Shown one piece after another: positions 1-64,000 of a DNA stretch of 64,000 nt. The DNA is from Photorhabdus khanii NC19 (GTDB taxonomy: Bacteria; Pseudomonadota; Gammaproteobacteria; Enterobacterales; Enterobacteriaceae), in NCBI RefSeq assembly GCF_000517265.1, contig NZ_AYSJ01000004.1, positions 486,278 to 550,277 on the forward strand, in the 5' to 3' direction. Made by a program: the position numbers and the translations under genes. Each line of letters starts with the position of its first letter. The stretch's first letter is position 1. The notes under the pieces were generated by a model, which ran no database searches, was not told where the DNA came from, and saw only the letters and a program-made list of their open reading frames with translations.

Positions 1-849
1 GCCGGTAGCGTGGCAGGTTATTTAGGGACGCTGGTCTCCTTCTATGATGCCAATAACGCTTTCAAAGTGGGTAATAGTGTAGAAGCTTACAGTGATATCG
101 CTATCGGAACAGGCTCCATTATCCTAACAACGGTAGGATTAGTCTTCTTTGCCGCCGGCTCGGTCATGACAGCAGGACTGCTGACATGGCTGGTTGTGGG
201 AGCCAGTTTGCTTATCGGGGGCAGTATTGTCCAGGCCAGCAGCGCCTGGTCAGATTTGGAAAAAGTGCTGAATAACTGTTTTTGGGGGGCTGGAGATAAG
301 TATGATTTTTGGCCTGTGGATGAACGACCATCTATATCAAATCAGTTACAAGATGCTAGAGAAATGAGTGATGTTATTAATAACTGTTTTATTATAGAAA
401 ACCAAGAATTTCTAAATCTGTTTATTCAGCCACAACTAAAAATACAGCAGGGATTTGGTGTCACCACCTATTGTTTTACCCTGCCAGCTTTTCAGATGGG
501 TCTCTCAAATATCTGCGAGATCTTTGTGACTCCATTCAGAACTCCTCACTACCGGGAAGGAAAAATCAATTATGTTGAAATTAACCACCGCAAATATATC
601 CCTGATACCTTCCGTAGTACCAAATTCAGGGAAGCTAAGAAGCAGGCCAAACTGACCCTGAATGGCGATACGGCAACGCTGGAAGTAGTCATCTCAGAAA
701 CAATGGGCGTTTACCCTCGCAGTAGCAAACTGTACTGGTATTATGAGCAATCAGAAAATGTCGTCGCCCCTATGCGTTATCTCCAGGGAGAAGAACCTAC
801 AGCAGAAAATACCATTAAGGGCAGTTTTGACGGAGAGCGCACACTATGA
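1..849 (+). CDS. C-terminal part of a probable membrane-active T6SS/contact-dependent effector (5' truncated by window)
   Basis: The frame is open to the window edge (a GTG at 10 is only an internal codon), so this is the 3' end of a larger gene. The visible 282 residues start with a long hydrophobic stretch (about residues 35-75, Gly/Ala/Leu-rich, enough for two membrane passes). A soluble region follows, containing a motif reading WSDLEKVLNNCFWGAGDKY. From memory this arrangement resembles the C-terminal part of large VasX/BTH_I2691-type T6SS effectors, whose genes are followed by multi-pass immunity proteins; that family assignment is tentative. The stop overlaps the next start (ATGA), so it is translationally coupled to the two-TM protein downstream, as expected for a toxin-immunity pair. 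It could instead be another surface or secreted protein. Confidence 0.5.
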   Translation, partial: AGSVAGYLGTLVSFYDANNAFKVGNSVEAYSDIAIGTGSIILTTVGLVFFAAGSVMTAGLLTWLVVGASLLIGGSIVQASSAWSDLEKVLNNCFWGAGDKYDFWPVDERPSISNQLQDAREMSDVINNCFIIENQEFLNLFIQPQLKIQQGFGVTTYCFTLPAFQMGLSNICEIFVTPFRTPHYREGKINYVEINHRKYIPDTFRSTKFREAKKQAKLTLNGDTATLEVVISETMGVYPRSSKLYWYYEQSENVVAPMRYLQGEEPTAENTIKGSFDGERTL

Positions 850-1813
850 AGCAACGACTAAAAAGTTTACTTAAAAAATGGTTTCCTACTATTCATCCGC
901 TGCCAGCTAAACGGCTGGCCCGCTGGGAAAAAGAACTTCTGGCCGCACCACCAGATATTAAGGATGAAGAAACCATTAAGCATGTGGAAATACTGGACTA
1001 CCTTGATAATAAAGAATGTCATATCCGTAATCCACAACGCCGTTTTAGGAGCATTAATCTAATCCCAGTCACACTAGGAATTATCAGTAGCCTAGTGTTA
1101 AACATTAATGATTTCATGGAATCGCGAAAAAAAAATGAGGAAGCTATTCATCGATGGGTTGGTTATGCAAAAAAAAATATGGCGAAGAATTTTATCTGCG
1201 CAATGATCTACCTGCTGATATGGAAGATATCCGTTATATCGGTAATGATAAAGAAATTTCACTAAGAAAATATTTATATTATCGTTATACTTTTTACCCA
1301 AGTAGTACTCGACTCCTCATTATTGATATAAGCTTCCTGCTGCTCTATCTGCTGATTATTCCACCTTTTGTCTATTGTGTATTTTTCTGGCAGAGACAGG
1401 CACCATTAATTATCGATCGGGAACGGCAGATCTTTTACACCTGGTATAAAGGTAAAGCCTATGCTGCCCGTTATCCACAATTAGGCATGTTGGAAAAAAC
1501 TAATATTCTGTATTTCAAAGTCTACGGACTGGATGAAAATAATAACCTTATCGAGCGTGTCTTTATCCCTAATGTCAGCAGTTATACCTTTGCTTTCTTA
1601 AGCAGTGGCAATGATAAAGCGCTGGCAGTCGCCTTTATGGTGAAATTCTTATTAAACGGCAAAGAAGCTGTCAGTAAGGTGGATTATAAACGCCGTGGAC
1701 CGCTTATCTGGTGGAGCAAAGATAAAAGACCCGCGGATTTAGACGCACAAATTCCGTTGATTTTGGCAGAATTGGATCGCTTAGGTCCCCCTGATGAAGA
1801 TCTTTCCGAATGA
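846..1813 (+). pseudogene. Two-TM DUF6708-like putative immunity protein, copy 1, frameshifted at a poly-A tract
   Basis: Two overlapping frames (846-1265 and about 1154-1813) together reproduce the whole length of the intact paralogue at 1810-2778. The frame change falls at a run of nine A at 1169-1177: one more A would join the halves. Another A9 run lies at 1127-1135. The reconstructed protein would have a basic N-terminus, a TM helix at about 70-90, an external loop, a second TM helix at about 160-185 and a cytoplasmic C-terminal domain, matching a DUF6708-like architecture (family recalled, not searched). It starts inside the stop codon of the effector-like gene and its end overlaps the start of copy 2 (ATGA), so the three form one operon. 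The frameshift may be a sequencing error, true decay, phase variation or slippage on the A tract; the sequence alone cannot tell. Confidence 0.6.
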
Positions 1814-2778
1814 ACGCAACATTAAAAAATCTACTCAAAAAATGGTTTCCCACTATTCATCCACTGCCAGCCAAACGGCTGGCTTGCTGGGAAAAAGAAC
1901 TTCTGGCCGCACCACCGGATATTAAGGATGAAGAAACTATCAAACATGTGGAAATACTAGACTACCTTGATAATAAGGAATGTCATATTCATAATACTCA
2001 ACGCCGCGCCCGGAGTATTGCCTTGATCCCGGTTACATTAGGAATTATCAGTAGTCTTATCCTAAATATTAACGCGTTTATCGGAGAGAGAAGAAGTGGT
2101 GAAGCATACATTCACCGTTGGGTTAATATAGTCAAAAAAGAATGTGGTGAAAAATTTTATCTACGCAATGATTTTCCGGATTATATGAAAGGTGCCCGTT
2201 ATATCGGTAATGATAAAGAAATTTCTCTAAAAAAATACCTGCACTATCGCTATAATTTTTATGAATATAGCAATGATATTTTAATAACCGATATGACATT
2301 TTTACTGCTTTACCTACTGATTATTCCACCTTTTGTTTATTGTATCTTTTTCTGGCAGAGACAAGCACCATTAATTATCGATCGTGAACGGCAGATCTTT
2401 TACACCTGGTATAAAGGTAAAGCCTATGCTGCCCGTTATCCACAATTAGGCATGTTGGAAAAAACTAATATTCTGTTCCTCAAAGTCTACGGCCTGGACG
2501 AGAACAATCAACTTATCGGGCGTGGTTTTATCCCTAACGTCAGTAGTTATTCCTTTGCTTTCTTAAGCAGTGGCAATGATAAAGCACTGGCAGTCGCCTT
2601 TATGGTGAAATTCTTATTAAACGGCAAAGAAGCGGTCAGTAAGGTGGATTATAAACGCCGTGGGCCCCTTATCTGGTGGAGTAAAGATAAAAGACCCGCT
2701 GATTTAGAGGATCAGATTCCGTTGATTTTGGCAGAACTAGATCGCCTAGGTCCCCCTGATGAAGATCTTTCCGAATGA
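1810..2778 (+). CDS. Two-TM DUF6708-like putative immunity protein, copy 2 (intact)
   Basis: 322 residues, nearly identical to copy 1 in the first 60 and last 130 residues and divergent in the middle (about 95-160), the loop between the two predicted TM helices (about 70-92 and 160-185). Conserved ends with a divergent central loop fit an immunity or receptor protein whose loop sets specificity; that is inference. The C-terminal cytoplasmic region contains a motif reading LIIDRERQIFYTWYKGKAYA, which I associate with DUF6708 proteins found beside T6SS effectors. The start overlaps the end of copy 1 and the stop overlaps a further short frame, so the cassette looks built by tandem gene addition. 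Confidence 0.65.
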   Translation: MNATLKNLLKKWFPTIHPLPAKRLACWEKELLAAPPDIKDEETIKHVEILDYLDNKECHIHNTQRRARSIALIPVTLGIISSLILNINAFIGERRSGEAYIHRWVNIVKKECGEKFYLRNDFPDYMKGARYIGNDKEISLKKYLHYRYNFYEYSNDILITDMTFLLLYLLIIPPFVYCIFFWQRQAPLIIDRERQIFYTWYKGKAYAARYPQLGMLEKTNILFLKVYGLDENNQLIGRGFIPNVSSYSFAFLSSGNDKALAVAFMVKFLLNGKEAVSKVDYKRRGPLIWWSKDKRPADLEDQIPLILAELDRLGPPDEDLSE

Positions 2779-2855
2779 AGTTTGCCGACATCAAGACCAT
2801 CATTGAGAAAGATATCAATGCACTGGATTTAGCTGACATCAGAATTGATACGTAG
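2775..2855 (+). pseudogene. 26-codon remnant overlapping the end of copy 2
   Basis: An ATG overlaps the TGA of the preceding gene (ATGA), exactly as at the two upstream junctions, and opens a frame of 26 codons (start MKFADIKTIIEKD) that ends at TAG 2853-2855. It looks like the beginning of a third or fourth cassette gene whose remainder was lost. It does not match the N-terminus of the two-TM paralogues. It could also be a chance frame. Confidence 0.35.
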
Positions 2856-4335
2856 ACCATTCAGGAAAGCTAGATGCTTCATCCGCGGAGTCGATAATAT
2901 TTTACTGGGCATAGGACATTTCCGGCAACCGTCCGCGCTCCTCCCGGTCAAGTAAATTATGCCCATCAACTTCCTCAGAAAGCCATCAACCGGATAACCC
3001 AACAATTCGTTCGCCCTGTGTTTTATGACAGACGGGCTTTAAACTGTTATTAAAAGTCATTGTTTTAACTTACGGTTTTAATCAGTATAAAGTTTTCAAC
3101 GTTGTTTTTACCGATTTTAATGCCTGCTTTTTATTAAGTTTAATCATCATCGGATATCATGTTCTATGTTTAACCAACGTTAATCATACTCACCTTTTAT
3201 CTTTACTGATGCTGTTTTACCCGTAATCTTAAACAATTTTAATAAGCCACCATTTTCTGTTTTTTTCAGATAATCACTTCCTTTTTCAGGGCTTAAATCC
3301 TGCTAAATTAACCGTTTTATCCATTTTTTTATTGCATTATTTTTAAGGTTTTCTTCATAAAATAACAACGAGAAATCGCTTAAATACCCATTTGATCAGA
3401 TAATATTTTTTACATGCTGATTTTTCTCAACTCACTATTAATGGTTTTCAATTAAATGCAATTAACTCTCTTTTTGAAAACTTAAATTTATTGAGTTAAA
3501 TCCACTATTTATATAAAAGTTTTAATATCTCTGCATTCGTGCTTTTAAATGATTATAACAGGTTAGGTAAATATATGATGGGAAAGCTTTAAATGTTATT
3601 ATTTTATATAATTTTAATCAGTATAGAGTTTTAACGGTTTTTTACTACTTTTAACACCTGATTTTAATCATCATGGGGATATCGTGTTTTACGTTTAATC
3701 AACGTCAATCATACTCACTTTTTATCTTTACTGATGTTGTTTTACCGGTAATCTTAATAAGTTACCACCCTTTATTTTGTCTTCATAAATCAGCAAGTAA
3801 ATGATCTGATGAGATAAAAACACCCCTTTTTGTTTTTATAGTTTTCTTCATACAATAATGACGAGAAACCGCTTAAATGCCAGCCTAGTAAAATACTATT
3901 ATTTTGCATACTGGTTTATTCTCAATTCTCTATTAATGGTTAATGATTTTTTATTAAATGCAATTAATTCTCTTTCTGAAAAGTCGTATTTATTTAAATC
4001 CACCATTTATACAAAATTTTTAATATTTATTCATTCACTCTCTTAAATAATCATAGCAAATTAGGTAAATGCAAAATAAACCGAGTATATAATCTCTGAT
4101 AAATGAATTAAAAATAGCAGGGAATAACCCGCTTTTAGTCACCCTGTATCTCTTAAAAATCTGGCATTAATCGAGGATCTATTTTTTTCACCCTTGGCTG
4201 ATAGATAACTGAGTTAATTACCGATAAAAAGAAGCTTGCAATCTCCCCAAAAGGGAAATGCAAGCAAAAATAGAAAGCGAAAAATGTTAAAATACAGGCT
4301 CAGCGAGTATAGTAATTATCATTCCGAGGATTTTA
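2856..4335. other. 1.5-kb gene-free, AT-rich stretch
   Basis: No convincing coding frame; the longest frame (3858-4046) has hydrophobic low-complexity content expected from AT-rich DNA. The first 200 bases are more balanced in composition. They contain an 8-bp inverted repeat (TGGGCATA 2906-2913, TATGCCCA 2958-2965) and a weak hairpin GCCC...GGGC followed by TTT near 3020-3046 that could end the upstream operon. From about 3075 a degenerate tandem duplication fills the space. The stretch resembles decayed horizontally acquired DNA of the kind usually silenced by H-NS, and an H-NS-family gene lies just to the right. Confidence 0.6.
3075..4072. repeat. Degenerate tandem duplication, two units of about 0.5 kb
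   Basis: Unit 1 spans roughly 3075-3576 and unit 2 roughly 3611-4072. Matching blocks occur in the same order: TTTTAATCAGTATAAAG/TTTTAATCAGTATAGAG; the AATCATACTCAC...TTTATCTTTACTGATG block near 3180 and 3708; TTTTCTTCAT followed by a GAGAAA-C-GCTTAAAT block near 3350 and 3842; AAATGCAATTAA near 3454 and 3956; and TTAGGTAAAT near 3564 and 4061. Unit 2 is shorter because of deletions before the TTTTCTTCAT block. No frame is conserved between units. This is an ancient duplication of unknown function. Confidence 0.75.
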
Positions 4336-4782
4336 TTATTTTTTAATTAAAAACTCATCTAATGAATGGCCTTCATTGAGCAGTTTTTGTAAACCTAATG
4401 GTCTTTTTCCGTTTCCTGACCAGTATTTAACCTCTCCATTTTCATTAAACTGATACTTAGGTTTTCTCGGTTTTCCTTTTCCTGTATTTGATTTTTTAGG
4501 TTTAAAACCAGATAGGGTAATAGGTATGTTAATGGTATTAATATCAAAGCCCATTTCTTCAATAATTCTTAATACTTCTAAACGTTTTTGTTCTTTTTCT
4601 TCTATTTCTAATCTGGCTAATCTGGAGGATTCCCGGCTTTCGTCAACGATTATCTCTAGTTTTTGGTAAACTTCTTTCAGCCAATCGAAATCTTTTGTTT
4701 GAGCAAATTTTCTTAATGTGGTTAATCCTGTTAAATGTTTTGATACAATCTCATATTCTTGTTCTTTGGTTAACTCTGTCAT
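4336..4782 (-). CDS. H-NS-family nucleoid-associated protein (divergent paralogue)
   Basis: 148 residues with H-NS layout: an acidic/Leu-rich coiled-coil oligomerisation region (about 1-85), a basic Lys/Pro/Gly linker (about 93-108) and a C-terminal DNA-binding domain (about 110-148). The C-terminal domain reads YQFNENGEVKYWSGNGKRP and ends SLDEFLIKK, matching the H-NS pattern Y-x-NGE-x-x-W-x-G-x-G-R-x-P and SLDDFLI. The minor-groove core QGR of H-NS is NGK here, so affinity may differ. The start is supported by an AAGGTG ribosome site 7 bases upstream. It stands alone at the edge of a gene-poor AT-rich island, typical for an acquired H-NS-like silencer or an anti-silencing modulator. The chromosomal hns is expected elsewhere. 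Confidence 0.85.
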   Translation of the reverse strand: MTELTKEQEYEIVSKHLTGLTTLRKFAQTKDFDWLKEVYQKLEIIVDESRESSRLARLEIEEKEQKRLEVLRIIEEMGFDINTINIPITLSGFKPKKSNTGKGKPRKPKYQFNENGEVKYWSGNGKRPLGLQKLLNEGHSLDEFLIKK

Positions 4783-5228
4783 TTTGTCACCTTGTTAATA
4801 TATTTAAAATCCGTTTTTCCTGATGTTTTCTCTTTCAATGTCAGTATATCACCGATTTTTTTACCTACTTAAAAAAATCCTTAATCATTTCTGTTTTACC
4901 TTTAATAATTAAAGTTTTTATCTGTTTCTTCGTAATACCCTTGCCCTTTTTTCAGATTTTAAAACCATACTGATTTTGTCTCAAAGCAATAGCCCTACGG
5001 ATAAATCCGAAATCAACGGCAGTATCGATTTTACGAATCAGATAATTGTGAAAAACAAGATCTTCAAGCAAGCCCTTTCAACAAGAAAAGTTTTCGTGGA
5101 GGAGTATTCTTAACATGGCGGCAAGCTCCGTTTGGCGAACGGAACTTGATTAACATAAAGCGCCAGATAAATAATCAGCACTTCGTCTGTAATCTGAGCG
5201 CCAATAGCGCTCAATTATGACTGAGCAA
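4783..5228. other. Gene-free spacer between the hns-like gene and yigL
   Basis: No supported gene. The left part is the AT-rich upstream region of the hns-like gene. At 5195-5213 there is a compact hairpin (TGAGCGC, loop CAATA, GCGCTCA) just beyond the yigL stop. It lacks a clear U-tract, so it is only a possible terminator of the recQ-pldB-yigL transcript. In E. coli, yigM and metR follow yigL; neither is present, so this marks a synteny breakpoint. Confidence 0.5.
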
Positions 5229-6029
5229 TTAAACCTGATACATTTTGCATAAATAGCAGGGAACAGCATCATTAGCATTTGAGCCAATGACGTCCATATC
5301 TGGCAGGATATCTTTCAAACGTTGGTGAGCATCCTGCATGATGCAGCCCTTACCAGCCATCGTCAGCATTTCCAGGTCGTTCATTCCATCACCAAAAGCG
5401 ATGCAATCACTGAGTTTATAGCCCATAGATTTAGCTACCTGTTCAAGGGCATGACCTTTGGAAACGCCACCAGCCATGACCTCCAGGCAATTACGTAACG
5501 AGAAACTGACATTCACCCTGTCACCCCAACGTGCGTTGATTGATTCCTCTAATATGAGCAATAGATCATGATCTTCACAGGTAAAATAAACTTTACATAC
5601 ACCATCAGTCTTAAAATTATCACGCTCAAAAAGCCGATAATGAAATATTGACTCCTGGAAAAATTCTTCCTGCTCAGGACTTTCACGATTCATATACCAG
5701 TCATCATGACGGTAATAATTGGTCAGAATATCAGGGTTATCAAACTCCATCAGACACAAGTCATTCACAATATCAGGATCAACGTTGTGGCTGAAAACCA
5801 GTTCACCCGCGGTATTATGTACCCTGGCCCCATTGGAGGTGATCATATAGGCATCAATACCAAGCCCATCGCGAATTTGGGAAACATCCACATGATGACG
5901 GCCGGTAGCAAAAATAAAATGAATGCCTTTGTTTGTGAGTAAGTTAAGGGTTTCCTTGGTATAAGACGTTAATTTGTGATCAGGAGACAGCAAAGTACCG
6001 TCTAAATCTGAAGCAACAATGTGATACAT
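5229..6029 (-). CDS. yigL: HAD-superfamily sugar/pyridoxal phosphatase YigL
   Basis: 266 residues, Cof-type (class IIB) HAD phosphatase. The catalytic motif is near the N-terminus (DLDGTLL, nucleophile Asp and acid/base Asp), then FATGR (motif II region), a large cap domain, and a C-terminal FGDGMNDLEML (motif IV, Mg-binding Asp pair). The E. coli orthologue dephosphorylates pyridoxal 5'-phosphate and sugar phosphates, with a role in phosphosugar detoxification. The ATG at 6029 is chosen over an upstream in-frame codon because the family begins MY-x-VASDLDG and an AGGAA site precedes it. It lies 23 bases after pldB, as in enterics. Confidence 0.93.
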   Translation of the reverse strand: MYHIVASDLDGTLLSPDHKLTSYTKETLNLLTNKGIHFIFATGRHHVDVSQIRDGLGIDAYMITSNGARVHNTAGELVFSHNVDPDIVNDLCLMEFDNPDILTNYYRHDDWYMNRESPEQEEFFQESIFHYRLFERDNFKTDGVCKVYFTCEDHDLLLILEESINARWGDRVNVSFSLRNCLEVMAGGVSKGHALEQVAKSMGYKLSDCIAFGDGMNDLEMLTMAGKGCIMQDAHQRLKDILPDMDVIGSNANDAVPCYLCKMYQV

Positions 6030-6052
6030 AGTTATCGTTCCTATTAATTGAA

Positions 6053-7051
6053 TCAATTCTGGTCAAAAAAGTCACAAATAGCATTGAGTGCCTGGCTGCG
6101 TAATTTATCTTTTTCAAATAGGATCTCATGATGCGCCCCCTGAATAATCAAAGGTGACTGCCCTTCAATGAAAGTTCTCTCTTTCCGATGTGATTCACAA
6201 AAAGCCCGTAGCTGCTGATTATTAACGACTTTATCTTCACTGGCTTTTAAGACCATCAGTGGCGTCTCAATTTTTCCTGCTTTTTCTATCAATATATTGC
6301 CGATCCGCATACTTTCCCGCATCCAATGATATGTCGGCCCGCCTATGCGTAATTCCGGGTAATCCGCGTAATAACGGAGATAGCGACTATAACGTTCATA
6401 ACTGTGTGTCAGAAGATTTATCAAATAGGGCAACGGTCGCCATTTTCCAGTCAGTATTGCGTAGTTATTTCGTCTAGCCGGTCGCCTTTCTGCCCGGTTC
6501 ACCAGCAAAGTAGCCAACCAGTGCGGCATTGGTAAGTTAATACCAAACATAGGAGCACAAAGGGCCACTGCATCAAAAATCTGACTGTGACGTAATAAGA
6601 ATCCCCCTAATATTGCCGCGCCCATTGAATGAGCCAACGCATAACAGTGAGAATAATAACGAGGGAGAATTTCTCTTTCTATGAACGTTTCAACGTCATC
6701 AATATAGTCATCAAATTTTTCTACATGCCCTTTTTGTGGATCTTCAAGCATCCTGCCGGATCGCCCCTGTCCACGATGGTCAATGATAAAAACGTCGTAA
6801 CCAAGGTGATAAAAGTCAAATGCCACCTCCGGGTATTTGACATAACTTTCACTACGGCCCGGCAAAATAACGACTGCTCTATGATTCCGGGTTGTTGCAC
6901 AAAAACGGACATAGCGTATCAGTACATTATCAACACCGATAAACTCATGCTCTTCCCTGGCTTGCCAGAAATCTAACAGAGGCCCGTTGGCAAAAGCAGA
7001 AAACTGTATCTCACGATTAAGCCAGCTCTCTTTCAACATTTCGGGCTTCAT
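6053..7051 (-). CDS. pldB: Lysophospholipase L2
   Basis: 332 residues, alpha/beta hydrolase. The oxyanion region reads VILPGRSES, an IDHRGQGRSGR strand follows, and the nucleophile elbow reads AHSMGAA (Ser at about 142). The C-terminal GAHHEILFEKD supplies the catalytic His. PldB hydrolyses lysophospholipids at the inner membrane. It sits between recQ (15 bases upstream) and yigL. The rhtB and rhtC exporter genes that separate recQ from pldB in E. coli are absent, so recQ-pldB-yigL is probably one transcript. Confidence 0.95.
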   Translation of the reverse strand: MKPEMLKESWLNREIQFSAFANGPLLDFWQAREEHEFIGVDNVLIRYVRFCATTRNHRAVVILPGRSESYVKYPEVAFDFYHLGYDVFIIDHRGQGRSGRMLEDPQKGHVEKFDDYIDDVETFIEREILPRYYSHCYALAHSMGAAILGGFLLRHSQIFDAVALCAPMFGINLPMPHWLATLLVNRAERRPARRNNYAILTGKWRPLPYLINLLTHSYERYSRYLRYYADYPELRIGGPTYHWMRESMRIGNILIEKAGKIETPLMVLKASEDKVVNNQQLRAFCESHRKERTFIEGQSPLIIQGAHHEILFEKDKLRSQALNAICDFFDQN

Positions 7052-7065
7052 AAATCATCTCCAAG

Positions 7066-8892
7066 CTATTCACACTCCTCCAGATGTTTACAGATCAAGG
7101 CCATAAAAACGCTACCAAAACGTTCTAGTTTTCGTTGTCCAACCCCGTTGATTAATAACATTTCTTCAGCCGTAACCGGGCATTGCTCTGACATTTCAAT
7201 CAGCGTGACATCGTTAAATACAACAAAAGGCGGGATATTATCTTCGTCAGCAATAGACTTCCGTAATTTACGCAGCTTGGCAAATAATTTGCGATCATAA
7301 TTGCCACTATATGATTTACTCTGCTGGCTGCGCCCTTTCAGGCTCTGTATCCGTGGAACAGCCAGTTTCAACGGAACTTCACCACGCAATACTGGCCGCG
7401 CAGCTTCTGTTAATTGTAATGCAGAATAATTGGCAATGTTTTGACTGATAAAACCTAAGTGAATAAGCTGCCTCAACACGCTGACCCAGTGCTCCTGGCT
7501 TTGATCTTTACCAATGCCGTAAACCGGCAAACGATCATGCCTTATATCGCGGATACGCTGATTATTCGCACCTCTGAGCACTTCAACAATATAACCGATA
7601 CCAAAACGCTGACCAACCCGGTAAACACAAGAAAGCGCTTTTTGCGCATCCACCAAACCATCATAATTTTTCGGTGGATCAAGGCAGATGTCACAGTTAC
7701 CGCAAGCGGTTTGTTGGCTTTCGCCAAAATAGTTCAATAACACCAAACGGCGGCAAGTTTGCGCTTCGGCAAAGGCCCCCATCGCATTAAGCTTGTGCCG
7801 TTCAATATCCTGCTGTGTGTCAGCCGTTTTCTCTTCCAAACAACGGCGAAGCCATACCATATCAGCCGGATCATAGAACAATACCGCTTCCGCAGGCAAA
7901 CCATCACGCCCGGCACGTCCTGTTTCCTGATAATAGGATTCGATATTACGTGGAATATTAAAATGAACCACGAACCGAACATTGGGTTTATTGATACCCA
8001 TACCAAATGCCACGGTCGCCACCACAACCTGCAAATCATCACGCTGAAACGCATCCTGTACCCGGGCACGTTGGCTGTTATCTAACCCAGCATGGTATGG
8101 CGCTACACTTAAACCACGTTTTTGTAAACGTTCTGATATCTCCTCAACTCGATTGCGACTGTTGCAGTAAACAATGCCGCTTTTACCTTTCTGACCGCGG
8201 ATAAATAACCATAATTGATCTAATGGTTTGTATTTTTCTATCAAGGTATAACGAATATTGGGGCGATCAAAACTGCTGATATGAATAAGCGGATTATTGA
8301 GATTCAATAGTCGGGCAATATCATTGCGGGTTGTTTCATCAGCGGTCGCCGTCAACGCAATGAAAGGTAATGTTGGAAAGCGTTGTCTGAGTTGTCCCAG
8401 CGCCCGGTATTCAGGCCGGAAATCATGGCCCCATTGTGAAATACAATGAGCTTCATCCACAGCCAGCATAGCAGGTTGCCATTCCAAAAGCTGTTCAAGG
8501 AAGTTATCCATCATTAAGCGTTCTGGAGCGATATACAGCAATTTGATCACGCCCTGACGACAACGCCGGATCACATCCATCTGCTGTTCACGGGCCTGAG
8601 TTGAATTCAGGCAATCAGCCGCAACACCATTCGCCCGCAGTTGATCCACCTGATCTTTCATTAAAGAGATCAAGGGAGAAACAACCAGGGTTAATCCTTC
8701 CTGCACCAGCGCCGGGATTTGGTAACACAGTGATTTGCCACCACCCGTCGGCATAATGACCAGACAATCACGCCCCTCAAGAATGGTATTGATGACTTGT
8801 TGCTGACCAGGCCGAAATTGCAGATAACCAAAGGTTTCCCGCAATACTTGCTCTGCCAGTGATATCGTATTGATGACTTCTGCGGTAGACAC
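7066..8892 (-). CDS. recQ: ATP-dependent DNA helicase RecQ
   Basis: 608 residues. SF2 helicase core with Walker A PTGGGKS (about 46-52), DEAH box, a TATAD motif and motif [14 protein letters not shown]; a zinc-binding region with four Cys (C-x16-C-x2-C-x2-C pattern, [11 protein letters not shown]); a winged helix; and a C-terminal HRDC domain ending with a GVGxRKLERFG hairpin. RecQ unwinds DNA 3'-5' in RecF-pathway repair. The GTG at 8892 is taken as start because AGGA lies just upstream and the resulting MSTAEV N-terminus aligns with E. coli MAQAEV; an in-frame TTG at 8904 is less likely. Confidence 0.96.
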
Positions 8893-9188
8893 GCTTTTCC
8901 TCAACCATTAAAAAATCACAGACGCTTAAGCATCTGCGCATTATGTTATCTTACTCTCGCAATAATTACTTCAACAACAAGCCCGCGACATAACAAACAC
9001 CGTTGTCATTTATAAAGCGTCAAAAAGGCAACACAGATTATTTTACACACGAACTTTAATTTTGCTCAGATTGTTTCTCGAGACGCCTCGCAAACTGGTA
9101 AGGTTGGCAATAAAAGCATAACATTAACAATTTATTAACTATATAAAGTGGTATTAATAACACGTACCTTTATTTGGAGATAAATTAA

Positions 9189-9659
9189 ATGTCGACAACG
9201 CAAGTCACCCTGGAGCAAGCCCGCCAGCTAATTGGTAATTTTTTTATTTACCATATGCCTTTTAACCAGATATTAGGGCTTGAGCTGCTCCGGTTTGAAC
9301 AGGATTACGCAGAAATACAGTTCCATAATCAGAGTAAGCTGGTAGGGAATACCGCACAGAAGATTTTACATGGCGGTGTGATTGCATCAGTGCTGGATGT
9401 CTGTGCCGGATTGGTCTGTGTCGGTAATGCCTTAGCCCGTATAACACCCACTCCACGAGAAGAATTAGAAAAGCGAATATCAACAATGGGAACGATTGAT
9501 TTGCGGGTGGATTATCTACGCCCCGGTCGTGGTGAAGTGTTTACAGCCACCAGCAGTATTATCCGCAATGGAAATAAAGTTTCTGTCGCCAGAGCTGAGC
9601 TGCATAACGAGCAGAGAGCACATATCGCCAGTGCAACAGCGACTTACCTGGTCGGTTAG
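9189..9659 (+). CDS. yigI: YigI-family hotdog thioesterase
   Basis: 156 residues, single hotdog fold of the PaaI/YigI thioesterase type. The helix motif [17 protein letters not shown] (about 60-76) carries the HGG signature, and [15 protein letters not shown] is the following strand pair. The family hydrolyses medium- and long-chain acyl-CoA. GGAG precedes the ATG by 9 bases. It is divergent from recQ and followed by rarD. In E. coli, pldA lies between yigI and recQ; it is missing here. Confidence 0.9.
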
Positions 9660-9777
9660 TCATATCATTTTATATATTAATCCCTTGCGTAATATTCAGC
9701 CCGGTGACATATTATTTTCATGTTAACGGGCAGAAACCCATTACATCACTCACACCATTTATTAACATTAGGATAAC

Positions 9778-10668
9778 ATGAATAAGCCACAAACTACCAA
9801 AGGCGTTCTGTACGCCTTCGGTGCCTGCTTTATTTGGGGAATCGCCCCAGTTTACTTTAAGTACATTCAGCAAGTACCTGCCGACGAAATCCTGACGCAT
9901 CGTATTATCTGGTCATTTTTCTTTATGTTGCTGCTGCTAACAGTAACCCGTCACTGGTCACAGGTATCCAACATTTTTCGTCAACCTAAAAAAGTACTGC
10001 TATTGGCAGTGACGGCGACCATTGTTGCCTGTAACTGGCTGATTTATATCTGGGCAGTGAACCACGGCCATATGCTGGAAGCCAGCCTGGGTTACTTCAT
10101 TAGCCCACTGGTTAACGTTTTGTTTGGTATGCTGTTTCTGAGTGAACGTTTTCGCCGGATGCAATGGGCTGCCGTTGCTCTGGCCTTCACTGGCGTGTTA
10201 ATCCAGTTATGGCAATTTGGCTCCGTACCTGTTATTGGGTTAAGTCTGGCCGTCACTTTCGCTCTGTATGCCCTGCTTCGTAAGAAGATGAATGTTGATG
10301 CTAAAACGGGTATGACGATTGAAACACTGTGGTTACTACCCGTTGCATCTATTTACCTGTTTGGTTTTGCCAACACCCCAACCAGCGACTTAAGTGCCAA
10401 CTCAACGACACTGAATTTACTGCTGATTGCCGCAGGCATTATCACCACGGTTCCATTACTGCTATACACCGAAGCCGCTGCCCATTTGCGTCTATCTACG
10501 CTGGGTTTCTTCCAGTATGTCGGCCCAACGTTGATGTTTTTACTGGCAATACTGGTCTATGACGAGCAAATAGGTACGGACCGCCTGATTACTTTTGGCT
10601 TTATCTGGGCAGCATTAGTGCTGTTTACGCTGGATGCGCTTTATACACAGCGCAGGTTGAAAACATAG
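9778..10668 (+). CDS. rarD: EamA-family permease RarD
   Basis: 296 residues, about ten hydrophobic helices arranged as two EamA repeats. The N-terminus reads GVLYAFGACFIWGIAPVYFK, which is characteristic of RarD (chloramphenicol-sensitive protein family). The real substrate is not known. The start is preceded by AGGA. It is downstream of yigI in the same direction, as is typical for the pair. Confidence 0.93.
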   Translation: MNKPQTTKGVLYAFGACFIWGIAPVYFKYIQQVPADEILTHRIIWSFFFMLLLLTVTRHWSQVSNIFRQPKKVLLLAVTATIVACNWLIYIWAVNHGHMLEASLGYFISPLVNVLFGMLFLSERFRRMQWAAVALAFTGVLIQLWQFGSVPVIGLSLAVTFALYALLRKKMNVDAKTGMTIETLWLLPVASIYLFGFANTPTSDLSANSTTLNLLLIAAGIITTVPLLLYTEAAAHLRLSTLGFFQYVGPTLMFLLAILVYDEQIGTDRLITFGFIWAALVLFTLDALYTQRRLKT

Positions 10669-10685
10669 CAGAATCACTTTATTAC

Positions 10686-11144
10686 ATGGAAATAACCATC
10701 AGACTGGCCAAAATCGCAGAACGAGCTGCCCTTGAAGCACTCCAGTTACGAGCATCTCTCATGTGGGAAGAAGATCGAGAATTATTATTAGCCAATCCCC
10801 ACATGATAGCGCTCCCTATAGAACATATTGAAGCAGGGTATGTTTATATTGCAGAACAAGCTGGCGTCATTTTGGGATTCAGTGTTGTATTACCACATTC
10901 TGATGGAGAGGCAGAACTTGATGGATTATTTGTTGAACCCACTGTCTGGCATCAAGGTATTGGCAGACAGTTGGTGACAACAGCACTGAATAACGTTCAT
11001 ACTAAAGGAGGAATATTATTATGGGTGCTGGCTAATCCTCAAGCCGCAGGGTTTTATAGTGCTCTTGGCTTTGAACGTTTAGGGGAAGAACGTACTCAAT
11101 TTGGAACAGCGATTCTTATGATAAGTACGTCTCTGGAGAAATAA
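10686..11144 (+). CDS. GNAT-family N-acetyltransferase
   Basis: 152 residues. Acetyl-CoA-binding core around LDGLFVEPTVWHQGIGRQLV (motif A with the Q-x-x-G-x-G/A pattern, about 77-96) and the C-terminal FYSALGFERLGE motif. The substrate cannot be told from sequence. It starts 17 bases after rarD and may be cotranscribed, although the ribosome site is poor. It is not part of the E. coli arrangement at this locus, so it is probably a lineage-specific addition. Confidence 0.85.
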   Translation: MEITIRLAKIAERAALEALQLRASLMWEEDRELLLANPHMIALPIEHIEAGYVYIAEQAGVILGFSVVLPHSDGEAELDGLFVEPTVWHQGIGRQLVTTALNNVHTKGGILLWVLANPQAAGFYSALGFERLGEERTQFGTAILMISTSLEK

Positions 11145-11211
11145 GTTATCTAGAGGAGAAATCGTTATTTATATAAGGGAAATTGCCAGGCATGGAAAAA
11201 ATTAAGTTAAT

Positions 11212-11229
11212 AATTTGGTTAACCAAATT
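11212..11229. promoter_or_regulatory. Perfect 18-bp palindrome
   Basis: AATTTGGTTAACCAAATT is perfectly self-complementary and lies 70 bases after the GNAT gene in the spacer before the convergent corA. It could be a protein-binding site or simply a weak hairpin; no promoter is assigned. Confidence 0.35.
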
Positions 11230-11369
11230 GAGCATTATCAAGCTTTTCATTTGATTTATTGGCTGACTAAAAAAACCAGAACTAAAATAGTTGTCTCTTT
11301 TTTCCATTGTCTTAACTGACTTCGGATTAAGTATTTAATAATCTCAACGAATATTTTTGTCATTAAAAT

Positions 11370-11400
11370 AGGCGTTGGTATTATCTGCCAACGCCTTTAT
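11370..11400. terminator. Bidirectional Rho-independent terminator between the GNAT gene and corA
   Basis: Stem AGGCGTTGG (11370-11378) pairs with CCAACGCCT (11388-11396), with partial pairing inside the loop. It is flanked by A-rich sequence on the left and TTTAT on the right, so it can serve corA (minus) and the rarD-GNAT transcript (plus). Confidence 0.75.
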
Positions 11401-11420
11401 TTCTACTGTGGCTTATCTAT

Positions 11421-12371
11421 CTACAACCAATTCTTCCGCTTAAAGTAAAGATACGGCGCAAGACCAGCAGCGATCATCAGCCCGATCGCGCCCGGATAAC
11501 CGAACGGCCAATGAAGCTCCGGCATAAACTCAAAGTTCATACCATAACTGGAAGCCACCAGCGTTGGGGGAAGGAATACCACAGATACCACCGAGAAGAT
11601 TTTGATGATCCGGCTCTGTTCGATATTGATAAAGCCCATTGCTGCCTGCATCAGGAAGTTAACTTTCTGAAACAGGGATTCATTGTGTGGCAGCAGAGAT
11701 TCGATATCCCGCAGAATTTCACGGGCCTGCTCAAGCTGGTCGCCCGGCAGACGGGCTCGCCGCACCAGAAAGTTGAGCGCACGCTGAGTATCCATAAGAC
11801 ACAAACGCACTTTCCAGCCAATGTCTTCCTGTTCAGCAAGGCTGGACAGGGCGATATCAAATTCATCTCCCTGCTTCCCTTCCATAATGACCCGGCTCAA
11901 GGATTCCAGAACGCTGTAAATATTTTCGATAACATCAGCCAACTGTTCGATTTTGGTTTCAAACAGATCCATCAGCACTTCATAGGCATTACCATCAACC
12001 AATGTCTGATTACGGGCCCGCATACGGTACAATCGGAATGCAGGGAGTTCACGCTCTCGCAATGTATAGAGACGACCATCACGAATAGTAAATGCAACTG
12101 TTGCGTTGCCAGCATGGTCTTCCGCATCTTCAAAGTAGAAGAACGAATGGACATGTATCCCGTCTTCATCTTCAAAGAAACGCGCTGACGCCTCAATGTC
12201 ATCCAGTTCCGGTCGGGTTGCCAGAATTTGGCCTAATTCATTTTGAACTTGAAGCCGATCTTGCTCTTCCGGTTCGACCAAATCTACCCACAAGGAATCA
12301 GATAACTTTTCTCCCTCTTCGAACTCAAGGCGGAGCAGGCGATTATTCTCTAACTTAAATGCGCTCAGCAT
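11421..12371 (-). CDS. corA: Magnesium/cobalt/nickel transporter CorA
   Basis: 316 residues, exactly the enteric length. A large acidic cytoplasmic funnel domain, a long stalk helix, then two C-terminal TM helices; the signature [11 protein letters not shown] with the GMN selectivity loop lies between them, and the protein ends in the basic KRKNW tail. It forms pentameric channels for Mg2+ uptake, also passing Co2+ and Ni2+. GGAG lies about 11 bases before the ATG. It is downstream of uvrD on the same strand, 95 bases apart. Confidence 0.97.
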
Positions 12372-12466
12372 GTATCATAAGTCTCCTTTACTCCCTACGT
12401 GATCGTAAGGCGCGAATGTTACGCTTAGAGGAAAAAGCCTGTCAACATTCAACCTGGATATTATTT

Positions 12467-14629
12467 TCAGACCGTTTCAAGTCTGGCATAAGCAGCAACC
12501 AGCCACTTAATCCCTTCCCCATGAAACGCGATTTGCAGCCGGCTATGTTCACCACTCCCCTCCATATTGACAATGGTTCCTTCACCAAATTTAGGGTGAC
12601 GAACACGTTGTCCAAGGGCATAACCGCTGTCATTGGCACTGATTGGCGTACCTAACCGACTGTGGTTGACTGGACGAGAGACTGTCGCACGCAACCGAAC
12701 TTCTTCAATACATTCTGGCGGCAGTTCCCTAATAAAGCGAGACGGACGATGATAAACTTCTTTACCATATAAACGGCGGCTTTCTGCATAAGTGATTGTT
12801 AGCTTTTCCATTGCACGTGTCAGGCCAACATAAGCCAGTCGACGTTCTTCCTCCAGACGCCCGCCTTCTTCAATCGACATCTGGCTTGGGAACATGCCTT
12901 CTTCCATTCCAACAATAAATACCTGTGGGAATTCCAGCCCTTTGGCTGAATGCAATGTCATCAGTTGCACCGAATCCTGATAAGCGTCAGCCTGACCTTC
13001 TCCTGATTCCAGCGCAGCATGAGAAAGAAATGCCTGTAATGGCATCAGATCTTCGTCCTCATCCTGATAACTGAACTGGCGGGTCGCAGTGACAAGTTCT
13101 TCAAGGTTTTCGATACGCGCTTGTGCTTTTTCACCTTTCTCCTGCTGGTACATCGCTCTCAGGCCAGAATCGCGGATAATTCTGTCAGTCTGCACATGTA
13201 ACGGCATATCGCTGGTTTCTGTCGATAATGCTTCTATCAGTTCAATAAAGCGCTGTAAGGAAGACGCTGCCCGACCAGCCAGCACTTTCTCCTGAAGCAA
13301 TATTTGACAGCACTCCCACAACGTTTCCTGCCGTTCACGAGCAGCCTGGCGCACTATATCCAACGTTCTGTCACCGATGCCACGGGTAGGCGTATTCACC
13401 ACCCGTTCAAACGCCGCATCATCATTGCGGTTAGCAATCAGGCGCAGGTAAGCTAACGCATCTTTAATTTCCTGGCGTTCAAAGAACCGCTGACCACCAT
13501 AAATACGATACGGCATTGATGCCTGTAGCAACGCTTCTTCCAGTACACGGGATTGGGCATTGCTGCGGTAAAGTATGGCGCAGCTTTTCAGTGCACCGCC
13601 ATTTTCAAGCCAGCTTTTAATCCGGCTGACAACATAACGGGCTTCATCAAGCTCATTAAATGCACAATACAGGGAAATCGGTTCACCTTCTACACCGTCA
13701 GTCCACAGATTCTTGCCCAGGCGATCACTGTTATTGGCAATCAGTGTATTGGCAACTTTCAGAATATTACTGGTGGAGCGGTAATTTTGCTCCAAACGGA
13801 TAGTTTCTGCGCCGGAGAAGTCTTTCAGGAAACGCTGAATATTCTCAACCTGCGCCCCACGCCAGCCATAAATAGATTGATCATCATCCCCGACAATCAT
13901 CACTTTGCCCGTTTCCCCCGCCAACAGATGGATCCAAGCATATTGAATGCTGTTGGTGTCTTGAAACTCGTCCACCAAAATATTCGTAAAGCGGCCACGG
14001 TAGTGTTGCAGGATCTGCGGTTTATTCAGCCACAGTTCATGAGCTCGCAGCAGAAGCTCTGCAAAGTCTACTAATCCCGCACGATCACACGCTTCCTGGT
14101 AAGCCTGATAAATTTTCTGCCATGTCGCCTCAACAGGGTTGCCATAACTTTCAATATGCTGTGGCCGCAACCCTTCATCTTTTTTACCGTTGATGTACCA
14201 CATACCCTGACGAGCCGGCCATTGTTTATCATCCAGATTCATCGCCTTGATAATGCGTTTGAGCAAACGATGCTGATCTTCGCTGTCAAGAATCTGAAAA
14301 TCCTGCGGCAAATTGGCATCCAAATGATGCGCCCGTAACAAACGATGAGCCAATCCGTGGAATGTACCAATCCACATTCCTCCCTGACTGGTACCGATCA
14401 AGTTTTCAATCCGGTGGCGCATTTCCGCAGCCGCCTTATTGGTAAAGGTCACAGCCATGATGGAAAATGGCGAAGCATTCTCCACCGACAACAACCAAGC
14501 AATTCGGTGTACCAGAACCCGGGTTTTACCACTCCCCGCCCCGGCCAGTACCAACATGTTGGTCCGCGGAGCAGCTACGGCTTCACGTTGTTTGTCATTC
14601 AGACTTTCGAGCAGATAGGAGATGTCCAT
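12467..14629 (-). CDS. uvrD: DNA helicase II UvrD
   Basis: 720 residues, SF1A 3'-5' helicase of nucleotide excision and mismatch repair. Walker A AGAGSGKT (about 29-36), VDEFQDTN (motif II), [13 protein letters not shown] (motif III), QNYRST, VQLMTLHSAKGLEF and LAYVGLTRA (motifs V-VI). The C-terminal tail with FGEGTIVNMEG is the Tudor-like domain typical of UvrD. The start MDISYLL at 14629 matches the family; three upstream codons are also in frame. A LexA box lies upstream, so SOS induction is expected. Confidence 0.97.
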   Translation of the reverse strand: MDISYLLESLNDKQREAVAAPRTNMLVLAGAGSGKTRVLVHRIAWLLSVENASPFSIMAVTFTNKAAAEMRHRIENLIGTSQGGMWIGTFHGLAHRLLRAHHLDANLPQDFQILDSEDQHRLLKRIIKAMNLDDKQWPARQGMWYINGKKDEGLRPQHIESYGNPVEATWQKIYQAYQEACDRAGLVDFAELLLRAHELWLNKPQILQHYRGRFTNILVDEFQDTNSIQYAWIHLLAGETGKVMIVGDDDQSIYGWRGAQVENIQRFLKDFSGAETIRLEQNYRSTSNILKVANTLIANNSDRLGKNLWTDGVEGEPISLYCAFNELDEARYVVSRIKSWLENGGALKSCAILYRSNAQSRVLEEALLQASMPYRIYGGQRFFERQEIKDALAYLRLIANRNDDAAFERVVNTPTRGIGDRTLDIVRQAARERQETLWECCQILLQEKVLAGRAASSLQRFIELIEALSTETSDMPLHVQTDRIIRDSGLRAMYQQEKGEKAQARIENLEELVTATRQFSYQDEDEDLMPLQAFLSHAALESGEGQADAYQDSVQLMTLHSAKGLEFPQVFIVGMEEGMFPSQMSIEEGGRLEEERRLAYVGLTRAMEKLTITYAESRRLYGKEVYHRPSRFIRELPPECIEEVRLRATVSRPVNHSRLGTPISANDSGYALGQRVRHPKFGEGTIVNMEGSGEHSRLQIAFHGEGIKWLVAAYARLETV

Positions 14630-14666
14630 AGTTACCATCAGTTGATTAAACAGCGACCACAGCCTG

Positions 14667-14682
14667 CTGTGTTTTTATACAG
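14667..14682. promoter_or_regulatory. LexA (SOS) box upstream of uvrD
   Basis: CTGTGTTTTTATACAG matches CTGT-N8-ACAG perfectly in both half sites. It lies 38 bases upstream of the uvrD start, as in E. coli, where uvrD is LexA-repressed. Confidence 0.88.
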
Positions 14683-14695
14683 AATAATTTCATGA

Positions 14696-15412
14696 TTATA
14701 TCAATGCTGTCAAAGAAGCCAAATCGTAAATCTCAATGTGCGGCAGCAGGCGGCTCTCAATCGTCTGCAATAGTTTTTTATTTTCTGTATTAATCCAGCA
14801 AGCCTGCATACCACTACGAAGTGCCCCTTCCACATCAGTATTCAGGTCATCACCAATATGCAAAATTTTCCCAAGTGGTAAACCCAGGCGTTCTGCTGCC
14901 AGACGGTACATATCACTGTGAGGTTTTGAGCGCCCATCAGGGCCTGCTTTCAGCACAAATTTAAAATAGGGAGCAAGGCCACAGGCCGCAGGTTCTGCAT
15001 TACCATTAGTAATGGCGACCAATGGCATCTGTTCAGCAAGCGCAGCAAGGGTTTTATGTGTTGATTCCGGCACATCAATCCGGCTGCGCCAGTGGGAGAA
15101 ATGGGCCATGATATCATCCGCGCCCCGGCAGGCATCTTCACGGCTAAAACCGTAATGGCAAAACATCAGCTTTGCAGACTGCCAACGCCACAAGGTCATG
15201 TCATGGCAGATTTCAGGATCTTGCTCAAATATCACTTCACGGAAAGCATACAGATCCTGACGATCAAGGTGACTGAACTTAGGATCATATTGCCGTATAA
15301 AATTCAGCACCTCTTGTTCCGTCTTATCTAACACTGGGCGATTGTCATAAAGGGTATCATCCAGATCAAATGTCATTGCTGAGACTGGCGCAAGAGGCCG
15401 GTAAAAACGCAT
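14696..15412 (-). CDS. yigB: HAD-superfamily phosphatase YigB (FMN phosphatase type)
   Basis: 238 residues, HAD subfamily IA. Motif [10 protein letters not shown] (about 15-23), a helical cap, motif II ITNGN, Lys in [14 protein letters not shown], and motif [15 protein letters not shown]. The E. coli protein dephosphorylates FMN and 5-amino-6-(5-phospho-D-ribitylamino)uracil in riboflavin synthesis. The start codon overlaps the xerC stop by one base (TAATG), so the two are translationally coupled. Confidence 0.93.
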
Positions 15413-16323
15413 TACGATTTCCCCCGTTTGGCTCTGGGATGGGCCACATCATACACTTTTGTCAAATGCTGGAAATCCAGATGGGTATAGATTTGTGTGC
15501 TGGATAAGCTGGCATGACCAAGAAGTTCCTGAACTGCGCGCAAATCACCACTGGATTCCAGAATGTGTGTGGCAAAAGAGTGGCGCAATTTATGAGGATG
15601 AATATGGCTGTTCACCCCCTGACGTATGCCCCACTGCGCAAATCGTTTCTGTACATTACGGGTTGATATCCGCCGCCCGCGATTTGAGATAAAAACCGCA
15701 TTATCCTCCGGTTCGAACAGTTCCCGCATCTCCAGCCAACGATTAAGCCATTCAACAGCGGTCTGTCCCAAAGGAACCTTCCGTTCTTTACTGCCTTTAC
15801 CTGAAACCCATACTTCTCCACTTTCAAGATCCAGATGCAGGCAATCAAGCCCCACCAGCTCTGACAAACGTAACCCAGCACCATACATTACTTCCAGCAT
15901 CGTCCGGTCACGCACTGATAATGGATCATTGAAATTGATGTTCAGCAGTTGATTCACTTCATCCACATCAATATTTTTCGGTAAATGTCGCTTGGTTCCC
16001 GGCGTACTGACGGTCTTTGCCGGATTAACGGAAATCTCTCCCTGAGTAACCTGCCAATCAAAAAAACTGCGCAGAGAAGATAAGCGTAAAGCCAGGTTAG
16101 CAGACTTCAAGCCAGCACGACGACTACGTGTTACCAACATTCTGATTTTCGCAGGATCAAAATCTTTCCATTGCCTGACACCTATTTCTAAAGCCATCCC
16201 AGCCAATGTGGAAAGCTGGCGTCGGTAATTAGTGATAGTCACCGGACTTAGCCGGCGCTCTACCCTGAGATACCTCAAAAATGCCTCAACCGGCTCCAGT
16301 AACAGATCAATTCCCTGCATCAT
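15412..16323 (-). CDS. xerC: Site-specific tyrosine recombinase XerC
   Basis: 303 residues. N-terminal SAM-like core-binding domain (about 8-95), then the catalytic domain with all six tyrosine-recombinase residues visible: R152 (YGAGLRLSE), K176 (SGKGSKERK), H244 and R247 (HPHKLRHSF), H270 (LGHASL) and nucleophile Y279 (TQIYTHLD). With XerD it resolves chromosome dimers at dif under FtsK control. The start overlaps the end of the DUF484 gene by four bases (ATGA). Confidence 0.97.
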
Positions 16324-17024
16324 ATCCGTTTAATCCAACGAGAGAGTATATCCGGCAGTAATTTAGCCAGATGATCAAGCATGTCAGTTCCCATGCCGTC
16401 TTGATAATGCTGATAATTACGACTGTTAAATATCACCATACCCAGTTCTCCCCTCGTTCCCAGTAGAGATACAGCAACCGAACCGACATGACGAACCTGT
16501 GGTAACAACAATAAAATTTCCGGCCCGTTCAACATACCAAGATAATGGTTACTATTACCAAAACGATGAATACGGATTGGCTCAAAAGAGTTACGGGAAA
16601 GCGCTAAATCAGGCGCATTAAGCGGTGCGCCAATATGCCATTTATCACTGAAAAGACGAATACTGGCACTGTTTAACCCCAGATTCTTAGCCCATAAACT
16701 CAATCGACTAAGCATATCTTGTAAACTCTCTGCCGCCGCTAAATCAACAAGTAGTTTAAGCAACTGTTCGAACAGTTGCTCGTTCACTCTAGCCTGCTCC
16801 ATTAGCAGGGTTATATTTTCTTCCAGATAAGCAATACGTGTTCTCTGGCGGCTCATATACCATTCAACCAAAGAAACCGTCTCTCTTATCGGGTGAGGAA
16901 CCCGTATTTGTTCAACAATACATGCATTGCGGATAAAGAAATTGGGGTTTTCCAACAAATAATCCACAACAGTTTGATCATCAAGTGTACCACCGATGTT
17001 TAACTGCTCTTCTTTTTTCTCCAT
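16320..17024 (-). CDS. DUF484 family protein (YigA-like, GAF-like fold)
   Basis: 234 residues. DUF484 proteins lie between dapF and xerC throughout the enterics and pseudomonads. The N-terminus has [12 protein letters not shown], a helical stretch with the [15 protein letters not shown] coiled segment (about 75-95), then a GAF-like domain with [20 protein letters not shown] (about 175-195). The function is unknown. In E. coli the gene is yigA. It overlaps xerC by four bases. Confidence 0.9.
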
Positions 17025-17057
17025 CTTCCGATGCCCCGCAGTTCAAAACAAAATCGA

Positions 17058-17882
17058 TTACAGATGAATTGTGCCATCATAAACATGCGTCGCCGGCCCA
17101 GTCATATAGAGAGGTTTTCCCGGCCCTTCCCAACAGATAAGCAGTGAACCTCCCGGCAAGTCTACCTGAACATGACTATCGAGCAGTTGCTGCTGAATGC
17201 CGACGGCTACCGCTGCACAAGCACCACTACCACAAGCCTGCGTTTCACCAACACCACGTTCATAAACCCGTAAGCGAATATGACCACGGTTTAGAATTTG
17301 CATGAAACCAATATTAGCCCGCTCAGGAAATCTTTCATGGCTTTCCAGAGCTGACCCCAGAATTCCCACTTCGGCAGTTTCCACATCGGCTACCTGAATC
17401 ACACAATGAGGATTCCCCATAGAAACCACGCCACAAAGAACCGTTTTTTCTACCACTCTTAAAATATAGGTTTTTTCTGCCTTTAACGCGCGAAATGGCA
17501 CATGATGTGGCTCAAATTCAGGTTCCCCCATATTAACGCAAACCTGATCATCATTGGTGATACTCAATACCATACGTCCCGATTGCGTACTGACTTTAAT
17601 ATCACGCTTATTAATCAACCCCTTAAGGCGAACAAAACGGGCAAAACAACGCGCCCCATTGCCACACTGCGCCACTTCACTGCCATCAGCATTAAAAATG
17701 CGATAGTGAAAATCCAGATCCGGATCATAAGGTGCTTCAACAACTAACAACTGATCGAAACCCACACCAGTATGCCTGTCGGCCAAACGGCAGATCAGTT
17801 CTGGTGAGAAATAAACATTTTGGGTCACAGCATCAACGACCATAAAGTCATTACCAAGACCATGCATTTTGGAGAACTGCAT
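17058..17882 (-). CDS. dapF: Diaminopimelate epimerase
   Basis: 274 residues, identical in length to the E. coli enzyme. A cofactor-free epimerase converting LL- to meso-diaminopimelate for lysine and peptidoglycan. Two catalytic cysteines are in place: C73 in [13 protein letters not shown] and C217 in [11 protein letters not shown]. The ATG at 17882 is chosen because the family starts [13 protein letters not shown]; a codon 12 bases upstream is also in frame. It follows lptM with a 38-base gap, in the order lptM-dapF-DUF484-xerC-yigB-uvrD. Confidence 0.97.
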
Positions 17883-17920
17883 ATAATGCTCCACCGTAAG
17901 CCGCAGTACTAACTACCAGC

Positions 17921-18106
17921 TTATTTCTGAGTGCCGCTATCCACTTTCTGCCCTTGTTGCACAGTCTTCACGGGAGCCTGAGCTGCGGTCTTAGTCTTCT
18001 CTGCCGATGGTTGTTCTGGAGGAAAATAGAGCGGGCCTTTTAGTCCACAGCCGGAAAGTACAAATAAAGTTATGATAGCCAGAAACCCGCGTAATTTTTT
18101 CTTCAT
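17921..18106 (-). CDS. lptM: LPS translocon maturation chaperone / small lipoprotein LptM (YifL)
   Basis: 61 residues. Lipoprotein signal MKKKLRGFLAIITLFVLSGC with lipobox LSGC (lipidated Cys at 20), then the LptM signature GLKGPLYFPP and a disordered Ala/Gln/Lys-rich tail. In E. coli LptM promotes LptD disulfide maturation in the outer-membrane LPS translocon. It is divergent from cyaY and upstream of dapF, as in E. coli. Confidence 0.93.
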   Translation of the reverse strand: MKKKLRGFLAIITLFVLSGCGLKGPLYFPPEQPSAEKTKTAAQAPVKTVQQGQKVDSGTQK

Positions 18107-18184
18107 TGCAATAATGCCTGTAATTCATACGTCAATATTCTCTATAATCGCAGTTAGGCCCCGAAAAGCAAATAGGAATTGAAG

Positions 18185-18502
18185 ATGAACGACAGTGAAT
18201 TTCATCAGTTAGCTGACCAACTAATACTTTATATCGAAGAGCAACTGGATAATTATGATGGCAATGCTGATATCGACTGTGAAACCAATGGCGGTGTCAT
18301 GACCCTGAGCTTTGATAATGACAGCAAAATTATTATCAATCGTCAGGAACCTTTCCATCAAATCTGGCTGGCAACCAAAAACGGTGGTTATCATTTTGTC
18401 TACAAAGATGATCAGTGGATTTGTGACCGTAGCGGTGGCAATTTCCTGACCATGTTGGCGCAATCCATCACAGAACAGAGTGGTGAACCATTCAATTTCT
18501 AA
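18185..18502 (+). CDS. cyaY: Frataxin-like iron-binding protein CyaY
   Basis: 105 residues, bacterial frataxin. Acidic N-terminal helix ([13 protein letters not shown]... with Glu/Asp clusters for iron binding), then a beta-sheet with [17 protein letters not shown] and the C-terminal WICDRSGG strand. It binds iron and modulates IscS-dependent Fe-S cluster assembly. The start at 18185 is supported by AGGA eight bases upstream and family alignment; a TTG six bases upstream is less likely. It is convergent with cyaA, with a shared terminator. Confidence 0.96.
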
Positions 18503-18512
18503 TGATTGAACC

Positions 18513-18531
18513 TACCCCGCTGCGCGGGGTA
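18513..18531. terminator. Hairpin between convergent cyaY and cyaA
   Basis: TACCCCGC, loop TGC, GCGGGGTA: an 8-bp GC-rich perfect stem three bases from the end of cyaA. It probably serves both transcripts, although the flanking U-tracts are weak. Confidence 0.65.
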
Positions 18532-18533
18532 AA

Positions 18534-21110
18534 TCAGTAATGCGACACAGAACGATAAAGTTCCGGCTGCTCTTCTCCACCGGTTTCCCCATCATCAGCC
18601 ACACACAACTGTGAAAAATAGGATCCACTGAATGGAATCACCTGAATCTGGTCTTTCATTTGCACAATCTGATAAAACTGTGGCAGGTTAAAGTTGATAA
18701 AACTTGATCCGTAAGTAAATCGATCATGCGATGAAGAATAAAACCGACTGACGTCACGTACCAGTTCTTCCTTACTTCCCTCACAATGAGAATAGATTTC
18801 CACCCGGTTGGTTTCATCCAGGATATAAATATTAAAACTTTTATTATCTTGAGTATTTTCGAAGAAAAACTGAATGATGCCCTCGCTGGCAAAACCATCA
18901 ACCACAGCAGGCAAATGTGTCTCTTTAGTATTAATTTTTACCGGCAACCCATGCAGTTTGTTATTAGAAATTGCCCCATAGAATTCCACGGCATTCTCCA
19001 ATTTCTGCACAGAGACGTTAAGACGTTCAAAGAAAAGCCCCCAAGTCTGGCCCGCAATGCGCAGTGCTTTAAAACGGCCCGGATCCTGACGATTGCTGGA
19101 TAAACGCAACTCAATACATTCAGATACCAGTTGCTGGATCCGGGTTCGGATAAGCCCGCGTAAATGTTCACAATAACAGAACACTTCAACAGCCGCCGGC
19201 GGTGCAGCATCTTGATGCATTTTACCCAATATGGTTTTCAATGCTTCCAAAACAGACTGCTCGCCACTAAAATGCAATGTTCTCACTTCATTCCATGAAT
19301 TGCGGTAAAGCAAGTCGATGCTTCCCACCAAACACTGTTGCGATTCTCCAAAACTGAATACATCAAGCTTGCGGAAGTCAAAATGCACAACCTGATTAGA
19401 GAACGCCGCGGTCGGATCTTTCTCCAGATTAACAATAATCGCCAAGTGGCGGATTTCACACGGACTATAGAGCGCTTTTGGCGTCGGTGCAGGTAAACGG
19501 ATAGGAAAATGAGCGGAAATATCGTTAATCAGTTCATGCAACTTCAGTTCATCACACTGGGCTTCACCATGATGAATATGAATACAGGATTTTTCTGTCA
19601 ATAAGCCGTTAAAATAGGTCCACGACACCAATTTATTTAGGTAACGATTATATTCCAGAGGCTGATGACCGATAATTGATTCAATTATCGGTGCCTGATT
19701 GTAAAGATACCAGCCGCCGCGATTTGCACGTCCTTGAGGCACATAAATAAATGTTAAATGTCTCTCTGACAGGTCCGGTGAGATCTGTGGATTAACCAGC
19801 GTCACCTTACCCGGCAACGCTTCAAATGCAGCGTAGAGTTTACGGGTCAGCACACCAATATCCTGTGGACTGGCACTGACACTCAGATTATTACGGCGGG
19901 CAAAACGGATAAGGTTACGGTAACTCTGCATCATGGTATCAAGCAGTTCATTATGGGCATCACGAACCTGCTCAATTTTCCATGAATTGCGGTTATCCAG
20001 AATGCCCAACCGCTCTGTATCCCACTTCCACTCATATACCAACTGAGTCAAAACCTGACGTCGCCAACCGGTACAACCTTCATCATCCTGGTTTAGAGAG
20101 AGCTTTTCACAAACTTTTAAATAGAAGCATCGACGTATTAAATCTAAGCGAGTCGTATCATTAATTTCTATCAGATAGCGGGTAACACGCTCAAGCATCA
20201 TGCTGTATGCATCAAGGCCAAATGAAACTATTTCACCCGCATGCAAACGCTGTTTCATCTCCATTGCCAGTAATTTACCATTGGGATATTCCCAGGAATA
20301 TGCCTCCAGCAACAAGCTTTTCAATACGGCTTTATAAGGAGAGTCGATACTTTTGTAAAGTTGCCATAAGCTGGCGCCAAAGTATTCTTCAGCGGATAGT
20401 TCTCCTAATCCACCGAGATCAAGCCACTCATTTGGCGTCAGAACACCTTGCGCATAAAGAGATAAAACATATTCGTCATAATGGCGCTCTTCTTCTACAG
20501 GCACCATTTCCCATAACAAACGCTTACCTGCCATACGCACCGCAGTACGGTAAAATTCATCAAGTAACAGAATATGCTGAGTAGAACCGCAATCTTCACC
20601 GCCAAGACGACCACTGGCATTATGGCGAAAGCGGTTTTCATCAATAAGAAAAAAATTGACTTCGATACCAAGCGCTGCCGCCCATTGTTCAATAAGCGTA
20701 CACTTACGTTGCAACAGGAGGCGCTCATCATTATCAAGCCACGACTGATGACATACCCAAATATCCAAATCAGAACAACTACTTTGCCCGATTGACGAAG
20801 TACTCCCCATTGAGTAAATACCCGTAATAGGAAGCTGACCATTAGCAGGCTGTTCTATGGAGTGTTCTAATTTACTTTCTAAATCATTAAGATAAGATTT
20901 TTGTGACTCATCATGCACGAAAAAACATACGCCGTAAGGAACATTATCATTAATGTAACCTGGCATCATCGGATGATGATAATGCAATAATACTGGCAGT
21001 AAACTGTATACCTGTTTAAATTCCGCACTCATGGCGGTGGAGGCGCGTTCTAACCTGAGTTGGTTTATCGCATCCAGTCTCTGCTTCAGTGTTTCGATGT
21101 AAAGGTACAA
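18534..21110 (-). CDS. cyaA: Class I adenylate cyclase
   Basis: 858 residues, enterobacterial class I type. The N-terminal half is catalytic, with [18 protein letters not shown] (about 102-119) and [11 protein letters not shown]; the C-terminal half is the regulatory domain that responds to the PTS (enzyme IIA-Glc). It makes cAMP for CRP. The start is a TTG (CAA on the plus strand at 21108-21110) opening [19 protein letters not shown], the same rare start used in E. coli cyaA, where it limits translation. A CRP-site-like sequence lies about 100 bases upstream. Confidence 0.97.
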
Positions 21111-21703
21111 GACGTCTCGCCCGATTGAGTTCCAGTGCCCAGATAAATCCCCCGCTTCCGGCTGTTATAACTTAATGGAATTATTTAGAATGATTTTTAC
21201 CAATTTATTACCGGAAACGTGATCAATTTAACATCTTGTAGATAAACCGTAAAGTCAGTAAAGCAATTGAATTGCGATGTGACACCAGACAAAAAACAGA
21301 ATAACTTATTGTTATATATAACAATAACCTAAAAAACCATACTTTTTATACTTTCTTTTATGAAGGAAATTTTCTCTGCTCATTTTTCAAGTCATGTATC
21401 TAATGCTTTTTTATCAGCCGCCTCATAAAAATAACCCATTAGCTATATTTTAATTAGTCATTCTTTTCATTCAAGATTTTCTAATTACAGAAATAATTTA
21501 CTGAAAAAGTTAATTCATATTTAAATTAATCTACTTTATATAGATATAAAATAATTTAAAAATTAAAATTTATTTTATATTTCAACCTAATCTGCACACT
21601 TTCTTCTCAGGCATTAACTGGAAAAAAAACTGCTGAAGTGTTAAAACGAGTGCTAGTTTTTCATTTATATGACGGCAGAAAAGCCTGAGAAATCTAAACA
21701 TCT
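21111..21703. other. Divergent regulatory region between cyaA and hemC
   Basis: 593 bases with no gene. The half next to cyaA is conserved with E. coli and holds the CRP site. The rest, especially 21290-21600, is strongly AT-rich with long A/T runs, and I see no confident promoter hexamers for hemC. The hemC start has only a weak ribosome site. Confidence 0.6.
21212..21233 (-). promoter_or_regulatory. CRP site of the cyaA promoter
   Basis: On the minus strand the core reads TTAAATTGATCACGTTT, which I recall as the sequence of the CRP site that represses the main cyaA promoter (P2) in E. coli. The TGATC-ACG centre fits the TGTGA-N6-TCACA consensus only in part, but placement and flanks are conserved. 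This supports feedback control of cAMP synthesis. Confidence 0.7.
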
Positions 21704-22645
21704 ATGTCAACAAAAACCATCCGAATCGCAACCCGTCAAAGCCCTTTGGCTATATGGCAGACACTTCATGTTCAGCAAAAATTACAACAACATCACCCAG
21801 ACTTGGAAATTCAACTGGTTCCGATGGTAACCCAAGGCGATATCATTCTGGATACCCCTCTGGCAAAAGTGGGCGGCAAGGGGCTATTTGTCAAAGAATT
21901 AGAATGGGCTTTGCTTGAAGGGCGGGCCGATATCGCGGTTCATTCAATGAAAGATGTACCGATCTCTTTTCCTGAAGGACTGGGCTTGGTCACTATTTGT
22001 GAACGTGATGATCCGCGCGATGCTTTTGTTTCTGTTAAATATAATGCTCTTGATGAACTACCAACAGGCAGCATTGTTGGCACATCAAGTTTACGCCGTC
22101 AGTGCCAACTCCGTGCATTACGTCCCGACCTGATTATCCGTGACCTTCGGGGTAATGTCGGCACCCGTCTGAATAAGCTGGATAATGGTCATTACGATGC
22201 CATCATTCTCGCTGTTGCAGGATTGAAAAGGTTAAAACTGCATGAACGTATCCGTATGCCGTTGTCTGTAGAACAATCATTACCTGCCGTTGGCCAAGGC
22301 GCTGTGGGAATTGAATGCCGCCTTGACGACCAGCAAACACAAGCTCTGCTGGCACCATTAAATCATTATGATACAGAAATCTGTGTTCTTGCCGAACGGG
22401 CAATGAATACCCGTTTGGAAGGAGGCTGCCAAGTACCAATAGGCAGCTATGCCATCTGGCAGGATGAGAAAATCTGGCTACGGGCATTGGTTGGAGCACC
22501 GGATGGCAGCGTTATTATTCGTGGTGAGAGAACCGCATTAGCAAAAGATGCCAGTCAGGCAGGGATTAAACTGGCAGAAGAGTTGCTGGAACGGGGAGCG
22601 AAGGCAATTCTGACCGACGTTTATCAAGGAAATCCCCCCACATGA
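21704..22645 (+). CDS. hemC: Porphobilinogen deaminase (hydroxymethylbilane synthase)
   Basis: 313 residues. It polymerises four porphobilinogens into hydroxymethylbilane. Conserved features are [16 protein letters not shown] (about 80-86), [19 protein letters not shown] and the dipyrromethane-cofactor Cys242 in [10 protein letters not shown]. Its end overlaps the hemD start by four bases (ATGA), so the hemCDXY genes form one operon divergent from cyaA, as in E. coli. Confidence 0.97.
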
Positions 22646-23382
22646 GCATTCTGGTGACACGGCCTTCTCCTGCCGGAGAAGAATTAGTCAAAAAGTTACA
22701 GGCAGCGGGAAAAACTGCTTTCAGCGCACCTTTAATCAATATTCACCCAGGTTCAGAGCTGCCACAGCTAGCTGAGAAGCTCAGTCAGCTGAATGCCGGT
22801 GATATGGTATTTCTGTTGTCAAAAAATGCAGTTCATTATGCAAATTCACAGTTAAATAAAATTAATCTGTCATGGCCTGACAAGCTGATTTATTATGCTA
22901 TTGGCAGATCAACCGCACTGGCTTTTCATCAATTGACTGATATAAATATTATCTGGTCATTAGAGGGTGAAACCAGCGAAATCCTGCTGGAACTACCATC
23001 ATTACATCAGATTGAAAATAAACTGGCTTTGTTGCTCAGAGGAAATGTCGGGCGTGAGGTTATTGCCCACACGTTGACAGAAAGAGGGGCCTCAATTAGT
23101 TATTGTGAATGTTATCTTCGCCAGCCAGTAGACTATCCGGCAGCAAAATTCAGTGCCCACTGGCAAAAATGTGGAGTACAGACTTTAATTGTAACCAGTG
23201 GCGAAATACTGCAACTGTTATATAACTTAATTCCCGAAAGTGATCGGAATAGGTGGTTATTAAATTGCCGCCTTGTTGTGGTAAGCGAGCGTCTTGCACA
23301 CACCGCCCAGAACTTGGGCTGGCAAGATATTAAAGTTGCAAAAAGTGCAGACAACGATGCCTTAATTCAGGCACTAGAATAA
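22642..23382 (+). CDS. hemD: Uroporphyrinogen-III synthase
   Basis: 246 residues, two-lobed fold. N-terminal [17 protein letters not shown], a linker, and a C-terminal [14 protein letters not shown] segment typical of HemD (the T-S motif in lobe 2). It closes and inverts hydroxymethylbilane to uroporphyrinogen III. HemD sequences are poorly conserved, so identification rests strongly on position between hemC and hemX. It is translationally coupled to hemC. Confidence 0.94.
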
Positions 23383-23402
23383 ACTGACATGGGATGCCCA
23401 CT

Positions 23403-24536
23403 ATGACGGAGCAAAAACAGTCCGCAGAGACGGTTGAAAAAACAATAAATACGGTTGGAAACTCGCAACCGCCCGAAACAGTGCCTCAAAAGCAAGAATG
23501 TTCTGGCACTCTGAGAAGTATTATTACTATTGCAATTATTCTGGCAATCGGTGGCGGCCTTTATTACTACGGACAACAGCAAAGCCATTTACTCAGTGCG
23601 GAAAACCATGAACTGCGCCAACAATTGGAATCCTTGAAACAACAGCAATCACAAGATAAACAACGTATTGAAATTCTATTCAAAGAACAATCGCAAGCTT
23701 TAAACCATTTTGCCTCACAAGCAGCACAAAATGATCAATTGGATAATCGTCTGCAAGAGTTACAAGCCAAAATCTCTTCGTTATCCAGTTCTGACGTAAA
23801 AAGCTGGCTACTGGCGCAAGCTGACTTTTTAGTCAAAATGGCCGGCCGGAAATTATGGAATGATCAAGATGTCGTCACCGCCGCAGCCCTACTAAAAAAT
23901 GCAGATGCCAGTCTCGCTGAGATGAATGATCCAAGCCTGATTGAAATCCGTCGTGCAATTACACAGGACATCAGCGCATTATCTGCCATCAATCAGGTTG
24001 ATTTTGATGGTGCCATCCTACGGGTTAATCAACTCTCTAACCAAGTAGATAACCTGCGTCTGGCTGACAACACAATTGATGGTTTACCTATGGATGAAGA
24101 CAATGATGAATTAACCGGTTCATTATCTGAATGGCGTCAGAATCTGAATAAAAGCTGGAACAGCTTTATAGATAATTTTATTACTATCCGTCGCCGCGAT
24201 ACCACAGCAGAACCATTACTGGCACCAAATCAGGATATCTATCTACGGGAGAATATCCGTGCCCGTCTGTTGATTGCAGCTCAAGCAATACCGCGTCATC
24301 AGAGTGAAGTTTTTAAACAATCACTGGAAACGGTTTCAACCTGGGTCAGAGCTTACTTTGATATCAACGATCCAAATACCAAAGCATTCCTAGAAGAAAT
24401 TGATTCACTCAGTCAGCAACCTGTTTCCATGACGGTACCCAATCATCTTTCAAGTCAGCCTTTACTGGAAAAACTGATGCAAACCCGGGTTCGCAACTTG
24501 CTGTCCCAGTCCTCTGAAACCCATCTGGAGGGCTAA
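23403..24536 (+). CDS. hemX: HemX membrane protein
   Basis: 377 residues. A polar N-terminus (about 35), one TM helix (about 39-55, [17 protein letters not shown]), then a Gln-rich coiled coil (about 70-130) and a periplasmic helical domain. This is the HemX family formerly annotated as a uroporphyrin-III methyltransferase; it has no methyltransferase motifs, and its role in heme synthesis is not well defined. The ATG at 23403 matches MTEQ in enterics and has GGGA upstream; an in-frame ATG at 23394 is possible. It is third in hemCDXY. Confidence 0.9.
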
Positions 24537-24539
24537 GTT

Positions 24540-25748
24540 ATGCTAAAAGTTTTGTTACTGTTTGTTGTACTGATTGTTGGTATTGTGCTTGGCCCAATCG
24601 TTGCGGGTCATCAGGGATATGTTCTGATTCAGACTGACAACTACAATATTGAAACCAGTGTTACCGGCCTGTTCATTATATTTGTTCTGTTACAAATGGT
24701 GCTCTGCTTCCTTGGCTGGTGCTACCGTAGAGTTATGCATACAGGCTCCCGTACCCGAGGTTGGTTCCTCGGACGTAAACGCAACCGCGCTCATGCTCAA
24801 ACAAAGGAAGCGTTAATCAAGCTGGCCGAAGGTGATTTTAAACAAGTTGAGCAATTACTGACCCGTAATGCTGATCATGCAGAACAACCTGTAGTCAACT
24901 ACTTGCTGGCAGCCGAAGCAGCCCAACAACGTGGAGATGAATTCCGTACTAATCAGTATCTGGAACGTGCGGCAGAAGTCGCAGACAATAATCAGTTACC
25001 TGTGGATATTACCCGTGTACGTATTCAACTGGCACAAGGTGAAATTCATGCAGCTCGCCACGGTATAGACAAACTTCTGAATCAAGCTTCACGCCATCCA
25101 GAAGTTTTACGCCTGGCTGAACAGGCTTACACAAGATCGGGAGCTTACCAGTCACTGATTGATATACTGCCAACAATGGAGAAAATCCATCTGCATGATG
25201 AGTTACAAATTCATAAACTACGCCAACAAGCCTATATCGGTCTGATGAATCAATATATGGCAGAACAAGGCAGCGAAGGTTTAAAACGCTGGTGGCATGA
25301 TCAAAGCCGTAAAATTCGCCATAACGTGGCTTTGCAGATTGCAATATCTGAGCATTTGATTGAATGTGATGACCATGAAACAGCACAAAAAATCATCCTG
25401 GAAAGTTTAAAACGTCAATACGATGAACGTTTATTGTCGTTGATTCCACGGTTAAAAAGTGAAGATCCAAAGCCGGTACAAAAAGCGCTGGACCATCAGT
25501 TAAAGCAACATGGCGCAACCCCTCTGCTAAACAGTACTCTTGGACAGGTTGCTTTACGCCACGGAGAATGGGAAAAAGCAACAAAAGATTTTCAAGCCGC
25601 ATTAGATCAGCGGCCAGATGCCCATGATTATGCCTGGTTAGCAGATGCATTGGATAAGTTACGCAAACCGGAAGAAGCGGCACAGGTTCGCCGTGAGGGA
25701 TTGGTGCTAACTTTAAAGCGCGAGAGTGATGTAGCTAATAGCCAATAG
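24540..25748 (+). CDS. hemY: HemY TPR-containing membrane protein
   Basis: 402 residues. Two N-terminal TM helices (about 1-20 and 42-62) with the family GPIVAGHQGYVLIQTDNYN loop between them, then a cytoplasmic alpha-helical region of TPR-like repeats (about 95-390). It belongs to the HemY_N family of the hemCDXY operon. Its role in late heme synthesis is indirect and unproven. It starts three bases after hemX. Confidence 0.93.
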   Translation: MLKVLLLFVVLIVGIVLGPIVAGHQGYVLIQTDNYNIETSVTGLFIIFVLLQMVLCFLGWCYRRVMHTGSRTRGWFLGRKRNRAHAQTKEALIKLAEGDFKQVEQLLTRNADHAEQPVVNYLLAAEAAQQRGDEFRTNQYLERAAEVADNNQLPVDITRVRIQLAQGEIHAARHGIDKLLNQASRHPEVLRLAEQAYTRSGAYQSLIDILPTMEKIHLHDELQIHKLRQQAYIGLMNQYMAEQGSEGLKRWWHDQSRKIRHNVALQIAISEHLIECDDHETAQKIILESLKRQYDERLLSLIPRLKSEDPKPVQKALDHQLKQHGATPLLNSTLGQVALRHGEWEKATKDFQAALDQRPDAHDYAWLADALDKLRKPEEAAQVRREGLVLTLKRESDVANSQ

Positions 25749-25815
25749 TGCCAGCTAACCTCTAGTTTCATAATCTATCCATCACTATTCCTTTAAGATA
25801 TTCATTTCATTGATT

Positions 25816-25845
25816 AAAAATGCCCTCCACACGAGGGCATTTTTC
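25816..25845. terminator. Bidirectional terminator between hemY and the TM2 gene
   Basis: AAAA, then stem ATGCCCTC (25820-25827), loop CACAC, GAGGGCAT (25833-25840), then TTTTT. Both orientations have a U-tract, ending hemCDXY on the plus strand and the TM2-domain gene on the minus strand. Confidence 0.9.
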
Positions 25846-26147
25846 TAGCCATACTTTCTGGCAAAATCTTCATCAGAAGTGCAAAGATAAATAATAAATT
25901 CAATAAATGAGATAAAATAGGGGATAAATGTCCAGCAAAATAACAAATATAAAATCCCCATACCAATTTTACCCAGATAAAATTTATGAGCACCAATAAA
26001 GCCAAGAAAAAATGCCAACAATGCAGCAACAATTCTGCTTTTACTACCAGAAGAATATGCCTTTATCACCGCACCACAATGCGGGCATGATTGTGCCGAT
26101 TCATGCAACATTTGACCACAACCAAAGCATCCGATCATTTTTGACAT
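25845..26147 (-). CDS. TM2-domain protein with N-terminal zinc ribbon
   Basis: 100 residues. An N-terminal zinc-ribbon with two CxxC pairs (C7/C10 and C21/C24: CFGCG, CPHCG), then a TM2 domain with two hydrophobic helices (about 36-55 and 62-88) and the family motif FLGFIGAHKFYLGKIGMGIL. The function of bacterial TM2 proteins is not known. AAAGGA lies about 9 bases before the ATG. It is an insertion between hemY and the tRNA operon relative to the E. coli order. Confidence 0.88.
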   Translation of the reverse strand: MSKMIGCFGCGQMLHESAQSCPHCGAVIKAYSSGSKSRIVAALLAFFLGFIGAHKFYLGKIGMGILYLLFCWTFIPYFISFIEFIIYLCTSDEDFARKYG

Positions 26148-26629
26148 CTCTATTTCCTTTAAATAAGTTAGGAAGAAATAACTGTAACTAAGTCAGTTTT
26201 ATAGCAGAAACCAATAGTCGTATTTCCTGTTTTGCTTATATTAATATCTAAACAGTATATAAATCTATCAGAGATTCCCTAACGATAGACAAAAAAAACA
26301 CCTACCCTAGAAATAAAGATAGGTGTACAAATACAATCAGGTCTACAGACGGATAGTGCCTCACTCAACGTTAAGTCCGATCGGCGATGAAAAGATGGCT
26401 ATATCTTACTCATCTGTGACATGGACAATAGGCACCGATAATCGGCTCTGCATCATCCCTGGGTTTATGAAGCATATGCTGTCATAAGAAATAGGATGAG
26501 CATCTACGTTTTGTAGTAATGCATTTAACATGCCAACTTTTATCCGGATGATAAATCGCTTCACCTCATCGGTTATTTCTCTATTTATTACAACGAGAAA
26601 GCAAATCATCACAAAATCCACTTCATTGA

Positions 26630-26713
26630 CTGTCTCTTATTTGAGACAACGTATAACACATTTATTATTTTTCATTTTAATTCAATATGTTATAAGTCTC
26701 TTATTTGAGACAG
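26630..26713. repeat. Pair of identical 16-bp GTCTC palindromes, 64 bases apart
   Basis: GTCTCTTATTTGAGAC occurs at 26632-26647 and again at 26696-26711, an arm-loop-arm inverted repeat (GTCTC/GAGAC, spacer TTATTT). The outer flanks are themselves mirror-like: CTG before the first copy and CAG after the last, with ATAAC inside each end. The 84-bp segment could be a MITE-like element with terminal inverted repeats or a double operator. No target-site duplication is obvious. Confidence 0.6.
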
Positions 26714-26871
26714 CTAATATATCAATCGTCGTCAAAATACAACAAGATGAAAAATTATTATATAAAACAAGTAGCTAATGTCGGAAAACAATTCACTGAA
26801 CTTAAATTGAATCAAGCACACACTACGAGTAATGAACAGAAGGGGAAACAAAAAATAGGAAAGGAGAAAGC

Positions 26872-26893
26872 AAAAAACCCTGCATTGCAGGGT
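26872..26893 (-). terminator. Rho-independent terminator of the tRNA operon
   Basis: On the minus strand: stem ACCCTGC, loop AAT, GCAGGGT, followed by TTTTTT, 12 bases after the proline tRNA. A classic strong terminator. Confidence 0.92.
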
Positions 26894-26904
26894 CCTTCAG
26901 AATT

Positions 26905-26981
26905 TGGTCGGCGAGAGAGGATTCGAACCTCCGACCCACTGGTCCCAAACCAGTTGCGCTACCAAGCTGCGCTACTCGCCG
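26905..26981 (-). tRNA. proM: tRNA-Pro (anticodon TGG)
   Basis: 77 bases including encoded CCA. The anticodon stem-loop CTGG-TTTGGGA-CCAG gives TGG, and the T loop GGTTCGAATCC is intact. Last gene of the Arg-His-Leu-Pro operon, the same order as argX-hisR-leuT-proM in E. coli. Confidence 0.97.
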
Positions 26982-26999
26982 AAATTTTTTTCTTTTTTA

Positions 27000-27086
27000 T
27001 GGTGCGAAGGGGGGGACTTGAACCCCCACGTCCGTAAGGACACTAACACCTGAAGCTAGCGCGTCTACCAATTCCGCCACCCTCGC
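27000..27086 (-). tRNA. leuT: tRNA-Leu (anticodon CAG)
   Basis: 87 bases including CCA, class II with a long variable arm (TGTCCTTACGGACG). The anticodon loop reads CTTCAGG, so CAG, and the T loop is GGTTCAAGTCC. The acceptor stem has one G-T pair (GCGAGGG with CCTTCGC), which is tolerated. Third in the tRNA operon. Confidence 0.96.
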
Positions 27087-27101
27087 GTGTCATAAAAAAG
27101 A

Positions 27102-27178
27102 TGGGGTGGCTAATGGGACTCGAACCCACGACAACTGGAATCACAATCCAGGGCTCTACCAACTGAGCTATAGCCACC
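27102..27178 (-). tRNA. hisR: tRNA-His (anticodon GTG)
   Basis: The 77 bases include CCA and the extra 5' G (G-1) typical of histidine tRNA. The anticodon loop TTGTGAT gives GTG. Second gene of the tRNA operon. Confidence 0.97.
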
Positions 27179-27252
27179 ATAACAGCTATTTTACTACTAT
27201 ATTGCAACTTACAAACAGCGGAAATACACCGCAGCTCTTGCACGCAAATTAA

Positions 27253-27329
<77 letters not shown>

Positions 27330-27350
27330 TTAACGCCGTTGCGGATGGGG

Positions 27351-27379
27351 ATAGTACGGATTTAATGATATACTGTCCA
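27351..27379 (-). promoter_or_regulatory. Sigma70 promoter of the tRNA operon
   Basis: On the minus strand: -35 TGGACA, 17-base spacer, -10 TACTAT, followed by the GC-rich discriminator CCCCATCCGC and the Arg tRNA about 22 bases downstream of the -10. A GC-rich discriminator is typical of stringently controlled stable-RNA promoters. Confidence 0.8.
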
Positions 27380-27477
27380 GCGCTTTTTTTAAGAAATGAT
27401 GCGTTTGATTACACCTTACTCACTTCGTTGATAAAGCCAGCTATCACGCCACTACCCGCTACAGCTATGACAGTAAA

Positions 27478-28854
27478 TCAGACTGTTGGTTTTCTGCTGC
27501 AAAAAAACCTTACTATCCAATAAATCAGCGACACTATCAGCAGAAAACCTCCACCTACCAGCAATGAGAAACGAGTATCCGGGTTAATTGCCATACCTAC
27601 CAATACACAGCATAAAAATGCCAGTGTCAGATAATTCACATAGGGGAACAGGATAGATTTAAAACTATGTTGCTTCAGTGCCTCTTGATGGTACTGACGA
27701 AAACGCAACTGGCTCACCAGAATAACAAACCACGGAATCATTCCCGGCAATACACTGGCACTGTAAACATAAACAAAAACTGCCTGTGGATTTGGGATCA
27801 GGTAATTCAAACTGGAACCTATCAGCAAGCACAAAATTGTAATGGCAATACCGATTACCGGCACACCATTCTTTGACAATTTTGTTAGCGATGAAGGTAA
27901 CTGACGGTTTTGCGCCAATGCGTAGAGCATCCGTCCACCGCTGTACATGCCACTGTTACAACCAGAAAGTGCAGCGGTCAATATCACAAAGTTAATCACA
28001 GCTGCCGCTGAAGTGATACCCACTTTGGTAAAGGTCATCACAAACGGACTACCCTGTGAACCAACTTCTATCCACGGAAATAAGGTAACAACAATAAAAA
28101 TCGCCCCCACGTAGAAAATCAGAATACGCCAGAGAATATTATTAATCGCTTTTTTCAACGTAACCTGTGGATTCTTAGCTTCACCCGCAGTGATGCCTAC
28201 CAGTTCCACACCCTGATAAGACGCAACAACAATACAAAGCGCAAACAGAAACCCTTGCCAACCACCAGCAAAAAAGCCACCATGAGCAGTCAGATTATCC
28301 AATCCAATAGGTTGCCATTGATTACCAATACCAAAAAATATCAATCCCAAGCCAATCAGGATCATGACGATAATTGTGGTCACTTTAATCATAGCAAACC
28401 AAAATTCCAGTTCACCATAAAGACGTACCGCCGCGAGGTTCGCTAAAGCGACTAATGCCACCGCAATCAATGCTGATACCCATTGGGGAAGCTCAGGAAA
28501 CCAGAACTCGGCATAAACTCCGATAGCTGTTATTTCTGATATCCCTACTGCCACCCACATAAACCAATAACCCCAAGCGGTCAGGCATCCCCAATATGGG
28601 CTGAGATATTTATGACCAAAAGAAGCGAAAGAACCCGTGACAGGCTCAAGAAACAGCATTTCACCCATGGATCGCATAATGAAGAAAACAAAAATTCCGG
28701 CAATAATGTAAGCCAGCAAAACAGAAGGACCAGCCCATTTCAACGTGCTGGCTGAGCCCATAAACAGACCGACACCAATAGTTCCACCTAATGCGATTAG
28801 CTCAATATGACGGGCTTCTAAACCTCGTTGTAGGCCCTGTTGTTGATCTGCCAT
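27478..28854 (-). CDS. yifK: Threonine/serine:H+ symporter of the AAT family (YifK/ThrP)
   Basis: 458 residues, 12 predicted TM helices, amino acid-polyamine-organocation superfamily. The N-terminus reads [20 protein letters not shown] with the GGTIGVGLF signature; [19 protein letters not shown] follows TM6. It is very close to E. coli YifK (now ThrP, threonine/serine uptake). The ATG at 28854 is preceded by AGGGA and gives a family-length N-terminus; upstream in-frame codons are ignored. It lies between the tRNA operon and wecG exactly as in E. coli. Confidence 0.93.
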
Positions 28855-29097
28855 AAATTCCCTGTCCATTGTTATGTGTTTTAATGTGCAATAGTTCAAA
28901 ATATACAAGACTGGTTTTGACCAGCCATAAAAATGGCAAGGATCAAAACACGTTTTTCCGCTCAGTGAAATAAAAAATTACCTAATAATTAGTACAGATG
29001 ACAAAAGCCCGGCAGGATCAAACGGTTATATAGACGCTGTGAAATGAATTTTTTAACAGCCTGCCGCAAATTGTTATACGACAGGCAGACAACATAT

Positions 29098-29835
29098 TTA
29101 CAGACGATTGCGGTAGTAATATCCCAGAAATTTCAATAACTTAAACTGACGACGGACACGACTTGGCTGTGATAACAAACGATAAAACCACTCAAGCCCT
29201 AGGTTCTGCCATACTTTTGGCGCACGTTTTACGTGGCCGGTGAATACGTCATAAGTACCACCAACTCCCATATAGAGAGCACCGCAATGAATTTTACAAC
29301 AGTCACGCATGAAAATTTCTTGCTTAGGCGACCCCATTGCAACTGTCACAATTGCGGCTCCGCTAGCATGAATCCGTTCAAAAACAACATCACGCTCTTC
29401 TGACGTGAAATAACCATTCTGACTACCAACAATATTAACGTTCCACTGAGTCCGCAGTTTGTTTTCCGTCTGTTCCAATATCTCTGGTTTACCGCCAACC
29501 AGAAAAACGGGGGTGCCTTCTTTGCCAGCACGCTCCATGATGGCTTCCCACAGATCAGCACCGGCTACGCGGGAAACTTCAGCATCAGGGTATTTACGGC
29601 GGATAGCGCGTACAATGCTGATACCATCAGCATACAGATACTCTACTTCGCCCAGCAGTGTACTTAACGCTTTATCTTCCTCTGCCGTCAGAACTTTTTC
29701 CGCATTAACCGCAACCAGAGTACCGGTTTTTACCTGCCCACTTTGAAAAATATGGTCAAGAAAGTGTGCCATATCGCGGAAGCCCCAAATATTCAGACCG
29801 CGAATACTATATTTGGGAATATTGTTTAGCCCCAT
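29098..29835 (-). CDS. wecG: UDP-ManNAcA transferase (ECA lipid II synthesis)
   Basis: 245 residues, WecG/TagA/CpsF glycosyltransferase family (GT26). Landmarks are [28 protein letters not shown] (catalytic Asp region), [30 protein letters not shown] and [17 protein letters not shown]. It transfers ManNAcA from UDP-ManNAcA to GlcNAc-PP-undecaprenol at the cytoplasmic face of the inner membrane, forming ECA lipid II. Its start lies inside the end of wzyE (10-base overlap). Last gene of the ECA cluster. Confidence 0.96.
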
Positions 29836-31205
29836 TTTCTTTCCTTACATTGCAACAGACGTTTTTGCGATACAGCCAGGTTACTGGTCAGGTATTTTCT
29901 AATAAGCCCTGCACTCTCAAGTAACCAATACAACAACTTAGCAACCACCAGACATAAACCAAAAATAATACAGAAAAATACCACACGGGAAACAAATGAA
30001 TCCAATCCTTCACGAGCCAGTACTATCATGTTGAAGATCGCGCCAAAGCAGAATGCCTGCAAAATAGCGGCCTTATAACGATTAGTCTCCTGTTTCCCTA
30101 ACTCATAAATCCAGTCAAACCACTTAATTATCAACCCAACAACAATCGCACCAACCGGAACAAACAGTACCCCGCCCATAACCACCAGAGAACCTATCAA
30201 AGTCGGGGAGATTGCCAGACCAGAGTGGTTATCCAGTACTTCCCAGGTGAAGTAATTCGCTGAATTCAACACCGCATCAGGGCGCCCAGGCCAGAGCCAG
30301 CTTGGAATAAAAACATAGAAATCACGGATAATCGGTGCTAACCCCTGAAAATCGATTTTGTCGTAGTTATTCAGCAATAACGCCAGATTTTCCCACGGCG
30401 AGAAAGTATCCCTAGTGAGGTAGAGGAAGGTATAAAACGCTTCTGCACCATTGACATCCAGGCTATAACGTTTGAGCGCCAACCAGAACATGCCAACAAT
30501 TCCCATTACTCCCGCAGTCATCAGCATCCACAAGGTTATCCAGCCACGAACAATGCCGATAAACAGGAATAACGCAAACGCAATAATAATATTAGCCCTT
30601 GTTCCCCCAACAATGACATAAGTCAGAATCCCAAAAGCAACCGTGCTCATCAGAAAAAACAACCAGCGTAATTGTGTCGGTTTCAAGAAATAAACTACTA
30701 ACATGGCAGGAATAAAGAAGTAAAAGAACCGCTTTAAAGCAACACCAGAAACCTGACTGGAAAAAATCTGACTGTACGACTGTAATTTAAACAATAGAAA
30801 ACCGTTTTGCATAAAGAACAACCCAACGGTCACAACCGCAACCAATACCAGCAATAACCATGTGAAGTTCGTTTCTACCCGGTTCATGGTGAATACGGGT
30901 GTTTTAAGCTGTATAGACGGCTTTCTTAGCCGGGTTTTATAACTGACGTAATAAATTCCATAAAAACAAGTTGAAGCCAGCAGAGCGTGTAATAAGGAAT
31001 CTACAGGTACCACCTCAACATCGAATTGAAAAACCAACAAGCATGTCAGAGGGAAACCAAAATAAAATGTTAGCAAATAAAGCAATGAGAAGAACACGTT
31101 AAAATTAAAGCGTACACGCCGGAATTCCTGATAAGTCAACGTCAGGATAAAAACCAGTGATATCAGATAAACAACAAATAATCCGCCAAATTGCGTTAAA
31201 GTCAT
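29826..31205 (-). CDS. wzyE: ECA polymerase WzyE
   Basis: 459 residues, about 11 hydrophobic helices with a large periplasmic loop (about 270-330, containing [15 protein letters not shown]), as in Wzy-type polymerases. It joins ECA trisaccharide repeats at the periplasmic face; WzzE sets chain length. Identification combines similarity to enteric WzyE with position between wecF and wecG. It overlaps wecF by four bases. Confidence 0.94.
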
Positions 31206-32287
31206 TGCTGCTCTCCTGCCGCTTTTACCAGCGCTTGCCGCCAGCCATCAACAAAATTCGGGCTGAAGAAAGTTATCGCATTTCTATCTAAGGAAAGCAT
31301 CTGCCGTTGTGCTTCCATAATTAGTTGGTTATCTAAAGAATCATCGGAGAAAAATACCGGAACCTGCTGTTCTGTTAAATCCTGCCAAAAAAGATTCTGA
31401 CGGCTAAGCACAAGCGGCACACCAAATTGTATCAACAGACAAATTGTTCCAATCCCCTGCTGGCGGTTAAAAATGAAATACCCTAAATCACAACGGCGCA
31501 ATAATGCCAAATAATCATCAAACGCCATATTTTGCTTAAGAATTGTTAAATTCTCCGGCCGGAACAGCGATAAAGCAACCTGCTCAACCTGCTCAATATA
31601 AGCCTGATTATTTTCCGGATAACCCATTGGGATGACTATTTGTACCTTATCACCAAACTGCTTATGAATAGCTTTCAGTGCAGCAATATGACGATTTGAT
31701 CGATCACCGGAGTTCCCCAACAAAATTGCCATTTTGTTATCGTCAGAAGGCACTTTTTCTGCAATCGTCAAGGCTGGGTCCATTCTGGTTGGGAAATAGA
31801 GCAATGACGTTGGTACTTTCGGATGATGTTGAGAATAAAAATAGAGATCTCCCCGAACCGCAAATACATGCCCTACCCGACGTTGCGCCAGGCGACGCAG
31901 GAAATAAAACAGACGGAATTTTAACTGACAGGAGTCTTCATAAAGATCGGCGCCCCAAGCATGCCACCAGAATTGATTGCGTTTGATTTTTCCTGATAAC
32001 AACGCTAACCACAAACCCGCATTAAATTGCCCATGAAAAAAAAATCGGCAATCCCGGTCTGACTGGGCTTTAACAATAACAGCTTGAGACAGAGATTTTT
32101 TACTGTCGAAAAATGCCATATCCAATGCCGGGCAATCACCCAATGAAGCTCGATCCCTAGCCACTACCATAAACTTTGGTTTGGCTGAAAAACCAATTTC
32201 TTGCGCTAAGACGTCATTAAAAAAGCGCAATACCGTTCGATTATGATGGGGGATATCAGATCCCAGGACGTGAATTAGGGTTGTCAT
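31202..32287 (-). CDS. wecF: TDP-Fuc4NAc:lipid II Fuc4NAc transferase
   Basis: 361 residues, family GT56. N-terminal [48 protein letters not shown], a GNSGDRSN motif and [11 protein letters not shown] near the C-terminus. It adds the third sugar to make ECA lipid III. The ATG at 32287 is chosen because it matches the family N-terminus and overlaps the wzxE stop (ATGA). Confidence 0.96.
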
Positions 32288-33534
32288 GCTCGCCTGCGAT
32301 AAATAAGAAATGCACCACAACAAAGGGTGAAATAAACAATATAAGTTGCCATATAAGCTTGCGCTGCACCTAACGATCCATTAACAGGAATCAGCCAGTG
32401 GGCAAAACCAGTAAGCAGCAAAAACTGGCTGACTTCAGTCAGCACATAAAAACGCAACGCCGCTTTGGCAATCACCAGATAACCAAAAACGTAAGCGCCC
32501 ACTTTCAATACATCACCAATCAATTGCCAAGCAAACAAATCACGCATAGCAGTAAATTTGTCAGAAAACAACAACCAGATGGCAAAATCGCGCAACAACC
32601 ATACGGTAAAACTTGCAAATGCCACTGCTGGCAAAACAAATTTCAACGCTTTAACTATTTCATTTGATATTTCGCCTTTACCCTTCAATCGTGAAAGCGT
32701 TGGCAACAGATAAACGCTGAAAGAAGCAGTGATAAATTGCAGGTAAGCATCGGAAATACTGCTTACACCTTGCCAAATACCCACATCATCCCAACTATAA
32801 TGCGCTGCCAGCAAGTTTCGCATCATAATGTAAGCAACCGGTAAGGTAATGGAAGTCAACAGAGCCATAAGGGTAAATTTGCCGAGCTCGCTAGCCAGTA
32901 CCTTATCCCACATGGGCTTAAGATATGAGAATGAAATCTCTTTACGACGCAAAAGCATCAATCCCGCTGGAAATATTATCAGCGCCGGCACTAAGGCCAA
33001 ACCAGCTAAAGCACCTTCATACCCACCAAGGGTGAAACAGAAATAATAGGCAATCACTCCTATCAAACTACCGAGAATAATCGCCAGCGCATTCCCCTGA
33101 GCATCCCGGTATCCTTTCAAAATAGCCAGAAAATAGTTAGCACAGGCAATACCCATTTGAATAAATGAGAGCGCCTGCACAACTGGCTCATAATCCCTAT
33201 GACCAAATAACCCAATACTGATCGGCCCGCTAAACAACAGAAAAATCACGGCCAACAGAGTGGAAAACCCGAGAATAATGGCAGAAGAAGTCCCCAGTAC
33301 CGCACGCAACCTTTCTGGTTGCTGCTGATACTCCGCAACATATTTAGTCACACCATTAAAAATACCGGCACCAGCCAACACCCCAAGGACAGTAATGAGC
33401 TGACGGAAGTTACCTGCCTGCCCAACCCCGCTAGGGCCGAAAGCAACGGCCAGTAATTTAACGATTAAAAGCCCCACACCGATTTTTATCAGTGTAGAGC
33501 CCGCAGTCCATATTGATGCTTTAGCCAATGACAT
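32284..33534 (-). CDS. wzxE: ECA lipid III flippase WzxE
   Basis: 416 residues, about 12 TM helices, MOP superfamily. N-terminal [19 protein letters not shown] and the conserved [19 protein letters not shown] loop match enteric WzxE. It flips lipid III to the periplasm. The ATG at 33534 begins one base after the wecE stop and matches the family; an upstream in-frame codon would add 17 unlikely residues inside wecE. Confidence 0.95.
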
Positions 33535-33535
33535 A

Positions 33536-34666
33536 TCAGGCGAAGTATTCCCTGATATGTTCGATAACACTCTGCTGTTCAGCATCTGTTATGTTGTAAA
33601 ACATTGGCAAACGTACCAAGCGATCACTTTCACTGGTAGTGAAACGATCTTTTCCGTGGAAACGGCCAAATTTTTCACCGCCCGGGCTGGTATGCAGAGA
33701 AACATAATGAAATACCGTCAGTACACCAGCATCTTTCATATAGCTATTAAATGCAGAACGCTCTTCAACATCTTTCAGTTTGATATAGAACATATGAGCA
33801 TTATGTTCCAATCCTTCCGGTACTACAGGTAATGTCAGGTAACCAGCATCAGCCAGCGGTTTTAATACCTGATAATAGGTATTCCACAAAGCAAGACGAC
33901 GTTCATTGATTTTCTTAGCTTCTTCGAGTTGCGCCCACAAATAAGCAGCTTGAAGATCTGACATCAGATAACTGGAACCAATATCGCGCCAAGTGTATTT
34001 ATCAACTTGACCACGGAAAAACTGGCTACGATTCGTTCCTTTTTCACGGACGATTTCAGCACGCGAGATCAGGGATTCATCATTGATAAGTGCTGCACCG
34101 CCTTCACCACCAGAAGAGTAGTTTTTGGTTTCATGGAAACTGTAGCAACCAATGTGCCCGATAGTTCCCAATGCGCGCCCCTTATAAGTAGACATTACCC
34201 CCTGGGCTGCATCTTCCACGACAAACAGATTATATTTCTCTGCCAGAGCCATGATGGTATCCATTTCACAAGCCACACCAGCGTAATGAACCGGAACAAT
34301 CACTCGTGTTTTATCTGTAATCGCCGCTTCGATTTTGGTTTCATCAATATTCATGGTATCTGGACGGATATCCACAAAAACAACGGTTGCCCCACGCAGT
34401 ACAAACGCATTAGAACTGGAAACAAAAGTGAAACTCGGCATGATAACTTCATCACCGGGCTGGATATTCAGCAAAATAGCCGCCATTTCCAGAGAAGCTG
34501 TGCAGGATGGCGTCAGCAAAACTTTCGGGCAGCCGAAATGTTGTTCCATCCACTCTTCACAACGTTTGGTAAAACCACCGTCCCCACAAAGCTTACCGCT
34601 CTCCATTGCCTGCTTCATGTAATCTAATTCAGTGCCGACTACTGGTGGTCTGTTAAATGGAATCAT
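33536..34666 (-). CDS. wecE: TDP-4-keto-6-deoxy-D-glucose transaminase
   Basis: 376 residues, DegT/DnrJ/EryC1/StrS aminotransferase family. The PLP Lys is K181 in YSFHETKNY, with the EDAAQG phosphate-binding motif upstream. It makes TDP-Fuc4N for [20 protein letters not shown] is the family N-terminus and GGGGA precedes the ATG at 34666; an upstream codon at 34762 would only extend into wecD. The start overlaps wecD by 14 bases. Confidence 0.97.
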   Translation of the reverse strand: MIPFNRPPVVGTELDYMKQAMESGKLCGDGGFTKRCEEWMEQHFGCPKVLLTPSCTASLEMAAILLNIQPGDEVIMPSFTFVSSSNAFVLRGATVVFVDIRPDTMNIDETKIEAAITDKTRVIVPVHYAGVACEMDTIMALAEKYNLFVVEDAAQGVMSTYKGRALGTIGHIGCYSFHETKNYSSGGEGGAALINDESLISRAEIVREKGTNRSQFFRGQVDKYTWRDIGSSYLMSDLQAAYLWAQLEEAKKINERRLALWNTYYQVLKPLADAGYLTLPVVPEGLEHNAHMFYIKLKDVEERSAFNSYMKDAGVLTVFHYVSLHTSPGGEKFGRFHGKDRFTTSESDRLVRLPMFYNITDAEQQSVIEHIREYFA

Positions 34667-35390
34667 TTCGTCCCCTATATAACCAATAAGCAGTGCTTTC
34701 AACAAGTGCACCACTGCGTGTATAAAGGCGCAAAGCAGCGATGTTGCTGGTTTGTGTTGCAATTCTTAATTGCTGTATTTGATGGTGTTGACACCACTGT
34801 TGCGCCACCGACATTAATTTTGAACCAATTCCACCGCCGGTATTTCCTGGAAATACGGCCAGCAACCCCATACGAGCCTCACCATTCCCTAAATCCCGCA
34901 AAGTAACAAACCCTGCGGGTTGTCCGTTATCTCCGTTTACCAGTAAACATTGATGATCAAATGTCCCTAATACCGCTTTCTCAACCCAGGTAGCATAGAA
35001 ACGGCCACTATCCTGCGGCTGATACCACGGGGCACGGAAACGGCTTAAAGAAAATATTTTGGCAGCTATCTCTTTCAGAATCGGGATATCCCGCTGTTCC
35101 GCCGGGATCAGCACATTCTTAGAGTTGTTACTATGAGTAATATAAGCATTTTCTATGCCAATCCTTAAGGAAAGATCAACTTCCCCCTCCACCAGCGAAA
35201 AACCCAACACGGATAACCCATCAATGAGATCTAATCGTTGTGCGGGCACTTTGGCCTGCACCAAAGCGTACTGTTCTAATTGAGGTAAAGTTAACAACCT
35301 GGCATCAGGTGTGAAATCAAGGCGAGCAGTGGGCAACCCAAAGTAATGACTATCCCACTCTAATGGTTCAATACTGGCGCGAACGGACAT
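34653..35390 (-). CDS. wecD: TDP-Fuc4N N-acetyltransferase
   Basis: 245 residues, GNAT fold at the C-terminus: [20 protein letters not shown] (acetyl-CoA loop, about 170-190) and [20 protein letters not shown]. The N-terminal half has the WecD-specific [12 protein letters not shown] and [20 protein letters not shown]. It acetylates TDP-Fuc4N to TDP-Fuc4NAc. It overlaps rffH by 23 bases at its start, so the two are translationally linked. Confidence 0.96.
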
Positions 35391-36249
35391 GAAGTAGATC
35401 CAGCAGATATTGACCGTAGCCAGTTTTTGATAAGGATTTTGCTGTCTTTCTTAACTGCTCATCATCCAACCAGCCATTACGCCAAGCAATTTCTTCAAGA
35501 CAAGCAATTTTAAAACCCTGACGTTTCTCAACAGTCTGCACAAAAGTGCTAGCCTCAATCAAGCTGTCATGAGTACCCGTATCCAGCCAGGCAAAACCAC
35601 GCCCTAACAGTTCAACATTCAACTCACCACGTTCCAAATACATCTGGTTAATGCTGGTAATTTCCAACTCACCCCGTGCAGAAGGTTTTACCTGCCTGGC
35701 AAAATCCACGACCTGATTATCATAGAAATAGAGACCCGTTACCGCCCAGTTTGATTTTGGATTTTCCGGCTTTTCCTCTATGGAAAGAACGTGGAACTCG
35801 TCATCAAATTCCACCACACCAAATCGTTCAGGATCCATCACCTGATAACCAAAAATAGTCGCCCCTTTTCCACGGGAAACAACTTTTTTCAGTTTTGGGC
35901 TAAACGCTTGCCCGAAGTAGATATTATCTCCCAATACCAAGCAACTGGGCTCCCCGTTAATAAACTCTTCACCAATCAAAAAAGCCTGAGCTAAACCATC
36001 TGGTGATGGCTGTTCTTTATAACTCAAGCGAATACCAAATTCGTCACCATTGCCAAACAGCCGGCGGAAAGAAGGTAAATCTTCTGGTGTGGAGATAATC
36101 AGAACATCACGTATCCCTGCCAGCATCAGTACTGACAAAGGATAGTAAATCATCGGCTTATCATAAATTGGCAGTAGTTGTTTGGAAACACCTCGTGTTA
36201 TCGGATGCAACCGGGTACCCGAGCCCCCTGCCAGAATAATGCCTTTCAT
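35368..36249 (-). CDS. rffH: Glucose-1-phosphate thymidylyltransferase (ECA paralogue)
   Basis: 293 residues, nucleotidyltransferase. [20 protein letters not shown] is the nucleotide-binding loop with the catalytic Arg/Lys; [12 protein letters not shown] and the EEKPENPKS motif follow. It makes dTDP-glucose, the first step to TDP-Fuc4NAc. Called rffH (rmlA2) rather than rmlA because it lies in the ECA cluster after rffG. Confidence 0.96.
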
Positions 36250-36266
36250 GTTACCTCCAGAGTAGC

Positions 36267-37337
36267 TTAGTTTTCACCTAACCCAAGACGTTCACCAGCA
36301 TACGATCCATCCTGAACCCTACGCCACCAATTTTCATTTTCCAGATACCATTGAACTGTTTTGCGAATCCCGGATTCGAAGGTTTCCTGTGGTTTCCAAC
36401 CCAGCTCATGCTCAATTTTCGCAGCGTCAATGGCATAACGCATATCATGACCAGGACGATCTGCGACATGAGTAATCAAGTCACGATAATAAGCAGTACC
36501 TGCTGGCTTCTCAGGACGAAATTCTTCCAGAAGCTCACAAATGGCACAAACCACATCAATATTTTTGCGTTCGTTATGACCGCCAATATTATAGGTTTTA
36601 CCCGGTTCAGCTTCTGTTACAACCAAATAAAGCGCTCTGGCGTGATCTTCCACGTACAACCAATCACGGATTTGCTTCCCTTCGCCGTATACCGGCAAAG
36701 ATTTGCCTGCTAATGCATTCAAAATTATTAATGGGATCAATTTTTCCGGGAAATGGTAAGGGCCATAGTTATTTGAACAATTGGTGATAATTGTCGGTAA
36801 ACCATAAGTACGGTGCCATGCTCTTACCAAATGGTCACTGGATGCCTTGGACGCTGAATATGGACTGCTTGGCGCATAAGGTGTTGTTTCAGTAAAGAAA
36901 CCATCCTCACCATGCAAATCTCCATACACTTCATCCGTTGAAATATGATGGAAACGAAAGGCAGCTTGTTTCTCTTTACTCAGTTTCTGCCAAAAAGCCC
37001 GAGCAGCTTCCAACAAAGTATAGGTACCAACAATGTTAGTTTCGACAAATGCCGCAGGGCCATCAATAGAGCGATCTACATGGCTTTCTGCCGCAAGATG
37101 CATCACACAATCCGGCTGATACTGCTCCAAAACCCGATCCAGTGCTTCACGCTGACAGATATCAATCTGTTCAAACGCATAACGTGTGCTATCCGTAACA
37201 GAGTCAAGAGACTCCAGATTACCAGCATAAGTCAGGCTATCAACTACAACCACGCTGTCTTCTGTATTATCAATAATATGCCGCACAACAGCGGAGCCAA
37301 TAAAACCTGCTCCACCTGTGATTAGAATACGTCTCAA
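36267..37337 (-). CDS. rffG: dTDP-glucose 4,6-dehydratase (ECA paralogue)
   Basis: 356 residues, extended [14 protein letters not shown] (NAD loop, about 8-18), [24 protein letters not shown] (Thr-Asp-Glu catalytic) and YSASKA (Tyr-x3-Lys). It converts dTDP-glucose to dTDP-4-keto-6-deoxyglucose. The most likely start is TTG at 37337: AAGGAGT lies 9 bases upstream, it gives the family N-terminus RRILITGG, and it overlaps the wecC stop as TTGA. The ATG upstream would read into wecC. Confidence 0.95.
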
Positions 37338-38596
37338 CGCCAGACTCCTTTTGTATCCACAATCCATTTCTGTTTAATTTCACAACCATTTACAGCTTTA
37401 AACTGATTATGATCCACCAGCATCAACAAGATATCAGCTTCTTCCAACGCTTTTTCCAGGTTAATCAATTGAGTCATTCCTTTCAAGGAAGCAGGTAATT
37501 CATGGACATTAGGCTCTACAGCCAATGTCTCACCTGCATGCCATTGAGCAATCATACGAGTGATATATACCGCTGGACTCTCACGTAAGTCATCAATATT
37601 TGGCTTAAATGCCAGGCCAAAACAGGCGATTTTCACTTCGCTTGCACGCTTTCCACTTTCAGCCAGACAATCCGCAACAGCCGCTTTTACTTGATCCACA
37701 ACCCACAGTGGCTTGCCATCATTAACCAGACGTGCTGTATGGATAAGACGTGATTGTTCCGGATTTTGGGAAACAATGAACCACGGGTCAACAGCAATAC
37801 AATGCCCCCCCACTCCAGGGCCGGGCTGAAGAATATTTACACGGGGATGACGGTTTGCCAGACTGATAAGTTCCCACACATTGATGCCTTGTTCAGCACA
37901 AATCAGAGAAAGTTCGTTGGCAAATGCAATGTTCACATCCCGGAAACTGTTTTCTGTCAGCTTACACATTTCTGCTGTTCTTGAGTTAGTGATAACACAT
38001 TCACCTTCAAGGAAGATTCTATACAGTTCACTGGCTCTGGCCGAAGATTTTGACGTCATACCGCCAATAACGCGGTCATTCTTAATCAGCTCGACCATAA
38101 CCTGTCCCGGTAATACACGTTCAGGACAGTAAGCAATATCAATATCAGATTCATCTCCCACCTGTTGTGGGAAAGTCAGATCAGGGCGCTCTGCCGCTAA
38201 CCATTCTGCCATCTGCTCTGTCGCACCCACTGGCGAGGTAGATTCCAGAATAACCAGATCGCCTTTTTTCAGAACCCGCGCCACGGATTCAGCGGCAGAA
38301 CGGACATATGTCATATCCGGCTCATGATCACCTTTAAAAGGAGTTGGAACAGCTATCAGAAAAGCATCTGCGGGTAACGGAGAAACTACTGCTTTCAGGT
38401 AGCCACCTTCCACAGCAATTTTCACCACTTTATCCAGATCCGGTTCTACAATATGAATTGCGCCACGGTTAATCGTTTCTACCGCATGCTGGTTAACATC
38501 TACCCCAATGACTTTCTTATTGTGCAATGCAAACGCTGCCGCAGTTGGCAAACCAATATAACCAAGACCGATAACTGATATAGTTTCAAAACTCAT
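37334..38596 (-). CDS. wecC: UDP-N-acetyl-D-mannosamine dehydrogenase
   Basis: 420 residues, UDP-glucose/GDP-mannose dehydrogenase family. N-terminal Rossmann motif GLGYIGLP, a central helix, catalytic C266 in [12 protein letters not shown], and a C-terminal Rossmann-like UDP-binding domain ([17 protein letters not shown]). It oxidises UDP-ManNAc to UDP-ManNAcA. It follows wecB with a four-base gap. Confidence 0.97.
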
Positions 38597-38600
38597 AGTG

Positions 38601-39722
38601 TCACCTGATTTTCTTCAAAACGTCGAGAATACGTTGACAGGCATCGCCATCCCCGTAAGGATTATGAGCGCGGCTCATTTGCTGATAGGCAGTATCGTCT
38701 GTCAACAATCGAGTCACCTCCTCCACAATTGTTCTTGTTTCTGTCCCTACCAGACGTACCGTTCCCGCATCCACCGCTTCTGGCCGTTCAGTAGTATTAC
38801 GCATCACCAGTACAGGTTTTCCTAAAGAAGGTGCTTCTTCTTGAATACCACCGGAATCCGTCAGGATCATATAGGCATGATTCATCAAATAGACGAATGG
38901 TAAATAGTCCTGTGGTTCGATGAGAATGATGTTATCAATATCATGCAAAATACGCTTTACCGGCTCACTGACATTCGGGTTTAGATGGACCGGATAGACT
39001 ACCTGTACTTCTGGATGGGCGCGGGCTATCTGTGCCAATGCTTCACAAATTCGCACAAATCCACCACCAAAACTTTCACGACGATGACCCGTTACCAAGA
39101 TCATTTTTTTATTAGTATCAATAAACGGGTAATGTTCCGCCAGCTTATTCCGCATAGCTTCATCATTCATTATTCGATCGCGTACCCACAACAACGCATC
39201 GATCACCGTATTACCCGTGACAAAAACTCGATTATCTGCAATTGATTCTTTCTGTAAATTCTTGCGAGAGTTTTCCGTCGGAGCAAAATGATACATTGCC
39301 AAATGCCCGGCAATCTTACGGTTTGCCTCTTCCGGCCAAGGGGAATAGAGATCACCGGTTCTTAGTCCAGCTTCAATATGACCAACAGGGATACGCTGGT
39401 AGAACGCAGCCAAACTGGTCGCCATAGTTGTTGTGGTATCTCCGTGAACTAATACAACATCAGGCTTAAATTCTGTCAAAACGGGCTTCAATCCTTCCAG
39501 AATACGACATGTAATATCCGTTAAATCCTGCCCTGATTTCATAATATTGAGATCAAAATCGGGAGTGATCTCAAAAAGATGTAACACCTGATCCAACATT
39601 TCCCGATGTTGGGCGGTGACACATACTTTTGCTTCAAAGGCTTCATCCCTTGCCAATGCATGTACCAGCGGAGCCATCTTGATGGCTTCCGGCCGGGTAC
39701 CAAACACAGTCAACACTTTCAC
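38601..39722 (-). CDS. wecB: UDP-N-acetylglucosamine 2-epimerase (non-hydrolysing)
   Basis: 373 residues, GT-B-like two-domain fold. [14 protein letters not shown] at the N-terminus, [38 protein letters not shown], and the C-terminal [20 protein letters not shown]. It makes UDP-ManNAc. It lies in the operon between wzzE and wecC. Confidence 0.97.
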
Positions 39723-39849
39723 AGTGACTCTCTTATTGGTCAGTAACTTGCAGACTTTCCTGCAAAAAATACTCTTTGATGCTATTTACTTCTGCTTCTG
39801 GAGTTGCAGAAAATATCTCTAAGAAGCAGTTATTCATATAATTATTTGA

Positions 39850-40905
39850 TTATTTACGTGAACGTCGTATTAATGCCACGCCAGCACCAACCAAGGCACC
39901 AACTGCGCCCCACATGATTATCAAAAACACTCTGCGAGGACTGTCTCTGGTAACGGGTTCCTCTGGTGTTCTCAAATAGCGGTAAGTCTGAAATTGATCC
40001 TGTAATGTCGGACCAACATTTAACGTCGCTAACATTGCAATATTCTGGTCATAATCCACATCATAGTCGGGACCTGTCGCTTCCAGAGTTTCAAGCTGAG
40101 CCTGTAATAACGGCGCACCTAACATAAACATTTTTGAGTCAGGCAATTGATCCATCGGAGTATCAGTTTGATTACGCCGAATTCCTTGTTTTTCTGCAAC
40201 CTTCAGCGATTGCTGTAACACATTCATTTCGCGGTTATAAACCGCTTTAGCAACCATTTCCTGGCGCTTAACCAATGCTGTCATAGACTGAGTGCGGGTA
40301 GCCCATGCCCCTTTTACTTCATCATTCAAATGAGTACTGGCACGACTGTTAGCAAAAGCAATGTACTGGCGCAAGAGTTGATTTGCTTGTGCAGAAGATT
40401 CTGCTGTCAGTTTAATACTGTCATTCAACACTTTTTTATCATCATGAGGAATGAACTGAATATTGTTGACTAATTCATCTAATAAGGCCGCGTCAACTCT
40501 GACATCACCTTTCTGATGCTGCTTGTAATAATCAGATTTTAACCAGAATTCACGGCGAGTATCATATGCCGCGACCTGAGTAACGAATTCCTTATAAGCT
40601 TCTTCCGGAATAGACGGTAACTGCGTTTCCGGTGAAATGTTAATGTGAGTATCCAAATTGCGCAAAAACTGCTGCTGAGAGTAATAGCTCCCCAAATGAC
40701 TAGTGGTAGGCAAGTCAGTAGTGGCCGTTGCACTCCATTTTTGTTGCATCAGATATGTCACACCAAGAGCTATAGCAACGAAAATAACTGTCAGTACGAC
40801 AATCCATATCTTTCCGCGCCATAGAGCACTGCACAAGGCTCTGATATCCAGCTCATGTTCCAGAGCTTGTTCATCCTGAATAGATTTCGTTTCTGATTTT
40901 ATCAC
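39850..40905 (-). CDS. wzzE: ECA chain-length determinant WzzE
   Basis: 351 residues, Wzz/PCP-1 family. Two TM helices near the ends (about 31-52 and 323-342), a large periplasmic coiled-coil domain between, and the Pro/Gly-rich motif preceding TM2 (EEPVTRDSPRRVFLII). It controls ECA modal length with WzyE. The start codon is GTG with AGAGG upstream. Confidence 0.95.
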   Translation of the reverse strand: MIKSETKSIQDEQALEHELDIRALCSALWRGKIWIVVLTVIFVAIALGVTYLMQQKWSATATTDLPTTSHLGSYYSQQQFLRNLDTHINISPETQLPSIPEEAYKEFVTQVAAYDTRREFWLKSDYYKQHQKGDVRVDAALLDELVNNIQFIPHDDKKVLNDSIKLTAESSAQANQLLRQYIAFANSRASTHLNDEVKGAWATRTQSMTALVKRQEMVAKAVYNREMNVLQQSLKVAEKQGIRRNQTDTPMDQLPDSKMFMLGAPLLQAQLETLEATGPDYDVDYDQNIAMLATLNVGPTLQDQFQTYRYLRTPEEPVTRDSPRRVFLIIMWGAVGALVGAGVALIRRSRK

Positions 40906-40932
40906 TGCACAAAACCTCTGTTAGATAGATGT

Positions 40933-42018
40933 TTAATGGTTAACTGAACGGCGCATACGACGTTTTTGCCGTTTGATGAAACGAGCCACCCGCCATGCGT
41001 GCTTGATGCAATAGCCATACAACATAAATGCAAGCAAAAAAAGTGCCAACATTACCCATTCAGGCACAAACTCCAACCATTCCCCGGTAATTCCAATAGC
41101 AGCGAATAAAGCTGCGGCAACAGTAATCAAGATAAATGCCTGACGTGATGAGAATCCAGCCCGCATAATCAGATGATGAATATGTTGTCTGTCAGGAGAA
41201 AATGGGCTCATCCCTTTACGTAACCGACGGTACATAATGGCAACCATATCCATTAATGGAATGGCGATAATCCATAATGCAGTCACTGGATTAACCGGAT
41301 GCTCATTCCCCTGAGTAGATTCAATAAGCAACCAGATAATTGTAAAACCAATCAATGTACTGCCTGCGTCCCCCATAAACACTTTGAAACGCTGGCTTAA
41401 TAAACCAAGATTAAAAATAATATAAGGGAGAATGGCAGCAATAAATGCAAAACACCATAATGCCAGTGCAGTGTTACCACTTTGATACAGTAAGATCCCT
41501 AAAGCACCGAAAGAGACGCAGGATAATCCACCCAACAATCCATCTATTCCATCAACCATATTGAATGCATTGATGGCAGCCCAGACAGCAAATAAAGTCA
41601 CAACATAACTGAACGGCCCAAGTGTCATGTCCCAAGAGCCAAAAGCATAACCAAGACTATTTAATTTCAAGCCGGCAAAATACATCATCGCAATACCAAC
41701 CAGAGCCTGGATAGTTGCCCGGATCTTAACGCTGATGTCAAAACGGTCATCCAATGCGCCAATAAATACCAGCACACCAGCACAAACCAAATATAACCAC
41801 TTATGAGGAATAAATTCTTTAGTGATAACAAAAGCAAAACAGACCCCGGTAAATACTGATATCCCTCCCACCAAAGGCACCAATCCCTGATGACACTTAC
41901 GATAATTGGGTTTATCAACGAGACCGATTTTCTTTGCTACTTTGCGCGCTATAAACAAAAACGCAAACGAAAACAGAAAAACGCAAAAAACTTCGATATC
42001 CATGCTGAAAATATTCAC
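40933..42018 (-). CDS. wecA: Undecaprenyl-phosphate GlcNAc-1-phosphate transferase
   Basis: 361 residues, about 11 TM helices, polyprenyl-phosphate HexNAc-1-P transferase family. The catalytic motifs are GALDDRFD, NAFNMVDGIDGL and the HIHH loop (PDRQHIHHL). It starts ECA (and usually O antigen) by making GlcNAc-PP-undecaprenol. I prefer GTG at 42018 with GAGAG about 9 bases upstream; a GTG at 42048 has the ribosome site directly abutting. First gene of the ECA cluster. Confidence 0.95.
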   Translation of the reverse strand: MNIFSMDIEVFCVFLFSFAFLFIARKVAKKIGLVDKPNYRKCHQGLVPLVGGISVFTGVCFAFVITKEFIPHKWLYLVCAGVLVFIGALDDRFDISVKIRATIQALVGIAMMYFAGLKLNSLGYAFGSWDMTLGPFSYVVTLFAVWAAINAFNMVDGIDGLLGGLSCVSFGALGILLYQSGNTALALWCFAFIAAILPYIIFNLGLLSQRFKVFMGDAGSTLIGFTIIWLLIESTQGNEHPVNPVTALWIIAIPLMDMVAIMYRRLRKGMSPFSPDRQHIHHLIMRAGFSSRQAFILITVAAALFAAIGITGEWLEFVPEWVMLALFLLAFMLYGYCIKHAWRVARFIKRQKRRMRRSVNH

Positions 42019-42230
42019 GATAACAACTCTCTGTAAAAATAAAGACACCCTGGTTATTTATTATCCAAAACCCAATCCCACAAGCACTCCAGCTTGCGAA
42101 AACACTGCTTTATTATGGAAAAATTAATGGCCTTTATATCATTTTTGTGACATTTAATTTTAAATAGATGGCAGTATGTGAAATGTTTGCAAAATACATA
42201 CCATATTTACAACACCATAATCATGGATGC

Positions 42231-42257
42231 AAAAAACGCCACGAAATCGTGGCGTTT
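42231..42257 (-). terminator. Rho-independent terminator after rho
   Basis: Stem AAACGCCACGA (42234-42244) and TCGTGGCGTTT (42247-42257) with a two-base loop; on the minus strand it continues into TTTTTT. It separates rho from the ECA cluster. Confidence 0.9.
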
Positions 42258-42286
42258 ATTAAAATCATCGTAAAGTGAGTTAGAAA

Positions 42287-43546
42287 CTACGAACGTTTCA
42301 TCATGTCAAAGAAATCGTCGTTTGTTTTGCTCATAGCCAACTTATTGATAAGGAATTCCATCGCATCAATTTCTCCCATCGGGTGAATAATTTTGCGAAG
42401 AATCCACATTTTCTGTAGCTCTTCAGTCGTGGTGAGTAGATTTTCTTTACGTGTACCGGAACGGTTGTAATCGATAGCTGGGAAGACACGTTTTTCAGCA
42501 ATTTTACGGGAGAGGAGCAGTTCCATGTTACCAGTGCCTTTGAACTCTTCGTAAATCACTTCATCCATCTTAGAGCCCGTATCCACCAACGCAGTCGCAA
42601 TAATGGTCAGGCTTCCACCCTCTTCCACATTACGTGCAGCACCGAAGAAACGTTTTGGACGATGTAACGCATTAGCATCTACACCACCGGTCAGTACCTT
42701 ACCAGATGCAGGGACAACCGTGTTATAAGCACGAGCCAAGCGGGTAATAGAATCAAGCAGGATAATAACGTCTTTTTTATGTTCAACCAGGCGTTTTGCT
42801 TTCTCAATGACCATTTCTGCCACCTGAACGTGACGGGAAGCGGGTTCATCAAAAGTAGAAGCAATAACTTCACCTTTCACCAGACGTTGCATTTCGGTTA
42901 CTTCTTCTGGACGTTCATCAATCAAAAGTACCATCAATACACAATCTGGATGATTGTGAGCAATGTTAGCAGCAATATTTTGCAGCAACATGGTCTTACC
43001 CGCTTTTGGTGGCGCTACGATAAGACCACGTTGTCCACGGCCAATCGGTGCAGCCAGATCCAGAACACGGGCTGTCAGATCCTCAGTGGAACCATTACCA
43101 CGCTCCATACGCAAGCGATTATTAGCATGCAGAGGAGTTAAGTTTTCAAAAAGGATTTTACTACGGGCATTTTCTGGTTTATCAAAGTTAACTTCGTTAA
43201 CTTTCAACAGTGCAAAATAGCGTTCACCTTCTTTAGGTGGACGGATTTTACCTGAAATTGTGTCACCGGTACGGAGGTTAAAACGGCGGATTTGGCTGGG
43301 AGAAACGTAGATATCATCGGGACCGGCAAGGTAGGAGCTGTCTGCTGAACGGAGAAATCCAAATCCATCCTGCAATATCTCCAGCACACCGTCACCGAAG
43401 ATATCTTCTCCACTTTTTGCATGCTGCTTAAGGATAGAGAAGATAATATCTTGTTTACGCATACGGGCCAGACTTTCTAGCCCCATCTTTTCGCCGAGTG
43501 TAATCAGTTCAGATACCGGCGTATTCTTTAATTCGGTAAGATTCAT
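42287..43546 (-). CDS. rho: Transcription termination factor Rho
   Basis: 419 residues, same length as E. coli. N-terminal helical domain, OB-fold RNA-binding primary site (about 50-118, with DGFGFLRS and [10 protein letters not shown]), then the RecA-like ATPase with Walker A PPKAGKT (about 178-184), [12 protein letters not shown], the [12 protein letters not shown] Walker B region and the R-loop. Hexameric RNA-DNA helicase. A long leader (about 470 bases after trxA) fits known rho autoregulation. Confidence 0.98.
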
Positions 43547-44019
43547 AATGGTGGGTTCTTAAACTCGGGGTATATCTCGAACTATGAACGTGAATAGTAT
43601 GGCAGCGTCATCGGTGCCTGTTTATTTTGTACAAAAAACAAATAAGACCTTTAATACATTATTCATATAAAAAGGTAGTAATTTGAAGTACTAAGATTGA
43701 GCTCAAATAAGACTGACAGGCTGTCAAAAACGCTGTTGAGATAATGCTGAAACATTACTGATTTCTATAAAAAACTATCTCAACGTAACGAGCTATACGC
43801 CAGATTATTCCCGTATAACCCATTGGATACTTTAGACTATCCAGAGATAACAGACTTATCAGACACTACAGATTGTTCAGTATGCAACATACTTCTAACA
43901 GATGTATGTGATACAAGCAGTGGCGCTAACTTATCACGCTTCTTTACGGACGTCTAGCAGTCAATGAAATAAATAATAGTATACGCTAAACGTCCGGTAT
44001 TAATGTGATCTTACTTCAA
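43547..44019. other. Leader/promoter region of rho, downstream of trxA
   Basis: 473 bases without a gene. Reading on the minus strand, a TATACT -10-like hexamer occurs near 43978-43983, shortly after trxA, with no good -35. The rest would be the rho leader, in which Rho-dependent autoregulation occurs in E. coli. I do not recognise an rhoL-like leader peptide. Confidence 0.5.
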
Positions 44020-44346
44020 TCAGAGATTGGCATCCAAAAATTCTTTCAATTGAGTTTTTGACAATGCTCCCACTTTGGTAGCGACAACCTGACCGTCTTT
44101 AAACAGTAACAGCGTAGGAATACCACGGATACCATACTTAGGAGCAGTTGCCGGATTGTCATCAATGTTCAGTTTAGCAATCGTCAGTTTACCTGAATAT
44201 TCTAGGGCGATTTCATCTAAAATAGGTGCAATCATTTTACATGGTCCACACCATGCCGCCCAAAAATCGACAAGAACCGAACCAGCGGCTTTAAGCACAT
44301 CAGTATCAAAGCTAGCATCACTCAAATGAATAATTTTATCGCTCAT
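44020..44346 (-). CDS. trxA: Thioredoxin 1
   Basis: 108 residues. Thioredoxin fold with the redox site WCGPC (C33/C36) in [16 protein letters not shown], the cis-Pro in [11 protein letters not shown] and the C-terminal helix. It reduces cytosolic disulfides and serves ribonucleotide reductase and PAPS reductase. Upstream of rho and divergent from rhlB, as in enterics. Confidence 0.98.
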
Positions 44347-44464
44347 TTTTTACTCCAAAGAATAATTTTTTACCATGCTAGTGTAACATTACTGACATAA
44401 GCTTGCCTTTATTTCAGTGGATACACTTTCGTAAAACAATGGTTAACTGATATTCTACCACACT

Positions 44465-45751
44465 ATGAGTAAAACACACTTGACAGAAAAGAAGTTTTCC
44501 GACTTCGCCTTGCACCCCAAGGTCATAGAAGCTCTTGATAACAAGGGTTTTTCTAATTGTACGCCGATACAAGCACTGACATTGCCTTTCACTGTCGAAG
44601 GTCGTGATGTCGCGGGGCAAGCGCAAACCGGTACTGGGAAGACGTTAGCATTTTTAGCGTCTGCTTTTCATTATTTACTGACTCATCCCGCAGCGAAGGA
44701 GCGTCAGACCAATCAGCCAAGAGCGCTGATTATGGCTCCTACCCGCGAACTGGCTGTACAGATTTACTCTGATGCAGAAGATCTGGCACAGGCAACGGGA
44801 TTAAAGATGGGCCTGGCCTATGGCGGTGATGGTTACGACAAGCAGCTGAAAGTGCTGGAATCCGGTGTTGACATTCTTATCGGCACAACTGGACGTTTGA
44901 TTGACTATGCCAAACAAGAGCATATCAACCTGAATGCAATTCAAGTTGTCGTTCTTGATGAAGCTGATCGTATGTACGATTTGGGTTTTATCAAAGATAT
45001 TCGCTGGCTATTTCGCCGGATGCCGGCTGCAAATGAGCGCATGAACCTGCTGTTTTCTGCCACGCTCTCTTACCGAGTCCGGGAACTGGCATTTGAGCAA
45101 ATGAATCATGCAGAATATGTAGAGGTGGAACCGTTACAGAAAACAGGGCACCGCATCCGCGAAGAGTTGTTTTATCCCTCTAATGAAGAGAAGATGCGTC
45201 TACTTCAAACGTTATTAGAAGAAGAGTGGCCTGATCGCTGCATTATTTTCGCCAACACAAAACATCGTTGTGAAGATATCTGGGCTCATCTGGCTGCTGA
45301 CGGGCATCGTGTTGGCCTGCTAACCGGTGATGTGGCACAAAAAAAACGATTACGCATTCTGGAAGAATTCAGCAACGGCAACATTGATATTTTAGTTGCA
45401 ACGGATGTCGCAGCCCGCGGATTGCATATTCCTTCCGTAACCCATGTTTTTAACTATGACTTACCAGATGACTGCGAGGATTATGTTCACCGCATTGGTC
45501 GTACTGGTCGTGCAGGTGAAAGTGGTCACTCAATCAGCCTGGCCTGTGAAGAATATGCTCTGAACCTGCCAGCGATTGAAGATTATATTCAGCACCATAT
45601 CCCTGTCAGCAAATATAACAGTCATGCATTGCTGAAAGATTTACCGGTTCCTAAACGCCGCCACCGTTCGCGTTCAGGAAACCACCAGCGCCGTAATAAT
45701 TTATCGCATCGCAATAATACACCACGTAATAACCGTAAACGTTCAGGCTGA
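44465..45751 (+). CDS. rhlB: DEAD-box RNA helicase RhlB
   Basis: 428 residues. Q motif [16 protein letters not shown]-x-x-CTPIQ, Walker [19 protein letters not shown] box [11 protein letters not shown] motif, and [11 protein letters not shown] basic Arg/Asn-rich tail (about 395-428) fits the RNase E-binding helicase of the degradosome. It is divergent from trxA; gppA follows five bases downstream. Confidence 0.97.
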
Positions 45752-45756
45752 ATTAA

Positions 45757-47256
45757 ATGATGCTGAGTTCTTCTTCGCTCTATGCGGCTATCGACTTGGG
45801 TTCAAACAGTTTCCATATGCTAGTTGTGCGTGAAATATCCGGCAGTATTCAGATACTGACACGAATCAAACGCAAAGTAAGACTGGCCACGGGACTGGAT
45901 AAAAATAACCACCTATCTCAACAAGTAATGGAGAGAGGTTGGCAATGTCTCAGGGTTTTTTCTGAACGCTTACAGGATATACCTCCATCACAAATCCGCG
46001 TTGTTGCTACAGCAACTTTGCGTATCGCCGAAAATTCAGGTGAATTTGTGAAAAAAGCATCAGAAATCCTTGGTTGTCCGGTTACAGTAATCAGCGGCGA
46101 AGATGAAGCTCGGCTTATTTATCAAGGTGTTGCCCACACGACCGGTGGCCCTGAAAAACGTTTAGTCGTAGATATTGGCGGGGCAAGTACAGAACTAGTC
46201 ACTGGGAATGGGGCAAAAGCCACTCAGTTATCCAGCCTGAGTATGGGCTGTGTTACCTGGCTTGAATGCTATTTTCATGACCGGAGCCTAACGGAAGAAA
46301 ATTTTGCCAAAGCCGAAGCGGCCGCACATGAAACTCTGAAAGCTATTGCTCCAAAGCTTATCGAACAAAGCTGGCAAATCTGTGTCGGAGCTTCCGGCAC
46401 AGTTCAGGCTCTGCAAGAAATCATGATTGCTCAGGGTATGGATGAGCTGATCACTTTGCCAAAACTCCAGGCACTCAAACATAAAGCAATTGAGTGCGGT
46501 AAGTTGGAAGAGCTGGAAATAGAGGGATTGACGCTGGAACGGGCTCTGGTTTTCCCAAGCGGTCTTGCTATTTTGATAGCTATTTTTCAGGCATTAAATA
46601 TTGAAAGTATGATGCTTGCGGGCGGCGCTTTACGAGAAGGTCTTGTCTACGGCATGCTGGATTTGCCGATAGAACAAGATATTCGCACCAGAACCCTACG
46701 TAATATACAACGTCGTTTTCAGTTGGATGCTGAACAGTCTCAACGGGTCAAACAATTGGCTGGACACTTCTTACAACAAATTGCTAAACCTTGGGAGTTG
46801 GATAGCCGATGTCATGAATTATTACAGAGTGCTTGTCTGATACATGAAATTGGGCTGAGTGTTGATTTCCATCAAGCCCCATCACACGCAGCTTATCTTA
46901 TCAATTACCTCGATCTTCCTGGCTATACTCCCGCACAGAAAAAACTATTAGCCACACTGCTGAAGAACCAAAGTGGCACGATTGATTTGATTTCCTTCAG
47001 TCAACAAAACGCTCTGCCTCTGATACAAGTTCAACGTTTATGCCGCCTGCTGCGGTTGGCTATCATATTCACCAGCCGTCGCCGAGATAACACACTCCCA
47101 GCTCTGGGTTTAAAAGTGAGTGGTGAAACGCTGATGGTAACGCTGCCTCATGGCTGGCTAATGCACCACCCTCTGCGGGCGGAATCTTTACAGCAGGAAA
47201 TTCAGTGGCAAAGTCATGTTCAATGGCCACTTGTTTTGGAAGAACAGATTAGCTAA
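45757..47256 (+). CDS. gppA: Guanosine pentaphosphatase / exopolyphosphatase GppA
   Basis: 499 residues, ASKHA-fold Ppx/GppA family. [15 protein letters not shown] (phosphate 1), [11 protein letters not shown] (phosphate 2), [14 protein letters not shown] between them, and a C-terminal HD-like domain (about 310-499). It hydrolyses pppGpp to ppGpp. The second Met is an equally possible start. Downstream of rhlB in the same operon. Confidence 0.96.
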
Positions 47257-47275
47257 AACCGAAACTCAACCATTT

Positions 47276-47306
47276 TCCCTGTATCTCTCCGATACAGGGA
47301 GTCTTT
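47276..47306. terminator. Hairpin between convergent gppA and rep
   Basis: TCCCTGTATC (47276-47285), loop TCTCC, GATACAGGGA (47291-47300), a perfect 10-bp stem, then GTCTTT. The U-tract is weak on both strands, but placement between convergent genes supports a shared terminator. Confidence 0.65.
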
Positions 47307-47313
47307 AATCTAT

Positions 47314-49341
47314 TTACTGCTTATTTTTTTGCCCAAGGCCTAAACGCGATTTGATATCCGCAATGCGCGACTGCCCTTTTTGCATTCTCTCTTCAGCAGT
47401 AACTATTTTTTTATCTTGCGGCCAATGTAAATCATCCTGTGGCAGCTCATGTAAAAAGCGGCTTGGTTCAGGCCGGATTAATTCACCATATTGGCGACGC
47501 TCTTTACATAAAGTAAAAAATAACTCCCGTTGAGCGCGAGTAATTCCCACATAAGCCAGTCGCCGTTCTTCATCAATATTTTCTTCATCAATACTGCTCT
47601 GATGAGGTAATAGCCCTTCTTCCATACCGACCAAAAATACATAGGGAAACTCTAATCCTTTAGAGGCATGCAGAGTCATCAATTGTACTTGATCAAACTC
47701 TTCACCCTCTTCTCCCCGCTCCAGCATATCCCGCAATGTGAAACGCGTAACTACCTGAGATAAAGTCATTGGTTCGTTCAATTCATCACCCTCCAGCATT
47801 TCACTCATCCAAGTAAATAGCTGATTAATATTTTTCATCCGCATTTCAGCGGCTTTCGGGCTCGGTGATGTTTCGTACAGCCAGCTTTCATAATCCATAC
47901 CATGCAACAAATCACGCACCGCCAGCAAAGGTTCCTGCTCAACCTGACGGGCTATCTCATCCATCCAATGGGTAAAACGCTGTAGTGCCGCCAACCCACG
48001 ACCAGTCAGGCTTTGTTCCAAGCCAAGATCAAAACTGGCCTGATAGAGGCTTTTATTACGCTGATTCGCCCACTCACCCAGTTTTTGAATTGTAGCCGCA
48101 CCGATTTCACGTCTTGGCGTATTAACAATCCGCAGAAATGCACTGTCATCCTCAGGATTAGTCAACACCCGCAGATAAGCCAGCAGATCCTTAATTTCAG
48201 GGCGGGCAAAGAAAGAAGTACCGCCAGAAATCCGGTAAGGAATGCGGTTTTGCATCAACATTTTTTCAAACACTCGGGATTGATGATTGCCCCGATAAAG
48301 AATAGCGTAGTCTTGATATTGGGTTTTATTGATAAAGTGATGTGCAATCAGTTCTCCGACCACCTTTTCCGCTTCATGTTCTTCATTATTAGCCATAATG
48401 ACTTTCAGCGGATTACCATAACCCAGTTCAGAAAAAAGCCGCTTTTCAAACACATGAGGATTATTAGCAATCAAAATATTAGCCGCTTTTAGAATGCAAC
48501 CGGAAGAACGGTAGTTTTGCTCTAGTTTGATCACATTAAGCTTCGGGAAATCCTCTTTCAGTAATACCAGATTTTGTGGTCTTGCACCGCGCCACGAATA
48601 GATCGACTGGTCATCATCACCCACCACCGTAAAACGGGCCCTTTGTCCCACCAGCAATTTAACCAGTTGATATTGACTGGTATTGGTGTCCTGATATTCA
48701 TCTACCAACAAATAACGGATACGGTTTTGCCAACGTTCCCTTACCTCTTCATCACGCTGCATCAGCAATGTCGGTTTGGTAATCAGATCGTCAAAATCCA
48801 GTACATTACAACTCGCTAGGTGCAAATCATAACGGCGATAACATTCAGCAAACTGATGCTCTTGAGCAGAACGAGCCAATGCTGTAGCTTGTTGAGGAGA
48901 AAGCAGATCATTTTTCCAGTTTGAAATGGAAGAGATCAATTTTTGCAGTAAATCTTTATCTTCTTCCAGTAAATCAGCCGTCAAATCTTTCAGCAGAGCC
49001 ATCTGGTCCTGATCATCAAACAATGAGAAATTGCTTTTCATTCCTAGAGCTTTGTACTCGCGCTTAATAATTTCCAATCCCAAGGTGTGGAAAGTCGAAA
49101 TCATCAGCCCCTTAGCCTCTTTACGCCCCAGAGTTTGCGCCACACGCTCTTTCATTTCCCGTGCTGCTTTATTCGTAAAAGTCACAGCGGCAATATGCCG
49201 AGGCTGATAGCCACAAATACGGATAAGATGAGCAATCTTATTGGTGATCACTCTGGTTTTGCCGGAACCTGCCCCCGCCAGAACCAGACAGGGGCCCGTA
49301 ACAAATTCAACTGCTTGTTGCTGGTTGGGATTTAATCGCAT
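47314..49341 (-). CDS. rep: ATP-dependent DNA helicase Rep
   Basis: 675 residues, SF1A. Walker [11 protein letters not shown] (about 22-31), [41 protein letters not shown] and [10 protein letters not shown]. Shorter than UvrD and lacking the Tudor tail, with a C-terminus rich in basic residues as needed for DnaB contact. It helps replication forks through protein-bound DNA. The neighbouring ppiC of E. coli (between rep and ilvC) is absent. Confidence 0.97.
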
Positions 49342-49534
49342 GGTATTTAATGAGTTATGTCAAAGCAGTACTTCAAGAAATGAAATTGTAGCAGAAAGAA
49401 GGATACGGAATGCCGTTTTATTTCAAAAGCAAACAGCCCTCCTTGTTAATCACCGATAAAAAAGGGAAATACAAGTAAAAAGAGAAAATGCAAACTAAGC
49501 AATGATAGTCGAGACGCTAGAAATCAACAATCTG

Positions 49535-49555
49535 AGAGGGAGAATGTCTCCCTCT
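49535..49555 (-). terminator. Hairpin after ilvC
   Basis: AGAGGGAGA, loop ATG, TCTCCCTCT, a perfect 9-bp stem 11 bases beyond the ilvC stop. It lacks a good U-tract on the minus strand, so it may act as an RNA-stabilising end or an imperfect terminator. Confidence 0.6.
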
Positions 49556-49565
49556 TTCTCTTTAA

Positions 49566-51044
49566 TCAACCACCAACAGAAATACGTTTCATATCTGTCA
49601 TATAGCCACGTAACACACGGCCAACAACTTCAATTGGGTGGTTACGAATAGCTTCGTTAACATCACGTAACTGGGCGTTATAAATACCACTATCGGCAAC
49701 AGACTTACCTAAATCACCAGCCTGTAGTACATCCATAAACTTCTCTTTCAGCAGTGGAACCGCTGCATGAGAAAACAGATAGTTACCATATTCGGCGGTA
49801 TCAGAAATAACCACGTTCATTTCATACAGGCGCTTACGAGAGATAGTATTCGCAATCAACGGCAATTCATGCAGAGATTCATAATAGGCAGATTCAGCAA
49901 TAATACCGGTATCAACCATAATCTCGAATGCCAGTTCAACCCCGGCTTTCACCATAGCAACCATTAAAACACCGTGATCAAAGTACTCCTGTTCACCGAT
50001 TTTGCCATCATATTGCGGTGAATTTTCAAACTGAGTGTTCCCGGTTTCCTCACGCCAACCTAACAGGTTCTTATCATCATTAGCCCAGTCAGCCATCATA
50101 CCGGAAGAGAATTTACCCGAAATAATATCATCCATATGTTTCTGGAACAGTGGCGTCATGATCTCTTTCAATTGCTCAGACAACGCATATGCACGCAATT
50201 TTGCCGGATTAGACAAACGATCCATCATCAAGGTAATGCCACCTTGCTTCAATGCTTCCGTGATGGTTTCCCAGCCGAACTGGATCAGCTTTCCTGCATA
50301 ACCTAGTTCAGCGCCGTCTGCTATCAACTGGTCATAACACAGCAGTGAACCCGCCTGTAGCATACCGCACAGAATGGTTTGTTCACCCATCAGGTCAGAT
50401 TTCACCTCAGCCACGAAAGAAGACTCCAGAACACCTGCACGGTGACCACCCGTTGCCGCTGCCCATGCTTTGGCAATCGCCATACCTTCACCTTTTGGAT
50501 CGTTTTCCGGGTGAACCGCGATCAAGGTAGGAACACCAAAACCACGTTTGTATTCTTCACGAACTTCAGTACCAGGGCACTTAGGCGCGGCCATCACAAC
50601 AGTGATGTCCTTACGGATTTGTTCACCCACTTCAACGATATTGAAACCGTGAGAGTAACCCAGCGCAGCACCTTCTTTCATCAGCGGCTGAACTGCGCGA
50701 ACAACAGAAGAATGTTGTTTATCTGGCGTCAGGTTGACAACCAAATCAGCCTGCGGAATCAGCTCTTCATAAGTACCCACCTGAAAACCATTTTCGGTTG
50801 CTTTACGCCATGAAGCTCGTTTTTCTTCGATCGCCTCTTTACGCAGGGCATAAGTGATATCCAAACCGGAGTCACGCATGTTCAAGCCCTGATTCAGCCC
50901 CTGCGCACCGCAACCGACGATGACCACTTTTTTACCTTTTAAATATCCTGCCTCATCAACAAACTCTTCCCGCGCCATAAAACGACATTTACCTAACTGT
51001 GCCAACTGCTGACGCAAATTCAGCGTATTAAAATAATTAGCCAT
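49566..51044 (-). CDS. ilvC: Ketol-acid reductoisomerase (class II)
   Basis: 492 residues, the long enteric class II enzyme with duplicated C-terminal knotted domain. NADPH loop [20 protein letters not shown] (about 39-58), then [19 protein letters not shown], and two acidic metal-binding helices ([12 protein letters not shown]; the repeat has [15 protein letters not shown]). It converts acetolactate/acetohydroxybutyrate to dihydroxy acids for Val/Ile. The ATG at 51044 opens [14 protein letters not shown], matching the family. It is divergent from ilvY, which should activate it in response to its substrate. Confidence 0.98.
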
Positions 51045-51187
51045 TAGTGACTCCGTTATCATCATGTTGTACTCAGCAATCAAGTGCTGCGACTGTTTTT
51101 TAGATTTCCCACCCTGTGAGGTGTTTGCATATTTTTAATATATGACATGAAAGCCATTGCTTAAATTGATATATTAACAATACTATA

Positions 51188-51202
51188 TTGCATTTTATGC
51201 AA
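51188..51202. promoter_or_regulatory. Probable IlvY operator between ilvC and ilvY
   Basis: TTGCA-TTTTA-TGCAA, an inverted repeat with the T-N11-A geometry of LysR-type sites, in the 193-base divergent spacer. A second, weaker TTGCAT...ATATGA half pattern lies near 51125-51148. In E. coli IlvY binds two adjacent operators in this spacer, so the assignment is by position and symmetry. Confidence 0.55.
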
Positions 51203-51237
51203 CACTGATTATTGGGCAGGAATAAGGTGAATAAACT

Positions 51238-52119
51238 ATGGATATACGTGATCTCAAATTGTTTCTACATCTGGCTGAAAGCTGTCATTTTGGCCGCACA
51301 GCAAAAGCAATGCACGTTAGTCCATCTACACTATCCCGCCAAATCCAGCGTATTGAAGATATATTGGGGCATTCATTACTCTTACGGGATAATCGCACCG
51401 TAAAGCTGACATTTGCCGGCGAGCAATTTAAACAGTTCTCCCAACAGACACTATTACAATATCAGCAACTACAACACTCATTGAATCAGCAAAGTCCTTC
51501 TCTAAGCGGCGAATTACGTCTGTTTTGTTCAGTGACCGCAGCTTACAGTCACTTACCACAGATCCTTGATAGCTTCCGTGCAGAACATCCTCTGGTTGAA
51601 ATCAAACTCACCACCGGTGATGCCGCAGATGCGGTCAATAAGGTACAGTCTAATGATGCCGATTTAGGCATCGCCGGTAAGCCGGAAAAACTGCCAGATA
51701 ATGTCAGTTTCACCAAAATCGGTGAAGTACCGTTGGTACTGATCGCGCCTTCCCTGCCCTGTACTGTACGGACTCTCGTCACACAAGAGTGCCCCGACTG
51801 GAATAACATTCCCTTTATTTTGCCGGAGCACGGCCCTTCACGTAAGCGCATTGAGTTCTGGTTTCGCCACCATAAAATTAACAACCCATTGATTTACGCT
51901 ACAGTGTCTGGTCACGAAGCCATTGTTTCTATGGTTGCATTGGGTTGTGGCGTTGCATTAATTCCCAACGTAGTTGTGGAGAATAGCCCCGAACCAGTAC
52001 GCAGTCGCATATCGTTATTGGACAATATTTCTCTGGTGGAGCCGTTCGAGTTGGGTATATGTGTACAAAGAAAACGACTTAATGAACCCTTGATTAAAGC
52101 GTTTTGGGGGTTGTTATAA
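51238..52119 (+). CDS. ilvY: LysR-type regulator IlvY
   Basis: 293 residues. N-terminal winged HTH (about 1-60: DLKLFLHLAESCHFGRTAKAMHVSPSTLSRQIQRIE across two helices), a linker helix, and a periplasmic-binding-like co-inducer domain (about 90-290). It activates ilvC when acetolactate or acetohydroxybutyrate accumulates. Divergent from ilvC. In E. coli ilvA lies next to ilvY; here the accessory region begins instead. Confidence 0.95.
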   Translation: MDIRDLKLFLHLAESCHFGRTAKAMHVSPSTLSRQIQRIEDILGHSLLLRDNRTVKLTFAGEQFKQFSQQTLLQYQQLQHSLNQQSPSLSGELRLFCSVTAAYSHLPQILDSFRAEHPLVEIKLTTGDAADAVNKVQSNDADLGIAGKPEKLPDNVSFTKIGEVPLVLIAPSLPCTVRTLVTQECPDWNNIPFILPEHGPSRKRIEFWFRHHKINNPLIYATVSGHEAIVSMVALGCGVALIPNVVVENSPEPVRSRISLLDNISLVEPFELGICVQRKRLNEPLIKAFWGLL

Positions 52120-52709
52120 GAAACTGCGTTAGCAGGTGTTTTTATTCATTACAAGTCCGATATCACCCACTTTTGGCATTATGCCAATATGCTTATGATT
52201 CATGTGACATAATTCACAAAGAACATAAAAAAATAACCATATTGTTTTCATGATAATATGTTTAAGATAAGTTATAAGTAATCAATAATAATTATATGAA
52301 AAGATTAATCCCTCATTAAATTTTTGGTCATTAATTATGTTACGAAAGAAAATACTTTTAATTATATCAATTGAATAACAGCCATTTAACTCTGAGAAAT
52401 TCAGACATTGTTAAAATTGGCTAGTAAAAACAACAACATTGAATATTCCACCGTCTAAAGACACAGTGGGGAATAATTCTTTTTCCATGTCATAACAATA
52501 TCTTATAATAATGAAATAATTTCTTACCGGATATTACAGGAGGGTACTTTAAATTTCATAGAAAGCATTTAATAATATTCCGACGATATAGTTACCAATA
52601 ATGATTACTTGACGATTTAATTTAATTAAAAAATAATATCACTAATTCATCATAATTATATAAAACAATTAATTCAAACACACAAAATGATTTAATAAAG
52701 GACAACATT
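52120..52709. other. AT-rich spacer after ilvY, upstream of the AraC gene
   Basis: 590 bases without a gene, strongly AT-rich with many TAATAAT runs. The AraC gene start has a clear AAAGGA ribosome site. The base composition shifts abruptly at about 52130, marking the left edge of the acquired region. No recombination site or insertion sequence is visible. Confidence 0.55.
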
Positions 52710-53549
52710 ATGTTACATAAAATAGACAAAGCGCCATATTTTATTAAATTCTATAAATTCCATCTACAAGATCTCGTTTTCTCTTATAATATGAAAACAG
52801 AGTGGCATCACCATCCTTGCATACAATTAAGTGTATCACCACATAATTCACTCATGAAGATTGACACTGAAAATGAATCGAGACAAGCGCATGGATTCAT
52901 TATTTCTTCTAATATTAAACATAAATTACATTCAGAAGGACAACTCTGTTTTAATTTACTGATAGATCCAGCGAATCCCCTATATCATCTATTATCACAT
53001 CAGATGATGGGTTCAGATATAGTATATTTAAGCCAAGAATCATCCGATTTGATAGCCAACTATTTTATTAATTGTTTACAATCAGAAACCTCTCCAGATA
53101 TTTTTATCTTAAACAATCTGTTAGGTGAAATAGAAGACTGTCATTGTTATCAGGATAAACGGATCATGAAAGCAGCCTCTCTTATTACTGAATTACCCGT
53201 TAAATGTATATCTTCCCGTGAAATATCAGATCAACTCTATTTATCAGAAAGTCGGTTCTTACATCTATTTCGAGAAAAAATGGGGACTAATTTCCGTAGT
53301 TATCTATTATGGAAGCGCCTACATCATGCCATTAATGAGATACATTTATCTGACTCACTGACTTTATTAGCGTGTAATAGTGGATTTTCCGACAGTGCAC
53401 ATTTTAGTCGTACCTGTATGATGCTATATGGGTTAAGACCCTCTGAATTGAAAAATGCCAGTATGAACAGAACGCAACAATCACAACAAAAACAATCCAA
53501 TTTTTCATTAGCATTGGCGGATTTGAATTTTCCAAAGCAGAATATCTAA
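52710..53549 (+). CDS. AraC/XylS-family transcriptional regulator
   Basis: 279 residues. A degenerate N-terminal half (about 1-165, with a WHHHPCIQL cupin-like strand) and a C-terminal double HTH (about 170-268). The first HTH reads ISSREISDQLYLSESRFLHLF and the second contains LLACNSGFSDSAHFSRTC followed by the family motif YGLRPSEL. The ligand is unknown. It is the first gene of the acquired region, on the plus strand like the biosynthetic genes, with AAAGGA before the ATG, and is a reasonable candidate for controlling them. Confidence 0.85.
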   Translation: MLHKIDKAPYFIKFYKFHLQDLVFSYNMKTEWHHHPCIQLSVSPHNSLMKIDTENESRQAHGFIISSNIKHKLHSEGQLCFNLLIDPANPLYHLLSHQMMGSDIVYLSQESSDLIANYFINCLQSETSPDIFILNNLLGEIEDCHCYQDKRIMKAASLITELPVKCISSREISDQLYLSESRFLHLFREKMGTNFRSYLLWKRLHHAINEIHLSDSLTLLACNSGFSDSAHFSRTCMMLYGLRPSELKNASMNRTQQSQQKQSNFSLALADLNFPKQNI

Positions 53550-53783
53550 ATCACGAATAAATAGTATTTTTGATAAATCATCTAAAATAAATAAATCCTA
53601 TTTATAGTTGTCATTATCAAAGCCAGTACGTTAGCGATTCTGTATCATTCTATTCCTAATATTATGTGATTTTAGTAATGATACAGAATTCAGGATAACA
53701 CCATAGCAATACCACCCAATAATTCATGAATCCACAAAAAATAGAATATACAGAGTGGAATATCACTATCCTGTATTAATTAT

Positions 53784-54869
53784 TCATTTTAATGATACAT
53801 GCTCTTTTAGATAATTTTCTACCCATTTAGCTACTCGACTTGTATCTTTATAAGCACCCAACATAAGTTCAGAACCACGGCTACTCAACCATTTCCGCCC
53901 GACAATAAATAACCCAGGATAAGGTGTTTTCCCACCTTCTTCATGCCCATTTTTACAAACGAATCCGTTAGCATCCGCAGCACCAGGAAGAGTTAACCAC
54001 ACCGTATTATCTTTATACCCCAAACACCAGATAACAGTATCGACCTCATATTGATTGCCAGACAAATCACATAAATTATTATCTTTTATATCAACTAATC
54101 TATTCGCTATTTTTATACCAAAAGCGGCTAACCGATGGTTTTTTAGCTCTCCACAAGGAATGGGATTACGCCGCCGCATGATTTTCCCTACCAAACTGTA
54201 ATAATTGGCAAACAACAGACCGCTTTTACTTAACCACCAAAAGATATCTTTGCCCATTATTCTATTAGGTAAGAGAGGACGGGAAGAACCACAAAATAAC
54301 GTCACCTTCGCAGTCGCCGCTAAATCTTTGGCAATCTGGCGACCACTGGCGCCATCACCAACAACAGCAACTCTGCTGCCTGCTTTAATTTGTTTAGGTT
54401 CCTGATACTTATCCGCACCAATTTGTTGTATATCAGCAGAAAGTTGCCCAGAAAGTACCGGAATATCAGCTAATTGATTAGCACCTGTTGCATTAACCAG
54501 ACAAAGTGCATTAAATACTTTCCCGTCTTTTGTTTTAACGCTATAGACATTTTTATCATGCTTCACTTCAACCACTTCAGTTTGAGTATGTATCGTCAGG
54601 TTATGGTGTGAAGCATAACGCTCAAGGTAATCAGCAACTTCATTCTTATCCGGATAGCCATCTTCAATTCCAGGAAATGGCAGGCCATGAAGCTGAGTCA
54701 TACCACGTGAAGTGAATAACAGCATATTATCAGGACGCCTGCGCCACACATCGCCAATACGCGTTTCTCGCTCTAATATGCAGACATTTATATTCTTAGC
54801 AGTGAGGATAGCAGCTAAACTTAATCCGGCTTGACCGGCACCCACAATTAAACAATCCATTTTCATCAT
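53784..54869 (-). CDS. FAD/NAD(P)-dependent flavoprotein monooxygenase-like protein (CzcO/FMO type)
   Basis: 361 residues. The FAD Rossmann loop GAGQAG is at residues 10-15 and a second nucleotide-binding loop GDGASG at 171-176, with ATG motifs (LVNATGANQ, VIWCLGYKDN) as in flavin-containing monooxygenases and related oxidoreductases. The C-terminal GLFIVGRKWLSSRGSELMLG carries the FAD-end motif. It probably oxidises a small molecule at N, S or C with NADPH. It is divergent from the acyl-activating operon, separated by a 391-base AT-rich spacer, and may tailor its product. The start is either of two adjacent ATGs. Confidence 0.8.
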   Translation of the reverse strand: MMKMDCLIVGAGQAGLSLAAILTAKNINVCILERETRIGDVWRRRPDNMLLFTSRGMTQLHGLPFPGIEDGYPDKNEVADYLERYASHHNLTIHTQTEVVEVKHDKNVYSVKTKDGKVFNALCLVNATGANQLADIPVLSGQLSADIQQIGADKYQEPKQIKAGSRVAVVGDGASGRQIAKDLAATAKVTLFCGSSRPLLPNRIMGKDIFWWLSKSGLLFANYYSLVGKIMRRRNPIPCGELKNHRLAAFGIKIANRLVDIKDNNLCDLSGNQYEVDTVIWCLGYKDNTVWLTLPGAADANGFVCKNGHEEGGKTPYPGLFIVGRKWLSSRGSELMLGAYKDTSRVAKWVENYLKEHVSLK

Positions 54870-55260
54870 GCGTACTCGTTTTTAATTCGGCATTATCTAT
54901 ATTTTATTTTTATCATTATATTAATCTTAGGACAATGAAAAAATTTATAAAAAAACATTCGATAGATCAAAAATCAACGAACTTCACAAAAATATAAAAC
55001 ACAATGAAAAAAATTACTTGAATTAACTGGTCACATTCACATTAAAGTGAGCATTTTGAATAAATCAGCTATTTTTATCATAATTTTAACAATATTTACA
55101 AATTCATATAATAATCAGAGCAATAATATAGCCAATTTATTCAATAAAATGAAATTATTAATCACTATCCTTTTTTCCTACATAACTTATGCTTTATTGC
55201 TATAACTTATAATAAACAAAGATGAGTTTATCTACTCTTTACCCTACCGGAGATGAAAAA
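54870..55260. other. Divergent AT-rich spacer between the flavoprotein gene and the LuxE-like gene
   Basis: 391 bases, more than two-thirds A+T by eye. It must hold both promoters, but hexamers cannot be assigned safely in such composition. A TCAC-ATTAAA-GTGA inverted repeat (around 55035-55055) is the only symmetric element noticed. An in-frame ATG at 55222 upstream of the LuxE-like start is judged not to be used. Confidence 0.5.
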
Positions 55261-56439
55261 ATGGAAAATATCAAAAATATATATGATGGTATAAAATCCC
55301 GTGGTGGCAATCCGCTGAAATGGTTAATGGCAGATGTCGACTTTCTCTATAAGCTGTCTAAAGAAGAACAACAAGAACTAAAAACCTGTCTACTTAAGGA
55401 TGCTTTTCATTTTCATTATCATAATAATCCTTACTATAGAGATATTTGTGAGAAACAAGGTATTAAGCTAGAAGATATCCAGGGTTATAATGATTTAGTT
55501 CGCATCCCACTAATACCCGTTGCAACTTATAAATCAGCCGAAAGTCATCGTTTATTAAGCAAACCACTGTCTGAAATCGAACATGAAATGCGTTCAACCG
55601 GTACAAGCGGAATTCCCAGCGTTTATCGTCGTTGCCACGATACGATGGATCACACAGTATTGGCTGTTTATTCTAATTACCGCAGCATGTTCAAATTATC
55701 TGGTGGTGCAGGCCTATGCTTATGTCCTTCAACAGAAGATATTCCAGAAATGGCACTGGTTAAGATATTTAATTTCCTGACAGGTTTGTTAGATACCCGA
55801 CGCTATATGATTAATCAGGATCGTTTTTCCCCAGAAGACACACTGAATCAATTAATCCAGTGGAAAGGTAAATTCACCCGGCATTTAATTGGCCCGCCAT
55901 TCATGATCCATCGTTTTATTACTTTCTTAAAAGAGAATAACACCAGACTCACTTTAGATCGCGATAGTATGGTGATTACGATGGGCGGCTGGAAACGTTT
56001 TTCCGGGGATATGATCTCCCGCGGCGAATTAAATGCAGATATCGAAGAATGGATGGGAATTCCAGTATCCCGAACACGTGATATGTATGGTCTGGTTGAA
56101 GCAAACGTTCTCGCCATAGAAGATGAATATAACCATAAGCATGTTCCTCCTTATATTCACTTCTCCGTCCGTGATCCTAATGATTTATCACGTGAACTAC
56201 CTGATGGCGAAACAGGGCAATTGGTGATCCTAGATCCACTTTCTGTTTCCACCCCAGGTATGTTACTGACAGAAGATTTGGTCTACTTGCGTACCGACCC
56301 TAACAAATCCTGGCGTAATTCTCAGCGGATTCAGTTTGTTATGCGTACTGCTGCCGCTAAAGAGTTTGGTTGTTGTGCAGTCAACCTTGAGAGAAAAATG
56401 TCAGATGATGAAACTGCCCCAGCTACATCCGCAGTATAA
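55261..56439 (+). CDS. LuxE-like acyl-activating enzyme (acyl-protein synthetase family)
   Basis: 392 residues, LuxE/acyl-protein synthetase branch of the ANL superfamily. ATP loop STGTSGIPS at 112-120, GPPFM at 211-215, GGWKRF at 242-247 and YGLVEAN at 276-282; no separate C-terminal AMP-binding subdomain, as in LuxE. Two adjacent Cys (C371, C372) near the C-terminus sit where LuxE carries its acylated Cys. The expected chemistry is activation of an acyl chain as acyl-AMP and then transfer to a Cys on the enzyme or to a partner. It is not followed by luxC, luxD, luxA or luxB. The start at 55261 has GGAG about 10 bases upstream. The IscU-like gene follows 16 bases after. Confidence 0.8.
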   Translation: MENIKNIYDGIKSRGGNPLKWLMADVDFLYKLSKEEQQELKTCLLKDAFHFHYHNNPYYRDICEKQGIKLEDIQGYNDLVRIPLIPVATYKSAESHRLLSKPLSEIEHEMRSTGTSGIPSVYRRCHDTMDHTVLAVYSNYRSMFKLSGGAGLCLCPSTEDIPEMALVKIFNFLTGLLDTRRYMINQDRFSPEDTLNQLIQWKGKFTRHLIGPPFMIHRFITFLKENNTRLTLDRDSMVITMGGWKRFSGDMISRGELNADIEEWMGIPVSRTRDMYGLVEANVLAIEDEYNHKHVPPYIHFSVRDPNDLSRELPDGETGQLVILDPLSVSTPGMLLTEDLVYLRTDPNKSWRNSQRIQFVMRTAAAKEFGCCAVNLERKMSDDETAPATSAV

Positions 56440-56455
56440 ATAGCAAGGTGGAATT

Positions 56456-56812
56456 ATGTTTAACAACATCATTATTGACAACTTTTGCAATCCTGACTGC
56501 CAGGGGACGTTATCCAGCCCGGCAATTAAACTGGCGTTAGGCAATCCTGTCTGTGGTGACAAGGTTGATATCGACCTGACACTGGATAGTCAAGGGCGGG
56601 TAAATAATGCCTGTTTCCGCGCATGGGGATGCACAGCATCCCTAGCAATGTCGAACCAGTTTTGTCGCCATGTTAAAGGTAAGACTCTCAAAGAATTGAA
56701 CACATTATCACCTGAAGGCATTGATGCGTTATTAGGTGAGTTAGAACCCGCCCAGCAACACTGCCTTGATATGCTGCATAAGCTATTTGAGCAGTTAAAG
56801 GGAAAAATATGA
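56456..56812 (+). CDS. IscU/NifU-type Fe-S or sulfur scaffold protein
   Basis: 118 residues, IscU_N fold. The three cluster-ligand cysteines are present: C33 (GNPVCGDKVDI with the adjacent Asp35), C59 (AWGCTAS) and C103 (QQHCLDM). Extra cysteines (C11, C15, C53, C70) are unusual for IscU. It lacks the LPPVK motif that HscA recognises in IscU, so it probably works without the Hsc chaperones. It is translationally coupled to the cysteine desulfurase (ATGA), so the pair likely moves sulfur from Cys to a dedicated target, either a cluster or a product. Confidence 0.85.
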   Translation: MFNNIIIDNFCNPDCQGTLSSPAIKLALGNPVCGDKVDIDLTLDSQGRVNNACFRAWGCTASLAMSNQFCRHVKGKTLKELNTLSPEGIDALLGELEPAQQHCLDMLHKLFEQLKGKI

Positions 56813-57999
56813 CAAGCCTATACTTCGATTACAACGCCACGACACCGCTAAGTGTTAAAGCCCAGTTGGCGATTAAAGAGGCTTTGTCTGTTTTTGCTAA
56901 TCCGTCCAGCCACTACAGCTTAAGTAACATGGCTAAAAATTTGCTCACTGACGCCAGGAGATCTATGGCGTCATTAATGGGCACTGTGCCTGAACAAATC
57001 CTGTTTACATCAGGAGGAACCGAAAGTAATAACCAGGCATTGTCCAGCCTGTTAGCAACGCTTCCCGGTTCGGATCTGTCTGCATATCATGTTATTAGCT
57101 CTTCTATTGAGCACCCGTCTGTTCTAGCGCCGTTACTCTGGTACCAGCAACGCGGACTTCAACTGACGCTGATCGATCCTGATAATCAGGGGCGGATAAG
57201 TGTACAAAGCATCCGTGAAAACCTGCGGCCACAAACACGCCTGATCACATTGATGGCGATTAACAACGAAACCGGAGTGATACAGCCCTATGAAGCTGTC
57301 GCCTCTTTAGCAAAAGAGGCTGGTATCTATTTACACATAGATGCAGTACAGGCTATTGGTAAACTTCCTTTTAGCTGTGACACGCTTTCTGGCATAACGA
57401 CTGTCTCTTTCTCCGGCCATAAGTTTAATGGCCCAAAAGGTATCGGTGGGCTCTATCATGCGCTAGGTATTCAATTGAACCCCTTGCTGCACGGTGGCGG
57501 ACAAGAACAAGGAATACGCAGCGGCACTGAAAACACTCTGGGCCTTGCAGGACTGGCGGCGGCAGCTAAAGAATCACTGAATGGATTGCAAGAACATTTC
57601 AATACCTACAAAACGCTCAGAGAAACCTTGCTATCTCTGCTGGAACAGCACCATGTTAGCTACTTAATTAATGGCAATACAAACCCAGAATTTCAGGCAC
57701 CCTGGACACTGAATTTAAGTTTCCCTGGCGTCCGCGCTGAATCATTAGCCAGCCGGCTGGATTTATGTCACGGAGTCTCTTTATCTTTAGGATCAGCCTG
57801 TAGCAATAACAAATCTACACAACGTTCTCATGTTCTGGCGGCGATGGGGCTACCTAATGATCGTATCGATAGCGCAGTACGTATCAGCTTTGGATATACC
57901 ACAAGCCAAAATGATATTGAGATGCTGGCTAGCGCGATCAAACAAGAAACGTATAACTTGCTGAAAATTTCTGGGCAACCTTTAAACACTCAGGAATAA
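56809..57999 (+). CDS. NifS/IscS-like cysteine desulfurase
   Basis: 396 residues, class V aminotransferase fold, PLP enzyme. YFDYNATTP at the N-terminus, SGGTESNN (phosphate binding, 68-75), H102, D178 in HIDAVQ, PLP K205 in SFSGHKFNGPKG, and the persulfide Cys C331 in GSACSNNKSTQRSHVL with the long flexible loop of group I (NifS/IscS). It removes sulfur from cysteine to form an enzyme persulfide. It overlaps the IscU-like gene by four bases. The usual isc partners (iscR, iscA, hscBA, fdx) are missing, so this is not the housekeeping system. Confidence 0.9.
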   Translation: MTSLYFDYNATTPLSVKAQLAIKEALSVFANPSSHYSLSNMAKNLLTDARRSMASLMGTVPEQILFTSGGTESNNQALSSLLATLPGSDLSAYHVISSSIEHPSVLAPLLWYQQRGLQLTLIDPDNQGRISVQSIRENLRPQTRLITLMAINNETGVIQPYEAVASLAKEAGIYLHIDAVQAIGKLPFSCDTLSGITTVSFSGHKFNGPKGIGGLYHALGIQLNPLLHGGGQEQGIRSGTENTLGLAGLAAAAKESLNGLQEHFNTYKTLRETLLSLLEQHHVSYLINGNTNPEFQAPWTLNLSFPGVRAESLASRLDLCHGVSLSLGSACSNNKSTQRSHVLAAMGLPNDRIDSAVRISFGYTTSQNDIEMLASAIKQETYNLLKISGQPLNTQE

Positions 58000-58118
58000 C
58001 AGCAAAACTGTATTTAAAAGACGGTGTAGCAGGAATAACTTATTTATTAACCACTAATACCCATATTACTGCACTTAAGCTCCGCCAACATTTTTTTAGA
58101 TTTTAAGGGGATATTAAT

Positions 58119-58355
58119 ATGAAACTGTTTGAATTATTGCAATCTCAAATTACTGAATTAACTGACATCGAAGCAGAAGATATTACTCTCGATACCCTGC
58201 TTGATGATATTCATCTGGTAAGTCTGGATTTTGTCTCTATTCAGGTTGCTTTAAAAAGAGAAATGGGTATTCAGCTGAATTTCGATAAATTCCAGCGAAA
58301 TGAAACAACGACAATCGGTGATTTTGTCAATTATGTCAGTGAATTAATAAAATAA
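58119..58355 (+). CDS. Acyl carrier protein (atypical, VSL instead of DSL)
   Basis: 78 residues, acidic four-helix carrier. The predicted phosphopantetheine Ser is S35 in IHLVSLDFVSIQ; the canonical Asp before it (DSL) is Val. The rest of helix II (SLDFVSIQVALKREMGI) aligns with SLDxVELxxxLExEFxI. AAGGGGAT precedes the ATG. It is 119 bases after the cysteine desulfurase and followed by a hairpin before the ketosynthase. No phosphopantetheinyl transferase is present in the visible cluster, so it would rely on one elsewhere. Confidence 0.85.
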   Translation: MKLFELLQSQITELTDIEAEDITLDTLLDDIHLVSLDFVSIQVALKREMGIQLNFDKFQRNETTTIGDFVNYVSELIK

Positions 58356-58374
58356 TCATTATTAATGTATTTGG

Positions 58375-58421
58375 ATGTTAGCTGTCTATGACATATCACA
58401 GCATGGCTAACATTCATTTTT
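58375..58421 (+). terminator. Hairpin between the ACP and ketosynthase genes (attenuator or terminator)
   Basis: ATGTTAGC (58375-58382) pairs with GCTAACAT (58406-58413); the loop side holds partial pairing TGT...ACA. The stem is followed by TCATTTTT. It could uncouple ACP expression from the downstream genes. Confidence 0.4.
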
Positions 58422-58509
58422 GTGATGCTTTTATCTACCAACCCCATTATTTGGTTGTATTAAAAAATAAAGCATGTCACCAGGAACTTACCTTTGGAGA
58501 TAATGTTTC

Positions 58510-59775
58510 ATGAATTTTCAAACTGGCTACCGCCGCGTTGCCATCACAGGCTATGGCTCTATCTGTTCTCTTGGGCAAAATACCCAGGAAATTTGGGATG
58601 CAATCCTAAACTATCGTGTAGGCTACAAAAAGGACGTTCACCCAGATGCTTCTGTCGCAGCAAAATTCTTCGGCAATATACCTTTTCCTCCTGATGTATC
58701 ACGGTTTTCCAAAAAACTGCTAAAGAACCTTCCCAAATTCAGCAAACTTGGGCTGATTGCTGCGGATGAAGCAATCAAAATGGCATTTGGTCACGATAAA
58801 GCTGCTCTTGATGAAAGTTATTCCCCTTTTGAACGAGGTGTCATTTTTGGTACTGGCTGGGGAGGAGAAGATGCAACCGTCGAAAACAGCAATTCCTACG
58901 CTGACCAAGGTATTGCCTCACCCATGACAAATATTATGTCTATGCACAGCGTAGGTACGGCGGCTATTTCAATGAACTGGAATCTACGGGGATATCAGAA
59001 TACCCCAGTGGCAGCTTGTGCAACAGGCAGTATGGCAATAGGTGATGCTTTTGAACTTATCCGTAGCGGACGCACTAAAATGATGCTGGCAGGGGGCGGT
59101 GAAAGTATCAGAGATCCATTCATCGTCTGGAGCATCGATATTCTTGGCGCACTGAGCAAAGAACAGGAATCTGTCGAAAAAGCTTGCTGTCCGTTCAGCA
59201 AAGATCGCAGTGGCTTTGTGATGTCAGAAGGTGCAGCAATATTATGTCTTGAAGATTATGACAGTGCTGTTGCCAGAGGAGCCAAAATACTGGCGGAAGT
59301 CGTCGGTTATGGAAATTACTCTGACGCATCAGATATGACAGCACCGGCACCAGATTGCCAAGGACGGGTTATGGCAATTCAGGCGGCACTGGAACAGGCT
59401 AAACTCTCCGCGTCAGATATTCACTATATCAATGCCCACGGCACATCAACCCCGTTAAACGACATTAACGAAACCGATGTTTTAAAAATGAGCCTGGGAG
59501 AACACGCCTACTGTATTCCTACTTCCAGTACAAAATCCTACACAGGCCATCTTATTGCCGGGGCAGGGGCAATTGAGTCCATTTTCTGTATTAAGGCAAT
59601 GGAAACCGCAACTATTCCCGCGACTATGCACTTGAATAATCCTGATCCACTCTGCGATCTGGATTACGTACCCAACACCCACCGAACTAACCAAGTTATT
59701 GATACTGCTTTAAATGTTAACTATGGATTCGGTGGCACAAACTGTGCACTTATTTTCAGGAAAGCCGACAGATGA
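58510..59775 (+). CDS. Beta-ketoacyl-ACP synthase (FabF/KS-alpha type)
   Basis: 421 residues, thiolase-fold KS. Catalytic triad C170 (VAACATGSMAIGDA), H310 (NAHGTSTPLND) and H347 (KSYTGHLIAGAGA), with the adjacent K342. It condenses an acyl starter with malonyl-ACP. It carries the KS residues of FabF and the C-terminal GFGGTNCALIF loop. There is no acyltransferase or chain-length factor in the cluster, so malonyl-ACP must come from host FabD. It is translationally coupled to the MaoC-like gene (stop/start overlap). GGAG is present before the start. Confidence 0.9.
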   Translation: MNFQTGYRRVAITGYGSICSLGQNTQEIWDAILNYRVGYKKDVHPDASVAAKFFGNIPFPPDVSRFSKKLLKNLPKFSKLGLIAADEAIKMAFGHDKAALDESYSPFERGVIFGTGWGGEDATVENSNSYADQGIASPMTNIMSMHSVGTAAISMNWNLRGYQNTPVAACATGSMAIGDAFELIRSGRTKMMLAGGGESIRDPFIVWSIDILGALSKEQESVEKACCPFSKDRSGFVMSEGAAILCLEDYDSAVARGAKILAEVVGYGNYSDASDMTAPAPDCQGRVMAIQAALEQAKLSASDIHYINAHGTSTPLNDINETDVLKMSLGEHAYCIPTSSTKSYTGHLIAGAGAIESIFCIKAMETATIPATMHLNNPDPLCDLDYVPNTHRTNQVIDTALNVNYGFGGTNCALIFRKADR

Positions 59776-60587
59776 ACGTTCAATTCAGTAAAAAAGATCT
59801 CAGTCAATGGGCTAAATTCTCTGGAGATTATAACCCCATTCATTTTGATGAAAAAATTGCAAAAGAAGTCGGATTAGGCGGTATTGCCGTACACGGTATG
59901 CTGGCAATGATCCCGCTCAAAAGCGGATACGATTACCTGTCACAACCAAACGAGGGAATGGGCAGACAATGGCACGTTAATTTGCGAAATCCAGTGCCTC
60001 TGAATGCCTGCTATTGTGTCAAAACTAAGCACACTGACCTGAATGGGAAAACGGCCTTTAATCTGCAAGATGAAACAACCAGCTTGAAACCTTTGGTTGG
60101 TCATTATAGTCGTTTCGATTTTTCGAAAAAAACCGGCTTTCCTGAAAAACCACAGTGTCAAGTTCCGATACAAGAGACAATAAAAAAATCCATTGAATTC
60201 AAAAGCACCTTCCCCGAAGTCAATGAGTTCTGGATTTTTCTTGATGCCCTGATTTTTTATCTTTTCATGCAGCAAAGTGCAAAAACGGCACTAGCAACGG
60301 AATTTAAAACCTATTTCGGCAAACAGGGGCATGATGAAATATGCCTCAAAGACCTTATTGTGTTGCATGTTATGCATACAGTGAGTTTTTCTCCAACCCT
60401 GCTCAATCGCCAAATCCCGGATGAAATGCCAAGCATCGAATATACGATCCTACCTAAAGATACATTCGATGTTGATGGTTCGTTATACGGTACGTTGGAA
60501 ATCCCGATCTGGCTGAATGGAGAAATCTCTTTAGTTGTTGAAATGAGTCTGATGGGAACAACAAAAAGAAAGCAGGTTGCCAACTAA
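59772..60587 (+). CDS. MaoC-like (R)-hydratase/dehydratase, possible double hotdog
   Basis: 271 residues. The N-terminal hotdog has the hydratase-2 motif SGDYNPIHFD (D19, N21, H24) and GIAVHGMLAM, the active-site set of (R)-specific enoyl hydratases. Its C-terminal half (about 150-271) has a long helix (FWIFLDALIFYLFMQQSAK) and strands (GTLEIPIWLNGEISLVVEMS) that look like a second, degenerate hotdog; the second catalytic site appears absent. It would dehydrate beta-hydroxyacyl-ACP. It overlaps the KS gene by four bases. Confidence 0.82.
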   Translation: MNVQFSKKDLSQWAKFSGDYNPIHFDEKIAKEVGLGGIAVHGMLAMIPLKSGYDYLSQPNEGMGRQWHVNLRNPVPLNACYCVKTKHTDLNGKTAFNLQDETTSLKPLVGHYSRFDFSKKTGFPEKPQCQVPIQETIKKSIEFKSTFPEVNEFWIFLDALIFYLFMQQSAKTALATEFKTYFGKQGHDEICLKDLIVLHVMHTVSFSPTLLNRQIPDEMPSIEYTILPKDTFDVDGSLYGTLEIPIWLNGEISLVVEMSLMGTTKRKQVAN

Positions 60588-60645
60588 GGTTTGATGAATT
60601 CTGTACTGACAGACGGATGGCATAAAAATTTAGAGGAATAACTTA

Positions 60646-61389
60646 ATGAATATCAACGCACCTTGGGTTTTTGTTTCGGGAGGATCACGTGGCATTGGCA
60701 AAGGCATAGTAAAAATGCTGGCTGCGCAAAACTACCATGTGGTTTTTACCTACAAATCAAGCATAGATGAAGCGCAAACACTTTGTCAGGAAATTAAGCA
60801 GCAAGGTCACAGTTGTGAAGGCCATCAATGTGATGTCTCAAACGCGAAAGAAGTCTCAACACTGTCGGCAGAGCTTATCTCACGGTATGGCTCTCCCTAT
60901 GCAATCATCAATAACGCCGGAATTACACAAGATGCTTTGCTGATAAACATGAAAGAAGAAGAATGGCACAACGTGATTTCCACCAATCTTTCTTCTGTTT
61001 ATTTAGTCAATCACGCTTTTCTCCCTGAAATGATTATGTCTGGAGAAGGCTGCATCATCCACATGAGCTCGGTCACTGCATTTAAAGCTAACTCAGGGCA
61101 AGTTAACTACGCAGCAACCAAAGCCGCAATGATCGGTATTACCCGCTCATTAGCTGTTGAAGTTGGCCGATTTAATGTTCGGGTCAATACCGTTGCACCA
61201 GGCTTGATTGATACTGAAATGCTGAATCATATTCCAGCATCACATAGGAAAAAACTGTTATCTAACATCCCATTGGGCCGCTTGGGTTCAGTAGAAGATA
61301 TTGCCATGACTATCAATTTCCTCCTCAGCCCCGGAGGACGCTACATTACCGGGCAAACATTCGTCATTGATGGCGGAATGACGGCCTGA
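60646..61389 (+). CDS. 3-oxoacyl-ACP reductase (FabG-like SDR)
   Basis: 247 residues, classical SDR. NADPH loop SGGSRGIGKG (about 11-20), NNAGIT, N114, and catalytic S142/Y155/K159 (SSVTAFKANSGQVNYAATK), with APGLIDTEM and the C-terminal GQTFVIDGGM. It reduces beta-ketoacyl-ACP to hydroxyacyl-ACP, completing a KS-KR-DH set. GAGGAA precedes the ATG. It is 58 bases after the MaoC-like gene and last of the acyl set. No enoyl reductase is present, so unsaturated products are possible, or host FabI may act. Confidence 0.92.
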   Translation: MNINAPWVFVSGGSRGIGKGIVKMLAAQNYHVVFTYKSSIDEAQTLCQEIKQQGHSCEGHQCDVSNAKEVSTLSAELISRYGSPYAIINNAGITQDALLINMKEEEWHNVISTNLSSVYLVNHAFLPEMIMSGEGCIIHMSSVTAFKANSGQVNYAATKAAMIGITRSLAVEVGRFNVRVNTVAPGLIDTEMLNHIPASHRKKLLSNIPLGRLGSVEDIAMTINFLLSPGGRYITGQTFVIDGGMTA

Positions 61390-61439
61390 TCAGTTAAACA
61401 GAATATCAATGGGTTCGTATCCATATCCTGTGGTTATTT

Positions 61440-61463
61440 GTACCCAGATAAATATCTGGGTAC
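61440..61463. terminator. Perfect 11-bp hairpin after the acyl cluster
   Basis: GTACCCAGATA, loop AA, TATCTGGGTAC. It ends the acyl gene set. It lacks a U-tract on the plus strand (TTAAAAAA follows), so it may be a Rho-independent terminator of reduced quality or an mRNA end stabiliser. Confidence 0.5.
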
Positions 61464-61612
61464 TTAAAAAATGCCGTTAATCATTGCCAAATAGCCAATC
61501 CAGTCTCTCTGATAAATGTTAATAACGATAATAAATAATTTTAATACAAATAATACTTGTGGCATTAAGTGCTAAATATTACCCGTTTTCTTTTTATCAA
61601 GACGGGAAGATC

Positions 61613-61644
61613 TTGACCTTGTAGTCAACTCCAAGGTGTTTAAT
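61613..61644 (+). promoter_or_regulatory. MerR-family-type promoter/operator of the efflux genes
   Basis: A -35 TTGACC and -10 TTTAAT with a 20-base spacer filled by the dyad CCTTGTAGT-CA-ACTCCAAGG (61617-61636; 8 of 9 positions paired). A long spacer of 19-20 bases with a dyad between the hexamers is the hallmark of MerR-family activated promoters (19 for MerR and SoxR, 20 for ZntR). The emrA-like start is about 60 bases downstream. No merR-type gene is in the window. Confidence 0.75.
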
Positions 61645-61702
61645 CAAGCATAAACACACTAATAGTCTAATTTATTTTTGATCACAGTTATGGGAGAGGA
61701 AC

Positions 61703-62890
61703 ATGGCCGAAGAAATAGAATCAGTTCCAGTACAATCACCTCCGCTTAATGAGAAAAAATCAAAGCGAAAGCTAGCATTGATCCTCGCAACTCTTTTATT
61801 TGTTTTTGCCGGATTAGGTTACTTTGCCTACTGGTTTGTTGCACTGCGCTATCATCAAGCGACTGATGATGCCTACGTTGTCGGTAATCAGGTGCAAGTG
61901 ATGACCCAAATTACTGGTAGCGTAACGTCTATCCATGTCGATAATACAGATTTCGTTCAACAAGGAGACATTCTGCTACGTTTAGACTCTGTTGATGCAG
62001 AACATGCTTTTGAACGGGCGAAAAATATATTGGCTAATAGTGTCAGACAAACTCACCAAACCATCATCGATAATGAAAAGCTGCTGGCTAATATTGAACT
62101 AAAACAGACTGCGCTACAGCAGGCTCAAGATGATTTAAAACGACGTGAACATCTGGGGCTCACCGGTGCTATTGCCAAAGAAAATCTGATTCATTCCCGT
62201 AATAGTGTTCAAATGGCAAAGTCTGAGCTGAACGTCGCCCAACAACAATATCATGCCAACAAAGCGTTAGTTATAGACACCCCATTGGAACAACAGCCCG
62301 CCATTAAACTCGCCGCTTCCCAACTCCGAGATGCATGGTTAACCTTACAGCGCACTCAGATTGCCGCGCCGGTGACCGGATACGTTTCACGCCGCAGTGT
62401 TCAGGTCGGTTCACAAATAAAAAGCGGTACCTCGCTGATGGTTATCGTACCGGCAGATCAACTCTGGGTCGAAGCTAACTTCAAAGAGGTTCAACTCGCC
62501 AATGTGCGTATTGGTCAGCCGGTAACGCTAATTAGCGATTTCTATGGCAATGATGTCATTTATCAAGGCCGAATCGTTGGTCTTGATATGGGAACCGGCA
62601 GTGCATTTTCTTTACTGCCGGCACAAAACGCCACCGGTAACTGGATCAAAGTGGTTCAACGTTTGCCTGTCCGTGTTGAACTGGAAGCACAACAACTTAT
62701 TGATCATCCTTTACGAATTGGTTTATCCATGCACGCCACTGTCGATACCAGAAATCAAGAGGGTTTGGTCCTTTCCGATACCCCCCGTAAAGGCATTGTT
62801 TATGAAACCAACGTCTTGTCTTACAACACCGGAGAAATTGATCGGCTAATTAACGAAATCATTCAAGCTAACAACAGTAAAGATGAGTGA
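61703..62890 (+). CDS. EmrA-type membrane fusion protein
   Basis: 395 residues, HlyD/EmrA family periplasmic adaptor. A cytoplasmic tail, a single TM helix (about 27-49), a lipoyl-like half reading ATDDAYVVGNQVQVMTQITG, a coiled-coil hairpin (about 110-200), the other lipoyl half (TQIAAPVTGYVSRRSVQVGS) and beta-barrel LWVEANFKEVQLANVRIGQP. It links an inner-membrane MFS exporter to a TolC-like channel. GGAGAGG lies just before the ATG. Under the MerR-type promoter and adjacent to the acyl cluster, it could export that product or give multidrug resistance. Confidence 0.9.
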   Translation: MAEEIESVPVQSPPLNEKKSKRKLALILATLLFVFAGLGYFAYWFVALRYHQATDDAYVVGNQVQVMTQITGSVTSIHVDNTDFVQQGDILLRLDSVDAEHAFERAKNILANSVRQTHQTIIDNEKLLANIELKQTALQQAQDDLKRREHLGLTGAIAKENLIHSRNSVQMAKSELNVAQQQYHANKALVIDTPLEQQPAIKLAASQLRDAWLTLQRTQIAAPVTGYVSRRSVQVGSQIKSGTSLMVIVPADQLWVEANFKEVQLANVRIGQPVTLISDFYGNDVIYQGRIVGLDMGTGSAFSLLPAQNATGNWIKVVQRLPVRVELEAQQLIDHPLRIGLSMHATVDTRNQEGLVLSDTPRKGIVYETNVLSYNTGEIDRLINEIIQANNSKDE

Positions 62891-62897
62891 GGTTAAC

Positions 62898-64000
62898 ATG
62901 CTAAAAGAGCCATTATCAGGAGCCAAACTTGGCTGGCTAACCCTGGCTTTAGCATTAGCCGCTTTTTTACAAATATTGGATCTGACCATTGCTAACGTTG
63001 CAATATCAACAATTGCCGGAGACTTGGGTTCCTCAGTATCGCAAGGCACCTGGGTAATTACTTCATTTGCTGTTGCTAACGCGATTTCTATTCCATTAAC
63101 AGGCTGGTTAGCCAAACGGTTTGGGGAAGTCCGGGTTTTCTTAATATCAATGCTATTGTTTGTCATAACCTCTTGGCTGTGTGGCATCTCCAATAGCCTG
63201 GAAATGCTGATCATTTCCCGCATTCTGCAAGGCATCTCAGCCGGACCAATCATGCCTCTTTCGCAAAGTTTGTTACTAAACAACTATCCTCCGTTAAAAC
63301 GCAATATGGCACTGGCATTGTGGTCAATGACTATCGTTGTCGCTCCGGTTTGTGGTCCAATACTCGGCGGTTGGATCAGTGACAGCTATCATTGGGGATG
63401 GATATTTCTCATCAACGTCCCGGTAGGCTTTGCCGCCATCGCTATCACTTGGATGTTGTTAAAAGATCGAGAAACTGAAATAAAGGTCAGGCCAATTGAT
63501 GCCGTAGGGCTTATTTTATTAGTCACCGGCGTCGGTTGTTTTCAGTTATTGCTTGATCGAGGCAAGGAACTTGACTGGTTCAACTCAACAGAGATTATTG
63601 CATTAGCGATTATCGCGGTTATTGCCGTGACTTTCCTGATCATCTGGGAACTGACCGACGATGATCCGATCATTGATTTATCACTCTTTAAATCACGCAA
63701 TTTTACTATTGGTACTTTATGTATCAGTTTGGCCTTTTTACTCCACATCGGTACCCTAGTTCTACAACCTCAGTTATTACAAATGGTCTTTGGTTATACT
63801 GCCACCTGGGCAGGGTTAGTTATGGCCCCATTAGGGATGGTTCCCATAATACTTGCTCCACTCATTGGCCGTTTCAGTTCAAAAATCGATATGCGTTATT
63901 TGGTTATGTTCAGCTTTATCGTTTTTGCCCTGTGCTTTTTTTGGCGAGCTCATACCTTCGAGCTGTCAATGGACTTTGCCACCGCGGCCTGGCCACAATT
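62898..64000 (+). CDS. EmrB-type DHA2-family MFS transporter (3' truncated by window)
   Basis: The frame opens at ATG 62898 (GGTTAAC upstream) seven bases after the emrA-like stop and runs off the window end (367 codons visible). DHA2/EmrB features: LQILDLTIANVAISTIAGDL in TM1 (the D-x-T-I-x-N-V-A-x-P/I pattern of 14-TM drug:H+ antiporters), RILQGISAGPIMPLSQSLLL, and motif C GPILGGWISDSYHWGWIFLINVP. It should pair with the EmrA-like protein and a TolC channel. Substrate unknown. Confidence 0.9.
   Translation, partial: MLKEPLSGAKLGWLTLALALAAFLQILDLTIANVAISTIAGDLGSSVSQGTWVITSFAVANAISIPLTGWLAKRFGEVRVFLISMLLFVITSWLCGISNSLEMLIISRILQGISAGPIMPLSQSLLLNNYPPLKRNMALALWSMTIVVAPVCGPILGGWISDSYHWGWIFLINVPVGFAAIAITWMLLKDRETEIKVRPIDAVGLILLVTGVGCFQLLLDRGKELDWFNSTEIIALAIIAVIAVTFLIIWELTDDDPIIDLSLFKSRNFTIGTLCISLAFLLHIGTLVLQPQLLQMVFGYTATWAGLVMAPLGMVPIILAPLIGRFSSKIDMRYLVMFSFIVFALCFFWRAHTFELSMDFATAAWPQ

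Follow-up and report, generated by a model that had tools for sequence, protein, structure and literature searches.

Acyl groups bearing sulfur are seldom met among natural products and known routes to them are few, as the relevant passages of PMC6006322 note for thiocarboxylic acids. The same passages present a thioacid cassette, PtmA3/PtmU4 of thioplatensimycin, together with QbsL/QbsK, Pdt OrfJ/OrfI, and YtkG/YtkF; PtmA3/PtmU4 pairs an acyl-CoA synthetase with a type III CoA-transferase, and the sulfur is donated by sulfur-carrier proteins. The route outlined there as established for protein thiocarboxylates is the attack of a persulfide on an adenylated carboxylate (PMC6006322). In Photorhabdus and Xenorhabdus, the photoxenobactins (pxb) are reported to bear thiocarboxylic acid and dithioperoxoate termini (PMC9396620, in its account of these compounds).

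We analyzed a locus of Photorhabdus khanii NC19 in a window of 64,000 nucleotides, by which we mean the whole stretch of DNA analyzed. A first-pass annotation had described seven adjacent plus-strand genes as a candidate acyl-sulfur cluster. All seven open reading frames were found on the plus strand at the positions given, closely packed and intact, and each family assignment was matched by Pfam. The features are as follows.

52710..53549, plus strand, AraC-family regulator (PF12833, 1.2e-16)
53784..54869, minus strand, flavin-dependent monooxygenase (two GxGxxG-type nucleotide motifs)
55261..56439, plus strand, LuxE-like protein (PF04443, 4.5e-38)
56456..56812, plus strand, IscU/NifU-type scaffold (PF01592, 8e-20)
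56809..57999, plus strand, NifS-type cysteine desulfurase (PF00266, 2.4e-57)
58119..58355, plus strand, acyl carrier protein, ACP (PF00550, 7.1e-7; Ser in VSLDF)
58510..59775, plus strand, FabF-type ketosynthase, KS (PF00109, 3.1e-32, with PF02801, 3.1e-31)
59772..60587, plus strand, MaoC-type hydratase/dehydratase (PF01575, 7e-13; D-x-N-x-x-H motif)
60646..61389, plus strand, FabG-type ketoreductase (PF13561, 4.3e-60; S-Y-K motif)
61703..62890, plus strand, EmrA-type export adaptor (NF011715, 1.3e-193, above the cut-off)
62883..64000, plus strand, EmrB-like MFS exporter, truncated at the window end (open frame, named from its length and homologues)

The ATG of the LuxE-like gene at 55261 is preceded by GGAG 8 nt upstream, and the gene may instead start further upstream, at 55222. 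Catalytic motifs are intact in the KS (Cys-His-His), MaoC (D-x-N-x-x-H), FabG (S-Y-K), and ACP (Ser). The KS and the FabG-like protein matched TIGR03150 (7.8e-117) and TIGR01830 (3.2e-79), both below the cut-off, and the KS is 59% identical to that of an ACP-KS-MaoC-FabG set of Kosakonia. As annotated earlier, AT, thioesterase, and NRPS were absent from the ten window proteins scanned, among which the sole reductase is FabG-like. The seven genes and the monooxygenase gene are under purifying selection within Photorhabdus, their median dN/dS being 0.048 to 0.098, with 0.053 for the nearby ilvC (from 8 of the 12 named loci of the genus). Promoter-like sites showed no excess (36 versus a shuffle mean of 36.1) and terminator-like sites were somewhat commoner than in shuffles (14 versus a mean of 9.7, sd 3.2); both counts were left out of the argument.

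We then compared 46 loci from Pseudomonadota and Bacillota (13 from Photorhabdus, the window included, and 33 others), picked by patterns of the cluster's LuxE clade. All 12 Photorhabdus genomes searched carry the cassette, which suggests a general role in the genus, and the seven-gene order is kept in all 12 named Photorhabdus loci, with FabG cut in one. The cassette is also present in distantly related bacteria. LuxE, IscU, and NifS genes adjoin one another in that order in 45 of the 46 loci, across two phyla (in Peribacillus locus L085 the IscU and NifS frames are broken, yet were counted as present), while in the remaining locus a shortened LuxE gene is followed by a transposase gene. At the thresholds used, KS and FabG were found in 13/13 Photorhabdus loci and in 0/33 others, and MaoC in the 13 Photorhabdus loci and two Cellvibrio loci. 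LuxE-IscU-NifS is thus the universal core and KS plus FabG a Photorhabdus plug-in. The expectation that the neighborhood is conserved as a unit held for all seven genes inside Photorhabdus; in other bacteria the set is kept only in part, and the gene content of the 46 loci rules out the seven-gene set as a conserved unit there. Pairwise distances are correlated among LuxE, IscU, and NifS (0.917 to 0.926 over 31 loci, uncorrected for species relatedness). Outside Photorhabdus, a fatty acyl-AMP ligase usually accompanies the ACP; a homology search found neither in five Bacillota loci (L086 to L090), and a PKS-type KS piece lies near L085. As a marker, MaoC at 1e-20 retrieved only the window's own gene from 398 sampled genomes. 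A zinc-transporter gene beside Bacillota locus L088 raised the idea of a metallophore, which was dropped since the matching place in L089 holds a transglutaminase-like gene.

The LuxE-like protein belongs to the PF04443 superfamily (131.6 bits against a gathering score of 24.9), its nearest solved relative is LuxE 7xc6 (2.5e-33), and it is probably acyl-adenylating and acyl-accepting, judging from its family. It carries a clade-specific Cys-Cys pair, C384-C385 (numbered on the 405-aa frame that starts at 55222), present in 45 of 46 clade rows and in 0 of 31 other LuxE-family rows; of an initial 33 such rows, two (L128 and L132) are clade members and do not enter the outgroup count. No IscU-like match was found in 25 other LuxE-family loci within at most 1.5 kb on each side (four flanks being cut by a contig end). 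Identity with the luminescence LuxE was rejected, the score being 150.9 bits against the 550-bit cut-off of NF052244 and the lux operon lying elsewhere in the genome (at C13, with LuxC, an acyl transferase, and two luciferase-like genes). The lux-operon LuxE (C13, loci L002 and L053) shares PF04443, the conserved Cys, and 29 to 30% identity with the cluster protein, whereas the latter differs from the LuxE of luxCDABE in having CC instead of GC and no adjoining LuxC, LuxD, or luciferase gene.

The IscU-like protein, with three Cys and Asp ligands, is a member of NifU_N (PF01592, 71.7 bits against a gathering score of 22), and its motif residues C33/D35/C59/H102/C103 are intact. Among the 45 homologues, C33, D35, and C59 are kept in all and H102 and C103 in 44, one protein being truncated. 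As a housekeeping IscU it scored only 50.3 bits against the TIGR01999 cut-off of 192.4. Position 100 is Q in 43/45 sequences and K or R in 11/11 outgroups (read by eye), and the protein has EPAQQHC where the genome's own IscU has LPPVKIHC; we take the LPPVK motif of IscU to be the HscA chaperone site. Class V cysteine desulfurases are recognized by a PLP Lys, a His, and a mobile-loop Cys, and the NifS-like protein is one of them (K205, H102, and C331; PF00266, 195 bits). Its TIGR03402 match (1.1e-94) is below the cut-off; H102/D178/Q181/H204/K205/C331 are present, and the six catalytic positions are kept in 44 or 45 of 45 sequences. Of the 45 rows that have both IscU and NifS, 31 entered the trees; 13 near-copies and L085 were left out. 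The 31 IscU-like rows lay on one side of a branch from 11 IscU/NifU/SufU-type outgroups (support 97/96) and the 31 NifS-like rows on one side from 10 outgroups (93/92, with long outgroup branches flagged), the latter grouping being the weaker. Neither group includes the genome's own IscU or IscS or other class V homologues. The cluster pair shares with IscU/NifU/SufU and IscS/NifS the NifU_N family, the C-D-C-H-C residues, and the desulfurase catalytic residues, but differs in its separate tree groups, in the change from K/R to Q before HC, in its LuxE neighbor, and in scoring below the NCBIfam equivalog cut-offs of the IscU, NifU, SufU, NifS, and IscS models. Since the genome also encodes another IscU, 28% identical, along with five more desulfurase-like genes, the cluster IscU and NifS are extra copies; the IscU-like protein is a probable sulfur relay.

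The monooxygenase, whose nearest solved relatives are named monooxygenases (4usr, 4c5o, and 4a9w), had been regarded as a mere neighbor. It is indeed divergent and adjoining, but its presence in 36 of the 46 loci makes it part of the unit. A UbiU/UbiV-like pair occurs in eight Bacillota loci, of which seven lack the monooxygenase and one (L091) has both, so that 43/46 loci have one or the other; Photobacterium locus L071 has neither, and oxidation is therefore not obligatory. UbiU and UbiV are presented in PMC6747719, as far as its relevant passages go, as O2-independent hydroxylases that bind [4Fe-4S]. Similarity of the Bacillota pair to them is weak (4.3e-8 for UbiU and 0.0022 for UbiV at best, below the NCBIfam cut-offs). 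The U32-like protein has C230, C233, C302, and C307 in 8/8 loci, at a Cys spacing that differs from that of UbiU; the UbiV-like partner has C56, C219, C232, and C236 in all six of the eight loci for which the pair was aligned. UbiV, by the passages of PMC6747719, and the partner have a CXnC-X12-C-X3-C pattern in common (five Bacilli sequences aligned in full), whereas the middle gap is 14 to 15 in two Clostridia partners.

The efflux pair noted beside the cluster was confirmed as an EmrA gene followed by an EmrB-like frame running off the window end. EmrA homologues occur in 8/8 Xenorhabdus and 12/13 Photorhabdus loci (window included), and frames of 505 to 510 aa, matching a Xenorhabdus EmrB-like query at 71 to 74%, take the EmrB place in 11 of the 12 named Photorhabdus loci. 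Exporters of varying type stand beside the cassette in other loci, in support of the earlier view of a conserved acyl and sulfur cassette linked to an exporter. The AraC-family protein, which probably regulates the cluster, has homologues in 12 Photorhabdus loci (87 to 97%) and in eight Xenorhabdus loci and the Photobacterium locus (45 to 51%).

The probable function of the cassette is to activate a chain of fatty-acid type and to add sulfur to it. From the composition, linkage, and residues observed we infer its chemistry and product: with a probability of roughly 0.48, it converts a LuxE-bound acyl-adenylate to a thiocarboxylic acid, which is then oxidized and exported. In Photorhabdus, the KS, FabG, and MaoC would, by their families, elongate and modify an acyl chain carried by the cluster ACP, and the LuxE-like protein would likewise turn the carboxylate into acyl-AMP. 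The NifS-like protein would move cysteine sulfur to a persulfide on C331, and the IscU-like protein would relay it to the LuxE-like Cys-Cys pair, where it would attack the acyl-adenylate; the second Cys would release the acyl thiocarboxylic acid, steps comparable to ThiI/MoeB-type thiocarboxylate formation. More speculatively, the monooxygenase may then yield an acylsulfenic acid by oxidizing this product, perhaps at its sulfur. EmrA/EmrB is the putative exporter and the AraC protein the putative regulator. The LuxE-IscU-NifS linkage, the distance correlation, the separate groups, the CC pair, and Q100 all count for this reading, as do the status of IscU and NifS as extra copies, the lack of IscU-like matches beside the 25 other LuxE-family genes, the monooxygenase or UbiU/UbiV-like pair of 43/46 loci, the adjoining exporters, and the established persulfide route to protein thiocarboxylates (PMC6006322). 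Against it count the cluster ligands kept by the IscU-like protein, which a pure sulfur relay does not strictly need (the Zn-dependent relay SufU keeps similar ligands), and the finding of no recognizable thioesterase to free the acid from the ACP, the expected LuxE-like substrate being the free acid. The five Bacillota loci in which neither ACP nor acyl-AMP ligase was found, locus L071, the uncorrected distance correlation, the weaker NifS grouping, and the choice of loci by LuxE-clade patterns also count against it. A wider proposal, which we hold to be doubtful, is that an IscU-type scaffold was recruited trans-phylum from Fe-S biogenesis as a sulfur relay, that a LuxE-type vicinal Cys-Cys makes thiocarboxylic acids, and that oxygenation by the flavin monooxygenase (most loci) or the UbiU/UbiV-like pair (several Bacillota) yields a hidden family of oxidized acyl-sulfur metabolites, such as acylsulfenic acid.

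The conserved cluster ligands would also suit a NifS/IscU pair that assembles an Fe-S cluster to serve an enzyme encoded in the gene cluster or nearby, with acyl chemistry free of sulfur, and the eight Bacillota loci offer a candidate client with conserved cysteines, of a type that binds [4Fe-4S] according to the passages of PMC6747719. Of the 45 loci that carry the IscU/NifS pair, however, only 8 have this client, none of the ten window proteins scanned except the IscU-like one has an Fe-S family as its best assignment, the LPPVK motif is replaced, and the genome encodes an IscU and an IscS besides the cluster pair. A dedicated Fe-S step, which the first-pass annotation had allowed for, became less likely because loci with no recognized Fe-S enzyme retain the pair; we consider a simple Fe-S service role unlikely and rank it below the thiocarboxylic acid reading.

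Slightly less probable again is that sulfur enters on the chain rather than at the carboxyl, for instance on a MaoC-made alpha,beta-unsaturated acyl-ACP, to give a thiol, thiolactone, or disulfide, with LuxE only priming. By their families, KS, FabG, and MaoC would yield such an unsaturated acyl-ACP in Photorhabdus, and the ACP could be charged by LuxE, the two genes overlapping by four bases in Priestia. Yet LuxE-IscU-NifS is present in 32 of the 33 loci that lack KS and FabG, so the sulfur step seems independent of that chain, and the clade-specific Cys adjoining the conserved one implicates LuxE itself. A modified lipid or polyene free of sulfur, with the desulfurase pair serving another acceptor such as a tRNA or cofactor, would fit the MMPL-type exporter genes, often of lipids, in 11/46 loci, and the LolA-like domain or neighbor in both MMPL loci examined for LolA. 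We regard it as the least probable of the three, given that the pair lies directly 3' of LuxE in 45/46 loci and covaries with it, and that no tRNA- or cofactor-thiolation gene was seen among the selected neighbors scanned.

If the thiocarboxylic acid reading is true, sulfur incorporation would have a new route in a compact, portable three-gene cassette that brings its own scaffold and desulfurase, and an IscU-type protein would be doing something other than Fe-S assembly. A LuxE with CC next to an IscU with Q-x-H-C would then be a handle for genome mining, reaching compounds that NRPS/PKS mining can miss. The first-pass annotation had recognized no described pathway with such a composition, and searches of open-licence papers brought up none. 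In sulfenicin biosynthesis (Xue et al. 2025), a flavin-dependent S-hydroxylase reportedly acts on a thiocarboxylic acid, the acylsulfenic acid being said to come from a different, Streptomyces cluster; the window, for its part, has a flavin monooxygenase. The pxb pathway, in the passages of PMC9396620 that describe it, uses PKS/NRPS, cysteine-derived sulfur, and a proposed cleavage off-loading, and those passages name no LuxE, IscU, or NifS. Among the ten window proteins there was no Pfam or NCBIfam match (for two of them, within the best 25 families) to a PtmU4-like type III CoA-transferase beside an acyl-CoA synthetase. What the Photorhabdus cassette would have in common with PtmA3/PtmU4, as portrayed in those passages of PMC6006322, is the character of a small exchangeable module, spread over different pathways, that activates a carboxylate and adds sulfur; it differs in using a LuxE-type protein, an IscU-type scaffold, and its own cysteine desulfurase.

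The seven adjacent plus-strand genes that the first-pass annotation had proposed as an acyl-sulfur biosynthetic cluster were borne out by the positions of the ORFs, the expected Pfam families, and intact catalytic residues, with four-base overlaps between IscU and NifS and between KS and MaoC. The genome carrying them is 5.23 Mb in size, and the locus comprises the following features:

upstream of the seven genes: AraC regulator
upstream of the seven genes, divergent: flavin monooxygenase
55261-61389, plus strand: genes for the LuxE-like, IscU-like, and NifS-like proteins, ACP, KS, MaoC, and FabG
downstream of the seven genes: EmrA
downstream of the seven genes: EmrB-like frame, cut

The LuxE-like protein was 97% identical to its counterparts in P. 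thracensis and P. tasmaniensis and was found at 94 to 97% identity in all 11 of the other Photorhabdus genomes searched, the window's own genome bringing the set to 12. The gene order regulator, monooxygenase, LuxE, IscU, NifS, ACP, KS, MaoC, FabG was shared by 12 named Photorhabdus loci, and the median dN/dS of the eight biosynthetic genes ranged between 0.048 and 0.098 (8 of the 12 loci compared). In the P. australis locus L062 (14388-19132), only 92 codons of FabG remain and the stretch lacks EmrA; the frames after the cut FabG resemble the start of a Mu-type phage. The presumed unit was conserved in full order in these 12 loci, with FabG cut in one, while in all but one of the loci elsewhere it was the LuxE-IscU-NifS core without KS and FabG.

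The cassette is rare in genome samples. Among 392 genomes of the family, matches of at least 66% identity came from five Photorhabdus and two other genomes; 398 genomes of the phylum gave the window's own, one of the two non-Photorhabdus family matches, and two more of 31 to 32% identity. An alignment of six LuxE-like proteins, used to scan a species-genome collection, yielded 43 loci in Photorhabdus, Xenorhabdus, Photobacterium, Cellvibrio, Pseudomonas, Lysobacter, Azohydromonas, Pseudoduganella, Deefgea, Curvibacter, Actibacterium, Paenibacillus, Lysinibacillus, Ectobacillus, and others. In a plasmid collection (52 matched), Priestia accounted for 14 of the 20 among the matches listed, at 44 to 45% identity. 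The 43 loci, two Priestia plasmids, and the window made up the 46 loci analysed.

LuxE, IscU, and NifS occurred together in 45 of the 46 loci, a figure that measures linkage inside the LuxE clade, since the scan patterns select that clade. The exception, L093 from a Granulosicoccaceae MAG (8944-11066), has a shortened LuxE-like gene followed by a DDE_3 transposase gene, with no IscU or NifS in the stretch examined. The 45 include Peribacillus L085 (10568-12124), where decay or sequencing error has broken the frames of the IscU-like and NifS-like proteins; PKS pieces and an acyl-AMP ligase follow these frames. As a control from outside the clade, 25 other LuxE-family loci showed no IscU-like match within up to 1.5 kb on each side (flank cut short in four) and a single weak NifS match (31 bits). 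The X. anantnagensis cassette is followed at a short distance by another NifS-like desulfurase gene (L066, 11216-12394).

Conserved residues in the core proteins gave hints of the mechanism. C385 aligns with a Cys kept in all 31 other LuxE-family rows (27 distinct genes, four being listed twice), among them the genome's own luminescence LuxE, whose operon also encodes LuxC, an acyl transferase, and a pair of luciferase-like proteins; we take this position to be the acyl-accepting Cys of LuxE. The preceding residue, 384, is also Cys in 44 of the 46 clade rows as aligned and in L069 by direct reading, the remaining row being L093; in the 31 other rows it is Gly (28) or Ser (3), never Cys. A third LuxE-family gene, present in the same genome (L003/L134, C6) and in a Xenorhabdus genome (L133, G023), has Ser-Cys at the conserved site, as opposed to Gly-Cys or Cys-Cys. 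In the IscU-like proteins, C33, D35, and C59 were present in 45/45 and H102/C103 in 44/45 (one truncated), while position 100 was Gln in 43/45 and Lys or Arg in 11/11 outgroup proteins (outgroups by eye). NifS C331 was kept in 44/45, one being truncated. With long branches flagged in both trees, the IscU-like proteins separated from 11 outgroups (support 97/96) and the NifS-like proteins from 10 (93/92). The LuxE, IscU, and NifS distances correlated at 0.917 to 0.926 over 31 loci, as raw distances that include species relatedness.

The rest of the cassette varied. By homology thresholds, the 46 loci held ACP (39), monooxygenase (36), fatty acyl-AMP ligase (25), EmrA (20), MaoC (15), KS (13), FabG (13), MMPL (11), UbiU-like (8), UbiV-like (8), and acyl-CoA dehydrogenase-like (5) genes. 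The exporter type differed by group (EmrAB, MMPL, MFS, or ABC), and the MMPL exporters of L076 and Photobacterium L071 had a LolA-like domain or neighbour. KS with FabG was confined to Photorhabdus, which lacks the fatty acyl-AMP ligase. The same ACP-KS-MaoC-FabG order was found on a Kosakonia cowanii plasmid (L107, 7477-10530; identity to the window 59% for KS, 49% for FabG, 36% for ACP, and 24% for MaoC), with no LuxE annotated nearby; hydrolase and methyltransferase genes follow that set. Serratia plasmids carry a KS-MaoC-ACP set without LuxE (one of 12 examined: Serratia proteamaculans L106, 6740-9067). These LuxE-free sets support reading ACP-KS-MaoC-FabG as a putative independent module.

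The composition of the cassette, its linkage, and its residues are our results, from which we infer every catalytic step. In the simplest reading, the LuxE-like protein would form an acyl-adenylate, NifS would supply a persulfide, the IscU-like protein would relay it, and the Cys-Cys pair of the LuxE-like protein would serve thiocarboxylate release. Persulfide attack on an adenylated carboxylate has chemical precedent in the report on the PtmA3/PtmU4 thioacid cassette (PMC6006322). The first-pass annotation had also allowed for a dedicated Fe-S step; Fe-S service by NifS and IscU is weakened by the lack of a recognised Fe-S enzyme in most loci. Placement of sulfur on an unsaturated chain is likewise weakened, since loci without KS and FabG retain the core. 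Among the papers listed by full-text searches of the open-licence literature, none had a title or abstract start describing a biosynthetic cluster that combines LuxE, IscU, and NifS, which, given that scope, does not prove the absence of a prior description; the terms LuxE, cysteine desulfurase, ilvC, and MaoC were all absent from the main text of a Xenorhabdus/Photorhabdus cluster survey (PMC9177418).

Oxygenation would be a usual step as well, carried out with or without O2. In eight Bacillota loci (L086-L091, L094, and L096), a UbiU/UbiV-like pair adjoins LuxE-IscU-NifS, and seven of these lack the flavin monooxygenase; L091 has both, L071 has neither, and L080 (at a contig end) and L093 show neither. 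The U32-family protein matched UbiU at 4.3e-8 (one tested) and has four Cys invariant in 8/8. Its UbiV-like partner gave no Pfam match (two tested) and weak UbiV matches (3 of 6 members, the best at 0.0022); comparing profiles of the two proteins gave a probability of 62%. In the five Bacilli partners that were aligned over their full length, the Cys residues follow CXnC-X12-C-X3-C, equal to the pattern reported for UbiV (PMC6747719), whereas the two Clostridia partners differ in the middle gap (14 and 15 residues). The Bacillota swap of the monooxygenase for the UbiU/UbiV-like pair mirrors the known exchange of O2-dependent and O2-independent enzymes in ubiquinone synthesis.
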